Shown piece by piece: positions 1 through 64,000 of a stretch of 64,000 nt of DNA; within the stretch, counting starts at the first letter, position 1; each line of letters opens with the position of its first letter. A program made the position numbers and the translations under genes. The notes below the pieces were generated by a model. It saw nothing but the letters and a program-made list of their open reading frames with translations. It searched no databases and was not told the origin of the DNA. The DNA is from Ectothiorhodospiraceae bacterium 2226 (GTDB taxonomy: Bacteria > Pseudomonadota > Gammaproteobacteria > GCA-013348725). The stretch covers positions 2,352,501 to 2,416,500 of the forward strand of contig CP054689.1 of the NCBI GenBank assembly GCA_013348725.1, given 5' to 3'.

Positions 1-1
1 C

Positions 2-1153
2 ACCGGCGATGCCTTGCGCCGCATGCAGGCGGAGCTCGAGGCGCTCTGGGCCGCCTGCCGCCGCGCCGCCGCCACGCTCGGGGTGCACATGGTGATGATC
101 GGCACCTTGCCCACCGTGCGTCAGGAGATGCTCACGCTCGCGAACATGTCCGGCATGGCGCGTTACCGCGCGCTCAACGAGCAGGTGCTGAGGGTGCGCC
201 GCGGCCGTCCGCTGCAGCTCGACATAGAAGGCCACGAGATCCTGCGCGTCGCGCATCACGACGTGATGCTGGAGGCCGCGACCACCTCTTTTCAGATCCA
301 CCTGCAGGCGGCGCCGGAGCAAGCGGTGCGATTCTACAATGCCGCCATCGTCGCCTCGGCGCCGATGGTGGCGTTGAGTGCCAACTCGCCGTACCTGTTC
401 GGGCACGACCTGTGGGAGGAGACCCGCATTCCCCTGTTTGAACAGGCGGTGGAAGTCGGCGGCTTCGAAGGGGCGGCTTTCGGGCCCATCAAGCGCGTGA
501 CCTTCGGCTCGGGCTACGCGAGCGAATCGCTCCTCGAGTGCTTTCGGGAGAACCTCGAGCACTATCCGGTGCTGCTGCCGGTCGAGTTGGACGGGCCGGC
601 GGAGGCGCTCAATCACCTGCGGCTGCACAACGGGACCATCTGGCGCTGGAACCGGCCGTTGATCGGCTTCGATGTCGAGGGGCGGCCGACGCTGCGCGTG
701 GAGCATCGCGTGGTGCCGGCGGGGCCTACGATCGGGGATGCGGTGGCGAACGCGGCGTTCTTCCACGGGCTCGCGCACGCTCTGGCGCACCTGGAGGCGC
801 CGCCGGAACTGCAACTGCCGTTCGCGGACGCGCGCGACAACTTCTATGCCGCCGCGCGCCATGGGTTGGGGGCAACCGTGGCGTGGTTGCGCGGTCAGCG
901 CCTCAACGTGCGGGAGTTGATCCTCGGGCAGCTCATTCCCTTGGCGCGGGTGGGGTTGGAGGGGCTCGGCATCGATGCAGGTGACGTGGACCACTCCCTG
1001 CGCATCGTCGCCGGTCGGGTGCAGAGCGGGCGCACGGGAAGTGCCTGGCAACGCGCATTCGTCGCGGCACACGGCCGGGATTGGCAGGGGCTGGTGCGCG
1101 CCTACCTCGTGGGCCAGGAGTCCGGGGTGCCGGTGCACGAGTGGCCCGTCTGA
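2..1153 (+). CDS. GCS2-family glutamate-cysteine ligase-like protein (5' partial)
   Basis: The frame is open to the left edge, so the N-terminus is missing; 383 codons remain. The protein looks like the carboxylate-amine ligase / glutamate-cysteine ligase type 2 family (ATP-grasp-like glutamine synthetase fold). Recognisable stretches are the LSANSPYLFGHDLWEETR segment and the HNGTIWRWNRP segment, both typical of GCS2-like enzymes. Family members ligate glutamate to cysteine or another amine, but many bacterial relatives have no proven substrate. It is convergent with the soxA copy on the other strand and separated from it by a hairpin. I am confident of the family and unsure of the substrate. 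Confidence 0.75.
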   Translation, partial: TGDALRRMQAELEALWAACRRAAATLGVHMVMIGTLPTVRQEMLTLANMSGMARYRALNEQVLRVRRGRPLQLDIEGHEILRVAHHDVMLEAATTSFQIHLQAAPEQAVRFYNAAIVASAPMVALSANSPYLFGHDLWEETRIPLFEQAVEVGGFEGAAFGPIKRVTFGSGYASESLLECFRENLEHYPVLLPVELDGPAEALNHLRLHNGTIWRWNRPLIGFDVEGRPTLRVEHRVVPAGPTIGDAVANAAFFHGLAHALAHLEAPPELQLPFADARDNFYAAARHGLGATVAWLRGQRLNVRELILGQLIPLARVGLEGLGIDAGDVDHSLRIVAGRVQSGRTGSAWQRAFVAAHGRDWQGLVRAYLVGQESGVPVHEWPV

Positions 1154-1170
1154 CGTCGCGGCGAGGCGGT

Positions 1171-1208
1171 GCCGGCAGACCCCCCCGAAGAAGGAGGGGC
1201 CTGCCGGC
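1171..1208. terminator. Hairpin between convergent genes
   Basis: Arms GCCGGCAG (1171-1178) and CTGCCGGC (1201-1208) pair perfectly, with additional C-run/G-run pairing inside. It sits between the stop of the plus-strand ligase gene and the stop of the minus-strand soxA copy, so it may stop transcription in both directions. There is no clear T-run on either side, so efficiency is uncertain. Confidence 0.5.
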
Positions 1209-1216
1209 GGGCGGTC

Positions 1217-2146
1217 TTAGAAGCGAGCTCCGGGGCCGTTCAGCGGCAGGCCGTTGCTGAAGTGGGTGTGGAAGTACTCCAGGTTGCGCAGGGTTTCACT
1301 CTCGGCCGCCGGAGGGGCGGCGCGCACCTGATTGTGGCAGCCGCGGTAACGCCGGTGCAGCGAGCCCATCTCGCCCCACTTGGAGCGGTACTTGGGCATA
1401 TGCGTCGTCTGCCCCAGGGCGGCACTCAGATTGTTGGTGCGCAGTGACTGACCGGCAGTCTCGAAATGGCAGTGATAACAGGCGAAGTTCAGCTGCCCGC
1501 GCCGCGAGAAATAGTACTCCTTGCCCGCGTTGTAGGCCTCGAGCGCGGCCGGGTCGTCCGGCACCTCCACATTCACCTGGCGCCCGCGAACCTGATAGGC
1601 GAGGTAGGCGGCGATGGATACCAGTTCGCCTTTCTCCGCGTCGAGCGGCTCCTCACCATTGGCTTCGCGGCATAGATTGATGGCGTAGCCCAGGGTAACC
1701 ACCTCACCGCGTTCGGCATCCCAGCGTGGATACTGATCGGCCACATCCGTGGCGCCGAAGCAATCAAGGTAGCTGCGCCCGTTGGCAAACGGGGTATTGA
1801 ACAACTGCTCCCCCTCCTCGATGTAGGGGTCATAGGGCGGGAACTCCTCGATCATCTCCCATTCCGCGCGGGCAGCCGGGAACAGGGCGTACAGACCGTT
1901 GGAGAAGTCCTCGTAGGGCACGTCCGGGAACTTGTTGCGGAAGTACTCCTGGATGACTTCCACGTCCTGCTCGGGGGTCGCCCCTGGCTTCATGAAGGGC
2001 GGATACTGCTCAGCCCCGGCGGGGCGGGCGGCGAGCAGCAGCAGTACGGCGGCGGTGGCAAGGGCCGATAGGGCGATGAAGGTTGCGTGACGGGACAGCC
2101 AATGGCGGCCTGGCGGCGCCGTGCGGGTGGCTTGGGATCTCCTCAT
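1217..2146 (-). CDS. soxA2: SoxA paralogue (c-type cytochrome of the SoxAX complex), second copy
   Basis: SoxA is the catalytic subunit of periplasmic SoxAX, which oxidatively couples thiosulfate to the SoxY cysteine. This 309-residue protein has an Arg-rich leader, a hydrophobic segment and an AGA cleavage-like site near residue 45. One haem motif is visible (CYHCH); the position of the N-terminal haem of dihaem SoxA is CFGATD, so it is a mono-haem type. The active-site cysteine ligand motif YRGCHNQ is intact. Most residues of the mature part are identical by eye to the neighbouring soxA. An AGGAGG ribosome site precedes the ATG. It is separated from the soxXYZA transcript by a strong terminator and has its own promoter, so it is probably regulated separately. 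The leader is longer than that of the other copy. Confidence 0.9.
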   Translation of the reverse strand: MRRSQATRTAPPGRHWLSRHATFIALSALATAAVLLLLAARPAGAEQYPPFMKPGATPEQDVEVIQEYFRNKFPDVPYEDFSNGLYALFPAARAEWEMIEEFPPYDPYIEEGEQLFNTPFANGRSYLDCFGATDVADQYPRWDAERGEVVTLGYAINLCREANGEEPLDAEKGELVSIAAYLAYQVRGRQVNVEVPDDPAALEAYNAGKEYYFSRRGQLNFACYHCHFETAGQSLRTNNLSAALGQTTHMPKYRSKWGEMGSLHRRYRGCHNQVRAAPPAAESETLRNLEYFHTHFSNGLPLNGPGARF

Positions 2147-2268
2147 GACTTCCTCCTGAGGAAAGACCTACGGTCGCGTGAGGGGTGCCCGGATTGGACT
2201 ACGTCGCACAGGCCCGGGCCCTGCAGGTGCGGCGGTGACACGCGGAAGCAGACGATGCGCACTTTCCT

Positions 2269-2297
2269 TATATAGGACGTGCAGATGGCACTGTCCA
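2269..2297 (-). promoter_or_regulatory. Candidate sigma70 promoter of the second soxA
   Basis: On the minus strand a TGGACA (-35, plus-strand positions 2292-2297) is followed after exactly 17 bases by TATATA (-10, 2269-2274). It lies about 120 bases upstream of the second soxA start and downstream of the terminator of the first copy. Confidence 0.5.
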
Positions 2298-2407
2298 GGA
2301 CGCGCCGGCCGCCAGGATTGGCTGCGGATTCACTCTTCAGGCGCGGCGGCAGAAGCAGTAGCGTCAGGATGCAGGGGGCAGAAAGGCGGGGCGCCGCACA
2401 GTTCCCA

Positions 2408-2438
2408 TAAAAAAACCGGCCCGCTTGCGCGGGCCGGT
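2408..2438 (-). terminator. Intrinsic terminator of the soxXYZA operon
   Basis: Read on the minus strand: arm ACCGGCCCGC, loop GCAA, arm GCGGGCCGGT, then a run of seven T. It lies just after the soxA stop codon, so the operon ends here and the second soxA needs its own start. Confidence 0.9.
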
Positions 2439-2463
2439 CCGTCCAGCAACTACCGTACTTCGC

Positions 2464-3327
2464 TCAGAAGCGCGCGCCTGGGCCGTTCAGCGGCAGGCCG
2501 TTGCTCATGTGAGCGTGGAAGAACTCCAAGTTGCGGAAGGTCTCGCTCTGCGAACCCGGCGGCTTCGCACGCACCTGGTTGTGGCAGCCGGTGTAGCGGC
2601 GGTGCAGCGAACCCATCTCACCCCACTTGGAGCGGTACTTCGGCATGTGGGTGGTCTGACCGAGCGCCGGCCCCAGGTTGTTGGTGCGCAGCGACTGACC
2701 CGCAGGCTCGAAGTGGCAGTGATAGCACGCGAAGTTCAGCTGCCCACGACGGGTGAAGTAATACTCCTTGCCCTCGTTGTAGGCGGCCAGCGCGGCCGGA
2801 TCGTTCGGCACCTGCACGTTCATCGGGCGCCCACGCACCTGGTACGCCATGTAGGCCTCGATGGACACCAGCGGACCACGGTTGGTGTTGAGCGGCTTCT
2901 CGCCATTGGCCTCACGACAGAGGTTGATGGCATAACCGAGGGTCACCACCTCGCCGCGCTCGGCATCCCACTTCGGATACTGGTCGGCGACGTCCGTCGC
3001 ACCGAAGCAGTCGAGGTAGGTCTTGCCGTTGGCGAACGGGGTGTTGAACAGCTGCTCGCCCTCTTCGATGAACGGCTCGTAGGGCGGGAACTCCTCGATC
3101 ATCTGCCACTCGCCGCGGGCGATGGGGAACAGTGCGTACAGCCCGTTGGAGTACTCCTCCATCGGTACATCCGGAAACTTGTTGCGGAAGTAGTTCTGGA
3201 TGATCTCCACATCCTCGGCGGGGGTGGCGCCGGGCTTCATGAAGTCCGGAAACTGCTGCGCGGAGGCACTGCCCATGCCGTAGGCCATCAGGCCGACGGC
3301 CGCCGCGATCGGCAACATTGTTTTCAT
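2464..3327 (-). CDS. soxA: SoxA, c-type cytochrome of the SoxAX complex
   Basis: Last gene of soxXYZA. The 287-residue precursor has a Sec signal peptide (cleavage near ASA-QQF) and one c-type haem motif CYHCH; CFGATD replaces the N-terminal haem site and, with the later NLCRE cysteine, may form the disulfide known from mono-haem SoxA. The catalytic cysteine ligand lies in RRYTGCHNQ. With SoxX it links sulfane substrate to SoxY in the periplasm. AGGAGG lies upstream of the ATG. No soxB or soxCD is in this window, so this is an incomplete Sox set locally; soxB must be elsewhere if the pathway works. Confidence 0.95.
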   Translation of the reverse strand: MKTMLPIAAAVGLMAYGMGSASAQQFPDFMKPGATPAEDVEIIQNYFRNKFPDVPMEEYSNGLYALFPIARGEWQMIEEFPPYEPFIEEGEQLFNTPFANGKTYLDCFGATDVADQYPKWDAERGEVVTLGYAINLCREANGEKPLNTNRGPLVSIEAYMAYQVRGRPMNVQVPNDPAALAAYNEGKEYYFTRRGQLNFACYHCHFEPAGQSLRTNNLGPALGQTTHMPKYRSKWGEMGSLHRRYTGCHNQVRAKPPGSQSETFRNLEFFHAHMSNGLPLNGPGARF

Positions 3328-3381
3328 TTGCTTCCTCCTAAACCTGAAAGAGGTTTTCGGCTCGTTGTTGGCCTACCAGCG

Positions 3382-3690
3382 TTAGATCGTGGTCTCGGAC
3401 GAGTCGCTCTCGCCCTTGTTGTCGACCCAGCTCATCTTCAGGGTGTCGCCCTTTTTGGCGCCCTTGAATTGGAAGGACAAGTAGGGGTTGGCGGCGATAC
3501 CGGCGCCCCACAGTGCGGTCATCACCTGCTGGCCGTTCACTTCGGTCACGACCTCGGTGATGTAGTGGGCCGGGATGCGCTGGCCGGTCTTGCCGTCCTT
3601 GCGCTGGCCGGTCTCCATCGGGTGCTGGATCAGGGCGCGCACGGTGGTGGAATCGCCCTGCACAGCGGTACGAACACGAATCGTCGACAT
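3382..3690 (-). CDS. soxZ: SoxZ, sulfur-carrier partner subunit
   Basis: This 102-residue protein has no signal peptide, as expected, because SoxZ is exported by riding on the Tat-exported SoxY. It has the Ig-like SoxZ pattern including VRALIQHPMETG near the N-terminus and a conserved Pro-Ala-His-Tyr-Ile segment. SoxYZ carries the pathway intermediates on a SoxY cysteine. It lies between soxY and soxA with short gaps, which indicates one transcript. Confidence 0.95.
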   Translation of the reverse strand: MSTIRVRTAVQGDSTTVRALIQHPMETGQRKDGKTGQRIPAHYITEVVTEVNGQQVMTALWGAGIAANPYLSFQFKGAKKGDTLKMSWVDNKGESDSSETTI

Positions 3691-3734
3691 TTCAGAATCC
3701 TCTCGAACTGAGTACTAAGCCAAGGCGAGGGCGA

Positions 3735-4205
3735 TTAGCCGCCGCAGCCGCCGATGGTGACCTTCACTTCGCGGCGCGCGGTGTGCAGCTTGCCGTTGGA
3801 CTGCACCACGGCGACCACATCGGAGGTGCGGGCCATCTTGATGCGGGTGGCCACCATGCCTTCGGCATTGGCGGAGAGGTCGAACTTACCGGCCAGGGGC
3901 TGGTTGTTCTTCTCGACGATGATGGTGATCGACTCGGGGTTGGCGATCGAGGTGTTGATCGTAACCGGCACCACGGCACCATTCTCGGCGATGTCCGGGG
4001 CGGTGATCTGGATGTCGCTGCTGTCCTGGGTGCCCGCGTCCTGGTACAGGTTCTGCATCACGGCGTCCATGGAATCGGCCTCGAAGGCGCCTTTGGGCCA
4101 GCTGGCCAAGACCGCCTGCGGAGTCAGCAGCCCGGCGCCCACGGCGACGGCTACGGCGCTACCGGCCAGACCACTCTTCAGAAACGTCCTGCGTTGCATG
4201 CTCAT
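3735..4205 (-). CDS. soxY: SoxY, thiosulfate-oxidation carrier protein
   Basis: The 156-residue precursor begins with a twin-arginine signal (QRRTFLKSG) and ends in the swinging-arm motif GGCGG. The cysteine of that motif is the covalent attachment site for sulfur intermediates in the periplasm. Length and both end motifs match the family. It is followed by soxZ, its obligate partner, and preceded by soxX in the same direction. Confidence 0.97.
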   Translation of the reverse strand: MSMQRRTFLKSGLAGSAVAVAVGAGLLTPQAVLASWPKGAFEADSMDAVMQNLYQDAGTQDSSDIQITAPDIAENGAVVPVTINTSIANPESITIIVEKNNQPLAGKFDLSANAEGMVATRIKMARTSDVVAVVQSNGKLHTARREVKVTIGGCGG

Positions 4206-4228
4206 CAGTACACTCCGAATCAGAATTA

Positions 4229-4606
4229 TTAGATCGTGTAAAGGAATTCGACGATTTTGTCGATTTCCTGCTCAGTCAGGATCTCGTGACGCCCGAAGGG
4301 CGGCATCATGGAGAGCGGGTTGAACTGAGTCGCGTCCCATACCTGGGCGCGAAGCTTCGCCTTGTCGGGGAAGCGATCCTTCATGGCGACCAAAGGTGGC
4401 GCGATGTTGCCGGGACTCTCACCGCCCGGGACCATGTGGCACGCGAGGCAGTTGCCTTTGCGACGGTCGAAAGCGATCTCTTTGCCTTCTTCGGCAGCGC
4501 TTTTTTGCTGCTCCTGCGCCACGGCTACCCCGGGCACTACGGCGAACGCGCCAAGGATGGCGGCCATCGCCCCGGCTGCCGCGAGGGTCTTCACGGGATT
4601 CCGCAT
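4229..4606 (-). CDS. soxX: SoxX, mono-haem cytochrome c subunit of SoxAX
   Basis: The start ATG at 4606 is chosen because GAGGAGG lies 6 bases upstream; an in-frame ATG at 4642 lacks this. The 125-residue product has a signal peptide (about 30 residues, VAVAQ cleavage), a haem site CLACH and a C-terminal MMPPFG segment that supplies the distal Met ligand in SoxX. SoxX receives electrons from SoxA during thiosulfate conjugation to SoxY. It is the first gene of the sox operon and follows a candidate promoter. Confidence 0.93.
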   Translation of the reverse strand: MRNPVKTLAAAGAMAAILGAFAVVPGVAVAQEQQKSAAEEGKEIAFDRRKGNCLACHMVPGGESPGNIAPPLVAMKDRFPDKAKLRAQVWDATQFNPLSMMPPFGRHEILTEQEIDKIVEFLYTI

Positions 4607-4698
4607 GGGTTCCTCCTCACGAAAAGGACTACGGTTTAACAAGTTATCTTCTGGATATTTGAGAAAGCAGTCGGATCAAGATGTGCTTCCTGGGCCAT

Positions 4699-4726
4699 AG
4701 AATACCGACTGCCGGGAGCAAGGCAA
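4699..4726 (-). promoter_or_regulatory. Candidate promoter of soxXYZA
   Basis: Minus-strand TTGCCT (-35, 4721-4726), 16-base spacer, TATTCT (-10, 4699-4704), about 95 bases before the soxX start. It lies in a locally AT-richer stretch. The match is moderate and is inference only. Confidence 0.35.
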
Positions 4727-4877
4727 GCGATTGATTAAACGTTAGAAAATAAGGGGTGGCTAATATTCAGGCGGGTCCGGGGGGCACTTGCTGCCGGTAG
4801 GGAAGGATCAACTAGTTGATCTGCCAGGACGTTCTCTCGGGCGCGCCCGGCGTCGCGCAAGGCCTCGGCATCCGGCG

Positions 4878-6383
4878 TCAAGGATTGGAAACCTGGCGCC
4901 GCGGGTTGCTTTCAAGTTCCATGTTTTCCAAGCGGGCGTTCACGCGAGCGCGCTCGTGGGCCCCGAGATCGTCGCGACGCAGCGCCTGGCGCAACTGTTC
5001 GACGGCGCGGTGGACGTTGCCGTTCAGGTAGTAGTGTTCGGCCATCGCCTGATGGGCGGCGGCCGCTTCGCCGAGTTCCGAGTGGGCACGCGCCAAGAGG
5101 TGGTAAAGCTGCGCATCGGCTTCGTTGTACCGCAGGTGGTCGCGCAGCAAGGTGCGGGCCTCGCCGGCCCGGCCGAATTCCATCAGGGTCGAGGCATAGG
5201 CCCGCGTAAGCGCGACGTTGCCTGGATAGAGTTCCACCAGTTCCCGGTAGCTTTCGGCGCTGCGTTCCGCGTGTCCGGCGGTCTTCTCCACCTCGGCCTT
5301 CAGCAACAGGTATTCCAGTTGGTCGGGGGATTCCTCCAGCAGGCCCGCAACAAGCGTTTGGGCGGCGGCCACCTCGCGCGCTTCCAGCAGCGCCAAGGCC
5401 CGGCCGTAACGCAGGGTTTCGGGATGGCCGTGGTTGTCGGCGGCCAGCTCGCGCTGGAAGTCGGCGGCCACGGCGCGTGGTTCGCGTGACAGGAGTACCC
5501 GAAGGCGGGCCTGAGCCAGGTGAAACGCCACGCTTTCCTCACGCGTCTCGCCCCGTTGCTCCTCGGCCCGGTGACGCGCATCCGCGATGCGCGAGGCGTG
5601 CACCGGATGGGTGCTCAGGATCTCCGGCGGCGCCGAGCCGTGCAGTCGGGCGTGGCGCTGCAGGCGCTCGAAGAAGGCCGGCATGGCCTCCGGATCGAAC
5701 CCCGCCCGCGCGAGCAGCTGGATGCCGACCCGATCGGCCTCGTACTCGTGCGCGCGGGTGTGATTGATCGCCATCTGGATGCTGCCGGCGGTGTAGGTGG
5801 CGAGCGCGGCCTGCGCCGCCTGTGGGCTGTACTGGCTCAACACCATCGCCGCGAGGATGGCGGCCGCGCCGGGCAGGCCCATGCGGTTCTGCCGCTCAAC
5901 CTGACGGGCGATGTGGCGCTGAGTCACATGGGCGATTTCGTGGGCGAGCACGGCCGCCAGCTCGTGCTCGGACTCGGCCGCCAGGATCAGCCCGACGTGC
6001 ACGCCGATGTACCCGCCGGGCATGGCGAAGGCGTTGATCGAAGGGTCGTCGACGACGAAGAAAGTGAACTGGTACGTGGTCTCGTTGGCATAGGCCGCCA
6101 GCCGGTCGCCGAGGTTCTGCACGTAGGACTCCACCACCGGGTCGTCGAGCAGGCGCAGTGCGCTACGTAAGGAACGCATCGCCGACTCGCCGATCTGCCG
6201 TTCCTGTTCGGCGCTGAGCACCGTGGAGGAACTCGAACCCATTTCGGGCAGGTCGAGCGGTCCTGCGGCATGGCCCGCCGCGGCGCCGAGCAACCCGACG
6301 AGGGCGAACAGCAGTGTCAATAGCGGGCGTCGCCCCCTAGGAGGGGAGTGGTCGTGGCGGCGGGGACGGCGGGCAAGGGGCAA
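4878..6383 (-). CDS. bepA: M48-family periplasmic metalloprotease with TPR repeats (BepA/YfgC-like)
   Basis: BepA-type proteins are zinc endopeptidases of the periplasm that help assemble or degrade outer-membrane proteins such as LptD. The zinc motif HEIAH and the downstream EYEADRVG glutamate motif are intact; the C-terminal third is rich in Ala/Leu helical repeats consistent with TPRs. I chose a TTG start at 6383 because GGAGG lies about 6 bases upstream, and it gives a signal peptide (basic n-region, then LLTLLFALVGLLG, AGHAAG cleavage). An ATG at 6587 would overlap the preceding gene, so it is less likely. The start remains uncertain by some tens of codons. Confidence 0.85.
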   Translation of the reverse strand: MPLARRPRRHDHSPPRGRRPLLTLLFALVGLLGAAAGHAAGPLDLPEMGSSSSTVLSAEQERQIGESAMRSLRSALRLLDDPVVESYVQNLGDRLAAYANETTYQFTFFVVDDPSINAFAMPGGYIGVHVGLILAAESEHELAAVLAHEIAHVTQRHIARQVERQNRMGLPGAAAILAAMVLSQYSPQAAQAALATYTAGSIQMAINHTRAHEYEADRVGIQLLARAGFDPEAMPAFFERLQRHARLHGSAPPEILSTHPVHASRIADARHRAEEQRGETREESVAFHLAQARLRVLLSREPRAVAADFQRELAADNHGHPETLRYGRALALLEAREVAAAQTLVAGLLEESPDQLEYLLLKAEVEKTAGHAERSAESYRELVELYPGNVALTRAYASTLMEFGRAGEARTLLRDHLRYNEADAQLYHLLARAHSELGEAAAAHQAMAEHYYLNGNVHRAVEQLRQALRRDDLGAHERARVNARLENMELESNPRRQVSNP

Positions 6384-6507
6384 GTAAGGCCTCCGGAGGC
6401 GCTGCTGCAGCGGCTGCTTGTACCTCCTGCGACGCGTGAACCGGCGTCGAAGTTCCCCCGGCGGCGGGGGAGGGCGGCCCGGGAGCCGGGGCTCCCGGGC
6501 GGCGGGT

Positions 6508-6813
6508 TTACTTTCCGCGCTGGGGTGCGGAGGAGTAGCGGAACATGCTGTTCCGGTCCTTCCATACGGCTTCTTTGAGCACCGCATCGGGGATGGTAAA
6601 GCGCTCTTCGGGCCGCACCTGCGTGGTCTTGACGATCTTGATGATGTCGTCGTACTTCATCTTGCGCAGCAGACCGTCATTGTTGGTCAGGCGGACGATC
6701 ATGAAGTCGTCATACAAGCGGTAAACGTAGAGATTGGCCGGCCGCAGCTTGCCCGCCTCATCCCGCATGGTCACGGTATAGCGCGTATCCGGCTGAAAAT
6801 CTTTCTTTTCCAC
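6508..6813 (-). CDS. Small conserved-looking protein of unknown function
   Basis: A 101-residue soluble protein with no signal peptide or membrane segment. It begins MEKKDFQPDTRYTV and has a beta-rich, Sm/PilZ-like look (YVYRLYDDFMIVRLTN, then KYDDIIKIVK), which suggests a small barrel, but I do not recognise the family. It is transcribed in the same direction as the BepA-like gene, and diverges from the rhodanese gene that opens the sHdr locus. Codon use matches the neighbours, so it is probably real. Confidence 0.6.
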   Translation of the reverse strand: MEKKDFQPDTRYTVTMRDEAGKLRPANLYVYRLYDDFMIVRLTNNDGLLRKMKYDDIIKIVKTTQVRPEERFTIPDAVLKEAVWKDRNSMFRYSSAPQRGK

Positions 6814-7001
6814 GTCTGCTCCTGTTGCGTTAGCCCATCGACGAGACGCCGCACTTTAGCATGCGCCGCGAGCGGCCCTCAACGCGTGCGGGGTGACTCA
6901 CCGGTAACTGGGGTGTCGGCTCTTGGGCGAACCAAGATGCATGCTGCATAAGGATATTATAAAATAGCGATAATTTGCCAATGTAGAGGGATCGCCGAAC
7001 C

Positions 7002-7346
7002 ATGTATAGCTTTAAAGAGCTCGGCCCCGCCGAGTTGCGGGCGCTGCTGCAGACCCCTGAAGCGAAGCGGATCCGGCTGTTCGATGTACGTTCGCCTGCC
7101 GAGGCGCAGCGGGGCGCCATTCCGGGCGCCGAGAACGTGCCGCTGCACGTACTGCCGCTGCGCGAGGGCGAGTGGCGCTCCACCGAGGATGAGGGAGATG
7201 ATACCCTCCGGATCTTCTACTGCCAGAGCGGCGGACGGTCCGCCCAAGCCTGTGCGCTGCTGAGCGCGCGCGGACACCGCAACGTATGCAACCTGCGGGG
7301 CGGCATCATGGGCTGGATCGAGAGTGGCGGGGCCGTCTCCTTGTGA
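7002..7346 (+). CDS. rhd: Single-domain rhodanese sulfurtransferase
   Basis: This 114-residue protein is a stand-alone rhodanese domain with DVRSPAEAQRGAIPGA (the substrate-entry motif) and an active-site loop CQSGGRS starting at Cys74. Rhodaneses transfer sulfane sulfur through a cysteine persulfide. Its position as first gene before tusA and dsrE2 matches the rhd-tusA-dsrE2 sulfur-relay module of sHdr and Dsr organisms, where it hands sulfur to TusA in the cytoplasm. An AT-rich stretch (about 6950-6975, including TTATAAAAT) precedes it and may contain the promoter. Confidence 0.92.
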   Translation: MYSFKELGPAELRALLQTPEAKRIRLFDVRSPAEAQRGAIPGAENVPLHVLPLREGEWRSTEDEGDDTLRIFYCQSGGRSAQACALLSARGHRNVCNLRGGIMGWIESGGAVSL

Positions 7347-7421
7347 GCCCGGGCGGTCGGCGCGGCCGGCCGGTTTTGGGTATTGCGTTCCAAAACCATC
7401 TGTGTCATATAAGTGTAGGAT

Positions 7422-7437
7422 GGAATTCTGGAATTCT
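7422..7437. repeat. Tandem 8-base direct repeat upstream of tusA
   Basis: GGAATTCT occurs twice head-to-tail (7422-7429 and 7430-7437) in the leader of tusA, directly followed by AATTAAG. The unit contains the palindrome GAATTC, so the block could bind a dimeric regulator. It lies 74 bases before the tusA start. No regulator is encoded nearby. Confidence 0.45.
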
Positions 7438-7510
7438 AATTAAGCGAGTCATGGCGGCGCCGGTAGTGCGCCGCTTTGTTTCAACCTAGCGAGTAGAAAG
7501 GAGAGCAGTA

Positions 7511-7741
7511 ATGGCGAATTTTGATCAAGAACTGGACGCCTCGGGTCTGAACTGCCCGCTGCCGATCCTGCGCGCGAAGAAGGCGCTGGGCGGGATGCAG
7601 GGTGGTCAGGTGCTGCACATCATTGCGACCGACCCCGGTGCCGTGAAGGACTTCGAAGCGTTCGCCAAGCAGACCGGCAACGAGCTGCTCGAGCATCGTG
7701 AGGAAGGCGGCAAGTTCTACTTCTTGATGAAGAAGGCGTAA
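7511..7741 (+). CDS. tusA: TusA-family sulfur carrier protein
   Basis: A 76-residue SirA/TusA-fold protein with the signature Leu-Asn-Cys-Pro-Leu-Pro; Cys15 carries the persulfide. In sulfur oxidisers TusA is the central cytoplasmic sulfur donor between rhodanese/DsrE2 and the oxidising complex. The start has GGAGAG 5-8 bases upstream. It is followed after 23 bases by dsrE2, so they are co-transcribed. Confidence 0.96.
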   Translation: MANFDQELDASGLNCPLPILRAKKALGGMQGGQVLHIIATDPGAVKDFEAFAKQTGNELLEHREEGGKFYFLMKKA

Positions 7742-7764
7742 ATCGCAACGCCCGGGAGGCGTCC

Positions 7765-8232
7765 ATGAGCGAGAAGAAGTTGGCGATCATCGCCACGAAG
7801 GGTAGTTTGGATTGGGGTTATCCGCCGTTCATCCTGGCATCCACCGCGGCGGCCCTAGGATATCAGGTTCAGGTGTTCTTCACTTTCTACGGGCTTCAGT
7901 TGTTGCGCAAGAAGCTCGATGTCAAGGTCACCTCGCTCGGCAACCCGGGTATGCCGATGCCGCTCCCGATGCCGGTGCTGCTCCAGGCGCTGCCCGGTAT
8001 GCAGGGGATGATGACGGCGATGATGAAGCAGAAGATGCGGTCCAAGGGCGTCGCCAGTCTCGAGGACCTGCGGGAGCTTTGCGTCGAGGCCGACGTCAAG
8101 ATGATTGCCTGCCAGATGACGGTCGATTTGTTCGACATGAACCCCGAGGATTTCATCACGGGCATCGAGTACGGTGGCGCAGCCACGTTCTTCGAGTTCG
8201 CGGGCGAGTCCGACATCTGTTTGTTCATCTAA
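7765..8232 (+). CDS. dsrE2: DsrE2-family sulfurtransferase-like protein
   Basis: A 155-residue DsrE/F-superfamily protein with an ATKGSLDWGYPPF start and two central helices rich in Met and Pro (about residues 55-95) that are typical of the membrane-associated DsrE2 type. Candidate sulfur-carrying cysteines are Cys106 and Cys116 (IACQMTVD). In the known rhd-tusA-dsrE2 module it interacts with TusA and may bring sulfur from the membrane. The cluster position supports this; activity is inferred. Confidence 0.9.
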   Translation: MSEKKLAIIATKGSLDWGYPPFILASTAAALGYQVQVFFTFYGLQLLRKKLDVKVTSLGNPGMPMPLPMPVLLQALPGMQGMMTAMMKQKMRSKGVASLEDLRELCVEADVKMIACQMTVDLFDMNPEDFITGIEYGGAATFFEFAGESDICLFI

Positions 8233-8610
8233 CTCTCGGTTGAGGGTGGAAGGCGGCTCGACCGCCTGGCGGACATCCCCGCGTGGGGGTTGTCTCCCTG
8301 GCGGCGGGTCGCCGTTCCTTTTCTAGGGTGGTGCAGGCTCTAGAGCGGTGCAGGAGGGGCTAGGCGCGCGCGCCTAACTCCTTTAGTATATCTGAATATG
8401 ATGGTAATGCGGTGGCCGTTCGGCTATCCTTGTAAGTCGCACTAGGGTGCTTGGCTGCGGCGTGTTCGTTCAGGTAGCATAGGCGTTTTTTAGGCGTATT
8501 TCTGGTGGGTTCCCGCGCAGGCGGTGCCCTCTTCGAAGCAGCGGTATCGAGTCTGGCGCAACCTCGTGTCGCGGGCGCGGCCGAGGGCAACGCGAAGAAG
8601 AGGTAATCTC
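8233..8610 (+). other. Non-coding gap between dsrE2 and shdrC1
   Basis: This 378-base stretch has no convincing gene. After dsrE2 come GC-rich hairpins (arms in 8254-8300) and a small hairpin GGCG/CGCC (8300-8313) followed by a T-rich run to 8324, which could be a weak terminator. Further on, TTTAGTATATCTGAA (8382-8396) is a strikingly AT-rich imperfect palindrome in an otherwise GC-rich region and may mark the promoter or operator of the shdr genes. GAAGAAGAGG before 8611 is the shdrC1 ribosome site. Confidence 0.45.
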
Positions 8611-9297
8611 ATGGCTACATATGCAGAGATGCAGGAAATCTACGACGAGATTCGGAGTGATTTCCGCTACGACCACGAACTAAACGGCTGCTTGAATTGC
8701 GGCATTTGCACCGCTACGTGCCCGTCGGCGCAGTTCTATGACTACAGCCCGCGCGAGATCGTGCAGCTCCTCTGGACGGCGAACGTCGAGCAGATCTACG
8801 ACGCCATGCAGGAGAAGATCTGGGCTTGTGCGCAGTGCATGACCTGCGCGGCGCGTTGCCCGTTCAAGAACTCCCCCGGCGGCCTGGTCATGATCATGCG
8901 CGAGGTGGCGATCAAGCACGGCATGCAGTCCGCCAAGGACGTGCTGCGTCCCTTCGGTCGCGTGATGCTCAAGCTCATCACCACCGGTAACCAGCTCTCC
9001 CCCGACATGATCCAGCCGGACCACTTCCCTGACTGGGGTCCGAATATCCAGAAGGTCGAAGGCGACCTGAAAACCCTGCGCAAGGCCATTCCGGTCAAGA
9101 CCCTGCAGACGGTCGAGACCGCGTGGGAAGTTTCCCTGAAGACGTCCATCGAGATGTACACCATTTGGGAGATGACCGGCGTCATGAACTCCCTGGAGAC
9201 GATGGACGAGAACTTGTTCGACGTAATCGAAGACTTCATCGACGAGAAGCGCGACGACTACGAAGACTGGCTCGAAGAGCAGGAAGACGACGACTGA
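8611..9297 (+). CDS. shdrC1: sHdrC1, di-[4Fe-4S] subunit of the sulfur-oxidising Hdr-like complex
   Basis: 228 residues with two ferredoxin-type clusters: Cys27-30-33-37 (CLNCGICTATC) and Cys73-76-79-83 (CAQCMTCAARC). The C-terminal tail is very acidic (EEQEDDD). The start at 8611 is set by the GAAGAAGAGG ribosome site and the family N-terminus. HdrC-like subunits carry electrons between HdrA flavin and HdrB clusters; the sHdr complex oxidises protein-bound sulfane sulfur to sulfite in the cytoplasm of sulfur oxidisers. First gene of shdrC1-B1-A-hyp-C2-B2. Confidence 0.93.
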   Translation: MATYAEMQEIYDEIRSDFRYDHELNGCLNCGICTATCPSAQFYDYSPREIVQLLWTANVEQIYDAMQEKIWACAQCMTCAARCPFKNSPGGLVMIMREVAIKHGMQSAKDVLRPFGRVMLKLITTGNQLSPDMIQPDHFPDWGPNIQKVEGDLKTLRKAIPVKTLQTVETAWEVSLKTSIEMYTIWEMTGVMNSLETMDENLFDVIEDFIDEKRDDYEDWLEEQEDDD

Positions 9298-9342
9298 TCC
9301 CCGCGCGGCGCCACGACGGCTAAGCAGCGACTAGGAGGCATT

Positions 9343-10692
9343 ATGAGCAACCAGATTCCTGGCGACGAAAACACCGGCGGCATCGCCGGCCACGGCTCCT
9401 TCTTCCAGGACGCCAACCTGTCGGCGGAAGAGGCCACGCGCGCGACCGATTGGGTGCGCAAGCACGTGGACCGTCGCACCATCGACCTCGGCGAGCGGAT
9501 GGACGACATCCGCGAGCACATGTGGGAGCTCGAGAAGGAGGGCGAGATCATCGTCCACCGGATCACCGACGAGCACGAGCCCATCAACGTCAAGACCCTG
9601 TTCGGCTGGGACAAGAAGGTCCCCACCAAGCAGCTGTGGCACCACAAGAGCTGCGGGCAGTGCGGCAACATCCCGGGCTACCCCGCGTCCCTGATGTGGT
9701 TCATGAACAAGTTCAACTTCGAGCCGGGCAAGGACTACCTGGACGAGACCGACCAGACCTCCTGCACGGCGTGGAACTACCACGGCTCGGGCATCGGCAA
9801 CGTCGAGTCGCTGGCCGCGGTGTTCCTGCGCAACTTCCACCAGGCCTACGTGTCGGGCAAGCAGCACGGCCACGAGCTGGGTCACTTCTTCCCGCTGGTG
9901 CACTGCGGCACCTCCTTCGGTAACTACAAGGAGATCCGCAAGTACCTGGTCGAGTCGGCGGAGCTGCGCGAGAAGGTCAAGAAGATCCTGGGCAAGCTCG
10001 GTCGCCTGGTGGACGGCAAGCTGGTGATTCCCGAGGAGATCATCCACTACTCCGAGTGGGTGCACGTGATGCGCAACCGCATCGCCTCCGAGCTGCAGAC
10101 CATCGACGTGTCCAACATCCGCGTGACCATGCACGCCGCGTGTCACTACTACAAGATGGTGCACGAGGACGCGATCTACGACCCCACGGTGCTGGGCGGC
10201 AACCGCACCGCGGTCGGCTCCTCGGTGGCCCAGGCGCTGGGTTCGCAGCTGATCGACTACTCCACCTGGTACGACTGCTGCGGGTTTGGCTTCCGCCACA
10301 TCATCTCCGAGCGCGAGTTCACCCGCTCCTTCACCATGGACCGCAAGATCCGCGTGGCGAAGGAAGAGGCCCAGGCCGATGTGATGCTGGGTATCGACAC
10401 CGGCTGCATCACCACCATGGACAAGAACCAGTGGATCGGGCGCGCGCACGAGCAGAACTTCTCGGTGCCGATCATGGCCGATGTGCAGTTCGCGGCGCTG
10501 GCCTGCGGGGCCGATCCGTTCAAGATCGTGCAGCTGCAGTGGCACGCCTCGCCCTGCGAGGAGCTGGTGGAGAAGATGGGCATCAGCTGGACCGAGGCCA
10601 AGAAGAACTTCGAGGCCTACCTCAAGGAGGTCGAGGCCGGCAACATCGAGTATCTCTATAACCCGGAATTGGCGTTGGGAGGAAGGGCGTAA
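9343..10692 (+). CDS. shdrB1: sHdrB1, CCG-domain-like subunit
   Basis: A 449-residue HdrB-like protein, longer than sHdrB2. The cysteines expected for two non-cubane cluster (CCG) sites are only partly kept: the first half has CGQCG, a single Cys in SCTAW and HCGTSF; the second has AACHYYK, DCCGFG and a lone DTGC in place of Cys-x2-Cys. Such degeneration contrasts with sHdrB2 in this locus. The gene overlaps nothing; shdrA begins 2 bases after its stop, so translation is coupled. Role in the sHdr complex is from homology. Confidence 0.9.
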   Translation: MSNQIPGDENTGGIAGHGSFFQDANLSAEEATRATDWVRKHVDRRTIDLGERMDDIREHMWELEKEGEIIVHRITDEHEPINVKTLFGWDKKVPTKQLWHHKSCGQCGNIPGYPASLMWFMNKFNFEPGKDYLDETDQTSCTAWNYHGSGIGNVESLAAVFLRNFHQAYVSGKQHGHELGHFFPLVHCGTSFGNYKEIRKYLVESAELREKVKKILGKLGRLVDGKLVIPEEIIHYSEWVHVMRNRIASELQTIDVSNIRVTMHAACHYYKMVHEDAIYDPTVLGGNRTAVGSSVAQALGSQLIDYSTWYDCCGFGFRHIISEREFTRSFTMDRKIRVAKEEAQADVMLGIDTGCITTMDKNQWIGRAHEQNFSVPIMADVQFAALACGADPFKIVQLQWHASPCEELVEKMGISWTEAKKNFEAYLKEVEAGNIEYLYNPELALGGRA

Positions 10693-10694
10693 CA

Positions 10695-11744
10695 ATGCAA
10701 GACACGATTCTAGTAGTGGGCGCCGGTCCGGCCGGCCTTGCCGCCGCCGCGGGCGTTGCCGGTGCGGGGCGTCGCGCCGTTCTGGTCGAGAAGGAGGACG
10801 TCCTGGGTGGCGCCCCGATCCTGTCGGGTTACGCGAAGCTGGTGCCTTCCGGCGAGTGGGCGAAAGACGCGATCGGCCGCATGGTCAGCCGCGTCGAAGA
10901 GGACGCCAACATCACGGTGCACAAGAGCACCAAGGTGACCAAGGTCGAGGGCGAGGCCGGTAACTTTACCGCCACCCTGTCCAATGGCGAGACCGTGAAT
11001 GCGGGCGCCATCGTGCTCGGTACGGGCTTCACGCATTTCGACTCGATCAACAAGCCCGAGTGGGGCTTCGGCACCTACGAAGACGTGCTGACCACCACCC
11101 AGGTCGAGCAGATGGTCGCCAGCGGCAAGATTGCTTGCCCGTCCGACGGCCGTGTGCCCGAGCGCGTTGCGATCCTGCTGTGCGTGGGCTCCCGCGACCG
11201 TCAGATCGGCCGCGAGTGGTGCTCCAAGATCTGCTGCACCGTGTCCACCAATCTGGCCATGGAAATCAAGGAACTGTCGCCCGAGACGGACGTGTTCATC
11301 TACTACATGGACATCCGTACGTTCGGTCTGTACGAAGACAAGTTCTATTGGAAGTCGCAGGAAGAGTTCAAGACCAAGTTCGTGAAGGCGCGTATCGCCG
11401 AGGTGACCCGCTCCGGCGACGGCCGCCTGCTGGTGAAGGGCGAGGACACGCTAGTCAAGCGTCCCATCGTGATTCCGTTCGACATCGTGGTGCACGCCAT
11501 CGGCATGGACCCGAACGTGGACAATCCCGAAATCTCCAAGGTGTTCGGCATCGGCCTTGAGAAGCATGGCTTCGTCGACAAGGCCGAGCATTACACCAAC
11601 ACCAGCGGTACCACGCGTCCCGGCATCTACGTGGCGGGCGCGGCGACGGCTCCCGAGACCATTGATGACAGTATCTCGCAGGGGCAGTCGGCCGCACTGA
11701 GGGCGATCAACGACCTAAATGCTCTGGCGCAAAAAGCAAGCTAA
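10695..11744 (+). CDS. shdrA: sHdrA, FAD and Fe-S subunit
   Basis: 349 residues with an N-terminal FAD-binding Rossmann motif (VVGAGPAGLAAAAG), a glutamate at the end of beta-2 (LVEKED) and a C-terminal FAD segment (GIYVAGAATAPETI). The central LLCVGSR and WCSKICC motifs supply Fe-S ligands as in HdrA, but the protein is much shorter than methanogen HdrA and lacks its ferredoxin domains, as usual for sHdrA. It is the flavin hub of the complex. The last 26 bases overlap the next gene. Confidence 0.94.
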   Translation: MQDTILVVGAGPAGLAAAAGVAGAGRRAVLVEKEDVLGGAPILSGYAKLVPSGEWAKDAIGRMVSRVEEDANITVHKSTKVTKVEGEAGNFTATLSNGETVNAGAIVLGTGFTHFDSINKPEWGFGTYEDVLTTTQVEQMVASGKIACPSDGRVPERVAILLCVGSRDRQIGREWCSKICCTVSTNLAMEIKELSPETDVFIYYMDIRTFGLYEDKFYWKSQEEFKTKFVKARIAEVTRSGDGRLLVKGEDTLVKRPIVIPFDIVVHAIGMDPNVDNPEISKVFGIGLEKHGFVDKAEHYTNTSGTTRPGIYVAGAATAPETIDDSISQGQSAALRAINDLNALAQKAS

Positions 11745-12594
11745 GGACGGCACCGCGGGCGGGAGCGAAGTGCTCCGGCCCGCGGCGCTTACCGTCGAAC
11801 TGGACGGCAGTATCTTCAACAGCAAGCTGGACGAGATGCTGCGTGCGATGGAAGAGCAGGCCGGGGTGGCCGAGTTCATCGGCTCCTTGCAGACCAAGCA
11901 TGCGCTGTTCGAGCGTGCCATGGCCAAGGATCATCTCGGCCAGCTCGACCAGGCCGCGCTCGACGCGCTGATGGAGACGGTGTTCCCGGCGCGCAAGCGT
12001 TTGCCGGGCGCGCTGGGTCGGCTGGAGCTTCAGGCGGTGCGTGAGTTGCTGGAGCGACTGGTGTACGGCGAGGGCGCGGTGAAGGAACGGCTGGACGCCT
12101 TCGTGGCCGCGGTCCCGGTTGAACCGGCGCAGGACAAGGCGGGTCAAAAGCTCAACGGCAAGGTACGGCGTTCGGCGTGGGACTTCGGCGCGGAGTTGCT
12201 GCACTTTCGGGCTCCGGAGCAGTATCCGCTGATGACGCGCTGGGTGTGGGATCTTGGCACGCAAAGTGGCGCCATGCGCGAGTTCATCAAAGGCGGCGAC
12301 ACCCTGCGGGAGACGCCGTTCGATGATCGTCCGGAGACTTATGAAGCGGTACGGGTCTGGGTGGCGGAGCGGTTGAGTGAGCGCGGCTTTTACCGCGACG
12401 TGCCGTACTTGGTCGATCTGGTGTTCGCTTGGGCGTACACCGACTACATGCGCGCGATGTCGAGCAGCATGGGATTATTGGAAGCGGAGTTCGGCGGTAA
12501 GCAGGATCCGGCCGAGCCGGTGAAGAAATTGTTGGGAATTGACCCCGCGCGGCGTGGCGGTCAATCCCGGGTTAAACGGGACACCGTGCACTGA
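11719..12594 (+). CDS. Conserved 'hyp' protein of sHdr loci
   Basis: A 291-residue, mostly helical soluble protein without cysteines or recognisable cofactor motifs. It starts inside the end of shdrA (26-base overlap), which predicts translational coupling. Its place between shdrA and shdrC2 matches the conserved hypothetical gene found in sHdr clusters. It has acidic and basic helices (e.g. residues 30-60 and 70-125) and an Arg-rich C-terminus. A scaffold or assembly role is possible but nothing in the sequence proves it. Confidence 0.85.
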   Translation: MLWRKKQAKDGTAGGSEVLRPAALTVELDGSIFNSKLDEMLRAMEEQAGVAEFIGSLQTKHALFERAMAKDHLGQLDQAALDALMETVFPARKRLPGALGRLELQAVRELLERLVYGEGAVKERLDAFVAAVPVEPAQDKAGQKLNGKVRRSAWDFGAELLHFRAPEQYPLMTRWVWDLGTQSGAMREFIKGGDTLRETPFDDRPETYEAVRVWVAERLSERGFYRDVPYLVDLVFAWAYTDYMRAMSSSMGLLEAEFGGKQDPAEPVKKLLGIDPARRGGQSRVKRDTVH

Positions 12595-12618
12595 CGCACG
12601 GGTAGCGCGGAGACAGCG

Positions 12619-13335
12619 ATGGCTATTCACGAGAAGACCCTGATCGAGCCGGAACGCATTCTGCAGCACGACAAGCTCGTGGTGGACGGCGTAGACGTGT
12701 CCGGTCATTGGAACACCATGATTACGCCGCGTACCGTGGTCGACTACGACGACGATTTCGAGGCGACCATTCAGAAGTACACCGGCGGCGAGAACGTGCA
12801 CCGTTGCTGGCAGTGCGGCTCGTGCACCAACTCGTGCACCATGTACGCGCAGAACACCGACTTCAATCCGCGCTACTGGATCTACGTCACGCGTCTCGGC
12901 CTGAAGGACGAGATCATCCGTGACAAGGAGATCATCTGGCAGTGCGTGTCGTGTAACAAGTGCACCAACATCTGCCCCAAGGACGTGCGTCCCGAAGGCG
13001 TGATGAAGGCGCTGGCGCACTGGCTGGAAGAGGAAGGCATCACCGACAAGACGCCGTCCACGATCTTCGACGAAGAGTTCACCGAGCAGATCTATGCGCG
13101 GGGCCGTATCGAAGACGGCGACGTGATGAAGAACTTCTTCAAGAAGACCGGCCAGCCGCTGATGCAGCCCTGGTTGGTGGAGATGATCAAGCGCATGGTG
13201 CGCTACATGCCCGTCGCGCATCTGATGCGCATGGGCACCAACACGGTGTTCAAGCCGCGCACCAAGTCTTGGGGTCGTACCGGCGAAGTGCTGCAGGAGT
13301 ACGTCCGCGAACAGAAGGAGGCCGCTCATGGCTAA
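12619..13335 (+). CDS. shdrC2: sHdrC2, second di-[4Fe-4S] subunit
   Basis: 238 residues with two complete [4Fe-4S] motifs: Cys63-66-69-73 (CWQCGSCTNSC) and Cys109-112-115-119 (CVSCNKCTNIC). The motif layout is closer to classical HdrC than sHdrC1 is. The 3' end overlaps shdrB2 by 8 bases, a usual HdrC-HdrB coupling. Expected to relay electrons between sHdrA and sHdrB2. Confidence 0.94.
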   Translation: MAIHEKTLIEPERILQHDKLVVDGVDVSGHWNTMITPRTVVDYDDDFEATIQKYTGGENVHRCWQCGSCTNSCTMYAQNTDFNPRYWIYVTRLGLKDEIIRDKEIIWQCVSCNKCTNICPKDVRPEGVMKALAHWLEEEGITDKTPSTIFDEEFTEQIYARGRIEDGDVMKNFFKKTGQPLMQPWLVEMIKRMVRYMPVAHLMRMGTNTVFKPRTKSWGRTGEVLQEYVREQKEAAHG

Positions 13336-14239
13336 GGTTGCCTACTACCCGGGTTGTGCCCTCGAGGGCTCCGGTGGTCCGTACGACCGCTCCACTCGCG
13401 CCATCGTCAAGGCGCTGGGCCTGGAGATGGAGAACCTGAAGGACTGGAACTGCTGCGGCGCCATGGAGGTGAAGAATGTTCACCCGATGCTGCAGACCTA
13501 CCTGTCGGCGCGCAACCTCGCCATCGCCACCGAGCAGATGGGCCTGGATGCCGTGATGGCGCCCTGCAACGGCTGCTATCACAACCTGAAGAAGGCCGAG
13601 TTCGAGTTGGCGACCTCTGAGGACGCGCTGAACACGGTGAAGGATCTGGCCAAGAAGTCGGACGATCCGGAGTACACCGGCGATGTGCGTACCCTGCATC
13701 TGCTCGAGTGGCTGATGGAGGAGCTCGGTCCGGAGGGCGTGAAGGCCAAGGTCAAGAACACCCTCAAGGGCATCAAGATCGCCAACTATTACGGCTGCAT
13801 GTACACCCGCCCGCGCCAGATCTTCCCCGAGAAGGATCAGGGTCCGGGTTCGGAGTCCAGCTACAAGCCGCACTTTATGGACGATCTGTTGGCCGCGGCG
13901 GGCGCCGAGAACGTCGACTTCCCGCTCAAGACGGCGTGCTGTGGCGGTGCTCACACGCTGTCCGACGCCGACACCTCCACCCAGCTGGTGCTGAACCTGC
14001 TGCAGGCGGCCGAGGATTCGGGCGCCGAGGTGATTGCCACCGAGTGCCCGACCTGCCACTCCGGCCTGGAGATGCACCAGGTGCGGGCGGAGAAGGAGTT
14101 CGGTATCAAGACCGGCGTGAAGATCCTCTACTTCACGCAGCTGCTCGGTCTGGCGCTGGGCCTGTCCCCGCGCAAGCTGGGGATCCACGAGAACGTTAGC
14201 GACTCGATGGACTTCCTCAAGCAGCGGGGCGTCGCCTAA
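13328..14239 (+). CDS. shdrB2: sHdrB2, canonical two-CCG-domain subunit
   Basis: 303 residues with two complete CCG motifs, the ligands of non-cubane [4Fe-4S] clusters. First set: YYPGC, WNCCGAME, PCNGC. Second set: YYGC, TACCGG, ECPTC. In methanogen HdrB these clusters cleave heterodisulfides; in sHdr they are thought to work on sulfur-loaded carriers. It is the last gene before a strong hairpin terminator, so expression of lbpA1 and beyond may be lower or independent. Confidence 0.95.
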   Translation: MAKVAYYPGCALEGSGGPYDRSTRAIVKALGLEMENLKDWNCCGAMEVKNVHPMLQTYLSARNLAIATEQMGLDAVMAPCNGCYHNLKKAEFELATSEDALNTVKDLAKKSDDPEYTGDVRTLHLLEWLMEELGPEGVKAKVKNTLKGIKIANYYGCMYTRPRQIFPEKDQGPGSESSYKPHFMDDLLAAAGAENVDFPLKTACCGGAHTLSDADTSTQLVLNLLQAAEDSGAEVIATECPTCHSGLEMHQVRAEKEFGIKTGVKILYFTQLLGLALGLSPRKLGIHENVSDSMDFLKQRGVA

Positions 14240-14249
14240 TCAGGCGCGG

Positions 14250-14282
14250 AAGGGCGACCGGCGTGGGCCGGTCGCCCTTTTG
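14250..14282 (+). terminator. Intrinsic terminator (or attenuator) after shdrB2
   Basis: A perfect 13-base-pair stem: AAGGGCGACCGGC (14250-14262), loop GTGG, GCCGGTCGCCCTT (14267-14279), then T's. It divides the shdr structural genes from lbpA1, probably setting different expression levels. Confidence 0.85.
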
Positions 14283-14313
14283 CCCAGGATCCACCAAGAA
14301 CAAAGGGCAGCGC

Positions 14314-14760
14314 ATGGAGTGTAACGGCTGCGAATTCCGTCCCGAGCTCTATTACGACGACGAGTTCCAGATCTGGGTGCGGCGCGAAGAAGACGGCAGC
14401 CTGACGGTCGGTATGACCGACATCTCGCAGACGATTGCGGGCAAGATCCTCAATCTGCGGGTGCGTAAGCCGGGCACGGTGCGGCCGGCCGGCAAGCCGG
14501 TGGCCACCATCGAAAGCGGTAAATGGGCCGGGCCCATCCCCAACTTTTTCGAATGCACCATCATCGAAGGCAACCGAACGGTGATGGAGGATCCGAGCTT
14601 GCTCAATATCGAGCCTTACGAGGCCTGGGTGGCGCGCGTAATGCCCACCGAGGGGGCCGAGGTGGCGCTCAGCAAGCTTCTGATTGGCGACGAGGCGCAG
14701 CGCGGTTACTGCGAGCGCGCGCGGCGCGAAGATATCCACTGTGAGCGGAACGTGCGGTAG
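14314..14760 (+). CDS. lbpA1: LbpA1, lipoate-binding protein (GcvH-like)
   Basis: 148 residues with a glycine-cleavage H-protein-like fold; the lipoyl lysine is Lys70 in ESGKWAGP. LbpA proteins are specific to sHdr organisms and are essential lipoylated carriers for this pathway. The ATG at 14314 follows AAAGGG. Unlike LbpA2, it carries extra cysteines (CNGC near the N-terminus, others near the C-terminus) and its segment after the lysine (IPNFFECT) differs from the usual KAPVAG pattern. It is followed at 2 bases by a DsrE-family gene. Confidence 0.9.
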   Translation: MECNGCEFRPELYYDDEFQIWVRREEDGSLTVGMTDISQTIAGKILNLRVRKPGTVRPAGKPVATIESGKWAGPIPNFFECTIIEGNRTVMEDPSLLNIEPYEAWVARVMPTEGAEVALSKLLIGDEAQRGYCERARREDIHCERNVR

Positions 14761-14762
14761 CT

Positions 14763-15158
14763 ATGAGCGATCACTACCTCGACAACGAGGAGAAGAAGGT
14801 CGTCATCATGATGACCAGCGGGCCCAGTACGCCGCATCGGTGCGCGACGCCGTTTTTTCTGGGCGCCATCTTGGCCTCCATGGACGCCGAGGTTGATCTG
14901 TTTCTGACCATGGAAGCTGTCAAGCTCGCCCAAAGAGGGGTGGCCGAGAACCTGGCGGCGATGGCGGGCGGCAAAAAGATCATCGAGTTCATGCGCGACG
15001 CCAAGAGCGCGGGCGTGAAGCTCCACCTGTGTCTCCCGGCGTTGCCGGGCTACGAGATCGACCCCAACGCCGAGATCATCGCTGAGATCGACGAACTCTC
15101 CGGTGGCGGGGTGTTGGCCGACCTGGTGCTGTCCGCCGACCGGGTGCTTTCCTTCTAG
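14763..15158 (+). CDS. dsrE3: DsrE3-like sulfurtransferase
   Basis: A 131-residue DsrE/F-superfamily protein beginning with acidic residues, then VVIMMTSGPSTPHRC. Cys27 (HRCATPFF) and Cys90 (LHLCLPAL) are candidate persulfide carriers. It is placed between the two lbpA genes, 2 bases after lbpA1, implying shared translation. DsrE3 proteins are known TusA partners in sHdr-type sulfur oxidisers; the exact subtype is inferred. Confidence 0.85.
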   Translation: MSDHYLDNEEKKVVIMMTSGPSTPHRCATPFFLGAILASMDAEVDLFLTMEAVKLAQRGVAENLAAMAGGKKIIEFMRDAKSAGVKLHLCLPALPGYEIDPNAEIIAEIDELSGGGVLADLVLSADRVLSF

Positions 15159-15364
15159 CAGATGATATGCTGTTAGGTTGGACGGCGGGTCGGCGCTGGT
15201 CGGCCCCGCAGTTTCCGTTTCTGGTGCCCGCTGGGTAGTGGAGGCGGTGGCGCGGCGCGCGATGCCGCGATGGTAGGTGGAGGAACCTATTCCAAGGCGA
15301 GCCTGCCGCCAATGGGGGAGTCCGCAGTTTTTTGTTGGATCCATAGCTCTAAGGAGAAGAAAGT

Positions 15365-15802
15365 ATGGGCGCCGTACGTGGGTGTAACATTCCCGAAGAC
15401 CTGATGTACAACGTTGAGAACAACGTCTGGGTGCGCAAAGAGGGCGACGGCACCGTGACCGTCGGCATGACCTCTTACGCCTGCTCCCTGGCCGGTCAGA
15501 TCGTCTCCTACACGCCGAAGAAGGTCGGTAAGGACGTCAAGAAGGACAAGTCCTGTGCCACCGTGGAATCCGGCAAGTGGGTGGGTCCGGTGAAGGCGCC
15601 GGTCGCCGGCGAAGTGACCGCGATCAACGACGCGGTGGCGAGCAAGCCCGGCTTGATCAACGAAGATCCCTACGGGGACGGTTGGCTGGTGAAGATGAAG
15701 CCCTCCGACTGGGACGGCGAGTCGGCCGATCTTGTCACCGGATCCGATGCCCTGAGTGCGTTCGAGTCCAAAATGGACGCGGACGGCTTCGGCGGCTGCT
15801 GA
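15365..15802 (+). CDS. lbpA2: LbpA2, lipoate-binding protein (GcvH-like)
   Basis: 145 residues; the H-protein fold is clear and the lipoyl lysine is Lys71 in ESGKWVGPVKAPVAGEV. It ends in GGC. Compared with LbpA1 it is the more canonical LbpA. AAGGAG lies 9 bases before the ATG. The 206-base gap before it shows no gene. LbpA2 is the type usually found next to the lipoate-assembly genes and is the probable substrate of sLpl, LipS1 and LipS2 encoded next. Confidence 0.93.
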   Translation: MGAVRGCNIPEDLMYNVENNVWVRKEGDGTVTVGMTSYACSLAGQIVSYTPKKVGKDVKKDKSCATVESGKWVGPVKAPVAGEVTAINDAVASKPGLINEDPYGDGWLVKMKPSDWDGESADLVTGSDALSAFESKMDADGFGGC

Positions 15803-15804
15803 GC

Positions 15805-15860
15805 GAGCCGACGCGGTAGGCGGGTCGCCGCATTGCGGATGCGGTGGCCCGGCTCCTTTT
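15805..15860 (+). terminator. Compound hairpin after lbpA2
   Basis: Inner stem CCGCAT (15828-15833)/ATGCGG (15839-15844) inside an outer GAGCC (15805-15809)/GGCTC (15851-15855), followed by CTTTT. It plausibly ends the lbpA transcript before lipS1. The remaining bases to 16065 hold no gene. Confidence 0.5.
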
Positions 15861-16065
15861 GCGGGCACGGGGCTGGAGTCGCAGGCGTCATACTGCGAGC
15901 GCCGAACGGCATCGTGGCCGCTGTAACGCCGCGCGTTCTTGTCCGCAGCGGAGTGAAATCTGGCGCGGAAGCCGAGCTTGGAAGCGGGCGCCTTCCGCGT
16001 CGCCGTTGGAGAGACGGCGACTGCGCGGCGTGCCGGCGCGGGGATCGAATCACACGGGGGTTGGC

Positions 16066-17244
16066 ATGAGTGATTGGTACGGCATCACGCGTCGCGTCGA
16101 GGCGTTGGAAGACATCCAACTCGACGAAGCGCTCATCGCGGAGATGGGCGGGCGCTGGCAAGCGGCGGGCTTGGCCCACGCCGATATCAACTTTTATACG
16201 CCCACCTTCAAGTCCTTCCAGACCAGCGAGATCAAGGACTGCGGCAAGAGCGCGTGGCCGGCGGTGTCCATCACCGGCGGCGACTGCAAGCTGCAGTGCG
16301 ACCACTGCAAGGCCAAGATCCTCGAGCCGATGATCCCGGCGCGTTCGCCCGAGGATCTGTGGCGCGTGGTGAACGAGATTGTGGAGCAGGGCGGTCAGGG
16401 CATGTTGCTCACCGGCGGCTCCAACCACCGTAACGAAGTGGAGTACGACGACTACTACTCCACGATTCGGCGGATCAAGGACAACTTTCCCCACTTCAAG
16501 ATCGCGCTGCACACCGCGCTCGTCACCGACGATATTGCCAAGAGCATGGAACAGTCGGGGATCGATGCGGCCATGATGGACGTGATCGGCGCGCAGGACA
16601 CCATTTCCCAGGTATACCACCTGCGCCGCAGCGTGGATGACTTCGAGCAGACTCTCGAGACGCTGGTCAACACCAACATGAAGGTGGTGCCGCATATCGT
16701 GGTGGGGCTGCATTACGGTCACCTGCTAGGCGAGTGGAACGCGCTCAAGATGCTGCAGCGGCACACGCCCGATGCCGTGGTGCTGGTGGTGGTGATGCCG
16801 TTCTATGCGCCGGAGCATCGCCCGTTCGTTACGCCCGACAGCACCGAGGTGGGACGCTTCTTCATGGACGCGCGCGAGGCGCTGCCTCGCACGCCGTTGC
16901 TGCTCGGCTGCGCCCGTCCGCCGGGTCTGTCCAAGATGCAGATCGACACCTATGCGGTCATGGCCGGTATGACCGGCATGGCGCACCCCTCGGACGGCAT
17001 GGTGGAACTGGCCGCCCGCTTGGGACGGCGGGTGACCGTCACGCCCGCTTGCTGCTCCATTGCCGTGGGTGACGAGGTGCTGGCCGTCGACGGTCCCGGC
17101 CGTGGCATCGAGGTAGACCTCGAACAGATCCTCGAGCACGAGCGGCAGCATCGGCGGGCGCCGATCGCGGCCAGCGGCAGCCTGAAGGGGATCAGCATCG
17201 TCAGCGAAGGTGCCGCGGCCGGCAGCGGGGGGTGCGGGGTATGA
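16066..17244 (+). CDS. lipS1: LipS1, radical SAM lipoyl-synthase component
   Basis: 392 residues with a radical-SAM CxxxCxxC at Cys74-78-81 (CKLQCDHC) and a TGGSNHRNEVEY segment. LipS1 and LipS2 together replace LipA in the sHdr-associated lipoate pathway, inserting sulfur at C6 and C8 of octanoyl-LbpA. Late cysteines (GCARPPG, TPACCS) may bind the auxiliary cluster. The ATG at 16066 was chosen over an upstream in-frame start because the family begins there. The TGA overlaps the next ATG (ATGA), so sLpl is coupled. Confidence 0.93.
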   Translation: MSDWYGITRRVEALEDIQLDEALIAEMGGRWQAAGLAHADINFYTPTFKSFQTSEIKDCGKSAWPAVSITGGDCKLQCDHCKAKILEPMIPARSPEDLWRVVNEIVEQGGQGMLLTGGSNHRNEVEYDDYYSTIRRIKDNFPHFKIALHTALVTDDIAKSMEQSGIDAAMMDVIGAQDTISQVYHLRRSVDDFEQTLETLVNTNMKVVPHIVVGLHYGHLLGEWNALKMLQRHTPDAVVLVVVMPFYAPEHRPFVTPDSTEVGRFFMDAREALPRTPLLLGCARPPGLSKMQIDTYAVMAGMTGMAHPSDGMVELAARLGRRVTVTPACCSIAVGDEVLAVDGPGRGIEVDLEQILEHERQHRRAPIAASGSLKGISIVSEGAAAGSGGCGV

Positions 17245-18323
17245 ATACGCGTGATGAGCAGACCTGGCGCCTGATCGACACGGGCCTGCGCCGCGCGGCC
17301 GAGAACATGGCACTCAACCGCGCCATGCTGGAGGCCCATCAGGAGGGCCTTATTCCGCACACCCTGCGGTTCCTGCAGTTCACCCCCAGTGCCCTTGTCG
17401 GTTTTCACCAGAGCGTGGCCCAGGAGCTGCGCGCGGATTACTGCCGTGAAAACGGTATCGACATCCAGCGGCGCATTACCGGCGGCGGCGCGATCTTTTT
17501 CGACCCCACTCAGATCGGTTGGGAGCTGTACCTCGACAAGCGCGCGCTCGGTACCGCCGACATGGCGGCGATTGCGCGGCGCATCTGCGAGGCGGCGGCC
17601 GACGGTATCAGCCGCCTGGGCGTTGACGCCCAGTTCCGCCCACGCAACGACATCGAAGTGGACGGGCGCAAGATCTCGGGCACCGGCGGCGCCTTCGACG
17701 GCGATTCCATCCTCTACCAGGGCACGCTGCTGGTGGATTTCGACGTGGAGCGCATGCTGCGCGTGCTGCGCATCCCGGCCGAGAAGTTGAGCGACAAGGC
17801 CATCAGTTCCGCGCGCGAGCGCGTCGTGAACCTGAAGGAACTGCTCGGCGAGGCGCCCGCGCTCGCGGACGTGAAGCGCCACATCGCGGACGCCTTTGGG
17901 GAGGCCTTCGGCGTGCGTTTCGAGGCGGCCGAAGAGCTGACGGCGGCCGAGCAGGAGAAGTATCGCGAGGCGCTCGCCGAGATCGACACCGACGAGTGGG
18001 TCTATCAGATCGACCGGCCGCTCAGCGAGACCCCCACCCTCGACGGCATTTACCGCTCCGAGGGCGGCCTGATGCGCGTCAGCGTCGCGGTGGACAACGC
18101 GCGCAAGCGCATCAAGCAGCTGTGGATCACCGGCGACTTCTTCGTTAATCCGAAACGATTGGTGCCGGACCTGGAGGGCGCGCTGCGCGACACGCCGATC
18201 GAGGCGCTGGAGCAGAACGTGCAGCAGTTCTTCGATGATTATCAGGGCGAGATGCTGATGCTGAAACCGCAGGATTTCGTGGCCGCGATCCAGAGCGCCC
18301 TCAATCCGCCCGAGGCGAAGTAG
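17241..18323 (+). CDS. slpl: sLpl(AB), lipoate/octanoate-protein ligase for LbpA
   Basis: 360 residues of the LplA/biotin-ligase fold, with RRITGGGAIFFDP and an LplA-type NDIEVDGRKISGTGG lysine motif, plus a C-terminal accessory domain (about residues 240-360), as in full-length LplA. In sHdr loci this ligase adenylates lipoate or octanoate and attaches it to LbpA. The ATG overlaps the lipS1 stop. Confidence 0.92.
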   Translation: MNTRDEQTWRLIDTGLRRAAENMALNRAMLEAHQEGLIPHTLRFLQFTPSALVGFHQSVAQELRADYCRENGIDIQRRITGGGAIFFDPTQIGWELYLDKRALGTADMAAIARRICEAAADGISRLGVDAQFRPRNDIEVDGRKISGTGGAFDGDSILYQGTLLVDFDVERMLRVLRIPAEKLSDKAISSARERVVNLKELLGEAPALADVKRHIADAFGEAFGVRFEAAEELTAAEQEKYREALAEIDTDEWVYQIDRPLSETPTLDGIYRSEGGLMRVSVAVDNARKRIKQLWITGDFFVNPKRLVPDLEGALRDTPIEALEQNVQQFFDDYQGEMLMLKPQDFVAAIQSALNPPEAK

Positions 18324-18332
18324 GAGCCGGTC

Positions 18333-19394
18333 ATGCGCACGGTGGACGTCCTCGTGGTCGGTATGGGGCCGGGCGGCGCGAGCGCTGCCGCCGAGGCGGC
18401 CGCCGCCGGTCGCTCGGTGCTCGCCGTGGAGCGCAACCGCCGGCTTGGCGAGCCGGTGCAGTGCGCCGAGTTCATCCCGAACCCCATGGGGCGCTACGCC
18501 CGGCCCGAGGGCGTGTTGCAGCAGCGCGTCACGGGGATGAAGACCATGCTGCCCTCCGGCGCGGTCGAGGCGTCCGAGTTCCCGGGGCTGATGATCGACC
18601 GCGCGGCCTTCGATCGCGCCATCGCGCAGCGGGCCATCGAGGCGGGGGCTGAGGTATTGACCGGCACGCGTCTGGTGGCCCTGGATGCGGAACGGCGCGT
18701 GGCGACCTGTGCCGACAAGACGCAGCGCTTCGACGTGGCGTACGAGCTCATCATCGCGGGCGACGGCCCGCACTCGCCGGTGGCGGAGTTGCTCGGGCTC
18801 CCGCCGCTGGAGATCGTTTACACGCGCCAGTACACGGTGCCGCTGCTGCGGCCCTACGCGGATACCGACATCTGGCTGTCCGACGACTATCCTGGCGGGT
18901 ACGGCTGGTTGTTCCCCAAAGGGGCGGTCGCCAATCTGGGCCTCGGTGCCGACCGCGAGTTCGAGGACAACCTCAAACGCCCGCTGGAGGCGCTGCATGA
19001 GGCGCTGGTGGCGCAGGGGCTGCTCGGGCGCGAGATTCTGGCGCGCACCGGTGGCGCGATTCCCGTCGGCGGGCCGCGCGAGCACCTGGTCGAGGGGTGC
19101 GCGCTCTTTGTCGGCGATGCGGCAGGACTCACCCATCCGATCACCGGGGCAGGCATCCACGCGGCCGTGGTGTCCGGCGAGGCCGCCGGGCGTGCGGCCG
19201 CCGCCTACCTGGCCGGGGATGAGAATGCGCTGGAGGATTTCGAGGAGGACGTGCTCGATCAGTTCGAGCCGGGGTTGCGCCGCGCCGTGGAGCGCCGCGC
19301 CTCCCTCAAGAACTGCTGGCGCACGCCGGCTGCGGCCGAGGACGCGAACATGCGTCGCGGCTGGATTGCGTTCGACGAGTACTTCGCCGCGTAG
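18333..19394 (+). CDS. lipT: LipT, FAD-dependent oxidoreductase of lipoate assembly
   Basis: 353 residues of the geranylgeranyl-reductase-like flavoprotein family: N-terminal VVGMGPGGASAAAEAA and ERNRRLGEPVQCAE, and the C-terminal FAD motif VGDAAGLTHPITGAGIH. Placed between sLpl and lipS2, it matches the lipT gene that accompanies the LipS1/LipS2 pathway; a supply of electrons to the radical SAM enzymes has been suggested for this family, but this is not visible here. Confidence 0.9.
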   Translation: MRTVDVLVVGMGPGGASAAAEAAAAGRSVLAVERNRRLGEPVQCAEFIPNPMGRYARPEGVLQQRVTGMKTMLPSGAVEASEFPGLMIDRAAFDRAIAQRAIEAGAEVLTGTRLVALDAERRVATCADKTQRFDVAYELIIAGDGPHSPVAELLGLPPLEIVYTRQYTVPLLRPYADTDIWLSDDYPGGYGWLFPKGAVANLGLGADREFEDNLKRPLEALHEALVAQGLLGREILARTGGAIPVGGPREHLVEGCALFVGDAAGLTHPITGAGIHAAVVSGEAAGRAAAAYLAGDENALEDFEEDVLDQFEPGLRRAVERRASLKNCWRTPAAAEDANMRRGWIAFDEYFAA

Positions 19395-19430
19395 CGCTGC
19401 TGCGGGCGGCAGGATTCAACAGGAGGACAT

Positions 19431-20579
19431 ATGAGCGTCACCGCTGACAACGTCATGCCGGTCAACTTCTACCGGCCCAACTACCATATCAAGACGCCGG
19501 ACATGCGCTCGCCCGAGTACGTGCAGATGTCCACCGCGGCGGCCATCACCCTCGGCCTGGTGCCCGGCAACATGCACCGCACCGCCTGCACGCACTGTCT
19601 GAACCTCCTGGTGACCTACCCGGAGGGCTGCCGCGCCAACTGCGCGTACTGCGGCCTGGCGCGTCACCGCGAAGAGCAGCGCGATTACGCGGACCGCAAC
19701 TTCATCCGCGTCGACTGGCCCACCGCGCGTTACGACGAAGTGATCGAGCGCGTGAAGCAGGGCGGCGACAAGGGCCAGTTCCAGCGCATGTGCATCTCCA
19801 TGATCACCCACCCCGAGTCCGACGACGACACGTTCGTGCTGCTCGAGAAGTGGGTCAAGGAGGTGCCGCACGTGCCGGTGTCCATCCTCTCCAACCCCAC
19901 GACGCTCGACTACGACGATCTGGTGCGTCTGCGCGACATGGGCGCCGACATCTTCACCGTGGCGCTCGATGCCGTCACGCCGGAGATCTTCGAGCGCACG
20001 CGCGGCAAGAGCGTGGACAGCCCGCACACCTGGCAGAAGTATTGGCAGGCGATCGAGTGGGCGGCCGAGATCTTCGGGCCGGAGAAGTTCGGCGCGCACC
20101 TGATCTGCGGCATGGGCGAGACAGAGCAGGAAATCCTCGAGGTGGCGCAGCGCATCAAGGACCTCGGCGGCCACAATCACATGTTCGCCTTCTTTCCCGA
20201 AGAAGGCTCGCTGATGGAGGATTGGGCGCCGGTGGATCGCGGCCAGTGGCGTCGCGTGCAGCTCGGCCGCTTCATCATCGACTACGCCGGCGGTCGCGTG
20301 GACGACATGCAGTTCAACGAGGCGGGGCAGGTCGTGGACTTCGGCATTCCGAAGGACGAAGTGGACGCCCTGATCGCCTCGGGCAAGCCGTTCCAGACCT
20401 CCGGCTGCCCCGGCAAGGACGACGAGGAAGTCTCGGCGTGTAACCGGCCCTACGGCGATTCCAGCCCGACCGACATCCTGTCCTTCCCCTTCGCGCTGAA
20501 CAGCACCGACGTTGGCTTCGTCCGCCGCCAGATGGCGGGTGAGAAGGTCGGCACGATGGATCGCGATTCGGTCGAATAG
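19431..20579 (+). CDS. lipS2: LipS2, radical SAM lipoyl-synthase component
   Basis: 382 residues; radical-SAM cluster Cys67-71-74 (CRANCAYC), preceded by Cys53 and Cys56 (ACTHC), and late cysteines in SGCPGKDDEE and SACNRPYGD that may serve the auxiliary cluster. Acts with LipS1. AGGAGG precedes the ATG. It is the last gene of the locus and is followed by a strong terminator. Confidence 0.93.
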   Translation: MSVTADNVMPVNFYRPNYHIKTPDMRSPEYVQMSTAAAITLGLVPGNMHRTACTHCLNLLVTYPEGCRANCAYCGLARHREEQRDYADRNFIRVDWPTARYDEVIERVKQGGDKGQFQRMCISMITHPESDDDTFVLLEKWVKEVPHVPVSILSNPTTLDYDDLVRLRDMGADIFTVALDAVTPEIFERTRGKSVDSPHTWQKYWQAIEWAAEIFGPEKFGAHLICGMGETEQEILEVAQRIKDLGGHNHMFAFFPEEGSLMEDWAPVDRGQWRRVQLGRFIIDYAGGRVDDMQFNEAGQVVDFGIPKDEVDALIASGKPFQTSGCPGKDDEEVSACNRPYGDSSPTDILSFPFALNSTDVGFVRRQMAGEKVGTMDRDSVE

Positions 20580-20603
20580 CGCCGAATCGCCGGCTGTACG
20601 AGT

Positions 20604-20638
20604 AACCCTCCTCCACGCCGTGGAGGAGGGTTTTTTTT
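20604..20638 (+). terminator. Intrinsic terminator closing the sHdr/lipoate locus
   Basis: Arm AACCCTCCTCCAC (20604-20616), loop GCC, arm GTGGAGGAGGG, then eight T (20631-20638). Very strong intrinsic terminator directly after lipS2. Confidence 0.95.
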
Positions 20639-21041
20639 GCGCCTGCCCCGCGGGACGGTTGTCCGCCTGATGGTGCGCCCCAGCCGCGGGGCTTCTCGCC
20701 CCAACCTTTCTAACGCCTTCGGGCTTCTCCCCACCGCGCACCCACTGCCGCCTCTGCGACGGGCCCTCCTGAGCGAGCGGTAGCGTGCACGTGAGGTCGT
20801 TGCCGTGGTGTTGCAGCACGCTCCCTCCTCGGCGCTCCTTGCTCGCGCCTTCAACCGCGCGCGCGGCGAAGTGTCGCTGGACTTGCGAAACAGCCTGTGG
20901 TTTAGTCGACTCCGCGCATCACCATGTAGTCATATGCTACTGATCGAACATTAGAATATCCTAATCCACGAGCCGCTCGCGGCCGACAACAACGACGGCG
21001 TTGGCGCGCGAGGCGCTGCCGCCAAAGGACAAGGGGAATCC
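20639..21041 (+). other. Non-coding leader of the first FadL-like gene
   Basis: There is no convincing gene in this 403-base stretch. The first 240 bases are GC-rich and featureless. From about 20896 to 20965 the sequence resembles the region upstream of the second FadL-like gene (see the element at 20947-20965). The last bases (CAAGGGGAATCC) hold the ribosome site. Confidence 0.5.
20947..20965 (+). promoter_or_regulatory. Shared promoter/operator element upstream of fadL-like gene 1
   Basis: AACATTAGAATATCCTAAT includes a near-perfect palindrome (ATTAG-N6-CTAAT) and a possible -10 hexamer TAGAAT. The identical AACATTAGAAT, with flanking CGCATCAC and ATATGC-ACTG islands, occurs before the second FadL-like gene at nearly the same distance (95 versus 92 bases from the ATG). 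Confidence 0.6.
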
Positions 21042-22349
21042 ATGAGTAACAGAGGGGGACTGGCGACCGCCGTTGCGTTCGCGCTGGCGGCGCCGGGCGC
21101 GGCGTGGGCGACCAACGGTATGAACCTCGAGGGTTACGGCGCGGTCGCCGCCGGCATGGGCGGTGCAGCGCTGGCCTACGACAACGGCACCGCGGCGCTG
21201 ATGAACAACCCCGCCACGCTGGGATTCATGGCGCAGGGCCATCGTATCGACGCCGCCGTGGGCGTGCTGGGGCCCGATGTGACCTCGCGTGCCGACGGGG
21301 CGCCATCCGCGGAGTCGCGCGGGACGCGCTACGTCATGCCGGCGGTCGGTTGGGCGCGCAAGCAGGGGCGCTATACCTATGGCCTGGCCGTGTTCGCCCA
21401 GGGCGGCATGGGCACCGATTACGCGGCCGACAGCTTTCTGGCCATGGGCTCCGGCGATCGTGTGTTGTCGGAGCTCGGCGTGGGGCGCGTGATGGCGCCG
21501 CTGGTGTTCGAGGTGAACGAGACCTTGAGCGTCGGCGGCAGTGTCGATTTCGTTTGGGCGGGGCTGGACCTGATGATGGCGGCGCCCGGCGCGCAGCTCG
21601 GCGCGATGATGAGCAACCCCTACGACATGTATGCGGACCCGGCGATGCAGGGGACGCTCGGTTCCGCGCAATGGGCGCGTATCGATTTCCGGGACAGCAA
21701 CGATTTTCGCGGCGCGGCGTACAGTACCGGTATCGCCGGCAAACTCGGCGTCGCCTATCGGCCGACCGAGGCCCTGAGCTTCGGCGCGACCTATCACTCG
21801 AAAACCGATCTGCGCGATATGGAAGCGAGCAACGCACGGCTGAGCGCCGAGGGCGGCTTCGAAGAACACGGGACCATTCGGGTGCGTGACTTCCAGTGGC
21901 CGGAGACCTACGGCGTCGGCGCGGCCTACCAGGCGGCGCGCTGGATGGTCGCGGCGGACGTCATGCGCATCCATTGGGCGGACGTCATGCAAGACTTCCG
22001 CATGAGTTACGCGAGCGACAGCGGCGGGTTCGACATCACCATGCCGCAGAACTGGCGCAACCAAACGGTCTATCGAGTCGGCGGCGCTTATCGGGCGACG
22101 CCGCGGGTGACACTGCGGGCCGGGTTCAACTACGGCAAGAACCCCATCCCCGATCAAGACATGAATCCCTTGTTCCCGGCGACCACCGAGCGCCACTATA
22201 CCGCCGGCCTCGGTTATGAGTTGAGCGCGGCACAGACGCTGAATTTCGCTCTGGCCTATGCACCCGAGGTGACGCGCACCAATGGCCAGGGCGTCACCGT
22301 GGATCACAGCCAAACCAACTGGCAGCTGATGTACAGCCACCGCTTTTGA
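21042..22349 (+). CDS. FadL/OmpP1/TodX-family outer-membrane protein, copy 1
   Basis: A 435-residue precursor with a signal peptide (AWA-TNG) and the FadL-family start TNGMNLEGYGAVAAGMGG with downstream NNPATLGFM (NPA motif). Amphipathic beta strands continue to a terminal Phe (SHRF), the outer-membrane insertion signal. FadL proteins let hydrophobic molecules cross the outer membrane. Next to sulfur-oxidation genes it might import hydrophobic sulfur or other substrates, but this is inference. It has its own terminator and a paralogue immediately downstream. Confidence 0.9.
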   Translation: MSNRGGLATAVAFALAAPGAAWATNGMNLEGYGAVAAGMGGAALAYDNGTAALMNNPATLGFMAQGHRIDAAVGVLGPDVTSRADGAPSAESRGTRYVMPAVGWARKQGRYTYGLAVFAQGGMGTDYAADSFLAMGSGDRVLSELGVGRVMAPLVFEVNETLSVGGSVDFVWAGLDLMMAAPGAQLGAMMSNPYDMYADPAMQGTLGSAQWARIDFRDSNDFRGAAYSTGIAGKLGVAYRPTEALSFGATYHSKTDLRDMEASNARLSAEGGFEEHGTIRVRDFQWPETYGVGAAYQAARWMVAADVMRIHWADVMQDFRMSYASDSGGFDITMPQNWRNQTVYRVGGAYRATPRVTLRAGFNYGKNPIPDQDMNPLFPATTERHYTAGLGYELSAAQTLNFALAYAPEVTRTNGQGVTVDHSQTNWQLMYSHRF

Positions 22350-22411
22350 GCGTTGGTTCGCCGCATGGTGGTATGCGGCGAGTGCCGTGACGCATGCACA
22401 TAAGGGCGCGC

Positions 22412-22440
22412 ACCTCCCCGCCTGGCGGGGAGGTTTTCTT
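22412..22440 (+). terminator. Intrinsic terminator after fadL-like gene 1
   Basis: ACCTCCCCGC (22412-22421), loop CTG, GCGGGGAGGT, then TTTCTT. It separates the two FadL-like genes into different transcripts. Confidence 0.85.
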
Positions 22441-22582
22441 CTGCGCGCAGATCAGAGATGCTAGAGGCGGCTTCGCCAGTAGCGCACACACCGGCGGACG
22501 CTTTTTTCGCTGGACTCCGCCAAAAAACTGTGCTCTATTCGGACACGAACCGCATCACTAGTTGGCGATATGCCACTGGTGC

Positions 22583-22600
22583 AACATTAGAATGTTCTGA
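22583..22600 (+). promoter_or_regulatory. Shared promoter/operator element upstream of fadL-like gene 2
   Basis: AACATTAGAATGTTCTGA contains TTAGAA-N2-TTCTGA, an imperfect palindrome, and a possible -10 TAGAAT (22588-22593). It is 92 bases before the ATG and matches the element before the first FadL-like gene. Confidence 0.6.
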
Positions 22601-22674
22601 AAAACGTTGTGTTCGCGGGGCGTTGTTCCCGGTAAAACAAAAACGGAAATCGGCATGTGCCGAAGGAGAGGGGT

Positions 22675-23967
22675 ATGACAAGAAAAAAGACTCTCGCTGT
22701 TGCGATCGCGCTCACTTTTGCCGCACCGGGTGCCGCCTGGGCCACCAACGGTTATTTCGCGCACGGCTACGGCACCACCAGTAAGGCACTCGCGGGTGCC
22801 GGTGTGGCCTACTCGCAAGACGCGCTGGCCGCGGCCACCAATCCGGCCGGTATGGTCACCATCGGTGGTCGTACCGATGCCAGCCTCGCGGTGTTCAGTC
22901 CGCGGCGTGAGTACACCGTCGGCAATCCGCAGGGCGCGGGGTCCCCGAACGTTCCGCTGCAGCCTGGGACTGTGGAGTCCGACTCCGATTGGCATCTGAT
23001 TCCTGCATTTGGTTACAACCACATGCTGGACGAGAACAACGCCATCGGCATCAGCGTCTACGGCAATGGCGGCATGAACACTGACTACCCGGCTTTCGAG
23101 AATGACATCTGTGCTGGCTTTGGCGGTGGATCCGGTTCGTTTTGTGGTGGCGAAACCGGCGTCGACCTCATGCAGCTGTTCATCGCGCCGACCTACGCGC
23201 GCAAGGTGAACGACAACATCGCCGTCGGCATCAGCCCGATCCTCGCCTACCAGCGTTTCGAAGCAAAAGGGCTTGGCGCTTTCGGCCAAATGGGGTTCTC
23301 GTCCGATCCGAACAACCTGACGAATCGCGGCACGGATGACAGCTTCGGATATGGCGCGAAAGTCGGCATACAAGGTGAGGCGATGCCCGGACTTCGTCTT
23401 GGTGCGAGCTATCAAACCAAAATGCGCATGGACGAGTTCGATAAGTACAGTGGCTTGTTCGCCGAGCAGGGCGGTTTCGATATCCCGGCCACGGCCACCG
23501 TCGGCCTCGCCTTCGACATCGCGCCGCAGGGTAAGCAGGGCACCTTGTTGTTCGACGTCCAGCACATCTGGTACAGCGACATCAACTCGATCGCTAACCC
23601 GTTCGCCTCTCCGGGACAGCTTGGTGATGATAACGGGCCCGGCTTCGGCTGGCGCGACATGACCATCTACAAGCTCGGCTACCAGTGGCAGCACAATCAG
23701 GATTGGACCTGGCGCGTCGGTTACAGCTACGGCGAGCAGCCGATCCGCTCCTCCGAGGTGCTGTTCAACATCCTGGCGCCGGGCATCATGGAGCACCACA
23801 TCACCGGCGGCTTTACGCGCCGGATGGGTAACAACCAGGAGCTGAACTTCGCCGCGATGTATGCGCCGAAGCGCACGGTCTCGGGCACGAACCCGCTCGA
23901 TGGCCAGACCATCGAACTGCAGATGCGGCAGTTCGAGATCGAGCTCGGGTACGCCTGGCGCTTCTGA
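22675..23967 (+). CDS. FadL/OmpP1/TodX-family outer-membrane protein, copy 2
   Basis: A 430-residue precursor; the ATG at 22675 follows AAGGAGAGG, better than an in-frame GTG 18 bases upstream. Signal peptide ends AWA-TNG as in copy 1; then GYFAHGYGTTSKALAGAGVA and TNPAGM, the FadL N-terminal hatch pattern, and a terminal Phe (AWRF). It includes a Cys pair (about residues 145-160, IC..FC) absent from copy 1. Divergence from copy 1 is large, so the duplication is old or the second was acquired; the promoter regions are nevertheless alike. Confidence 0.9.
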   Translation: MTRKKTLAVAIALTFAAPGAAWATNGYFAHGYGTTSKALAGAGVAYSQDALAAATNPAGMVTIGGRTDASLAVFSPRREYTVGNPQGAGSPNVPLQPGTVESDSDWHLIPAFGYNHMLDENNAIGISVYGNGGMNTDYPAFENDICAGFGGGSGSFCGGETGVDLMQLFIAPTYARKVNDNIAVGISPILAYQRFEAKGLGAFGQMGFSSDPNNLTNRGTDDSFGYGAKVGIQGEAMPGLRLGASYQTKMRMDEFDKYSGLFAEQGGFDIPATATVGLAFDIAPQGKQGTLLFDVQHIWYSDINSIANPFASPGQLGDDNGPGFGWRDMTIYKLGYQWQHNQDWTWRVGYSYGEQPIRSSEVLFNILAPGIMEHHITGGFTRRMGNNQELNFAAMYAPKRTVSGTNPLDGQTIELQMRQFEIELGYAWRF

Positions 23968-23977
23968 GCAAAACCTG

Positions 23978-24006
23978 AAGGGGCCGCAAGCGCGGCCCCT
24001 TTTTCT
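23978..24006 (+). terminator. Intrinsic terminator after fadL-like gene 2
   Basis: AGGGGCCGC (23979-23987), loop AAGC, GCGGCCCCT, then TTTTC. The next gene starts 26 bases later, so it may get read-through from here or have a start hidden in this short gap. Confidence 0.85.
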
Positions 24007-24031
24007 TTCGCATTTTCTCAGGAGGTGAGCC

Positions 24032-24934
24032 ATGCGCATCACGACCTGGTTGTTTGCAGTTGTTCTGAGCTTGTTGCTCGCGCCGGCCCATGCCGATCAG
24101 GCGCTGAAGCCCTTCGTGTTGGCCGGGAGTGAAACCGGCGACATGGACGCGGTGGCCGACGGCGTGAAAGAGCGCCTTGCCCGCGCCGGTTTCGAAGTCG
24201 TGGGTGAGTACGATCCGTACGATGGCGCGAAGATCATCGGCGTGACCCACGCGTCGTTGTTGAAAACGGCGGCGCGTAGTGACTTCGGCGGCTACGGTGC
24301 CGTGCAGCGTGTGGCCCTGACGCGTATGGACGGCAAGATTCAGGTGAGCTACACCAATCCGTCATACATGGCTGCGGCCTACCGCATGGCCAACGATCTG
24401 GGCGACATTACCGCCGCGCTGGATGCCGCCCTCGGCGCCGAGCAACAATTCGGTCCGGCCGACGGCCTCACGCCCCGCCAGCTGTCGCGTTACCGCTACA
24501 TGTTCGGCATGGAGCGCTTCGACGCGCCCATGGTGCTGGCGACGCACAACAGCCACGACGAGGCGCTCAGGGTGCTGGAGGCGAATCTCGCCAAGGGCGC
24601 CGGCGGGGTACACAAGGTTTACCGTGTGGACCTGCCCGGTAAGCGCGAGACGGTGTTCGGCGTGGCGATGCGCGATGCCGAGACCGGCGACGCCTGGGTC
24701 ATGAGTGAGATCGACTTCAAGCCGGTGCGCTCCACCGCGCATCTGCCCTACGAGATCCTGGTCACCGACGGCACCGTGCGCGCGCTGCATGCGCGTTTTC
24801 GCATCGCCATGAATTTCCCGGACCTTTCCATGATGGGCGCGAACAGCTTCATGAACATTCGCAGCGCGCCCGGGCACATCGAGACGGCCCTGACCGCCGC
24901 CGCGGGCGGGACCATCGAGTCGGTGTGGGATTGA
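24032..24934 (+). CDS. Exported protein of unknown function next to the FadL-like genes
   Basis: A 300-residue precursor with a clear Sec signal peptide (cleavage near AHA-DQ). There are no cysteines or lipobox, so it should be a soluble periplasmic protein. The first half (residues 28-130) has a pattern of 'VKERLARAGFEVVGEYDPY' followed by a TNPSYMAAAYRM stretch; it is faintly like DUF302-type alpha/beta domains, but I cannot assign a family. CAGGAGG precedes the ATG. The position behind two FadL porins suggests a periplasmic partner for the same substrate. Confidence 0.75.
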   Translation: MRITTWLFAVVLSLLLAPAHADQALKPFVLAGSETGDMDAVADGVKERLARAGFEVVGEYDPYDGAKIIGVTHASLLKTAARSDFGGYGAVQRVALTRMDGKIQVSYTNPSYMAAAYRMANDLGDITAALDAALGAEQQFGPADGLTPRQLSRYRYMFGMERFDAPMVLATHNSHDEALRVLEANLAKGAGGVHKVYRVDLPGKRETVFGVAMRDAETGDAWVMSEIDFKPVRSTAHLPYEILVTDGTVRALHARFRIAMNFPDLSMMGANSFMNIRSAPGHIETALTAAAGGTIESVWD

Positions 24935-24958
24935 CCGCAAAGAAGACGACCAGTGCGC

Positions 24959-24986
24959 TTGCGCCGGAACTTAATCGGCGTAGTAT
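24959..24986 (+). promoter_or_regulatory. Candidate sigma70 promoter of the glyA-leader RNA
   Basis: TTGCGC (24959-24964), 16-base spacer, TAGTAT (24981-24986). It stands just ahead of a stretch with several stable hairpins ending in an intrinsic terminator, as expected for a small RNA or a riboswitch. Confidence 0.45.
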
Positions 24987-24992
24987 GGTCTG

Positions 24993-25102
24993 CAACTAAT
25001 TGCTCTGGCATTTTCCAAGGCCCGCCAGAGGCTGCATGGACACCGGGCAACCCGGACACTGCAGGTAAGCAACATTCGCCCCGCTCTGCGGGGCTTTTTG
25101 TT
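24993..25102 (+). ncRNA. Structured leader or small RNA upstream of glyA (class unknown)
   Basis: About 110 bases between a promoter and an intrinsic terminator. Hairpin 1: CTCTGGC (25003-25009)/GCCAGAG (25024-25030). Hairpin 2: CTGCA (25032-25036)/TGCAG (25060-25064), with inner CCGGG (25043-25047)/CCCGG (25051-25055) and purine-rich GGACA internal loops. Terminator: GCCCCGC/GCGGGGC (25078-25094) and TTTTT. Lying 190 bases before glyA, it could be a ligand-controlled attenuator or a stand-alone small RNA. I do not recognise glycine, ZTP, SAM or SAH riboswitch motifs, nor 4.5S or 6S RNA. Confidence 0.45.
25078..25102 (+). terminator. Intrinsic terminator before glyA
   Basis: Seven-base-pair stem GCCCCGC-TCT-GCGGGGC followed by CTTTTTG-like T-run at 25095-25099. 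It ends the RNA at 24993 onward; glyA needs read-through or a start between 25103 and 25287. Confidence 0.8.
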
Positions 25103-25287
25103 TCCGGGCGACTCGTGTTGCCCGTGCCGGCCGAGCCCGCCACCCCACAATCCTCATGCATCGACGCCCCGAATCGGGTAGTCTTACGCTTTTGCGCCGA
25201 CCGGGCGCCAGGCCCGCGTTTCCCAGCGCGGGCAGGCGCTTGCGCCTCCGTAGGGGGATCCAGACAGTCGGCGGCTCAGGAGGATGC

Positions 25288-26544
<1,257 letters not shown>

Positions 26545-26574
26545 GGGCATCTCGGCGGTCGCCAGGTAGGGCTT

Positions 26575-27096
26575 ATGCGTTGTCCGTTCTGTGGAGCGCC
26601 CGACACCAAGGTCATCGACTCGCGCCTGGCCAACGAGGGCGACATGGTGCGCCGGCGGCGCGAATGCCTGACCTGCGCCGAGCGCTTCACGACCTTCGAG
26701 TCGGCCGAGCTCGCCATGCCGCGGGTGGTCAAGCGCGATGGCACGCGGGTGCCGTTCGATGAGCAGAGGCTGCGCGGCGGGATGCAGCGGGCGTTGGAGA
26801 AGCGGCCGGTCGATACCGAGGCCGTGGAGGCGGCGATCAACCGCATCAAGCATCGCATCCGCGCCACCGGCGAGCGCGAGGTCGCCTCGAGCGATATCGG
26901 CGAGTGGGTGATGCTGGAGCTGCGCGCGCTCGACCAGGTGGCCTACGTGCGTTTCGCCTCGGTGTACCGCAGCTTTCAGGACATGCGCGCCTTCCGTGAA
27001 GAAATCGAGCGTCTGGAGAGCGAGGCGCCGCCGGCCGAGAACGGCCGGCAGATGCCCTTGTTGCCGGCCAACGGCCGTAAGCCGCCCAAGCGATGA
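26575..27096 (+). CDS. nrdR: Transcriptional repressor NrdR
   Basis: 173 residues: zinc ribbon with Cys3-6-31-34, then an ATP-cone domain ([16 protein letters not shown]). NrdR represses ribonucleotide-reductase genes in response to (d)ATP. Length slightly exceeds the usual 150-160 through a proline-rich tail. Its last bases overlap ribD by 4 (ATGA). Confidence 0.97.
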
Positions 27097-28199
27097 GCTT
27101 CACGCTGCAAGACCACGAACACATGGCGCGTGCCCTCGGCTTGGCGCGGCGTGGTCTGTATACCACCGACCCGAACCCGCGCGTGGGCTGTGTGCTGGTG
27201 CGGGACGGGCGCGTGGTGGGCGAAGGATGGCACGCGCGCGCGGGCGAGGCGCATGCCGAGGTGCATGCGCTGCGCGCCGCGGGCGAGGCGGCCCGCGGGG
27301 CGACCGCCTATGTCACGCTGGAGCCCTGTTGTCACCATGGGCGCACGCCGCCCTGTAGCGCGGCGCTGATCGACGCGGGCGTGGCGCGCGTGGTGGCGGC
27401 CATGGAAGACCCCAATCCGCGTGTGGCCGGCGACGGCCTGCGGGCCCTGGCGCAGGCGGGGGTGGCGGTAGCGAGCGGGCTGATGGCCGCCGAGGCGCAT
27501 GCGCTCAACCCCGGCTTCGTCGCGCGCATGGAACGGGGGCGACCCTGGGTGCGCAGCAAGCTCGCCATGAGCCTCGACGGACGCACCGCCATGGCCTCCG
27601 GTGAAAGCCAGTGGATCACCGGCCCGGCGGCGCGCGCCGATGTGCAGCGCTGGCGCGCGCGCAGCTCCGCCATTCTCACCGGCGCCGGCACCGTGGTCGC
27701 GGACGACCCGGCGCTCACCGTCCGCGAGGCGAGCCTGGGGCGGGTGGACCAGCCGCTGCGCGTGGTGGCCGACAGCGGGCTGCGCACGCCGCCGGCGGCG
27801 CGCCTGTTGCGCGAGCCGGGGACGACCTTGTTGGCCACCTGCGGGCGCCACGAGGCCCCCGCGCGGGCGCTCGAGGCGGCCGGGGCGCAACTCCTACGCC
27901 TGCCCGCGTCCGACGGCGGCGTGGACCTGGCCGCCTTGCTGGCCGAGTTGGCCCGGCGCGAGGTGAACGAGGTGTTGGTGGAGGCGGGTGCCGGGCTGAA
28001 CGGCGCCTTGCTTCAGGCGGGGCTGGTCGACGAACTCGTCGTGTACATGGCCCCGGTGGTGCTGGGCGATGGCGCGCGGGGCCTGTTTCACCTGCCGGCA
28101 CTGACGCGCATGGCCGAGCGCATGCGCTTCGACGTGCGCGAGATACGGGCGGTGGGGGAGGACCTGCGTTTGACCCTGCGCCCTGTGGAGGTGGGCTGA
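27093..28199 (+). CDS. ribD: Bifunctional riboflavin deaminase/reductase RibD
   Basis: 368 residues: N-terminal cytidine-deaminase-like domain with HAEVHAL and [11 protein letters not shown] zinc motifs, then a reductase domain ([17 protein letters not shown], and [16 protein letters not shown]). Does the second and third steps of riboflavin synthesis. Overlaps nrdR at the start and ribE at the stop (TGATG), so the whole set is one coupled operon. Confidence 0.97.
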
Positions 28200-28852
28200 T
28201 GTTTACCGGGATCATTCAGGCGGTCGGCGAGGTCGCGGCGCTGGAGCCGCGCGGCGGCGACCTGCGCCTGCGGGTGCGCAGCGGCGCCTTGGATCTGGGC
28301 GATGTGGCGCTGGGCGACAGCATCGCGGTGAGCGGTGTGTGTCTGACCGCGGTGGAATTGCCGGGCGACGGCTTCTGGGCGGACGTCTCGCGCGAGACGC
28401 TGGCGTGCACCACACTCGGTGCGCTGGGCGTGGGCGGCCGCGTGAACCTGGAGAAGGCGCTCACGCCCACCACGCGGCTGGGCGGCCACCTGGTGAGCGG
28501 GCATGTGGACGGCCTCGGCGTAGTGGTCGAGCGCCGCCCCGAGGCGCGCTCGGTGCGTTTCGTGTTCGAGGCGCCGCGCGAACTGGCGCGCTACATCGCG
28601 GGTAAGGGCTCGATCTGCATCGAAGGCGTCAGTCTCACCGTGAACGAGGTGAACGGGACGCGCTTTGGGGTTAACATCGTGCCTCACACGCTCGCCCACA
28701 CCACCCTGGATGCCCTGCTACCCGGGGCGCGGGTCAACCTCGAAGTGGACGTCATCGCCCGGTATCTGGAGCGACTGCTGCTCGGCGAGAAGGCCGCCGA
28801 GCCGGGCATCACCGAGGCCTTCCTGGAGGAACACGGCTTTTTGCGCCGCTAG
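28199..28852 (+). CDS. ribE: Riboflavin synthase alpha subunit
   Basis: 217 residues with the family start MFTGIIQ and two homologous halves (SGVCLTAV in the first; EGVSLTVNEV in the second). It dismutates two lumazines to riboflavin. The ATG overlaps the ribD stop codon. Normal length. Confidence 0.97.
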   Translation: MFTGIIQAVGEVAALEPRGGDLRLRVRSGALDLGDVALGDSIAVSGVCLTAVELPGDGFWADVSRETLACTTLGALGVGGRVNLEKALTPTTRLGGHLVSGHVDGLGVVVERRPEARSVRFVFEAPRELARYIAGKGSICIEGVSLTVNEVNGTRFGVNIVPHTLAHTTLDALLPGARVNLEVDVIARYLERLLLGEKAAEPGITEAFLEEHGFLRR

Positions 28853-28867
28853 CGCGGGCCGACACCT

Positions 28868-29977
28868 ATGCCGCTGAACAGCATCGAAGAGATAGTCGCC
28901 GACATCCGTCAGGGCAAGATGGTGATCCTGATGGACGACGAGGATCGCGAGAACGAGGGCGACCTGATCATGGCGGCCTCGTTGGTGCGCCCCGAGGACA
29001 TCAACTTCATGGCCCGCTACGGGCGCGGCTTGGTGTGTCTCACCCTCACGCGCGAGCGCTGCGAGCGGCTGCGCCTGCCGCTCATGGTCAGCAACACCAA
29101 CGACAAGCACGCCACCAATTTCACCGTCTCCATCGAGGCGGCCGAGGGCGTGACCACGGGGATCTCGGCGGCCGATCGCGCGGTGACGGTGCAGGCGGCG
29201 GTGGCGCCCGGCGCCCAGCCCACCGACATCGTGCAGCCGGGGCACATCTTTCCGCTCATGGCGCAGCCGGGCGGGGTGCTCACGCGCGCGGGGCACACCG
29301 AGGCGGGCTGCGATCTGGCCCGGCTGGCCGGTCTGGAGCCCGCGGCCGTCATCGTCGAGATTCTCAATGAGGACGGCTCCATGGCGCGGCGCCCGGATCT
29401 TGAGGTCTTTGCCGCCCAGCATGGGCTCAAGATCGGCACGGTGGCGGACCTGATCCACTACCGTTTGCAGCATGAGCACAACGTAGAGTGCGCCGCCCGC
29501 TGCGCGATGCCGACCGCGCACGGCGAGTTTCGGCTGCACGTCTACCGCGACTGCGTGGGGGGCGAGGTGCACCTTGCGCTGGTCAAGGGCGAGCCGCGGG
29601 CGGACCAGCCGGTGCTGGTGCGCGTGCATGTGGAGAACACCCTGTGCGATCTGTTCGGCAGCCGACGCGAGGACTGCGGCTGGCCGCTCGATGATGCCTT
29701 GGCGCGGATCGCCCGCGAGCCGGCCGGGGTACTGATCGTGCTGCGCCGCGCACTCGCGCCGGACGAGCTGGTGCGCAGCGTGCAGGACTACGCCCTGCGC
29801 GATCAGGGCGTGGAGTTGCCGCGCGATGAACCGCGTGCGGACCTGCGCACGTACGGAATCGGCGCGCAGATCCTGATGGACCTGGGCGTGCGGCGCATGC
29901 GCGTGCTGTCGGCGCCCAAGCGCATGCACGGCCTGTCGGGTTTCGATCTCGAAGTGGTGGAATACGTCAGTGAATAG
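28868..29977 (+). CDS. ribBX: RibB with degenerate RibA-like domain (RibBX type)
   Basis: 369 residues. The N-terminal 200 residues are a complete dihydroxybutanone-phosphate synthase ([34 protein letters not shown]). The C-terminal half resembles GTP cyclohydrolase II but has lost catalytic-zinc ligands: where active RibA has SEC...RCDCG, this protein reads [17 protein letters not shown]. This matches the RibBX variant described in Proteobacteria, whose second half is not a cyclohydrolase. An independent ribA is expected elsewhere. Flanked by ribE and ribH. Confidence 0.93.
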
Positions 29978-30009
29978 CCGGCCGGACCGGCGCACACGCG
30001 GGGGAATGT

Positions 30010-30486
<477 letters not shown>

Positions 30487-30496
30487 CGGAGCACGG

Positions 30497-30937
30497 ATGA
30501 GTCGTCACAAGCGCAGTAACGCGCGCCGCTTGGCCTTGCAGGCCCTCTACCAGTGGGACCTCGCCGACCAGGACGCGCGCGCCATCCAACAGCAGTTCGT
30601 GGAGGACGAGGAGCTCTCGGGTGCCGAGCTGGAGTACTTCCAGGGCCTGCTGCAGGGCGTCGCGCGCGAGTGCGCGGCCCTGGACCGCGATATCAGTCCC
30701 CACCTCGACCGCTCCCTGGCGGGTCTCGATCCGGTCGAGCGCGCGGTGTTGCGCCTGGGCGCGTTTGAGCTGCGCTTTCATCCCGAGATTCCCTATCGCG
30801 TGGTGATCAACGAGGCCGTGGAGCTCGCCAAGACCTTCGGCGCGGACCAGGGGCACAAGTACGTCAACGGTATCCTCGACAAGGTGGCGCGCGCCGTGCG
30901 CGAGGTCGAGGTGGCGGCGCGCCAGGGGCGGCGCTAG
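30497..30937 (+). CDS. nusB: Transcription antitermination factor NusB
   Basis: 146 residues; begins with the NusB RRLALQALYQWDL pattern and has VERAVLRLGAFEL and YRVVINEAVELAKTFG. Binds boxA RNA with S10 for rRNA antitermination. Starts 10 bases after ribH. Confidence 0.97.
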   Translation: MSRHKRSNARRLALQALYQWDLADQDARAIQQQFVEDEELSGAELEYFQGLLQGVARECAALDRDISPHLDRSLAGLDPVERAVLRLGAFELRFHPEIPYRVVINEAVELAKTFGADQGHKYVNGILDKVARAVREVEVAARQGRR

Positions 30938-30968
30938 CGCGGCGCGCCGAGCGGCGCGGCACGGAGCC

Positions 30969-31958
30969 ATGGGCGAGTTCGACCTGATCGCGCGGCATTT
31001 CGCCCGCCTGGGCGCACAGCGCCGCGACGTCACGCTCGGCGTGGGCGACGACGCCGCGCTGCTCGCACCGCCCGCCGGCCAGCATCTGGTGGTGGCGGTC
31101 GACACGCTGGTGGCGGGTGTCCATTTCCCCACCGATACGGCAGCCGCCGACATCGGCCACAAGGCCTTGGCGGTCAACCTCAGCGACCTGGCGGCGATGG
31201 GCGCACAGCCCGCCTGGTTCACCCTCAGCCTGACCCTGCCCCGCGCCGACGAGGCGTGGCTGACCGCGTTCGCGGGCGGCTTGCGCGCCCTGGCCGAGGC
31301 GCACGGCGTGCAACTTGTGGGCGGCGACACCACCCGCGGGCCCTTGACCATCAGCGTACAAGTGCTCGGCTTCGCGCCGCCCGAGGCCGCGCTGCGTCGC
31401 AGCGGGGCGCGACCGGGCGACGGCGTCTACGTCAGCGGCACGCTGGGCGACGCCGCGCTGGGGCTGGCGGCGGTGCAGGGGCGTGTCGAGCTGCCCGGCG
31501 AGTCGGCGCGGCGCCTGCGCACCCGCTTGGATCGTCCCACGCCCCGGGTGGCGCTGGGGCTCGCCTTGCGCGGGCTCGCCACTAGCGCCATCGATCTCTC
31601 CGACGGTCTAGCCGGCGATCTCACGCATATCCTGGCGGCCAGCGGCGTGGGGGCGGTGCTCGACTGTACGGCGCTGCCGCTGGCGGCCGAGGTGCGTGCC
31701 TGGGGCGAGACGGAGCCGGCGGCGTGGCGGCTGGCGCTGTCCGGCGGGGACGACTACGAACTCTGCTTTACCGCGCCCCCCGCGCAGCAGGCGGCGGTGG
31801 AGCGCGCCTGCGCACAGGCGGGCGTGCCCTGCACCCGGATCGGCAGCATCGTGGCGGGGGAGGGTCTGCAACTGCGCGGGCGCGACGGCGTCCCCCTGCC
31901 GGTCCCGCTGCGGGGCTACGAGCACTTCGCCGAGGAACGGGACGCCGATCCACGCTGA
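30969..31958 (+). CDS. thiL: Thiamine-monophosphate kinase
   Basis: 329 residues of the ThiL/PurM family: MGEFDLIARHFA start, VGDDAALLAPP phosphate site, DTLVAGVHFP, and a C-terminal SGGDDYELCFT motif. Makes thiamine diphosphate. It ends 3 bases from the convergent psd stop. No pgpA follows, unlike many relatives. Confidence 0.96.
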   Translation: MGEFDLIARHFARLGAQRRDVTLGVGDDAALLAPPAGQHLVVAVDTLVAGVHFPTDTAAADIGHKALAVNLSDLAAMGAQPAWFTLSLTLPRADEAWLTAFAGGLRALAEAHGVQLVGGDTTRGPLTISVQVLGFAPPEAALRRSGARPGDGVYVSGTLGDAALGLAAVQGRVELPGESARRLRTRLDRPTPRVALGLALRGLATSAIDLSDGLAGDLTHILAASGVGAVLDCTALPLAAEVRAWGETEPAAWRLALSGGDDYELCFTAPPAQQAAVERACAQAGVPCTRIGSIVAGEGLQLRGRDGVPLPVPLRGYEHFAEERDADPR

Positions 31959-31961
31959 GGC

Positions 31962-32867
31962 TCAGCGCAGCATGCGCCCCAGCAGTTCGCCCATTTGCAC
32001 GGCGTCGGTGGGCCCATGGTGCGGCTCCCAGGCCATCGCGCCGGGCGGGAACAACACGATCACCGTGGAGCCCATGTTGAAGCGACCGAGTTCGGCGCCC
32101 CGCGCGAGCTGCGGCCCGTCTTCATAATCCCAGCGCCGCACGCGCGCACGGGTGGGGGGCGTCACCAGTCCCGACCAGACCATTTCGATGCCCGCCACGA
32201 ACAGCGCGCCCACCAGAATGACCGCCATGGGCCCGGCCTCGGTGTCGAACAGCGCCACGACGCGTTCGTTGCGCGCGAACAGCCCCGGTACCACGCGGGC
32301 GGTGCGGCTGTTGACGCTGAACAGGCGCCCGGGGACGTGCAGCATGCTGCGCAGGGTTCCCGCGCAGGGCATGTGCACCCGGTGATAGTCTTTGGGGCTG
32401 AGGTAGATGGTGGCGAATTGGCCGCCCAGAAAGGGAGCGGCGTCCGCCGCGCCGCCACCGAGCAGGGCCTGCAGAGTGTACTGGTGACCTTTGGCCTGGA
32501 AGATTTGGTCGCCCGCGATGCTGCCCAGTTGACTGAAGGCGCCGTCGGCGGGGCTGACGATTCCCTCGGGCGGCTCGGCGATGGGGCGGGCGCCGGGCAC
32601 CAGGGGCCGGGTGAAGAAACTGTTGAAGTCCGGGTAGGCCTCCGGCGTCGGTTCGGCGGCCAAGTTCATGTCCACGCCGTAGGCGCGGATGAACGCCCGG
32701 ATCATGGCGTTCTTCAACGCGGCCGGGCGCCGCAGGCGCGTCAGGCGGTGGGCGAGCAGCGACAGGGCGTGGTGCGGGAGCGCGTACTGCGGCAGAGTCA
32801 GGACACGATCGAGCCAGGAGGCGGCCACGTCGACACGCGGCCGCCGGCGAGCGGATGAACGTTCCAC
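31962..32867 (-). CDS. psd: Phosphatidylserine decarboxylase
   Basis: 301 residues, GTG start at 32867 just 3 bases after the stop of the upstream copper-chaperone gene. The pyruvoyl precursor cleavage motif is present near the C-terminus as NMGSTVIVLF (usually LGST), and the SPADG and DYHRVHMP catalytic Asp and His segments are intact. Converts phosphatidylserine to phosphatidylethanolamine at the inner membrane. No ribosome site is obvious, so the start is coupled or slightly uncertain. Confidence 0.93.
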   Translation of the reverse strand: MERSSARRRPRVDVAASWLDRVLTLPQYALPHHALSLLAHRLTRLRRPAALKNAMIRAFIRAYGVDMNLAAEPTPEAYPDFNSFFTRPLVPGARPIAEPPEGIVSPADGAFSQLGSIAGDQIFQAKGHQYTLQALLGGGAADAAPFLGGQFATIYLSPKDYHRVHMPCAGTLRSMLHVPGRLFSVNSRTARVVPGLFARNERVVALFDTEAGPMAVILVGALFVAGIEMVWSGLVTPPTRARVRRWDYEDGPQLARGAELGRFNMGSTVIVLFPPGAMAWEPHHGPTDAVQMGELLGRMLR

Positions 32868-32870
32868 CGG

Positions 32871-33356
32871 CTAGTGACCGTGGTGGCCGGAGTGACTGCC
32901 GTGCCCGGAGTGATCGTGATGGCGCTGCCCGCCGTCGCGCCGGCGCTGCACCGGGGCGTCGAACTGCAGCGTGCTGCCATCGTCGAACTGCAGTTCGATG
33001 GCGACCGTCGCGCCCGCGCCAGGGACCTGGCTTGGGTGCATCAGCATGAGGTGGTGGCCGCCGGGCTCCAAGACCGCGGTGGCGCCGGCCTCGATGGGCA
33101 GGTTGGTAATGTGTTCCATACGCGCGACGCCTTCGGCCATGACGGTGCGGTGCAGCTCCGACATACCGAAACCGGCCGCGGAGACGCCCACCAGGCGGCG
33201 CGTCTCGGCGCTGTCGTTGTGGAGCGTGAGGTAGCCGGCCATGACGTGCGCCGTCGGCGGTGCTTCGCGCACCCAGGGGTCGGTGACGCGCAGCTCCGTG
33301 GCCAGGGCGGGCGACGTCGCCAGCATCAACAGCAGGTAGGCGATAGCGCGGCGCAT
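32871..33356 (-). CDS. PCu(A)C periplasmic copper chaperone with His-rich tail
   Basis: 161-residue precursor with a signal peptide (ALA-TE). Copper ligands follow the H-x-M pattern of the family: MSELHRTVM and HHLMLM. The last 20 residues are almost all His, Gly and Ser, an added metal-binding tail. PCu(A)C proteins deliver Cu(I) to the CuA site of cytochrome oxidase, working with Sco, encoded immediately upstream. Confidence 0.93.
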   Translation of the reverse strand: MRRAIAYLLLMLATSPALATELRVTDPWVREAPPTAHVMAGYLTLHNDSAETRRLVGVSAAGFGMSELHRTVMAEGVARMEHITNLPIEAGATAVLEPGGHHLMLMHPSQVPGAGATVAIELQFDDGSTLQFDAPVQRRRDGGQRHHDHSGHGSHSGHHGH

Positions 33357-33358
33357 GG

Positions 33359-34012
33359 TCAGCCCTCGTAGTGCTGCAGGATGGTCAGCATGTCCTGGCT
33401 CATGTCCTCGCCGTAGTGCGGCGAGGAGAACAGCGCGGACCAGCGCCCCTGCGGGTCGAACAGCAGCACGGCGGCGCTGTGATGCACGTCATAGGCGCCT
33501 TCTACTTTCCCCTGCTCGTGCACGAACACGATGCCCACTTGGCGGGTGAGGCGGCGGATCTGCTCCAGCTCGCCGGTCACGCCCACGAACTCGGGGTTGA
33601 AGTGGTTCATGTAGGCCGCGACCTGCGCCGGCGTATCGCGGGCCGGGTCGACCGAGACGAACGCGACCTGCAGCTGGTCCTCGTAGCCCTGTTGGGCGAG
33701 GCGCTGCTTCACGTCGTCCAGCACCGCCAGCGTGGTGGGGCAGACGTCCGGGCAGTTGGTGAACCCGAAGAAGGCCAGCGTCCACTGCCCCGTCAGGCGA
33801 GAGCGGTCGAACGCTTGTCCGTGATGGTCGACCAGGGTGAAGTCGTCGAGCGGCTGCGCCTCCGGCAGGGCGGTGCCGTAGCGCAGTTCCGGCAGCGGGG
33901 CGGACGCGCGGTCGGCCGTCAGCCATAGGCTGAGGCCGATGCCCAGGGCTAGAGCCCCTACGAGGATGATCAGGCTGACAAAGTACTGGGCAAGGCGGTT
34001 GGTGTTTTGCAT
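33359..34012 (-). CDS. SCO1/SenC-family copper chaperone
   Basis: 217 residues from the ATG at 34012: one N-terminal membrane anchor (YFVSLIILVGALALGIGL), then a thioredoxin-like domain with copper/redox motif CPDVCP and the distal His in YDVHHSAAV. Helps build the CuA centre of haem-copper oxidases. In-frame ATGs at 34027 and 34120 exist and none has a good ribosome site. It ends 2 bases before the PCu(A)C gene; no oxidase genes are in the window. Confidence 0.92.
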   Translation of the reverse strand: MQNTNRLAQYFVSLIILVGALALGIGLSLWLTADRASAPLPELRYGTALPEAQPLDDFTLVDHHGQAFDRSRLTGQWTLAFFGFTNCPDVCPTTLAVLDDVKQRLAQQGYEDQLQVAFVSVDPARDTPAQVAAYMNHFNPEFVGVTGELEQIRRLTRQVGIVFVHEQGKVEGAYDVHHSAAVLLFDPQGRWSALFSSPHYGEDMSQDMLTILQHYEG

Positions 34013-34188
34013 GGCGCCATTATGCATAGACCGGCGCGCAGGGCCAAGGGATCGCAAGGTTGGGTGCGCGTGTGCGGGCAGTGTCGGCGCGCTGGCTATA
34101 CTTGGCCGGAAATATCGCACGGCGGACGACGCGGGCTTTCGGGTGCGCGCCGTCTCGCCGGTCTACATCACAGCATGAGGGGGAGACA

Positions 34189-35178
34189 GTGGCGCGAATT
34201 CTGGTGGTCGGGGGCGCGGGCTATATCGGTTCGCACATGGTGAAGGTGCTCGCGCGCGCGGGCCACGAGGTGGTGACGCTGGACAATCTGTCGACCGGCT
34301 ACCGGGACGCGGTGGTGGCAGGGGAGCTGATCGCGGGGGATATCGCGGACACCGAACTGCTGGACCGGTTGTTTGGGGCGCGGCGCTTCGACGGCGTGAT
34401 GCACTTTGCGTCCTACATTCAGGTGGGCGAGTCGGTGCGCGAACCGGCGATGTATTACCGCAACAACGTGCTGAACACCCTCAACCTGCTCGAGGCGATG
34501 GTGCGCCACGGCGCGCCGCCGTTCATTTTCTCGTCCACCGCCGCGGTGTTCGGCGAGCCGCGGCAGGTGCCCATCGACGATCATCAACCGCGGGCGCCCA
34601 TCAATCCTTACGGTCATAGCAAGGCGATGGTCGAACAGATGCTGGAGGATTTCGATCACGCGTACGGGCTCAAGTCGATCTGCCTGCGCTATTTCAATGC
34701 CGCGGGCGCCGACCCCGACGGCGCCGTCGGCGAGCGCCACGAGCCGGAGACCCACCTCATTCCGTTGGTGTTGCAGGCCGCTTCGGGGCGGCGCGAAGCC
34801 ATCAGCGTGTTCGGGCGCGATTACGACACCCCCGACGGCACCTGCATTCGTGACTATATCCACGTCATGGACCTGTGCGACGCGCATCTACTGGCGCTGG
34901 AGCGGCTGTTGCAAGGCGGCGCGAGCGACCGCTACAACCTCGGCAACGGGCAGGGTTTCTCGGTGCAGGAGGTGATCGAGGCGGCGCGGCGCGTCACGCG
35001 CTGTCCGATCGAGGTGCGCGAGGCGCCGCGGCGCGCCGGCGATCCCGCGCGACTGGTGGCCGATGCCGGCCGCGCGCGCGAGGTGCTCGGCTGGCAGCCG
35101 CGCTATGCGGCACTCGATACCATCGTCGCGCACGCCTGGGCCTGGGAGCGCAAGATGGCGGGTCTGGCGGCCGCGTAG
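34189..35178 (+). CDS. galE: UDP-glucose 4-epimerase
   Basis: 329 residues from a GTG at 34189 placed directly before the NAD motif VGGAGYIGSHMV, with GAGGGGGA upstream. Catalytic Tyr-x3-Lys is NPYGHSKAM; Ser-Thr of FSSTAAVFG is present. Supplies UDP-galactose for surface polysaccharide. It stands alone, divergent from the Sco gene. Confidence 0.94.
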   Translation: MARILVVGGAGYIGSHMVKVLARAGHEVVTLDNLSTGYRDAVVAGELIAGDIADTELLDRLFGARRFDGVMHFASYIQVGESVREPAMYYRNNVLNTLNLLEAMVRHGAPPFIFSSTAAVFGEPRQVPIDDHQPRAPINPYGHSKAMVEQMLEDFDHAYGLKSICLRYFNAAGADPDGAVGERHEPETHLIPLVLQAASGRREAISVFGRDYDTPDGTCIRDYIHVMDLCDAHLLALERLLQGGASDRYNLGNGQGFSVQEVIEAARRVTRCPIEVREAPRRAGDPARLVADAGRAREVLGWQPRYAALDTIVAHAWAWERKMAGLAAA

Positions 35179-35266
35179 CGCGGGCGGCCGGCCGCGCCGC
35201 CGGCTCGACGAGTGCGCCGCCGGCTCGTCTAGACTGAGTGGGAAACTCGTCGAACCGGGAGGCGCC

Positions 35267-35725
35267 ATGTCGGTCAACTCCGCGCGGGTGATGAAACACA
35301 CCGATCCGGGCTTGAACGCGCAGTTTCGTGCGGACGTGGAGGCGCGTGTGGAGCGGCTCGCGGCCGAGGGCCCGCAAGCCATCGAGACGCGCCTACGCGA
35401 GTTGGAGCGGGAGTGGGATATCGAGCGGGTACTGGAGGCCAACGCGGGGAGCTTGGCCGCCATGAGCGCGCTGCTCGCCGCCACGAACAGCCGGCGCTGG
35501 TTGTTGCTGACGGGAGTAGTCGGCACTTTTCTAACCCAGCACGCGGTGCAGGGTTGGTGTCCGCCGGTACCGTTATTCCGCCGCCTGGGCTATCGCACCA
35601 CAGCGGAGATCGATTACGAGCGCGTGGCACTCAGGGCCGCGCGGGGCGACTTCACGGGCCGAGAGGACGATCCGGCTGCTGCTTTGGACGTTGCCGCTCG
35701 CACGGTGGGGCTGCACCAGCGCTAG
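35267..35725 (+). CDS. DUF2892-like small membrane protein (family uncertain)
   Basis: 152 residues from the ATG at 35267 (GGGAGG upstream). The first 65 residues are charged helix (ELEREWDIERVLEAN). Two hydrophobic stretches follow, and a GWCPPVPLFRRLGYRT-EIDYERVALRAARGDF motif that recalls DUF2892/YgaP-type small membrane proteins with a Cys-Pro. Function is unknown; some relatives are linked with rhodanese domains. It is convergent with folE2. Confidence 0.65.
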   Translation: MSVNSARVMKHTDPGLNAQFRADVEARVERLAAEGPQAIETRLRELEREWDIERVLEANAGSLAAMSALLAATNSRRWLLLTGVVGTFLTQHAVQGWCPPVPLFRRLGYRTTAEIDYERVALRAARGDFTGREDDPAAALDVAARTVGLHQR

Positions 35726-35735
35726 CCCCGACCGT

Positions 35736-36557
35736 TTACCAGGCGGGGTTGTCCTTGTCCTTCTCGATCAGCGCGTAGGCCGAATGGTTGTGGATGGACT
35801 CGAAGTTCTCGGATTCCACCACGAAGGCGCCGATGCGCTCCTCCGCGTTCAGGCGCGCGGCGACGTCGCGCACCATGTCCTCGACGAACTTGGGATTGTC
35901 GTAGGCACGCTCGGTGACGTACTTCTCGTCCGGCCGCTTGAGCAGGCCGAACAGTTCGCACGAGGCCTCGCTCTCCACGATGTCGATCAGGTCTTCGATC
36001 CAGACGAAGTCGCGCAGGCGCGCGGTGACGGTGACGTGCGAGCGCTGGTTGTGGGCACCGTACGCCGAAATTTCCTTGGAGCAGGGGCACAGGCTGGTGA
36101 CCGGCACCACGACCTTGATGGTCATGACCGGACCTGCCTCGGTGAGTTCGCCGACGAAGGTGACGTTGTAATCGATCAGGCTGCGTACGCCGGACACCGG
36201 CGCGGCCTTCTCGATGAAGTAGGGGAAGGCCATCTCGATGTGACCGGCCTGCGCTTCGAGGATCTCGGTCATCTCGCCGAGCATCTCCTTGAAGCTCTTC
36301 ACGCAGATCTCGCGCTCGTGGCGGTTGAGGATCGCGACGAAGCGCGACATGTGCGTGCCCTTGAAGTTGTGCGGCAGGTTCACGTACATGTTGAAATTCG
36401 CCACGGTGTGCTGCTCACCGCCGGCGCGCTGGCGCACCCGCACCGGGTGGCGGATGTCCTTGATGCCCACCTTGTTGATCGGGATGCAGCGCGTGTCGGC
36501 GCTGGCCTGCACGTCAGCGATGACGGGCGTGACGACGGAGGCAGGGCTTTGGCTCAT
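35736..36557 (-). CDS. folE2: GTP cyclohydrolase I type B (FolE2)
   Basis: 273 residues of the COG1469 family: [20 protein letters not shown] active-site segment with metal Cys, and [13 protein letters not shown]. Makes 7,8-dihydroneopterin triphosphate for folate (and queuosine). In many bacteria it is the zinc-sparing paralogue of FolE. No Zur-like box is obvious. It sits alone between a small membrane-protein gene and dxs. Confidence 0.95.
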
Positions 36558-36620
36558 GGTGCGACTTCCTCGACGACGACGAGCGCGGCGCGCTCTATTC
36601 CTGAGTAAATTACTGGGACT

Positions 36621-38498
36621 TTACGCGAGCGGGGTGATATTGGCAAGGCTCTGGTGCACGCTGCGTACGATACCCTCGGCGCTAAGTCCGCATTCGGCAA
36701 GCAGTTCCTCCCGCGCGCCGTGATCCACGAAGCGGTCGGGCAGGCCCAAGTGCATGAGCGCCACGCTGATGCCGTGGCGTGCCAGCGTCTCGGCGACGCC
36801 GCTGCCGGCACCGCCCGCCACCGCGTTCTCTTCGACCGTCACCAGCAGCTCGTGTTCCTTGGCCAGCGCCACGATCAGCGCTTCGTCCAGCGGCTTCACG
36901 TAGCGCATGTTGACCACCGTGGCGTCCAGCGTCGCGCCGGCCTCCAGCGCCGGCGCGAGCATGCTGCCGAAGGCGAGCAGCGCCACACTTTCACCCTGCC
37001 GACGCGGTTCCGCCTTGCCGACCGGTAGTGCCTGCATCGGCGCTTCAACCGGCACACCCGGTCCCTTGCCGCGCGGGTAGCGCACCGCCGCCGGGCCCTC
37101 GAGCTGACAGGCGGTATAGAGCATCTGGCGGCACTCATTCTCGTCGGCCGGCGCCATCACGGTCATGTTCGGGATGCACCGCAGGAAGCTCAGGTCGAAG
37201 CTGCCCGCGTGGGTGGGGCCGTCGGGGCCGACCAATCCCGCGCGGTCGATGGCGAACACCACCGGCAGGTTCTGGATCGCCACGTCGTGGATCAGCTGGT
37301 CGTAGGCGCGCTGCAAAAAGGTCGAATAGATCGCCACCACCGGTTTCTGCCCCTCGCAGGCCAGCCCCGCCGCCAGGGTCACCGCGTGTTGCTCGGCGAT
37401 GCCCACGTCGTAGTAGCGGTCCGGAAAGCGTTCGGAGAACTCGACCAGCCCGGAGCCTTCGCGCATCGCGGGGGTAATGCCGACCACGCGGTCGTCGGCC
37501 GCCGCCATATCGCACAGCCACTGGCCGAATACCTGCGTGTAGGTCGGCCCGCCGCCGGCCGAGGCCGCCTGCCTGCCGCTCGCCGGATCGAACTTGCTCA
37601 CGCCGTGATAGGTGCAGGGGTTCGCCTCGGCGGGCGCATAGCCCTTGCCCTTACGCGTCACCACATGCAGGAACTGCGGGCCCTTCAGCGCGCGCAGGTT
37701 GCGCAGTGTGCGGATCAGGGTCGGCAGGTCGTGGCCGTCGATGGGGCCTATGTAATTGAAGCCGAGCTCCTCGAACAAGGTGCCCGGAATCACCATTCCC
37801 TTGACGTGTTCCTCGGCGCGCCGCGCCAGTTCCCACACCGGGGGCATCACGCCCAGCACCTTCTTGCTGCCCTCGCGTACGCTCGCGTAGAGCTTGCCGG
37901 AGAGCACCCGCGCCAGGTAGTTCGACAACCCGCCGACATTGGGCGAAATCGACATGTTGTTGTCGTTCAGCACCACCAGCAGGTTGGCGTCCAGGTCGCC
38001 GGCGTGGTTGAGCGCCTCGAAGGCCATGCCCGCGGTCATGGCGCCGTCGCCGATCACCGCCACCACGTTGCGTTGCTCGCCACGCTGGTGTGCGGCGAGC
38101 GCCATGCCGAGTGCGGCACTGACGGAAGTGCTGGAGTGGCCGACGCCGAAGGTGTCGTACGGGCTCTCGCAGCGCTTGGGGAAGCCCGCCAGGCCGCCTT
38201 TCTGTCGCAGCGAGGGCATGCGCTCGCGCCGCCCGGTGAGGATCTTGTGCGGGTAGCTCTGGTGCCCGACGTCCCACACCAGCCGATCCTGCGGGGTGTC
38301 GTACACGTAGTGCAGGGCGAGGGTCAGCTCGACCGTGCCCAGACCGGCCGCGAGGTGACCGCCGGTGCGCGCCACGGATTCGATGAGGAACGAGCGCAAC
38401 TCCGCCGCCAGCGGCTTGAGGTCGCTCTCGGGCAGCGCGCGCAGATCCTCGGGCGAGGTGATGCGCTGGAGCAGGGGAAACGCGGTCAGGCTCGGCAT
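36621..38498 (-). CDS. dxs: 1-deoxy-D-xylulose-5-phosphate synthase
   Basis: 625 residues of the transketolase family: [28 protein letters not shown], thiamine-diphosphate motif [20 protein letters not shown]...NDNNMSIS, and [16 protein letters not shown]-like segment (read [17 protein letters not shown]). First step of the MEP isoprenoid pathway. Directly follows ispA and xseB, the common gammaproteobacterial order. Confidence 0.97.
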
Positions 38499-38562
38499 GG
38501 GGCGGCGGATGCGTCGATTAAACGGTTAATGATGCGGGGTCGGGGCGCCGCTGGCAAGAAAG

Positions 38563-39447
38563 CTAGCTCATCCGCTCCACGATGTAGCGCGCCACGGCGC
38601 GCAGCAGGTCGGCCTCCGTGCCGAACGGCTCGAGACATGTCAGGGCTTCCTCGTGCAGGGCGCGGGCGTGCGCCTTGGCGCCGTCGAGACCGAGCAGCGC
38701 CGGGTAGGTAGGCTTGCCACGGGCCTGGTCGGCGCCTTGGGTCTTGCCCAGTGTCGCGGTATCGCCTTCGACGTCCAGTACGTCGTCCCTGATCTGGAAC
38801 GCGAGCCCGATATTGCGCGCGTAGCGGTCGAGGCGGGCGAGCTGGTCGTCGTTGACCTCCGCGGCGCAGAGCGCACCGAGACGTACACTGGCGCGGATCA
38901 AGGCGCCGGTCTTACGCAGGTGCATGTCCTCGAGCGCGTCCAGCGTCAGCGCCTGGCCGACCGCGGCCAGATCGATGGCCTGGCCGCCGGCCATGCCGAG
39001 CGAACCGCTGGCCTGCGCGAGCGTGTGCATCATCGCCACGCGCTGCTCGGCGCGCACCGGCGCCTGCACCAAGGCCTCGAAGGCCAGGGCCTGCAGGGCG
39101 TCGCCGACCAAGATGGCGGTCGCCTCGTCATAGGCCTTGTGCACGGTCGGTTTGCCGCGGCGCAGGTCGTCGTCGTCCATCGCGGGGAGGTCGTCGTGGA
39201 CCAGGGAGTACACGTGCACGCACTCCACCGCGCACGCCGCGGCGTCCAGGGCCGCGTCCGGCGCCCCGAGTGCTTCACCGGCCGCATAGACCAGCACCGG
39301 CCGCACGCGCTTGCCGCCGTCGAGCGCGGCGTAGCGCATGGCCTCGTGCAGACGGTGCGGGCTGCTGTGGGCGTCGGGCAGATAGCGCGCGAGCGCCGTC
39401 TCCACCCGCGCCTGCAGGGTCGGAAGGCGTGTCTCGAGCACCGTCAT
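38563..39447 (-). CDS. ispA: Farnesyl diphosphate synthase
   Basis: 294 residues with both Asp-rich motifs: VHDDLPAMDDDDLRRGK and FQIRDDVLDVEGD. Condenses C5 units to C15. Its start overlaps the xseB stop (ATGA at 39444-39447). Followed by dxs. Confidence 0.97.
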   Translation of the reverse strand: MTVLETRLPTLQARVETALARYLPDAHSSPHRLHEAMRYAALDGGKRVRPVLVYAAGEALGAPDAALDAAACAVECVHVYSLVHDDLPAMDDDDLRRGKPTVHKAYDEATAILVGDALQALAFEALVQAPVRAEQRVAMMHTLAQASGSLGMAGGQAIDLAAVGQALTLDALEDMHLRKTGALIRASVRLGALCAAEVNDDQLARLDRYARNIGLAFQIRDDVLDVEGDTATLGKTQGADQARGKPTYPALLGLDGAKAHARALHEEALTCLEPFGTEADLLRAVARYIVERMS

Positions 39448-39740
39448 TCCTCGGGTTGGGCGGGGGCCTGAAAGGGTGCCAGGGTCGCCTCGCCCTGACG
39501 CTGCAACAGCAGCTCGACCTTCTGTTCGGCCTCGCCGAGCGCTTGCTGACAGAGGCGCGTCAGCTCCACGCCGCGCTCGAAATCGCGCAGCGCCTCCTCC
39601 AGGGTCTGTTCGCCCTGCTCCATGCGCGCCACCAGGGCATCGAGTTCCTGCAGCGCCTGCTCGAATTGTGCGATGGACTGCTGGGCGGCCGGGGTGTCGG
39701 CCTGGCTGGTTCTCTTGGGCACGGACGGGTCCTGCTCCAT
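39444..39740 (-). CDS. xseB: Exodeoxyribonuclease VII small subunit
   Basis: 98 residues from ATG at 39740; the helical core FEQALQELDALVARMEQGEQTLEEALRDFERGVEL is the XseB signature, shown here in part: LVARMEQGEQTLEEAL. Partner of XseA in single-strand DNA cleavage. N-terminal 25 residues are low in structure. An upstream in-frame ATG (39836) lacks family support. Confidence 0.93.
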   Translation of the reverse strand: MEQDPSVPKRTSQADTPAAQQSIAQFEQALQELDALVARMEQGEQTLEEALRDFERGVELTRLCQQALGEAEQKVELLLQRQGEATLAPFQAPAQPEE

Positions 39741-40015
39741 GTCAAGTACAGGGACGAAAAAGGGGGCTAACCTTACCACGGATAGGGCAGGGGCCCCTAG
39801 CCCGCATTCTCGCCGAGCGGACAGCGGAGGCCGCACAAGTAATTGAAAGCCTGGTTGAAACCAGGAGGAATCGGCGCAGTGACACCCTGCTCGCCGCTGT
39901 CCTATCGCGGTTCGGGCCGGTCGCTGCCTCGGTAGCGTGGGCGGGAGCTGGCGGGACCGCGTCGCCAGGGACGTTGTTCAGCAGGTTCAGGGGCTTGCGG
40001 GCGTTCCGCGTCATG

Positions 40016-40044
40016 TTGACACGGTCTAAGGCCTTCGGTATCGT
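40016..40044 (+). promoter_or_regulatory. Near-consensus sigma70 promoter of the rubrerythrin operon
   Basis: Perfect TTGACA (40016-40021), exactly 17-base spacer, TATCGT (40039-40044). The predicted start site near 40051 falls on the first base of the inverted repeat listed next. Confidence 0.75.
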
Positions 40045-40050
40045 TACGGC

Positions 40051-40073
40051 AGATTTAGACTGATTCTAAATCT
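40051..40073 (+). promoter_or_regulatory. Perfect inverted-repeat operator at the rubrerythrin start site
   Basis: AGATTTAGA (40051-40059), spacer CTGAT, TCTAAATCT (40065-40073): nine perfectly paired positions per arm. The core TTTAGA-N5-TCTAAA resembles Fur-superfamily sites of the PerR/Irr kind (Irr-type consensus TTTAGAA-N3-TTCTAAA, one mismatch). Placement across +1 implies repression. It is too AT-rich for a terminator here and has no T-run. Confidence 0.75.
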
Positions 40074-40148
40074 CGTCCTGCGGGCGCCGGAACAGGGCGC
40101 AGAAGCTAGACATTTTTCGTCTGTATCACAAGTGGAGGAAAGCTAGTC

Positions 40149-40568
40149 ATGGAACTCAAAGGAAGCAAGACCGAGGACAACCTCAAGTACGCGTTCGCGG
40201 GTGAGTCGCAGGCCAACCGTCGTTATCTGTACTTTGCCGCCAAGGCCGACGTGGAAGGCTACAACGACGTCGCCGCCGTGTTCCGCTCCACGGCCGAGGG
40301 CGAGACCGGTCATGCGCACGGGCACCTGGAATACCTCGAGTCCTGCGGCGATCCGGCCACCGGCATGCAGTTCGGCCCGACGGCGGACAACCTGAAGACC
40401 GCCATCGCCGGCGAGACGCACGAGTACACCGACATGTACCCGGGCATGGCGAAGGCCGCGCGTGACGAAGGCTTCGACGAGATCGCGGACTGGTTCGAGA
40501 CGCTGGCCAAGGCCGAGCGCTCGCACGCCAACCGCTTCCAGAAGGCCCTGGATACCCTGGGTAGCTAA
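40149..40568 (+). CDS. rbr: Rubrerythrin (short form, no rubredoxin domain)
   Basis: 139 residues, only the four-helix di-iron domain: [10 protein letters not shown] (Glu19), [22 protein letters not shown] and [11 protein letters not shown] provide the Glu/His ligands. The C-terminal Cys-x2-Cys rubredoxin domain of classical rubrerythrin is missing, so electrons must come from another protein, possibly the Fe-S oxidoreductase encoded next. Likely peroxide reductase. Confidence 0.93.
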
Positions 40569-40576
40569 GAACGGCG

Positions 40577-40604
40577 AGGGGGCCCCGCGCGGGCCCCCTT
40601 TCTC
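40577..40604 (+). terminator. Intrinsic terminator/attenuator after rubrerythrin
   Basis: AGGGGGCCC (40577-40585), loop CGCGC, GGGCCCCCT, then TTCTCTT. It would make rubrerythrin more abundant than the downstream genes if they share the promoter. Confidence 0.75.
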
Positions 40605-40657
40605 TTGGTTCGAGAGCCCCTGTGCTCGCCTGACTCAAACCGAAAGAAGGACAAGCT

Positions 40658-42007
40658 ATGTCAGCGCCCACCGACCAACAACGCGAAGGCAGTCTCGAGG
40701 CGCCTACCCGGCACCCGCTGGACTGGAAAAACCCCGAGTTCTACAACGAGCAGTCCTTGTTCGAGGAAATGGACCGGGTCTTCGATATCTGTCATGGGTG
40801 TCGGCGCTGTTTCAGTCTGTGCAACTCCTTTCCCACCTTGTTCGACGCGATCGACGAGTCGCCCACCATGGAGCTCGACGGCGTCGACAAGAAGGTCTAC
40901 TGGGACGTGGTGGACCACTGCTACCTGTGTGACATGTGCTACATGAGCAAGTGTCCCTATGTGCCGCCGCATCCCTGGAATGTCGATTTCCCGCATCTGA
41001 TGCTGCGCGCCAAAGCGCTGCGCCATCAGCAAGGCAAGCACAAGCTGCGCGACCGGATGATCACCTCCACCGACACCGTGGGGCGCTTCGCCGGCATTCC
41101 CGTCGTGGTGCAGATGGTCAATGCCGCCAACAGGAGCCGTCCGCTGCGCAAGGCGCTGGACAAGGTGATGGGCATCCACCCCGATGCGCTGCTGCCCGAA
41201 TACCACAGCAACACCCTGCGCAAACGTCTCAAGGGGCGCGCCGGTCAGGACGCTCAGGGCGAACCCGCCGGTCCCACGCGCGGCAAGGTGGCCTTGTTCG
41301 CCACCTGCTATGGCAACTACAACCAGCCCGAGCTCGGCGAGGACCTGGTGGCCGTGTTCGAGCACAACGGCATCCCGGTGACGATCGCCGAGCAGGAACG
41401 CTGCTGCGGCATGCCCAAGCTGGAGCTCGGCGACTTCGAGACGGTGACCAAGCTCAAAGAGGTCAACATCCCGCAGTTGGCGCGCCTGGTGGATCAGGGT
41501 TGGGACATCGTCGCGCCGGTACCCTCCTGCGTGCTGATGTTCAAGCAGGAGCTGCCGCTGATGTTCCCGGACGACCCGGAGGTCATCAAGGTGCGCGACG
41601 CGATGTACGACCCTTTCGAGTACCTCATGCTGCGTCACCGCGCGGGCAAGCTGAACACCGAGTTCCGCCACAAGATCGGCAAGGTGTCCTACCACGTCGC
41701 GTGCCATCAGCGCGTGCAGAACATCGGTATGAAGACGCGCGAGCTCCTGGAGCTGGTGCCGGACACCAAGCTCGAGCCGATCGAGCGCTGCTCGGGACAC
41801 GACGGCACCTACGCCGTGAAGAGCGAGTTCCACGAGACCTCGATGAAGATCTGCAAGCCGGTGGTGAACCGGGTGAAGAAGGCCGAGGCGGATTACTACA
41901 CCAGCGACTGCCCTATCGCCGGCACGCAGATCAAGAACGGCATGGGTGCCGATGCGGCGGATCCGGTGCATCCGTTATCCCTGCTCCGCAAGGCCTACGG
42001 AATCTGA
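40658..42007 (+). CDS. GlpC/HdrD-like Fe-S oxidoreductase with CCG domains
   Basis: 449 residues. N-terminus: two cluster motifs CHGCRRCFSLC and CYLCDMCYMSKC. C-terminus: two CCG-like halves, FATCYGN...RCCGMPKL...PSCVLMFK and VACHQR...ERCSGHDG...SDCPIAG; the Cys-Ser-Gly-His form of the second is typical of GlpC relatives. It carries no flavin or membrane helices. The gene string rubrerythrin, this protein and DUF3501 recurs in Proteobacteria. A role as electron donor to rubrerythrin is inference. Confidence 0.88.
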   Translation: MSAPTDQQREGSLEAPTRHPLDWKNPEFYNEQSLFEEMDRVFDICHGCRRCFSLCNSFPTLFDAIDESPTMELDGVDKKVYWDVVDHCYLCDMCYMSKCPYVPPHPWNVDFPHLMLRAKALRHQQGKHKLRDRMITSTDTVGRFAGIPVVVQMVNAANRSRPLRKALDKVMGIHPDALLPEYHSNTLRKRLKGRAGQDAQGEPAGPTRGKVALFATCYGNYNQPELGEDLVAVFEHNGIPVTIAEQERCCGMPKLELGDFETVTKLKEVNIPQLARLVDQGWDIVAPVPSCVLMFKQELPLMFPDDPEVIKVRDAMYDPFEYLMLRHRAGKLNTEFRHKIGKVSYHVACHQRVQNIGMKTRELLELVPDTKLEPIERCSGHDGTYAVKSEFHETSMKICKPVVNRVKKAEADYYTSDCPIAGTQIKNGMGADAADPVHPLSLLRKAYGI

Positions 42008-42058
42008 GTCCGCGTGCAGCGCGGGCGTCATCGACGACCACCACAAGGAGAGTAAGGC

Positions 42059-42367
42059 ATGGGCGGCAACAGCGAGAGTTATCACGAGCCCATAGAACAG
42101 CTCGACGAGGACGTGCGCGACATGCACCGCGCGATCGCCTCGCTGATGGAGGAGTTGGAGGCCGTGGACTGGTACAACCAGCGGATGGCGGCCACCAAGG
42201 ACGTCACGCTGCGTGCGATCCTGCGTCACAACCGCGACGAGGAAAAGGAGCACGCGGCCATGATGCTGGAGTGGATTCGCCGTAAGGATCCCGTGTTCGA
42301 CAAAGAGCTGCGGGACTACCTGTTCACCGACAAGCCGATTACCAAACTCGAGGAGGAGAGCGACTGA
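42059..42367 (+). CDS. encFtn: Encapsulated-ferritin-like protein (EncFtn) without encapsulin
   Basis: 102 residues, closely like EncFtn of Rhodospirillum rubrum: DMHRAIASLMEELEAVDWY and NRDEEKEHAAMMLEW. The metal and entry residues Glu32, Trp38, Tyr39, Glu62 and His65 have the same numbering. EncFtn normally forms an annular ferroxidase decamer inside an encapsulin shell and has a C-terminal targeting peptide. Here the protein ends soon after FTDKPITKLEEE, with no targeting peptide, and the next gene is not encapsulin. A free ferroxidase is implied. Confidence 0.9.
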   Translation: MGGNSESYHEPIEQLDEDVRDMHRAIASLMEELEAVDWYNQRMAATKDVTLRAILRHNRDEEKEHAAMMLEWIRRKDPVFDKELRDYLFTDKPITKLEEESD

Positions 42368-42415
42368 GCGCGTAGCGCGCTGCGCCGCCTCCCGCATCGC
42401 ACGAAGGAGACCACC

Positions 42416-43009
42416 ATGGATAAGTTGCAACGCCAAGACCTGTTCACCCTGGAGAAGTACGCCGAGGTGCGGCCGGAGTTCCGGGCCAAGGTCATGGCCC
42501 ACAAGAAGAGTCGCAAGGTGGCGCTGGGTGACCACGCCACGGTCTACTTCGAGGACCGGCTGACGCTGCAGTATCAGATCCAGGAGATGTTGCGCGTGGA
42601 GCGCATCTTTGAGGCCGCCGGTATCCAGGAAGAGCTGGACGCCTACAACCCCTTGGTGCCCGACGGCAACAATTGGAAGGCAACCTTCATGGTCGAGTAC
42701 GACGATATCGACGAGCGCCGCGAGATGCTGGCCAAGCTCATCGGTATCGAGGACAAGGTGTGGGTGAAGGTCGGCGAGCACCCCAAGGTGTACGCGATCG
42801 CGGACGAGGACCTGGAGCGCGAGACCGACGAGAAGACTTCGTCGGTGCACTTCCTGCGCTTTGAACTGACGCAGGAGATGTGTCAGGCGGTCGCGAGCGG
42901 CGCTTCGATCGGTGTCGGTGTGGACCATCCCGAGTGCACGCAGGCCGTGGATCCGGTGCCGGAGAACGTACGCGCGGCATTGGCGGCGGACATCGCTCCT
43001 CAACACTGA
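42416..43009 (+). CDS. DUF3501 family protein
   Basis: 197 residues beginning MDKLQRQDLFTLEKYAEVRPEFR, the DUF3501 N-terminus, with VYFEDRLTLQYQIQEMLR following. Soluble, acidic, few cysteines. The family is found almost always in rubrerythrin plus GlpC-like operons; its job is unknown. It is the last gene before the terminator. Confidence 0.9.
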   Translation: MDKLQRQDLFTLEKYAEVRPEFRAKVMAHKKSRKVALGDHATVYFEDRLTLQYQIQEMLRVERIFEAAGIQEELDAYNPLVPDGNNWKATFMVEYDDIDERREMLAKLIGIEDKVWVKVGEHPKVYAIADEDLERETDEKTSSVHFLRFELTQEMCQAVASGASIGVGVDHPECTQAVDPVPENVRAALAADIAPQH

Positions 43010-43027
43010 GGCCTGCAGTCGGAGTAC

Positions 43028-43064
43028 ACGAAGGGCACGCGGCACCGCGTGCCCTTCGTCTTTT
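43028..43064 (+). terminator. Intrinsic terminator of the rubrerythrin/EncFtn operon
   Basis: Fifteen-base complementary arms ACGAAGGGCACGCGG (43028-43042) and CCGCGTGCCCTTCGT (43045-43059), then CTTTT. Very stable. Confidence 0.93.
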
Positions 43065-43157
43065 GACGGGCGGCGTACGTTCCGCGGCGCGGCGGTCGGT
43101 TAAGGGAGGGCCGGAATAGCTTCGTGCCTGGTCCTCAGACCCCTGTTCAGAGCTTCC

Positions 43158-43934
43158 CTAACGCGGTACGTAAACGGTGCGCCCATCGGGGGCGTGCAGA
43201 CTCACGACGGCTTGGCCGTACAGTCGCTCGAGCACGGCCGTATCGAGGATATCCCCCGCCGCCCCGGCCAGCCACGAGCCGTCGCCGAACAGCAGCAGCA
43301 GGTGATCGCAATAACGCAGCGCGAGGTTGACGTCGTGCAGGCTCATGAGCGTCGCCCCCTGGCGCGCACGCGCGCGCGCCACGACCTGGTCGAGCACGGC
43401 GAGTTGATGGTGCGGATCGAGGTGGTTGGTCGGCTCATCGAGCAGATAGATGCGCGGATCCTGGGTGAGCAGGCGCGCCACACCGAGTCGGCGGCGCTCG
43501 CCGCCCGACAAGGTGTGGACAGCGCGGGCCTCGAGTCCCCCCAGATCGACGGCGGCCAGTGCCGCATGCGCGGTACGCCGATCCGCGTCGCTCTCCGAAG
43601 CGAAAGGACCGAGGTGCGGGTGGCGCCCCGTGAGGGTGGTCTCCAGCACGGTGGCGGGAAAGTCGGCGGGTTCGTCCTGAAACAGCACGCCCACCTCGCG
43701 CGCCAACGCGCGGCGTGACCATGCGCCCACGGGGCGCCCCTCTAATTCGAGTTCGCCGTTCACCGGCGGGAGGAGGCCCGCCAAGGTGTGCAGCAGCGTG
43801 GTCTTGCCGCTGCCGTTGCGACCGAGCACCGCCCAGCATTGACCCGCGGTCAGCGAGAACTCCAGCGCGTCGAGCAGGGTCCGTCGGCCGCGGACCAGCC
43901 CCAGGCCTCGCGCCGTCAGTAGGGGCGAGCTCAT
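43158..43934 (-). CDS. ABC transporter ATP-binding protein (FecE/BtuD type)
   Basis: 258 residues from ATG at 43934, which overlaps the permease stop (ATGA). Walker A GRNGSGKTT, signature LSGGERRRLG, Walker B IYLLDEP and a switch His (SLHDVNL) are intact. Powers import of vitamin B12, haem or ferric siderophore with the permease encoded upstream. No substrate-binding protein is in the window, so the substrate is unresolved. Confidence 0.93.
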   Translation of the reverse strand: MSSPLLTARGLGLVRGRRTLLDALEFSLTAGQCWAVLGRNGSGKTTLLHTLAGLLPPVNGELELEGRPVGAWSRRALAREVGVLFQDEPADFPATVLETTLTGRHPHLGPFASESDADRRTAHAALAAVDLGGLEARAVHTLSGGERRRLGVARLLTQDPRIYLLDEPTNHLDPHHQLAVLDQVVARARARQGATLMSLHDVNLALRYCDHLLLLFGDGSWLAGAAGDILDTAVLERLYGQAVVSLHAPDGRTVYVPR

Positions 43935-44911
43935 CGGCTGGGGCCGGCGCTGCGCTGTAATAGGAACAGGAACACCGGCACGCCGATCAAGGCGGTGACG
44001 ACCCCCACCGGGAGCTGTTGCGGCGCGAAGGCGGTGCGCGCCAGCGTATCGGCCAGCACCAGCAGGATGCCGCCGAGCAGGGCGGCCCCCGGCAACACGT
44101 AGCGGTGGTCCGAGCCCACGAGCAGGCGCACGATGTGCGGCACGATAAGGCCCACAAAGCCCACGCTGCCCGCGGTGGTGACGGCGAAGGCGGTCAGCAG
44201 CGAGGCCAGCACGTAGAGCACCAGCTGCAGTCGATTCACGTTCACCCCGAGCGCCTGGGCCTGCAGGGCACCGTGGGTGAGTACATTCAGGGGGCGTGCC
44301 AAGGCGAGGGTGCCGAGCGCGGCGGCCGCCAGCACCATGAGCGGCGCCAGCGGCGCGCTGCTGTAGGTTAGGTCCCCCATCAGCCAGAACAGCATGCCGC
44401 GCAGCTGTGCATCGGGCGCCAGGGCGAGCAAGAAACTGATGAGCGCGCCCCAGCCTCCGGCGATCACCACGCCCGTGAGCAGCAGGCGGGTGGCGGTCCA
44501 GCTGCCGCGGCCGTGCGCCAGTCCGAATACCAAGAACATCGACAGCAGGGCGCCGGCGAAGGCGCTGCCGGTCAGCCACAGGCCGCCTAGTCCGGCCAGC
44601 ATGGCGAGCAGGGCGGCGACCGCGGCACCGCCGGCGACGCCGAGCACGTAAGGATCGGCCAAAGGGTTGCGTAGCAGCACCTGCATCAGCGCGCCCGCCA
44701 GACCAAGCAGCCCGCCCGCGGCGAACCCGGCGAGGATGCGGGGCATGCGCAACTCAAGGACCAGTGAGCGGCTCAGCTCGTCGCCGCCGCCGAGGAGCAC
44801 GCTCGCGACGTGCCAAGGCGAGAGAGCGATGCTACCCGTTCCCAAGGCCAGCAGGACGCTGGCGGCGGCGAGCAACAACAAGACGGGCAAGAAAAGGTGG
44901 TTGCGTGACAT
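43931..44911 (-). CDS. FecCD/BtuC-family ABC transporter permease
   Basis: 326 residues, about 9-10 hydrophobic segments with the family motifs RMPRILAGFAAGGLLGLAGALMQ (shown by its parts RMPRIL and GALMQ), NPLADPYVLG, and GFVGLIVPHIVR. Forms the membrane channel of an iron-siderophore or cobalamin importer. Overlaps the ATPase gene by 4 bases. The gene upstream is a PilZ-like protein, not a binding protein. Confidence 0.93.
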   Translation of the reverse strand: MSRNHLFLPVLLLLAAASVLLALGTGSIALSPWHVASVLLGGGDELSRSLVLELRMPRILAGFAAGGLLGLAGALMQVLLRNPLADPYVLGVAGGAAVAALLAMLAGLGGLWLTGSAFAGALLSMFLVFGLAHGRGSWTATRLLLTGVVIAGGWGALISFLLALAPDAQLRGMLFWLMGDLTYSSAPLAPLMVLAAAALGTLALARPLNVLTHGALQAQALGVNVNRLQLVLYVLASLLTAFAVTTAGSVGFVGLIVPHIVRLLVGSDHRYVLPGAALLGGILLVLADTLARTAFAPQQLPVGVVTALIGVPVFLFLLQRSAGPSR

Positions 44912-45011
44912 GGTCCGTGGCGACGGCGCGCCAAGGCGGCGGCACGCGGTACTCTACCACGCACGGGCGAGGGCCCCGCGGTTCGTCCGGGGCCCCGTTG
45001 CGGTAAGATGC

Positions 45012-45305
45012 TCAGTGACGGACGGCGTGCAGCAGCTCTCCCAAGGCCGCGCGCGTCTGGCCGTTCTCGGCGAACTCGATGCGCCCGCCGCGGCCGTCCA
45101 CGCGCGTCACCGTTCCGCGCAGGACGATCGGCGCCCGCTGCGGCAGCCGCAGTTCGAGGTCGATCGGGTTGCCGTGCAGGAAAGCCAGCGCGCCCTTGAC
45201 GTAGGCGCCGTGCATATTGATAGTCCGCACTGTCGCCAGCGCGACCGGCAAGGCCTCGTGGTAGATGACGCCCGCGGTGCGTTGATGCCAGGGGGTTGGA
45301 CGCAT
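45012..45305 (-). CDS. PilZ-like domain protein (probable)
   Basis: 97 residues with one small beta-barrel-like domain: INMHGAYVKG resembles the N-x-S-x2-G strand of PilZ, and IVLRGTVTRVDGRGGRIEFAE the later barrel strands. The N-terminal Arg-x3-Arg switch of c-di-GMP binders is not clear (only HQR near residue 9), so ligand binding is doubtful. GGAGGGTGCC before the ATG supports the start. Diverges from fnr. Confidence 0.6.
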   Translation of the reverse strand: MRPTPWHQRTAGVIYHEALPVALATVRTINMHGAYVKGALAFLHGNPIDLELRLPQRAPIVLRGTVTRVDGRGGRIEFAENGQTRAALGELLHAVRH

Positions 45306-45509
45306 GGCACCCTCCTAGGAAGCGGTTGTCTGAGCTTGATCGCTCAGCTAACACGCTACGCCTTCGGGTGCAGCGGAACATTGACCTGCCTCAAAACAGC
45401 GGGACGCTTGGCGGCGGCCGCCGGCCAAGGTGGGTGCCCAGGTTCAAAACAACAGCGGTAGGCGGCCCAGGTCTACTGCCGCAGGGCGGGCCAAGCCCGA
45501 GGAAGCTTG

Positions 45510-46247
45510 ATGAACAATCCGAAAGCCTTCCCACTTGAGCAGCTGCGCGTGGCGTGCCAGCAGTGTTCACTGCGTGAGCTCTGCCTGCCGCTCGGGCTGG
45601 ACGGCAACGAACTGCGCCGTCTGGATCAGATCGTGCGCCCGCGCCGACAGTTGTTGCGCGGGGAATTTCTCTATCATGAGGGCGCGCCGTTTCAGAAGTT
45701 GTTCGCGGTGCGCAGCGGCAGCATCAAGACCACCGGCCTGACGGAAGATGGGCGCATTCAGGTGCTGTCGTTCTATTTCCCCGGCGAGATCCTGGGCATC
45801 GATGCCATCCAGGCCGACCGGCACGCCTGCAGCGCCGAGGCGCTGGAAGCCACCGAGGTGTGCGAGATTCCCTACCAGCAGTTGTCGGACCTCGCCCGCG
45901 CGCTGCCGGGGTTGCAGCGTCAGCTGCTGCGCATCATGAGCGGCGAGGTCGTGCGCGATCAAAGCCTGCTCCTCGCGCTCGGCACGCTCAAGGCCGAGGA
46001 ACGCGTGGCCACTTGTCTGTTGAGTTTCTCCGAGCGCCAACGCCGCCAGGGCCTGCCCGACGATCAGCTGCTGCTGTCGATGTCGCGACAGGATCTCGGG
46101 GACTATCTCGGCCTCGCCCTGGAGACGGTGAGCCGTATCCTGTCGCGCTTTCAAGATGCCGGGCTGCTCAAGGTGCAGGGCAAACGCGTGAGTGTGCTGG
46201 ACATGGCGGGACTGCGCGCGGCCGCCGCGAGCGGCTGCGCGAACTAG
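45510..46247 (+). CDS. fnr: FNR/Anr-family oxygen-sensing regulator
   Basis: 245 residues. Cluster ligands: Cys in CQQCSLRELC near the N-terminus and the fourth Cys in HACSAEA (about residue 112). CRP-like nucleotide-binding fold, dimer helix, and helix-turn-helix SRQDLGDYLGLALETVSRIL with the FNR DNA contact pattern E-x2-S-R. Activates anaerobic or micro-oxic genes. ATG at 45510 follows GAGGAAGC; a TTG 3 bases earlier is possible. Confidence 0.95.
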   Translation: MNNPKAFPLEQLRVACQQCSLRELCLPLGLDGNELRRLDQIVRPRRQLLRGEFLYHEGAPFQKLFAVRSGSIKTTGLTEDGRIQVLSFYFPGEILGIDAIQADRHACSAEALEATEVCEIPYQQLSDLARALPGLQRQLLRIMSGEVVRDQSLLLALGTLKAEERVATCLLSFSERQRRQGLPDDQLLLSMSRQDLGDYLGLALETVSRILSRFQDAGLLKVQGKRVSVLDMAGLRAAAASGCAN

Positions 46248-46407
46248 GCTCAGCAGCCAGCCGGCGCGCTTACTCGCTCAGGGGGAACTCTTGGGCAGCA
46301 CGTCACAGCCCAGCGTCACAGGCCAGGCCCGATGCGCTGCGTCCCCGTCCACTGGTTTGCGGTGGGCCTACGAGCTGGAGCGCGGGGCACTCGTGTCTTG
46401 ACCAAGT

Positions 46408-47076
46408 TCAAGCGTGTTCGGGCTCGCGCAGCGAGATGATCGGCCAGCCGCGCTCGCGCGCCTCGCGGGCCAATACCGGGTCGGGGTCGACCGCCACCGG
46501 GTGCGCCACCGCCTCGAGCAAGGGCAGGTCGTTGTGGGAGTCGCTGTAGAACCAGGCGCCGTCGAGCGCGCGTCCGTGTTGGGCGAGCCACGCCTGCAGC
46601 CGCTGGACCTTGCCCTCGCGAAAGCACGGCGTCCCGCTCACGGCGCCGGTGTAACGGCCCTCGCGACACTCGGGGTCGGTGGCCAGCAGGTGGGTTATCC
46701 CCAATTCTCGCGCGATGGGCTCGGTGACGAAGCGATTGGTCGCGGTGATGATGAGCAGTTCATCGCCGGCTTCACGATGGCGCTGCAGCAGCGCGCGGGT
46801 GCCGGGCGCGATGATCGGGCGGATGTGCTCGGCCATGAACTCGGCGTGCCACCCGTGCAGTGCCGCGGGGTCGTGCGCCGCCAGGGGCGCCAGGCTGAAG
46901 CGCAGGAACTCGTGGATGTCCAGGGTGCCGGCCTTGTACGCGTCATAAAACCGCTGGTTCTCGCGTTCGTAGTGCTCACCGTCGACCAGTCCGCGCGCGA
47001 CCAGAAAGCGGCCCCACAGGTAATCGCTGTCACCAGCCAGCAGCGTGTTGTCCAGGTCGAAAATCGCCAGCGCCAT
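46408..47076 (-). CDS. HAD-IB family hydrolase (SerB-like phosphatase)
   Basis: 222 residues: FDLDNTLLAGDSDYLWG nucleophile motif, ITATNRFVTEPIA motif II, and FYSDSHNDLPLL motif IV. Subfamily IB phosphatases act on phosphoserine-like or phospholipid substrates; the true substrate is unknown. Position next to rppH and ptsP is conserved in gammaproteobacteria. Confidence 0.92.
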   Translation of the reverse strand: MALAIFDLDNTLLAGDSDYLWGRFLVARGLVDGEHYERENQRFYDAYKAGTLDIHEFLRFSLAPLAAHDPAALHGWHAEFMAEHIRPIIAPGTRALLQRHREAGDELLIITATNRFVTEPIARELGITHLLATDPECREGRYTGAVSGTPCFREGKVQRLQAWLAQHGRALDGAWFYSDSHNDLPLLEAVAHPVAVDPDPVLAREARERGWPIISLREPEHA

Positions 47077-47246
47077 GCGCCCTCCCGCGTCTTAGGCAGC
47101 CCTTCATGATACCGGATCGCCACGGTGGCCGCTCCCACGCCTGAGGGACGGGATGGTGGCGGATGCGAATAGCTTCTTCCAGCGTTGCCGCACCGACCCC
47201 TTTTGTGGAAGAATCGAGTCAGAAGCGTGACGAAAGTGGCTCGCAA

Positions 47247-47777
47247 GTGATTGATCGCGACGGGTACCGGCCTAATGTGGGCATCATTCTCAGTTCGCGG
47301 GAGAGCCGGGTTTTCTGGGGCAGACGCATTGGCCAGAACGCCTGGCAGTTTCCGCAGGGCGGCATTTGCGCGGGCGAGTCACCGGAAGAAGCGATGTTTC
47401 GCGAGTTGTACGAGGAGACAGGGCTCTTGCCGCACCATGTCGAGGTGGTGGGCTGTACCCGTGGCTGGCTGCGCTACCAGATCCCCAAGCGACTGATTCG
47501 GCGTGGGCCGCCCCCGGTCTGCGTGGGCCAGAAACAGCGTTGGTTCATGCTGCGCCTGGTGGGAGGGGACGAAGACGTGCGGCTGGACTCGACGGATAAG
47601 CCCGAGTTCGACCACTGGCGCTGGGTCAGCTACTGGTACCCGGTGCGTGCGGTGGTGCCCTTCAAGCGCGGCGTTTATCAGAAGGCCCTCCGAGAGTTGG
47701 CCCCGCTCGTGTTTCCCTCGTCGGCGCGAGGCGCCGTCCGCGCTTGCGACCAGGGCAAGGCCAAAGTCATCGGCTGA
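47247..47777 (+). CDS. rppH: RNA pyrophosphohydrolase RppH
   Basis: 176 residues from a GTG at 47247 that gives the family start (M)[13 protein letters not shown]. The Nudix box is [22 protein letters not shown] (shown by [12 protein letters not shown]). Removes pyrophosphate from mRNA 5' ends. Upstream in-frame ATG at 47163 lacks family support. C-terminal 20 residues are family-atypical. Followed by ptsP. Confidence 0.94.
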
Positions 47778-47860
47778 ACGCCCGCGCCGCAAGCCGCGTC
47801 TTCGGCGCCGCAGCGGGGCGCCCCGACACGCGCATTCCCTTTTAGCTTAAGGACCATGAC

Positions 47861-50134
47861 ATGCTCGACACGCTGCGCCGCCTCGTGCAGGAGGTCAATG
47901 CCGCGCGCAATCTTGACCAGGCGCTCGAGATCATCGTGCAGCGTGTCAAAGCGGCCATGGCGGCGGACGTGTGTTCGGTCTACCTGCGCGATGCCGAGCA
48001 ACAGGCACACGTGCTGATGGCCACCGAGGGCCTGAACCCGCAATCCATCGGGCGGGTGCGGCTCTCCGATTCCGAAGGCCTGGTGGGCCTGGTCAGCGAG
48101 CGTGCCGAACCGGTCAACCTCGAGAATGCCCCCGATCATGTCCGGTATCGCTACTTCCCGGAGACCGGCGAGGAGCGCTACCACGGCTTCCTCGGCGTGC
48201 CCATCATTCATCACCGTAAGGTGCTGGGTGTGCTTATCGTGCAGCAGCGCGCGCGGCGCAAGTTCGATGAGGACAGCGTGAGTTTCTTGGTGACGGTGGC
48301 CTCGCAGCTCGCGGGGGCCATCGCCCATGCCGAGGCCAGCGGCGGTATCAATGGCTTGCGCGAGCCCGTGTGTGCGGTCAGCGGCCTGCAGCGCCCGCTG
48401 GAGGGCCTGCCGGGCGCGGCGGGCGTGGCCATCGGCACGGCGGTGGTCCTGTATCCGCCGGCGGTGCTCGAATCGATCCCCGATCGCGCGCCCGCCGACG
48501 TGGAGGCCGAGGTGACGGCCTTTCGGGAGGCGGTGCGGCGCGTGCGCGAGGATCTGCACATCCTGTCCGAGCGGCTGCGCGGCGTGCTCCCTCCGGAGGA
48601 CCACGCCCTGTTCAACGCTTACCAGATGATGCTGGAGGGCGACAGTCTGGTGGGCGACACGGTGACTCGCATCCGGGCGGGCAACTGGGCGCCGGGGGCG
48701 TTGCGCGAGACCATCGAGGCGCATGTGCGCGTGTTCGATGCCATGGACGACGCCTACCTGCGCGAACGCGGCGACGACCTGCGCGACCTTGGGCGCCGCA
48801 TCCTGATGAGTCTGCAGCAGGACGAACTCGCCCGCAGCGAGTTTCCCAAGGACACCGTGCTGGTGGGCGAGGAGGTCTCGGCCTCGATGCTGGCGGAGGT
48901 GCCGCAGGATCGACTGGTCGGGGTGGTCTCCGTCAGGGGCTCGCGCACGTCCCACGTGGCGATCCTGGCGCGCGCGCTCGGCATCCCCGCCGTGATGGGC
49001 GCGGGCGATCTGCCGGTGGGGCGCGTGGACGGCTGCCGCATCGTTGCCGACGGCTACAGCGGGCGGGTCTATGTTGCTCCGGCGCCGGCCATCATCAGCG
49101 AGTATCGGCGCCTCGCGCGCGAGGAGGCGGAACTCGCGGCCGGCCTGCAGGGGCTGCGCGACCTGCGCGCCGAGACACCCGACGGCGTGCACATCCCGCT
49201 GTACGTCAATACCGGTCTGATGGCCGATATCACGCCCTCGCGCAACAGCGGTGCCGAGGGCATCGGCCTGTACCGCACCGAGTTTCCGTTCATGATTCGC
49301 CAGAGCTTCCCGGGCGAATCCGAGCAGTGTCAGATCTACCGCCAGGCCCTGGAGGCTTTCGCCCCGCGCCCGGTGACGCTGCGCACGCTGGACGTGGGCG
49401 GCGACAAGGCGCTGCCGTACTTTCCCATCAAAGAGGACAACCCCTTTCTGGGCTGGCGTGGCATACGCATCACCCTCGACCATCCGGAGATCTTCCTGGT
49501 GCAGCTGCGCGCCATGCTGCGCGCCAGTGTCGGTTTGGACAATCTGCAAATCCTGCTGCCCATGGTGAGTACGGTCTCCGAACTGGATGAGGCGCTCGGG
49601 CTCTTGCGCCGCGCCTATCAAGAGTTGCAGGAGGAAGGTGAGCCGGTCGCTTGGCCGCGCGTCGGCGTGATGGTGGAGGTACCCTCGGCCGTCTATCTGG
49701 CGGATGCCTTGGCGCGCCGGGCGGATTTCTTGTCGGTGGGCACCAACGATCTGACGCAATACTTACTGGCGGTGGACCGCAACAACGCACGCGTTGCCGA
49801 ACTGTACGATTCCTTGCACCCGGCAGTGCTGCGCGCCTTGATTCAGGTGGTCGAGGCCGGTCATCGTAATGGCAAGCCGGTCAGCGTGTGCGGCGAGATG
49901 GCGGGCGATCCGGCCGCGGCCTTGCTGCTGCTCGGCATGGGCATGGATGCGCTCAGCATGAGCGTGTCGAGCCTGCCGCGGGTGAAATGGATGATCCGCA
50001 AGTTCTCCCGCGCCGAGGCGCGCGCCCTGTTGGAGGAGGTGCTCGCGCTCGACGATGTCGAGGCGATACGCGGGCGCCTCGAGCGTGCGCTCGAAGAGGC
50101 GGGCCTCGGCGGGCTGGTGCGGGCGGGCAAGTGA
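47861..50134 (+). CDS. ptsP: Nitrogen-regulatory phosphoenolpyruvate phosphotransferase (EI-Ntr)
   Basis: 757 residues: GAF domain (about 1-150; DVCSVYLRD), then enzyme I fold. Active His lies in GSRTSHVAILARALG, PEP-binding motifs GIGLYRTEFPFM and GGDKALPYFPI, and GTNDLTQYLLAVDRNN. Starts the PtsP-NPr-EIIA-Ntr phosphorelay. No ptsO or ptsN nearby. Order rppH-ptsP is conserved. Confidence 0.95.
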   Translation: MLDTLRRLVQEVNAARNLDQALEIIVQRVKAAMAADVCSVYLRDAEQQAHVLMATEGLNPQSIGRVRLSDSEGLVGLVSERAEPVNLENAPDHVRYRYFPETGEERYHGFLGVPIIHHRKVLGVLIVQQRARRKFDEDSVSFLVTVASQLAGAIAHAEASGGINGLREPVCAVSGLQRPLEGLPGAAGVAIGTAVVLYPPAVLESIPDRAPADVEAEVTAFREAVRRVREDLHILSERLRGVLPPEDHALFNAYQMMLEGDSLVGDTVTRIRAGNWAPGALRETIEAHVRVFDAMDDAYLRERGDDLRDLGRRILMSLQQDELARSEFPKDTVLVGEEVSASMLAEVPQDRLVGVVSVRGSRTSHVAILARALGIPAVMGAGDLPVGRVDGCRIVADGYSGRVYVAPAPAIISEYRRLAREEAELAAGLQGLRDLRAETPDGVHIPLYVNTGLMADITPSRNSGAEGIGLYRTEFPFMIRQSFPGESEQCQIYRQALEAFAPRPVTLRTLDVGGDKALPYFPIKEDNPFLGWRGIRITLDHPEIFLVQLRAMLRASVGLDNLQILLPMVSTVSELDEALGLLRRAYQELQEEGEPVAWPRVGVMVEVPSAVYLADALARRADFLSVGTNDLTQYLLAVDRNNARVAELYDSLHPAVLRALIQVVEAGHRNGKPVSVCGEMAGDPAAALLLLGMGMDALSMSVSSLPRVKWMIRKFSRAEARALLEEVLALDDVEAIRGRLERALEEAGLGGLVRAGK

Positions 50135-50156
50135 CCCCGCCCGCCGCGCGCAGGCC

Positions 50157-51494
50157 TCAGCGTGCGGCGGCGAGGTCCTTGATGAACACCTTGGACTTGC
50201 GCTGGTAGTTGTACAGGCGCTGGCGCGCCACCGGCAGCGCGCCGAGTTCGGCCTCGTGGAACCCGCGTTCGCGGAACCAGTGCGTGGTGCGCGTAGTGAG
50301 TACGAACAGACGCTCGATCCCCTGACGGCTCGCCTCGCGTTCCACATGCGCCAGCAGCGCATCGGCGCGCCGCTGGCGACGGTAGTCGGGATGCACCGCG
50401 AGGCACGCCAACTCGCCCACCCGGTCCTCGGCAAAGGGATAAAACGCCGCGCAGGCGACGATCATGCCGTCGCGCTCGATGACGGTGTAGCGCTCGATCT
50501 CCATCTCCAGCAGTTCGCGCGAGCGGCGCACCAGCACACCCTGTTGCTCCAGGGGCGTGATGAGTTCCAGGATGCCGCCCACGTCCTCGATGCTCGCGCG
50601 ACGCATGCCCTCGAAGTTCTCCGCGGCCACCAGCGTGCCCACGCCGTCGCGGGTGAACAGCTCCATCAATAGCGAGCCGTCCACGTGCCGATCGATGAGG
50701 TGGGTGCGGCGCACGCCCGCGCGGCAGGCCAGCGTGGCGCTCAGCAGACAGCGCAGCACGTCATCGCGCACATTGGCGGGCGGCTCGCGCAGCAGCGCTT
50801 CGGCCTCGTCCACCGGCAGCTCGCGCAGCAACTCGCCGTCGGCGCGTACCACGCCGGGGGCGTCGACCAGGTACACGAGCTTCTCGGCCTTGAGCGCCGC
50901 CGCGGTGGCGGTGGCCACGTCCTCGGCGCTGAGATTGAAGATCTCGCCGGTGGGGGAGTAGCCGAGCGGCGAGAGCAGCACGATGGCGTTTTCGTCCAGG
51001 TGGCGCGCGATCGCGGCGGCGTCCACCCGGCGCACCTCGCCGGTGTGGCAATAGTCCACCCCGTCGCGCACGCCAAGCGGTTTGGCATACACGAAGTTGC
51101 CCGAAGTGACACGGATCTGCGCGCCGGCCATGGGCGAGTTGGCGAGGCCCATCGACAGCAGCGCCTCGATCTCCACGCGCACCGTACCGGCCGCCTCCTT
51201 GACGCAGGCCAGCGCCGTCTCGTCGGTGACGCGCAGCCCGCCCACCAAACGCAACTGGGCCCCGCGCGCGCGCAGCCGCTCCTCGATCTGCGGGCGCGCG
51301 CCGTGCACCAGCACCAAGCGCACGCCCAGGCTGTTCAGCAGGGCGACGTCGTGGGCGAGCGAGGGAAACTGGGCCTCGGCGACCATCTCGCCGCCGAAGG
51401 CGAGCACGAAGGTGCGCCCGCGAAAGGCGTTGATGTAGGGCGCCGCGTTGCGAAACCAACGCACGTAGGCGTCGTATGGAAGGTCTTGGCCCAC
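50157..51494 (-). CDS. argA: Amino-acid N-acetyltransferase (N-acetylglutamate synthase)
   Basis: 445 residues from a GTG at 51494, preceded at 7 bases by CAGGAGG; a TTG 24 bases upstream lacks this. Domains: carbamate/acetylglutamate-kinase-like (residues 20-280, VLAFGGEMVAE and ELLREL) and C-terminal GNAT (VGELACLAVHPDYRRQRRADALL). Does the first step of arginine synthesis and is usually inhibited by arginine. Followed on the same strand after argE and two slp genes. Confidence 0.94.
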   Translation of the reverse strand: MGQDLPYDAYVRWFRNAAPYINAFRGRTFVLAFGGEMVAEAQFPSLAHDVALLNSLGVRLVLVHGARPQIEERLRARGAQLRLVGGLRVTDETALACVKEAAGTVRVEIEALLSMGLANSPMAGAQIRVTSGNFVYAKPLGVRDGVDYCHTGEVRRVDAAAIARHLDENAIVLLSPLGYSPTGEIFNLSAEDVATATAAALKAEKLVYLVDAPGVVRADGELLRELPVDEAEALLREPPANVRDDVLRCLLSATLACRAGVRRTHLIDRHVDGSLLMELFTRDGVGTLVAAENFEGMRRASIEDVGGILELITPLEQQGVLVRRSRELLEMEIERYTVIERDGMIVACAAFYPFAEDRVGELACLAVHPDYRRQRRADALLAHVEREASRQGIERLFVLTTRTTHWFRERGFHEAELGALPVARQRLYNYQRKSKVFIKDLAAAR

Positions 51495-51567
51495 CGGGTG
51501 GCCCTCCTGGGGCTGCAAGGCGGGCCGATTATATCAGCTTGAAAAACATTGCCGAACCAATGCGTGC

Positions 51568-52068
51568 TCAGCGGTGGATGCCGACGCCTACACCGAAATG
51601 GAAGCGCGGCTGCGTGTCGCGCGGCGGGCCGGGCACGGGCCACAACTCGAGCTGTTCGATGCTCACTACCGGGTAGACGTATTCCGCCTCGCCGATACGC
51701 CCCTCGGCCTTCTCTTTGAGTGGGCCGAGCACGCTGATGTGGCGCCCCGCGGCATACTCGACGCGCTCGAGGTAACCCGGCTGCACCGCCAGGAAGCGGC
51801 CCAGCGGATTGGCGTTTGTGTCCGGCCGCTGGCGCTCGTTCAGCGGGTAGGCGAGGATCTCGATCTGCGTGGCGTCCTGCAGGTTGCGCGTTTCGATGAT
51901 GGTGCCGCCCCATAGCACGCGCTGTCCCTCCGCCTCCGGTAGCCGCTCCAGCGCGCCGCGCGGCGTCACCGCGGTGTCCACCGTCTCGGCATCGAACGGC
52001 GGCGCGGTGGCGCAGCCGACCAGCGCCAGCGCCGCGCCCAGCATCGCAAGCCATCGCATTGGTGTCAT
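51568..52068 (-). CDS. slp1: Slp-family outer-membrane lipoprotein (1)
   Basis: 166-residue precursor with a lipobox LVGC. The mature part has the Slp/YeaY pattern VLWGGTIIETRNL and GRFLAVQPGYLERVEYAAGR. Family members are starvation-inducible outer-membrane lipoproteins of unknown role. It is second of a tandem pair and has a normal length; the pair sits between argE and argA. Confidence 0.9.
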   Translation of the reverse strand: MTPMRWLAMLGAALALVGCATAPPFDAETVDTAVTPRGALERLPEAEGQRVLWGGTIIETRNLQDATQIEILAYPLNERQRPDTNANPLGRFLAVQPGYLERVEYAAGRHISVLGPLKEKAEGRIGEAEYVYPVVSIEQLELWPVPGPPRDTQPRFHFGVGVGIHR

Positions 52069-52080
52069 CAGTGCCTCTCT

Positions 52081-52656
52081 TTACCAGCGGCGGTAGGGCC
52101 AGGGGCCCCACGGGTACCACGGATCATAGTAGTACGGCCGATAGAACGGGCTGTAGAAGGGGTCATAGAACGGATCGTGGTAGTAGGGGTCGCGCACCGG
52201 GCGCGGCTGCCACAGGCGCCACTGTTCGGCGGCCAGCACCGGGTAGCGGTACTCGTAATCCCCCACCGGCTGGGTGTCGATCCCGTCCACCTTGCCGTAG
52301 GCCGTGACTTCGCGGTCGCGCGCGTAGACAGCGGGATCGAGGAAGCGCTCCGTGCGGATGATGAAGCGGCCGAGTTGCTCGCCGTCGGCGCGCGGCCGTC
52401 CGTTCGCGTCCAGGCTGCGTCCCAGCACCAGTACGTCGGTGCCGTGCGCGCGGTTCTGGACCTCGATGATGGTGCCGCCCCAGCGCGCGTCGCTGCCGAC
52501 GAAGCGTTCGCCATCCGGCCCGCGAACTTCCGCGACCCGCAAGTCGCCCGGCGGGACATCGCGAATGACGTCAGGAACCGGGGAGGTCGCGCAACCGACG
52601 AGGGTGAGCATAAGCCCGGTCAGCAGCGGGATGAATAGTGGCTGGATGGCGCGCAT
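52081..52656 (-). CDS. slp2: Slp-family outer-membrane lipoprotein (2) with Tyr/Pro-rich tail
   Basis: 191 residues from the ATG at 52656, which follows AAGGACG; lipobox is LVGC. The Slp domain carries WGGTIIEVQNR and LGRFIIRTERFLDPAVYA. The last 30 residues are a low-complexity tail of Tyr, Pro, Asp and Phe (about eight YYD/FYDPF-like units), absent from slp1. The first gene of the pair; 12 bases separate it from slp1. Confidence 0.9.
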   Translation of the reverse strand: MRAIQPLFIPLLTGLMLTLVGCATSPVPDVIRDVPPGDLRVAEVRGPDGERFVGSDARWGGTIIEVQNRAHGTDVLVLGRSLDANGRPRADGEQLGRFIIRTERFLDPAVYARDREVTAYGKVDGIDTQPVGDYEYRYPVLAAEQWRLWQPRPVRDPYYHDPFYDPFYSPFYRPYYYDPWYPWGPWPYRRW

Positions 52657-52667
52657 GTTCGTCCTTG

Positions 52668-53843
52668 TTATGACCCTTCCAAGCAAAAGCGGGTGATCAG
52701 GGCGCGCAGCAAGTCCACCGTGGGGCGCACGCGATCGAGCGCGATGTATTCATCCGGCTGGTGGGCCTGCGCGAGGTCTCCTGGTCCCAATATGACCGTT
52801 TCCATGCCCATGGAGTTCAGGTAGGGCCCTTCGGTGCAGAACGCCACGGCCTCCGCCTGATGGCCGGTCAGTCGCTGCGCCGCCTGCACAATGGCGGATT
52901 CCTCGGGCGTGGCCATGGGCTCGGTGCCGTCGATCAGCGAGCGCACGTTGAGCGCGAGGCCGCTGCCCGCCAGCACCGCCTCCAGACGCTCGCGCAGCGT
53001 CGCGCGCAGGTGTCCCGGCTCCATCCCGGGCAGGGGGCGCAGGTCGATGTGCAGTTCACATTCGCCGCAGATGCGGTTGGGGTTGTCGCCGCCGTGCACG
53101 TGCCCCAGGTTCAGCGTGGGCACCGGCACCTCGAAGGCGGGATCGCGGTGCGCCGCCTGCAGTTCCGCGCGCCAGCGCATCAGCTCGCCCAACACCTTGT
53201 GCAGCCCCTCCAGGGCGTTGACGCCGAGGGCGGGGTTGCTGGAATGGCCGGAGCGGCCCTGCAGGTGGATCGCCTCCATCAGGATGCCCTTGTGGCGATG
53301 CACCGGCCGCAGGCCGGTAGGCTCGCCGATCACGGCGTAGCGCGCGCGGGGGCGGCCCAGTTCCACCAATGCCTTGGCGCCGTCCATGGAACTCTCTTCA
53401 TCGGCGGTCGCAAGAATGATGAGCGGCTGCGCGAGCTGTCCCGCCTCGAGGTCGCGCGCGGCCTCCAGCGCCAGCGCGAAAAAACCCTTCATGTCCGCCG
53501 TGCCGAGGCCGTACAGGCGGTTGTCGGCCTCGGTGAGCCGAAAAGGGTCGTAGCGCCAGAGCGGGGCGTCGAAGGGCACCGTGTCGGTGTGGCCGGCCAG
53601 CACCAGACCGCCCGGGCCGCCGCCGAGCGTGGCGATGAGGTTGGCCTTGTGCGGCTGGGTCGGTAGCGGCAGCACCTCGACGGAAAAGCCCGCGCCATCC
53701 AGCCAGTTGGCCAGCAGGTCGATCACGGGCCGGTTGCTCTGGTCGAACGCCGGGCTGACGCTGCTGACCGACGGCGCGGCGATCAGCCCGTGCATCATCT
53801 CCAATAGCGGTGGGTAGGGGGAGCGGGTCGGCACGGTCGGCAT
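52668..53843 (-). CDS. argE: Acetylornithine deacetylase (M20 family)
   Basis: 391 residues from ATG at 53843: LAGHTDTVPFDA, GLGTADMKGFFAL, ATADEESSMDGAK and GEPTGLRPVHRHKG are the M20 zinc and catalytic motifs. Makes ornithine. An upstream in-frame ATG at 53876 is possible. It ends 11 bases from slp2, so argE-slp2-slp1-argA may be one operon. Confidence 0.94.
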   Translation of the reverse strand: MPTVPTRSPYPPLLEMMHGLIAAPSVSSVSPAFDQSNRPVIDLLANWLDGAGFSVEVLPLPTQPHKANLIATLGGGPGGLVLAGHTDTVPFDAPLWRYDPFRLTEADNRLYGLGTADMKGFFALALEAARDLEAGQLAQPLIILATADEESSMDGAKALVELGRPRARYAVIGEPTGLRPVHRHKGILMEAIHLQGRSGHSSNPALGVNALEGLHKVLGELMRWRAELQAAHRDPAFEVPVPTLNLGHVHGGDNPNRICGECELHIDLRPLPGMEPGHLRATLRERLEAVLAGSGLALNVRSLIDGTEPMATPEESAIVQAAQRLTGHQAEAVAFCTEGPYLNSMGMETVILGPGDLAQAHQPDEYIALDRVRPTVDLLRALITRFCLEGS

Positions 53844-53918
53844 GGAAGCGCTTGTTCGCGGGGATGCTCTGAGCATATCGCGGCCGCGGCGGGGCGGCAA
53901 CACGCTGCCACGCAGGCG

Positions 53919-53953
53919 AAAAAAAACCCGCTGCCTCTACGGCAGCGGGTTCA
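53919..53953 (-). terminator. Intrinsic terminator of the aspartyl protease gene
   Basis: Minus strand: AACCCGCTGCC, loop GTAGA, GGCAGCGGGTT, then a run of six further T. It lies after the stop at 53987. Confidence 0.93.
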
Positions 53954-53986
53954 AGAGGAGGTCGTTCGACCTGCTTCCCAGTACGG

Positions 53987-54478
53987 TTAGTTCGCCTGCG
54001 CGGTGGTCGCCGGGGTGTCCATGCAGTGGCTCAGCACGAGCGACGGCGGCTCGGTCGAGAAGGTGAACGGGGCGGTGCGACGCAGCACGCTCAGGCCCAG
54101 GATGTGACGCGTATCACCGGGGAACACGGCGGCTTCGACGTTGCGCACCACGCAGTTGTCGCCCAGCGTCACGGCCTCCAGGCGGTAGACGGGCACCACC
54201 TTGCGGCTGCCGTCGGCGAGCACGCCGGTCAGTTCACGCACGTACTCGGCGTTACCGCTGCTCTGCAGCTGCTCGAGCGACCGCTCGTTGATGGTCATGT
54301 AGCCGGAGCCGGTGTCGACCATGAACTCGACGTCCCCAACCCCCTGGATGGCGCCGTTCACGTAGAACGTGGACAGGCCCTTGTCATGCATGGGGACGTT
54401 GTGCGCCAGCTCCCCCCCGAAGGCTGGTGCACTAATGCCGATGGCGGCGGTCAAAATCGCGGTACCGAGTATTCTCAC
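53987..54478 (-). CDS. Exported retropepsin-like aspartyl protease
   Basis: 163 residues with a signal peptide (AFG-GE). Catalytic motif FMVDTGSGYMT (D-T-G) and the flap region are followed by LGLSVLRR, the hydrophobic-hydrophobic-Gly pattern of one-domain retropepsins (TIGR02281-like). Two cysteines near positions 110 and 155. Substrate unknown. Own terminator follows. Confidence 0.85.
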   Translation of the reverse strand: MRILGTAILTAAIGISAPAFGGELAHNVPMHDKGLSTFYVNGAIQGVGDVEFMVDTGSGYMTINERSLEQLQSSGNAEYVRELTGVLADGSRKVVPVYRLEAVTLGDNCVVRNVEAAVFPGDTRHILGLSVLRRTAPFTFSTEPPSLVLSHCMDTPATTAQAN

Positions 54479-54860
54479 GTGCGTCTCCTAAGCTGCCCGT
54501 CGGCTCACGGCCGGCGGTTGTCAGTGCGAGGCCGGTTATTCGTCCCTCTGGGTGTGCCGGCAGTTCCCTCGCGTGTGTCGCGGGTGTCGGGCGCCGGCAA
54601 CGACGGGGGCCATTTAGCCAGCCCGGGCCCGACAATTCTGTGAACCGACTTCCAGTAGGGAAATCCCTTAGCCACACGCACCTTGTGCGGGGTTTGCCGC
54701 TCCGGCGAGGTATAATGGCCGGCTATTCGGGCCCCCGCGGGCGGTAGCGACGCTATTGTCTGGAAAGTTGTGGGGTTATTTCGGGAACGCGGTGGGCGGG
54801 CGCCCATCCAACGGCAGCCGCGGCGCGGAACCCGCGCGGCGCCGGTAGCGCGGAGGTTAT
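54479..54860 (+). other. Non-coding region between the protease gene and ilvD
   Basis: No convincing gene in 382 bases. A perfect -10 hexamer TATAAT (54711-54716) points toward ilvD with only a poor -35 (TTGTGC at 54683 is 22 bases away; TTTGCC at 54693 is 12). GGAGGTTAT before 54861 is the ilvD ribosome site. Confidence 0.45.
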
Positions 54861-56558
<1,698 letters not shown>

Positions 56559-56586
56559 CACAAAGCGCGGTAGCGTAAGGAGAATC

Positions 56587-56621
56587 GCGCCGCGGGCGGG
56601 CCTCTGGACCGCCCCGCGGCG
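56587..56621 (+). terminator. Hairpin after ilvD
   Basis: GCGCCGCGGGCGG pairs with CCGCCCCGCGGCGC (one-base bulge) around a GCCTCTGGA loop; a CCTTTT run comes 10 bases later. Probable terminator. Confidence 0.6.
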
Positions 56622-56697
56622 CTCTCGCTACCTTTTGAGGGAATGGCTGGCTAGCGGGATTGGCCGGCGCTTTTCGCAATCCGATGGATGGACCGCC

Positions 56698-56733
56698 AAG
56701 AAAAAGGGCGGCGTCCGCTGGGATCGCCGCCCT
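56698..56733 (-). terminator. Terminator of the SH3/coiled-coil gene
   Basis: Minus strand: AGGGCGGCG, 12-base loop, CGCCGCCCT followed by TTTTCTTGG. A further GC hairpin (about 56738-56762) precedes it. Confidence 0.8.
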
Positions 56734-56766
56734 CTCGCCGCCGGCCCACCGCGGGCCGGCGGTCCC

Positions 56767-57435
56767 TTACCAGGAACTGAGGTTGTCGCGCCGACGCCGC
56801 AGCCGCGGCAGCAGCAGCCCGAGCACCATGCCGCCGAACAACACCCCGGCGCCGATCAGGAACCATTCCTGCTGCACGCGGCGGTCCAGCAGCGACTTCT
56901 CCTGGCGCACCATGTCGAGGTCCTTCTCCAGCAGCACCGCCCGTTGCATCAACTCCCGGTTGTCCTGCTCAAGTTGCGCCGGACGCGCCGCCACTTCCTG
57001 CAGTCGCGTGAATTCCCCGTCGAGCTTGTTCTTGGCGCTCAGCAGCGCATCGCGCTCACGGCGCAACTCGTCGCGCTCGCCGCTCACCTCGCGATGGGTC
57101 GCCTGCAGTCGCTGATGACTTTCCTGAAGTTCCGCAAGGCGGCGCTCGGCGCGCGCCAGCCGGTCGCGGGCGACGGGCTGATCCACCAGGTATTGGGTGA
57201 GGACCCACCCTTCCAGACCGTCACGGGTGCGCACCCGCACATACTCACCGCTGTCGCCCGCCTCCAGCACGGTGAGCTGGGTGCCGCTCGGCAGCATGCG
57301 CAGGATGCGGAACTGGGTGCTCTGCCCCGCGCGCAGGTGGATGGTCAGCTCGTCGCTGACGTACTGCACACGTTCGGCCGCGGCGGCCGCGCCGGCGCCG
57401 ATCAGCAGGAGGATGATAAGAATGATTCGCGCCAT
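56767..57435 (-). CDS. SH3-domain, coiled-coil, membrane-anchored protein (YgiM/TIGR04211-like)
   Basis: 222 residues: signal (IILIILLLIGAGAAAAA), bacterial SH3 domain (residues 22-88, GEYVRVRTRDGLEGWVLTQYL), long coiled coil (about 90-185), then a C-terminal transmembrane helix (WFLIGAGVLFGGMVLGLLL) and Arg-rich cytosolic end. Function unknown in the family; it may scaffold at the envelope. Located just upstream of the divergently read phoB. Confidence 0.88.
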   Translation of the reverse strand: MARIILIILLLIGAGAAAAAERVQYVSDELTIHLRAGQSTQFRILRMLPSGTQLTVLEAGDSGEYVRVRTRDGLEGWVLTQYLVDQPVARDRLARAERRLAELQESHQRLQATHREVSGERDELRRERDALLSAKNKLDGEFTRLQEVAARPAQLEQDNRELMQRAVLLEKDLDMVRQEKSLLDRRVQQEWFLIGAGVLFGGMVLGLLLPRLRRRRDNLSSW

Positions 57436-57539
57436 GCCGCCGCCGTCTCCGTGGATGAGGAAAAAAACCGATCGCGTATGCTAGTGGACAGGCACGCGGG
57501 TCACTGCGCAGCCACTCACATTTCCGGTCTTCGATTGGT

Positions 57540-57559
57540 GTGTCACACGGCTGTCACAT
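57540..57559 (+). promoter_or_regulatory. Pho box upstream of phoB
   Basis: Two TGTCACA repeats start at 57541 and 57552, 11 bases apart, as in PhoB sites (consensus CTGTCAT-N4-CTGTCA). It is 45 bases before the phoB GTG and suggests autoregulation of phoBR. Confidence 0.85.
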
Positions 57560-57601
57560 TGCGCCGCTGTAATAGCCCGGCAACAAACGGGAGAGAACGC
57601 A

Positions 57602-58288
57602 GTGTCCAAGACGGTACTGGTGGTCGAAGACGAAGGCGCCATTCGAGAGATGCTGACCCTCGTGCTCGAGGACGAGGGTTTCGAGGTGGTGGCGGTGGCG
57701 GACGGGCACCAGGCCCAGGCGGCCTTGGCGCGGCGAGCGCCGGACGTCATTTTGCTCGACTGGATGCTGCCCGGTGTGAGCGGGCTGGAGCTGACGCGGC
57801 GCTGGAAAGGCCAGGCCGACACGTGCGAGATACCGATCATCATGCTCACCGCCCGCCTGGAAGAGGATGACCGCGTGCGCGGGCTGGACGCGGGCGCCGA
57901 CGACTATGTCGGCAAGCCGTTCTCGCCGCGCGAGTTGTTGGCGCGCGTGCGGGCGCAACTGCGCCGGCGCGAGGTGAACCCGACCGAGACCCTGGAGGTC
58001 GACGGCCTCAGTCTCGATGCGGCGGCGCACCGCGTCCGTGCCGACGGGCAGCGCGTCGACCTCGGCCCCACTGAGTATCGCCTGCTGCATTTCTTCATGA
58101 CCCATCCCGAGCGCGTGTACAGCCGCGCGCAGCTGCTCGACCATGTCTGGGGCGGCGACGTGTATATCGAAGAGCGCACCGTGGATGTGCACATCCGTCG
58201 GCTGCGCAAGGCGCTGGAGCCCTATGGGCGCGATCGCTACATCCAGACCGTGCGCGGCAGCGGGTATCGCTTCTCCAAGCAGGTCTGA
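57602..58288 (+). CDS. phoB: Phosphate-regulon response regulator PhoB
   Basis: 228 residues from a GTG at 57602 (GGGAGAG upstream). Receiver domain with phospho-acceptor Asp53 ([10 protein letters not shown]) and Lys in VGKPFSPRE; OmpR-type winged helix ([14 protein letters not shown]). Binds Pho boxes when phosphate is low. Four bases separate it from phoR. Confidence 0.97.
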
Positions 58289-58291
58289 GCG

Positions 58292-59614
58292 TTGAGTAAT
58301 CCCTGGGCCAAGGAGGCGTGGCGGGTCGCCGCCGGGCTCCTCGTACTGCTGCTGCTCGGTTGGTGGAGCGGCGCCTGGGGGCTGCTGCTCTGGTTGGGGC
58401 TGGCCGGATACCTCGCCTGGCACCTCTATCAACTGGCGCGCCTCGAGCGCTGGCTGCGCCTCGGCAAGCACTATCATCCGCCCTCGGCGAGCGGGATTTG
58501 GGACGAGGTCTACTACCAGATCTATCGCCTGCAGCAGCGTAACCGTAAGCGCAAGCGCAAGCTCGCCGCCATGCTGGACCGCTTCCAGGAATCCACCGCC
58601 GCCATGCCGGACCCGACCGTGGTGCTCGGCAAGGGCTGGGACATCCAGTGGATGAACGAGGCCGCCAAACGCACCCTCGGCCTGCACCCCGGCAAGGACG
58701 TCGGCCAGCGCATCGACAACCTGTTGCGTCATCCGACCTTGGTGGCGTTCCTCGAGCAGGGCGACTACACGCGCGCCATCGAAATCCCGTCGCCGCTGGA
58801 CGATCAGGCGCTGCTGTCGATCAACATCGTCCCCTACGGTAAGGACCAGCGCCTGCTGATCGCGCGCGACGTCACGCGCCTGCGCCAGTTGGAGCAGGTG
58901 CGGCGCGATTTCATCGCCAATATCTCGCACGAGCTGCGGACCCCGCTCACCGTGTTCAAGGGCTTCCTGGAGATGATCGTGAGTGCCGGGGACGAAGCCG
59001 CGCGGCGCTGGCAACGCCCGCTTACGCTGATGACGCAGCAGGTCGATCGGATGCACTACCTGGTGGAGCGCCTGTTGTTGCTGTCGCGGTTGGAGACGGG
59101 GCGGCTGCCGTTCAATCCCGCGGCGGTGAATGTCGCCGATATGGTGCGGCGGATCTGCGATGAGGCGCGCGCCCTGAGCGGCGAGCGCGGCCACCGCATC
59201 GAATGCGAGACGACGGACGCGCTGTGGCTCGACGGCAGTAGCGAGGAGTTGCGCAGCGCCTTTTCGAACCTCGTGTTCAACGCCGTGCGCTATACGCCCG
59301 ACGGCGGCGAGATCGCGGTGCGCTGGGCGCGCCGCGGCGAGCAGGGTGTGTTCAGCGTCACCGATAGCGGGGTGGGCATCAGCGCCCTGCATCTGCCGCG
59401 CCTGACGGAGCGCTTCTATCGGGTGGACAGCGCGCGCGACCAGGGCAGCGGCGGCACCGGGCTCGGCCTTGCAATCGTCAAGCACGTGCTCGGTCGTCAC
59501 GGTGCGCACCTGGACATCGCTAGTACGCCGGGCGTGGGCAGCACCTTCAGCTGTGTGTTCCCCGCGGCGGTGCTGCGCGCCGCGCCGCCGGCGGCCGGTG
59601 AAGAAAGGGTTTAG
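58292..59614 (+). CDS. phoR: Phosphate-regulon sensor kinase PhoR
   Basis: 440 residues with a TTG start at 58292: two adjacent N-terminal membrane helices (LLVLLLLGWWSGAWGLLLWLGLAGYL, shown by LLVLLLLGWW and LLLWLGLAGY), a PhoR PAS domain (about 95-190), HisKA (FIANISHELRTPLTV) and HATPase (VFNAVRYTPDGGEI, GTGLGLAIVKHV). No large periplasmic loop, as in enteric PhoR, so phosphate is sensed via the Pst/PhoU complex. Confidence 0.96.
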   Translation: MSNPWAKEAWRVAAGLLVLLLLGWWSGAWGLLLWLGLAGYLAWHLYQLARLERWLRLGKHYHPPSASGIWDEVYYQIYRLQQRNRKRKRKLAAMLDRFQESTAAMPDPTVVLGKGWDIQWMNEAAKRTLGLHPGKDVGQRIDNLLRHPTLVAFLEQGDYTRAIEIPSPLDDQALLSINIVPYGKDQRLLIARDVTRLRQLEQVRRDFIANISHELRTPLTVFKGFLEMIVSAGDEAARRWQRPLTLMTQQVDRMHYLVERLLLLSRLETGRLPFNPAAVNVADMVRRICDEARALSGERGHRIECETTDALWLDGSSEELRSAFSNLVFNAVRYTPDGGEIAVRWARRGEQGVFSVTDSGVGISALHLPRLTERFYRVDSARDQGSGGTGLGLAIVKHVLGRHGAHLDIASTPGVGSTFSCVFPAAVLRAAPPAAGEERV

Positions 59615-59676
59615 CGTGACCTTCGCCTGCCTTTGAAAACGGGCAAGGACCGCCCCTTGTCGTCGCGCGGCGAGGC

Positions 59677-59716
59677 GTCACGCAAGCTTCACCGGCCGGT
59701 CACACGCTTGTCACGT
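59677..59716 (+). promoter_or_regulatory. Tandem Pho boxes upstream of pstS
   Basis: Four 5-base cores of GTCAC (one as TTCAC) begin at 59677, 59688, 59699 and 59710, each exactly 11 bases apart. That is two abutting Pho boxes, so pstS should be strongly PhoB-activated. The last core is 70 bases before the ATG. Confidence 0.9.
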
Positions 59717-59784
59717 GCCGCTGCAACACTGCCCGCGTGGTCTGGGCCCTGCCCGGCAGAGTGTGCAAACCGAGGAGTAACACG

Positions 59785-60765
59785 ATGAAGTTGACCAAGT
59801 GGCTTGTAGGGGGCGTGTTGGCGGGCGCCGTGGCGAGCAGCGGATTGGCCGCCGAAGGCGCGCGCGTCGATGCGAAGCTACCCGAATATCAGCGCGCGAG
59901 CGGCGTGTCTGGGAACTTCTCCAGCATCGGCTCGGACACGCTGAACAACCTGATGACGCTGTGGGCCGAGGAGTTCGGGCGCCATTACCCCAACGTGAAC
60001 GTGCAGATTCAGGGCGCCGGTACCTCCACCGCGCCGCCGGCAATCACCGAAGGCACCGCCAACTTCGGTCCCATGAGCCGCGAGATGCGCCAGAGCGAGA
60101 TCCAGGCCTTCGAGCGGCGTCACGGTTACGCGCCCACGCTGATCCCGGTCGCGATCGACGTGTTGGCGGTGTACGTGCACCGCGACAACCCCATCGAAGG
60201 GCTGAGCATTCCCGAGCTGGACGCGATCTTCTCCGCCACCCGCCGCTGCGGCAGCGCGGGGGACATCACCCGCTGGGGTCAGGTGGGACTGACCGGCGCG
60301 TGGGCCAACCGCGACTTCACGCTCTACAGCCGCAATGCGGTGTCCGGCACCTACGGCTACTTCAAGCAGCATGCGCTGTGCGACGGCGACTTCAAGCCCA
60401 GCATCAACGAGCAGCCGGGTTCGGCCTCGGTGGTGCAGGGGGTGGCCAACTCGCTGAACGGCATCGGCTACTCGGGCATCGGCTACATGACCTCGGGCGT
60501 GAAGGCGATCGGCCTGGCGCGCAACGACGGCGAACAGCCGGTCAAGCCGACCGCGGAGACCGCCGCCGACGGCAGTTATCCGCTGGCCCGCTTCCTGTAC
60601 GTGGCGCTCAACAAGCACCCGAACCGTCCGCTGTCGCCCATGGAGCGCGAGTTCATCAAGCTGGTGATGTCGCGTCAGGGCCAGGAGGTGGTGGTGCGGG
60701 ACGGCTACATCCCGCTGCCTGCGGCCGTCGCCGAGCGGGAACTCAAGAAGCTCGGTATCCAATAG
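59785..60765 (+). CDS. pstS: Phosphate-binding protein PstS
   Basis: 326 residues from ATG at 59785 (GAGGAG upstream) with a signal peptide (GLA-AEG). Phosphate ligands: [17 protein letters not shown], and [12 protein letters not shown]. Two cysteines in the mature part may form a disulfide. No pstC, A, B or phoU follows; the gene is cut off by a terminator, so the rest of the transporter is elsewhere. Confidence 0.95.
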
Positions 60766-60789
60766 ATACCGGGTCAGGTGCGGTAACCG

Positions 60790-60818
60790 ACCGGCGCCCC
60801 AGGGCGCCGGTTTTTCTT
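60790..60818 (+). terminator. Intrinsic terminator after pstS
   Basis: ACCGGCGCCC-CA-GGGCGCCGGT (60790-60811) followed by TTTTCTTT. Ends pstS alone, ahead of the convergent unknown gene. Confidence 0.9.
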
Positions 60819-60826
60819 TACGGCCC

Positions 60827-62479
60827 CTAGAGCGCGACGACGACCAGGATCGTCATCAACGCCAGTATGAGCAGGGCACCCGCCACCGCCAGCGGATTGC
60901 GGTGCATCAACTGATAGATCATCAGATTGATCGGGCCGACCGGCCGGGAGCGCGCGAGCAGGGGCCGGATATCGCGTTCGAAGGTCTCCGGCGTGTAGAA
61001 GGGGGTGCCGTAGCCGCTGCGTAGCAGAACCGCGACCGGTCCGTAGGTGATCAGCCGCTTGTCGTGCAGGCTCTCCTCCGGCGGAATCTGCAGCACCTGC
61101 CCGCGGTGATCGCGTAGGTACATTAGGCTTCCCCGGCGGCCGATGCGGTTGCGCAGCGCCTGGCGCATCGGGCCGAGCAACAAGGGTGTCGCGAGCATCA
61201 GCCCGCCGAGCAACAGGCCGAGGCGCCACAGGATGTCGGGATCTACCGGAGCGGACAGCCTGAACAGGAGCAGGGTCGCGATGACGATGCCGATTAAGCC
61301 GACGCCCTGCAGAAGCGCCCCGAGCTTGAGCATGCGCTCCAGGCGCTGCATCGCCGCGGCATCGGGTTCGATCCAACGCACCAAGGGGTAGCGATCGGCG
61401 GGCGCGAAATGGGTCGTGGGGCTAGTTCTTCCCGTGGGGGACGTGGTACCACGCGCGTCCGCCCGCACAATGAGGACCCCGATCCCTAACACCGTGAAGC
61501 CGAGCACGAGTGCGGCGATGAAGGCATGGTCGCCCCGCCGCAACGCGGCGGCGCGCTGTTCGGCGCGTTCTGCCAATGCCTCCGCAAAAGCCCCATTGCC
61601 AAAGGGTGCGGCCGTCAGCGCGTCGGGGTCGATCGCGTACAAGGCGATGCCCGCCCGATCGGCCACGATCATGCGCTCGCCGAAGCGCACGACGGCGCTC
61701 AGGTTGGCGGTCGCCGGCAGCGCGACGGGGATGGGGGGATCCTCCGGGGAATCGTGGACGCGCAACTCGCCGTCGTTGAGCCAGCCGTCTGCGTGCAGGA
61801 TCCAGAGCCGGTCGGCGGGACCGACGGCGAAGGTGGTGGGCCGCCGCCCGGCGCCCGCGCTGAGGTAGCGGCGCTCGTGGATCAGCTCCTGCTCGGTGAG
61901 GCTGAAGACGTCGAGGCGCTGGCGTCTGGTGTTGGCCACCAGCAGGCGCTCGTCGGCGGTCAGTGCGATGCGGTTGGGGTACTCCAGCACGACGGGTGCC
62001 TGAAGGTGCTGCGTCCCGCCCTCCGGCGTGTGCAGCAACAGTCGGTGGCTGCGGGTGTCGGCGATGAACAGCCGCCCGCTCGCTTCGTCCAGGTGGAACT
62101 TGAAGGTGCCGACGAAGGTGGAGTCGTCGGCCTCGAACAGCGTGGCGCAGGCGCCACGTGCGGGATCGCAGCGCAGGATGCGCTTGTCGGCGGCATCGCC
62201 GATCAGCACCTCGCCACCGGCGAGCACCTGCAGATCGGCCGTGATGCCACGGATGCCCAAGCTCGTCAACGCGACCTCGTGCACGGATTGACCCTGCTCA
62301 TCCGCGCAGTGCAAGGTGTCGCCCAGTACCGTGCAGAGCAACCCATCGGCGGCGGCCAGCAGTTCCGGCCCCTGTAACGTCGAGGCGGTGTTGCCGGCTG
62401 TTGCGCGGATGCCGATCGCGCCCAGCAACGCGAGCGTCAGCAGGACGGCTAGCGCGTTCTGTGTCGGTGTGCCTTTCAT
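60827..62479 (-). CDS. Beta-propeller membrane protein of unknown function
   Basis: 550 residues from ATG at 62479 (GAGAGTGG upstream; another ATG at 62494). An N-terminal membrane segment, an extracytoplasmic beta-propeller of NHL/SMP-like repeats (residues 30-290, including DEASGRLFIADTRSHRLL and LTADERLLVANTRRQ), then a membrane helix (FIAALVLGFTVLGIGVLIV), two more (LLQGVGLIGIVIATLLLF; ILWRLGLLLGGLMLATPLLL) and one at the C-terminus. I do not recognise the family; the architecture suggests a ligand or protein sensor. Confidence 0.75.
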   Translation of the reverse strand: MKGTPTQNALAVLLTLALLGAIGIRATAGNTASTLQGPELLAAADGLLCTVLGDTLHCADEQGQSVHEVALTSLGIRGITADLQVLAGGEVLIGDAADKRILRCDPARGACATLFEADDSTFVGTFKFHLDEASGRLFIADTRSHRLLLHTPEGGTQHLQAPVVLEYPNRIALTADERLLVANTRRQRLDVFSLTEQELIHERRYLSAGAGRRPTTFAVGPADRLWILHADGWLNDGELRVHDSPEDPPIPVALPATANLSAVVRFGERMIVADRAGIALYAIDPDALTAAPFGNGAFAEALAERAEQRAAALRRGDHAFIAALVLGFTVLGIGVLIVRADARGTTSPTGRTSPTTHFAPADRYPLVRWIEPDAAAMQRLERMLKLGALLQGVGLIGIVIATLLLFRLSAPVDPDILWRLGLLLGGLMLATPLLLGPMRQALRNRIGRRGSLMYLRDHRGQVLQIPPEESLHDKRLITYGPVAVLLRSGYGTPFYTPETFERDIRPLLARSRPVGPINLMIYQLMHRNPLAVAGALLILALMTILVVVAL

Positions 62480-62716
62480 GGTGTCCACTCTCATTCTTGT
62501 TGTTTTTTAGCGGCCTAACAGTACAGGAATCGCGGCGCGCCAGCGAGGCGGGGCTGCCGCGCATCCATGACGGGGGGAGTTGCGCAATGGGCGCGCGCCA
62601 TTGATGCTAGTGACCCCATCGGTCAACGAGGACGTGAGCCGCGGTCGACGCCCCGGTACACGCCCGCCCGCCTCGGCGCGCGCGTCGCGGCGTCCCCTAG
62701 TTCAGCTTGGAGGCGC

Positions 62717-64000
62717 ATGAACCTCGCTCGCCTGGTCAACGTCGAGCCGCACGAAGTCCGCGCGGTGCTTTGGTCGTTCGTCTATTTCTTCGCGTTGCTG
62801 TGCAGCTACTACGTGCTGCGCCCGGTGCGCGACGAAATGGGCATCACCGCGGGCGTGGAGAACCTGCAATGGCTGTTCACCGGCACCTTCATCGCCATGC
62901 TGGTGGCGGTGCCCATCTACGGCTATGCGGTGCGGCGCTTCGCGCGGCGGCGGCTGGTGCCGGTGGTGTACGGCTTCTTCGTGCTCAATCTGCTGGGCTT
63001 TTATGCGCTGTTCCAGTCGCCCGTCCCGCCCGCGTATGTGGCGATGGCGTTCTTCGTCTGGGTGAGCGTGTTCAATCTGTTCGTGGTGTCGGTGTTCTGG
63101 AGCTTCATGGCCGACCTCTACAGCGACGCGCAGGCGCGCCGCTTGTTCGGGTTCATCGCGGCGGGCGGCAGCGCGGGCGCCATCCTCGGTCCCATGATCA
63201 CCACGCTGCTGGCCGTGCCGCTGGGGCCGGTAAACCTGCTCCTGATCTCGGCGGCGCTGCTGCTGGTGGCGACCTTCGCGGTGTCGCGCCTGGGGCGCGG
63301 GGCCCCGGTGCGCGCGCTGAGCGCGGGGGAGCGGGATGCCGTGGAGCGCCCGGTGGGCGGGGGCGTGTTCGCGGGCTTTCGGCTGTTCGTGCGCTCGCCC
63401 TACCTGCTGGGCATCGGCGCCTACATCCTGCTGTACACCACGCTCGCGACCTTTCTCTATTTCCAGCAGGCGCACATCGTGCGCGACGCCTTCGACGACT
63501 CGGCGACCCGCACGGCTGTTTTTGCCGCGGTCGACCTCGCGGTGAACACGCTCACGCTGCTCACGCAGATCTTCATCACCAGCCGCCTGGTGAAGGGGCT
63601 CGGCTTAGGACGCACGCTGGCGCTGGTGCCGGCCTTTCTGCTGTTCGGCTTCGCCGCGCTGGCGGCGGCGCCCGTGCTGGTAACCATCCTCGCGGTGCAG
63701 ATCCTGCGCCGGGCGGGCAACTTCGCCATCGCGCGCCCTGCGCGCGAGATGCTGTTCACCGTGGTATCGCGTGAAGAGAAGTACAAGGCCAAGAGCGTGA
63801 TCGACACGGTGGTCTACCGCGGCGGCGACGCGGTGAGCGGCTGGGCGTTCGCGGGGCTGATGGCGCTGGGGCTCGGCCTCGGCGGGATCGCGCTGGTGGC
63901 CGTGCCGCTGGCGGCGCTATGGTTGGGCGTAGGGCTATGGCTCGGGCGTCGCCAGGAGGCGCTGGGCGGTGCGCGCCGCGCGACAGCGGCGCCGGGTCCG
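62717..64000 (+). CDS. NTP/NDP-translocase-like MFS transporter (3' partial)
   Basis: An open frame that begins at ATG 62717 (GGAGG upstream) and runs past the right edge; 428 codons are visible. It starts MNLARLVNVEPHEVRAVLW and has about 11 membrane helices. Segments YYVLRPVRDEMG, FNLFVVSVFWSFMAD and REEKYKAKSVIDTVVYRGGD are typical of the Tlc/ATP-ADP translocase-like family found also in free-living Proteobacteria, where the substrate is unknown. The missing C-terminus may be short. Confidence 0.88.
   Translation, partial: MNLARLVNVEPHEVRAVLWSFVYFFALLCSYYVLRPVRDEMGITAGVENLQWLFTGTFIAMLVAVPIYGYAVRRFARRRLVPVVYGFFVLNLLGFYALFQSPVPPAYVAMAFFVWVSVFNLFVVSVFWSFMADLYSDAQARRLFGFIAAGGSAGAILGPMITTLLAVPLGPVNLLLISAALLLVATFAVSRLGRGAPVRALSAGERDAVERPVGGGVFAGFRLFVRSPYLLGIGAYILLYTTLATFLYFQQAHIVRDAFDDSATRTAVFAAVDLAVNTLTLLTQIFITSRLVKGLGLGRTLALVPAFLLFGFAALAAAPVLVTILAVQILRRAGNFAIARPAREMLFTVVSREEKYKAKSVIDTVVYRGGDAVSGWAFAGLMALGLGLGGIALVAVPLAALWLGVGLWLGRRQEALGGARRATAAPGP

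Follow-up and report, generated by a model that had tools for sequence, protein, structure and literature searches.

The rubrerythrin operon and its predicted promoter

The window, by which we mean the whole 64,000-nucleotide stretch of the Ectothiorhodospiraceae bacterium 2226 genome analysed here, carries a rubrerythrin operon on the + strand, with xseB as its divergent upstream neighbour. A GGAGG ribosome-binding site (40134..40138, +) precedes the first gene, which encodes a 139-aa rubrerythrin of the aerobic type, without a rubredoxin domain (40149..40568; Pfam PF02915). It is followed by genes for an Fe-S oxidoreductase with a CCG domain (RFO, GlpC-like; 40658..42007; Pfam PF02754 and GlpC models), a 102-aa EncFtn-like (encapsulated-ferritin) protein (42059..42367; Pfam PF22277, with TIGR04535 above cut-off) and a DUF3501 protein (42416..43009; Pfam PF12007), all in the same orientation. 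Inspection of 36000-44500 revealed no gene for an encapsulin shell. Between rubrerythrin and RFO lies a GC-rich perfect hairpin followed by TTCTCTT (40577..40599, +), a possible attenuator or terminator that may reduce onward transcription such that rubrerythrin is made in excess. In 74 of 80 named relatives, RFO or DUF3501 comes after rubrerythrin within the region examined, and EncFtn also belongs to the cluster in 13 of the 80. The operon genes are those of a described aerobic-type rubrerythrin/RFO/DUF3501 cluster (PMC5114695), for which no regulator is discussed; here, by contrast, the cluster contains an additional EncFtn-like gene, and we propose a regulator for it.

The predicted promoter combines a -35 hexamer, TTGACA (40016..40021, +), with a -10 hexamer, TATCGT (40039..40044, +), across a 17-bp spacer, and is the sole sigma70-like match across 39850-40200 (10/12; shuffle average 0.0). 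The start expected from this match, 7-9 nt past the -10, falls at ~40051-40053, which is the left edge of a 23-bp perfect palindrome (40051..40073, not assigned to a strand), the proposed Irr-type operator. Its 9-bp arms, AGATTTAGA (40051-40059) and TCTAAATCT (40065-40073), flank CTGAT (40060-40064) without a mismatch. Within it lies a 15-bp core, TTAGACT-G-ATTCTAA (7-1-7; 40055..40069, likewise unstranded), which is conserved at loci of the class and is the only core in the window with at least 9/10 matches. The original prediction had placed a perfect 9-base inverted repeat at the start expected for a TTGACA-17-TATCGT promoter; the repeat is confirmed to the letter, and so is the promoter just before it.

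An inverted repeat of this kind is by itself unremarkable, since the window holds 29 perfect 9-bp examples with loops of 3-8 (~5 expected), an abundance that favours reading the palindrome as a product of chance with no function. It is the sole perfect 9-bp repeat with AT-rich arms in this window of 66.6% GC (0 expected), and TTTAGAN5TCTAAA with up to two mismatches occurs once in the window versus 0.11 expected; the chance expectation for a perfect TTAGAN5TCTAA is 0.2 per genome. The persuasive evidence for a site is conservation in relatives, not the repeat alone. The arms would also pair in RNA, as a 5'-leader hairpin acting after transcription start would do, but leader folding is only modestly above shuffles (z -1.7) and no U-run follows. 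Moreover, the bases, and not just their pairing, are fixed in relatives, and the motif recurs ahead of unrelated genes, all of which makes an RNA element highly improbable.

Conservation of the site across the class

The order contains this genome only, and comparison was therefore made at the level of the gammaproteobacterial class, betaproteobacteria included, using 274 genomes, mostly one or two per family. Irr-like proteins, called at E below 1e-24 (a threshold taken from the hit list), occur in 109 of these genomes (~40%). It had been suggested that the regulator may be of a type not typical for this group; it is instead common, and unusual only against the literature. The 15-bp core (TTAGACTnAGTCTAA or TTAGAATnATTCTAA, at least 9/10 bases) lies within 250 bp of rubrerythrin at 88 of 119 loci, against 0.9 expected from mononucleotide shuffles, the source of the expected counts given here, and conservation of both position and sequence on this scale refutes a chance palindrome as a general account and makes it exceedingly improbable.

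The core at rubrerythrin tracks the Irr-like paralogue, being present at 77 and missing at 7 of the 84 Irr-positive loci versus present at 11 and missing at 24 of the 35 Irr-negative loci (odds ratio 24, Fisher p 5e-11, with p-values inflated by relatedness between genomes and some genomes incomplete). The suggestion that the palindrome is a site of Irr/PerR type thereby gains support. Some of the 11 Irr-negative loci with a site belong to incomplete genomes or to a family that has an Irr-positive member, and genome G006 encodes a weaker homologue near rubrerythrin. The Irr-negative loci also bear on whether the ordinary Fur of this genome binds the site: such a Fur is present, and Fur boxes share the 7-1-7 layout, but the core heptamer TTAGACT is unlike the classical Fur heptamer, and the 24 Irr-negative loci stand without a site though weaker Fur-family hits are usually detected in those genomes. 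Together with autoregulatory sites at the Irr-like gene (see below), this renders binding by Fur very unlikely.

A perfect 12-base site, TTTAGAN5TCTAAA, occurs somewhere in 92 of the 274 genomes. It is found in 67 of the 109 Irr-positive genomes and absent from 42, versus presence in 25 of the 165 others and absence from 140 (p 2e-15, similarly inflated), and a reversed-pattern control shows the opposite tendency across the same genomes. In the separate set of 80 named loci, at least 11/12 bases are matched in 35 (0.05 expected), the site-bearing relatives including the sulfur oxidisers Thiobacillus and Thioalkalivibrio, Chromatiales and others. Taken over 83 loci, the extended consensus reads ATTTAGACTnAGTCTAAAT. 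A -10 hexamer begins 14-20 bp ahead of the core at 58 of 79 scored loci, and at 13 other scored loci the core itself was misread as the -10. Because this register is conserved, the site would cover the likely transcription start, which is the position of a repressor.

Multiple cores are present at some loci. The rubrerythrin region of L292 (genome G061) has three, at 652-666 and 1188-1232, of which two stand 30 bp apart ahead of rubrerythrin and one lies between rubrerythrin and RFO. Paired cores ~30 bp apart are also seen in L054 and L056, and L396 has such a pair at a gene for cytochrome c peroxidase.

An Irr-like member of the Fur family

The genome, a single contig of 2.96 Mb, has three Fur-family genes, encoding Fur (L001; 204 bits to the Fur model), Zur (L003, adjoining a metal ABC transporter) and an Irr-like protein (L002; C1:779403-779840, minus strand). 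The PerR/Irr-like Fur paralogue proposed for this genome was thus found, with IrrA as its best curated model. It scores 136.2 bits to IrrA and 128.8 to Irr, both under the respective cut-offs of 150 (equivalog) and 170, compared to 96 for PerRA and 26.4 for Fur. Identity to annotated alphaproteobacterial IrrA/Irr proteins is 36-39%, with similarity over the full length. In a tree that holds only four reference Irr proteins, and in which Fur and Zur are long branches, 16 proteins of the class form one clade (98/100) inside the Irr side, with Fur and Zur apart (97/95). Regulators of the Rrf2/IscR type are also present in the genome; nothing connects them with the site.

We evaluated the protein by the presence of an HxH motif, an Asp signature and the lack of CxxC, following PMC8638967 and PMC7762939. 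Residues H42, D91, H97, H99 and D110 align with H37, D85, H91, H93 and D104 of B. subtilis PerR, and an alignment of 20 proteins shows no or almost no variation at these five metal-ligand positions. The Irr-like protein has H97-H98-H99 and D110 and no cysteine pair (CxxC), the additional His that separates the ligand histidines (HHH) being usual in these proteins. Asn67 is invariant in the aligned Irr-like proteins, and an Asn and Asp at the positions of Asn67 and Asp110 distinguish PerR/Irr from Fur (PMC8638967). The Fur features CxxC, Glu signature and recognition-helix Arg are missing from the protein, which has Asn67 and Asp110 instead. Likewise absent from it are the Cys-Pro heme regulatory motif of B. 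japonicum Irr and the CxxC pairs for the structural zinc of PerR. The latter absence is not decisive against PerR, because Leptospira PerRA, whose structure (5nl9; PMC8638967) is the nearest solved one to this protein (E 8e-20), is also without CxxC.

Other sites and possible targets

The rubrerythrin site is the sole perfect TTTAGAN5TCTAAA of this genome. A 9/10 site, CTAGACGCGGTCTAA, lies 23-37 bp ahead of the start codon of the Irr-like gene, and another, ATAGACTGAGTCTAA (9/10; C1:1547664-1547678, loci L006/L275), lies ~40 bp ahead of gpmI, which encodes 2,3-BPG-independent phosphoglycerate mutase. By chance, 9/10 sites would number about nine per 3 Mb genome, yet 0.0003 per 100 bp. The genome scan that had been suggested therefore yielded a second and a third site, and shared sites upstream of other genes were found both here and, at cytochrome c peroxidase, in relatives; because sites precede the Irr-like gene and gpmI, the outcome named as fatal to the original prediction, no second site, does not hold. 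A full-length site with one mismatch at C1:1267196 lies inside coding sequence and is taken as chance.

Linkage of the Irr-like gene with rubrerythrin is seen in relatives. At L133, L139 and L145 the two genes are divergent, whereas the Irr-like gene lies directly past the rubrerythrin operon at L126, and is 0.2-2.1 kb from rubrerythrin in seven genomes (G201, G254, G141, G006, G092, G213 and G249). An autoregulatory-type site is present at 9 of 32 Irr-like loci, versus 0.1 expected. For other candidate targets, the names KatG, peroxidase, peroxiredoxin, GpmI and OxyR were given by eye from sequence, with no family search. Diheme cytochrome c peroxidase has the site at 14 of 30 loci (13 of 20 where Irr-positive; 0.1 expected), and gpmI at 16 of 30 (0.55 expected), comprising 15 of 25 Irr-positive loci versus 1 of 5 others. 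Well-placed sites precede katG in four genomes; as a general target katG is weak, with a site at 4 of the 30 best loci versus 0.6 expected. An AhpC-type peroxiredoxin gene has the site in single genomes (L064, L073), and in L290 (G125) a perfect core at 1158-1172 stands 117 bp ahead of an oxyR-like gene, which raises the possibility that the other peroxide sensor is itself under Irr-like control. Perfect cores also occur in Irr-positive genomes ahead of malic enzyme-like (L294), kdsA-like (L289) and Crp-type (L296) genes, where they may be chance, and the same applies to a perfect site at a recX-like gene.

Neither katG nor a close cytochrome c peroxidase was found in the present genome, and its own regulon may therefore comprise as few as three operons. 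Besides the rubrerythrin operon, gpmI and the gene of the Irr-like regulator itself are probably under its control. The gpmI link may, as a conjecture, reflect the manganese dependence of this mutase; in Salmonella under oxidative stress, a manganese-independent phosphoglycerate mutase isoform is preferred (PMC9315381).

Proposed regulation and its signal

On comparative evidence, the palindrome very probably serves as operator for an Irr-like repressor that senses iron or peroxide. We consider it highly likely that an Irr-type repressor seated over the start, and released by heme/iron or by peroxide, controls the rubrerythrin operon. In this scheme, an Irr-like dimer, or a pair of dimers, would sit on the 7-1-7 core TTAGACTGATTCTAA, across the transcription start, and so block RNA polymerase, such that the rubrerythrin-RFO-EncFtn-DUF3501 operon is held down. 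A rise in heme or iron, or peroxide oxidising the iron-loaded sensor, would cause the protein to leave the DNA, and the peroxide-reducing, iron-storing operon would then be made.

Close parallels exist in alphaproteobacteria. Irr binds ICE boxes in its apo form, and heme either releases the protein or destabilises it (PMC7762939). In R. sphaeroides, Irr boxes occur at ccpA and at the rubrerythrin-like gene mbfA, where the start lies inside the box; Irr represses mbfA, and mutation of irr increases resistance to peroxide (PMC3413700). The protein described here resembles alphaproteobacterial Irr in its ligands, in having no CxxC and in similarity over its full length, and the putative boxes resemble those of R. 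sphaeroides in standing at the start of a rubrerythrin-type gene and at cytochrome c peroxidase. This palindrome also contains TTCTAA, the half-site that was mutated in the mbfA ICE of S. meliloti. However, the present protein belongs to another class, stays below the curated Irr cut-offs and has no Cys-Pro heme motif; its commonest core has an inner C and G (TTAGACT...AGTCTAA); gpmI is among its predicted targets; and in place of the MbfA fusion there is a short aerobic-type rubrerythrin with RFO and DUF3501.

The signal might instead be that of a true PerR, in which the iron-loaded protein binds DNA, peroxide-driven histidine oxidation inactivates it, and heme plays no part. This alternative concerns the signal only, the operator and regulator being shared with the Irr-type explanation. 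It would fit the near-invariant ligand positions and the peroxide enzymes among the targets, of which rubrerythrin and cytochrome c peroxidase recur while katG, AhpC-type peroxiredoxin and oxyR appear in single genomes. It would also fit the nearest structure, since Leptospira PerRA is reported to take part in the peroxide response without CxxC sites and to have an Irr-box-like autoregulatory sequence (PMC8638967). The present system thus resembles PerRA and PerR in the five metal ligands, the Asn of the DNA-reading helix, the Asp signature, the nearest structure and the peroxide-defence targets. On the other hand, Irr proteins have the same ligands and no CxxC, such that sequence cannot separate PerR from Irr; the curated Irr models outscore PerRA (136 and 129 versus 96 bits); the extra His of HHH is usual; and the box differs from the PerR box, TTATAATnATTATAA. 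We put the chance of a true PerR mechanism a little short of even. Binding, repression and signal are what we infer for the Irr-like regulator, and the target list leans to peroxide as its signal; PerR-like chemistry is equally open, because the ligands are shared and the targets are peroxide enzymes.

A broader reading, tentative and on balance doubted, is that of a class-wide Irr/PerR-hybrid regulon, in which an Irr-related peroxide sensor would couple peroxide defence to a glycolytic switch via gpmI. Rubrerythrin and cytochrome c peroxidase would make up this defence, joined in places by catalase-peroxidase, peroxiredoxin and OxyR.

According to a 2020 review, Irr is, with few exceptions, alphaproteobacterial (PMC7762939). 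Irr-type Fur paralogues outside the alphaproteobacteria were predicted in 2008, and the Irr-type regulator of Acidithiobacillus is in this respect similar to the present one; in the parts of that report consulted, no Irr operator or rubrerythrin link is described (PMC2631029). The open-access literature searched gave no account of this operator-regulator pair at a gammaproteobacterial rubrerythrin. The present results place an Irr-like regulator widely within the sampled gammaproteobacterial class, against the alphaproteobacterial placement in the literature, and the widespread aerobic rubrerythrin-RFO-DUF3501 operon would gain a regulator, whose defined operator and small regulon are testable. 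They also raise the question of whether peroxide or heme was the original signal of Irr-type proteins, and the sites at gpmI suggest that this sensor also acts on a central step of glycolysis.
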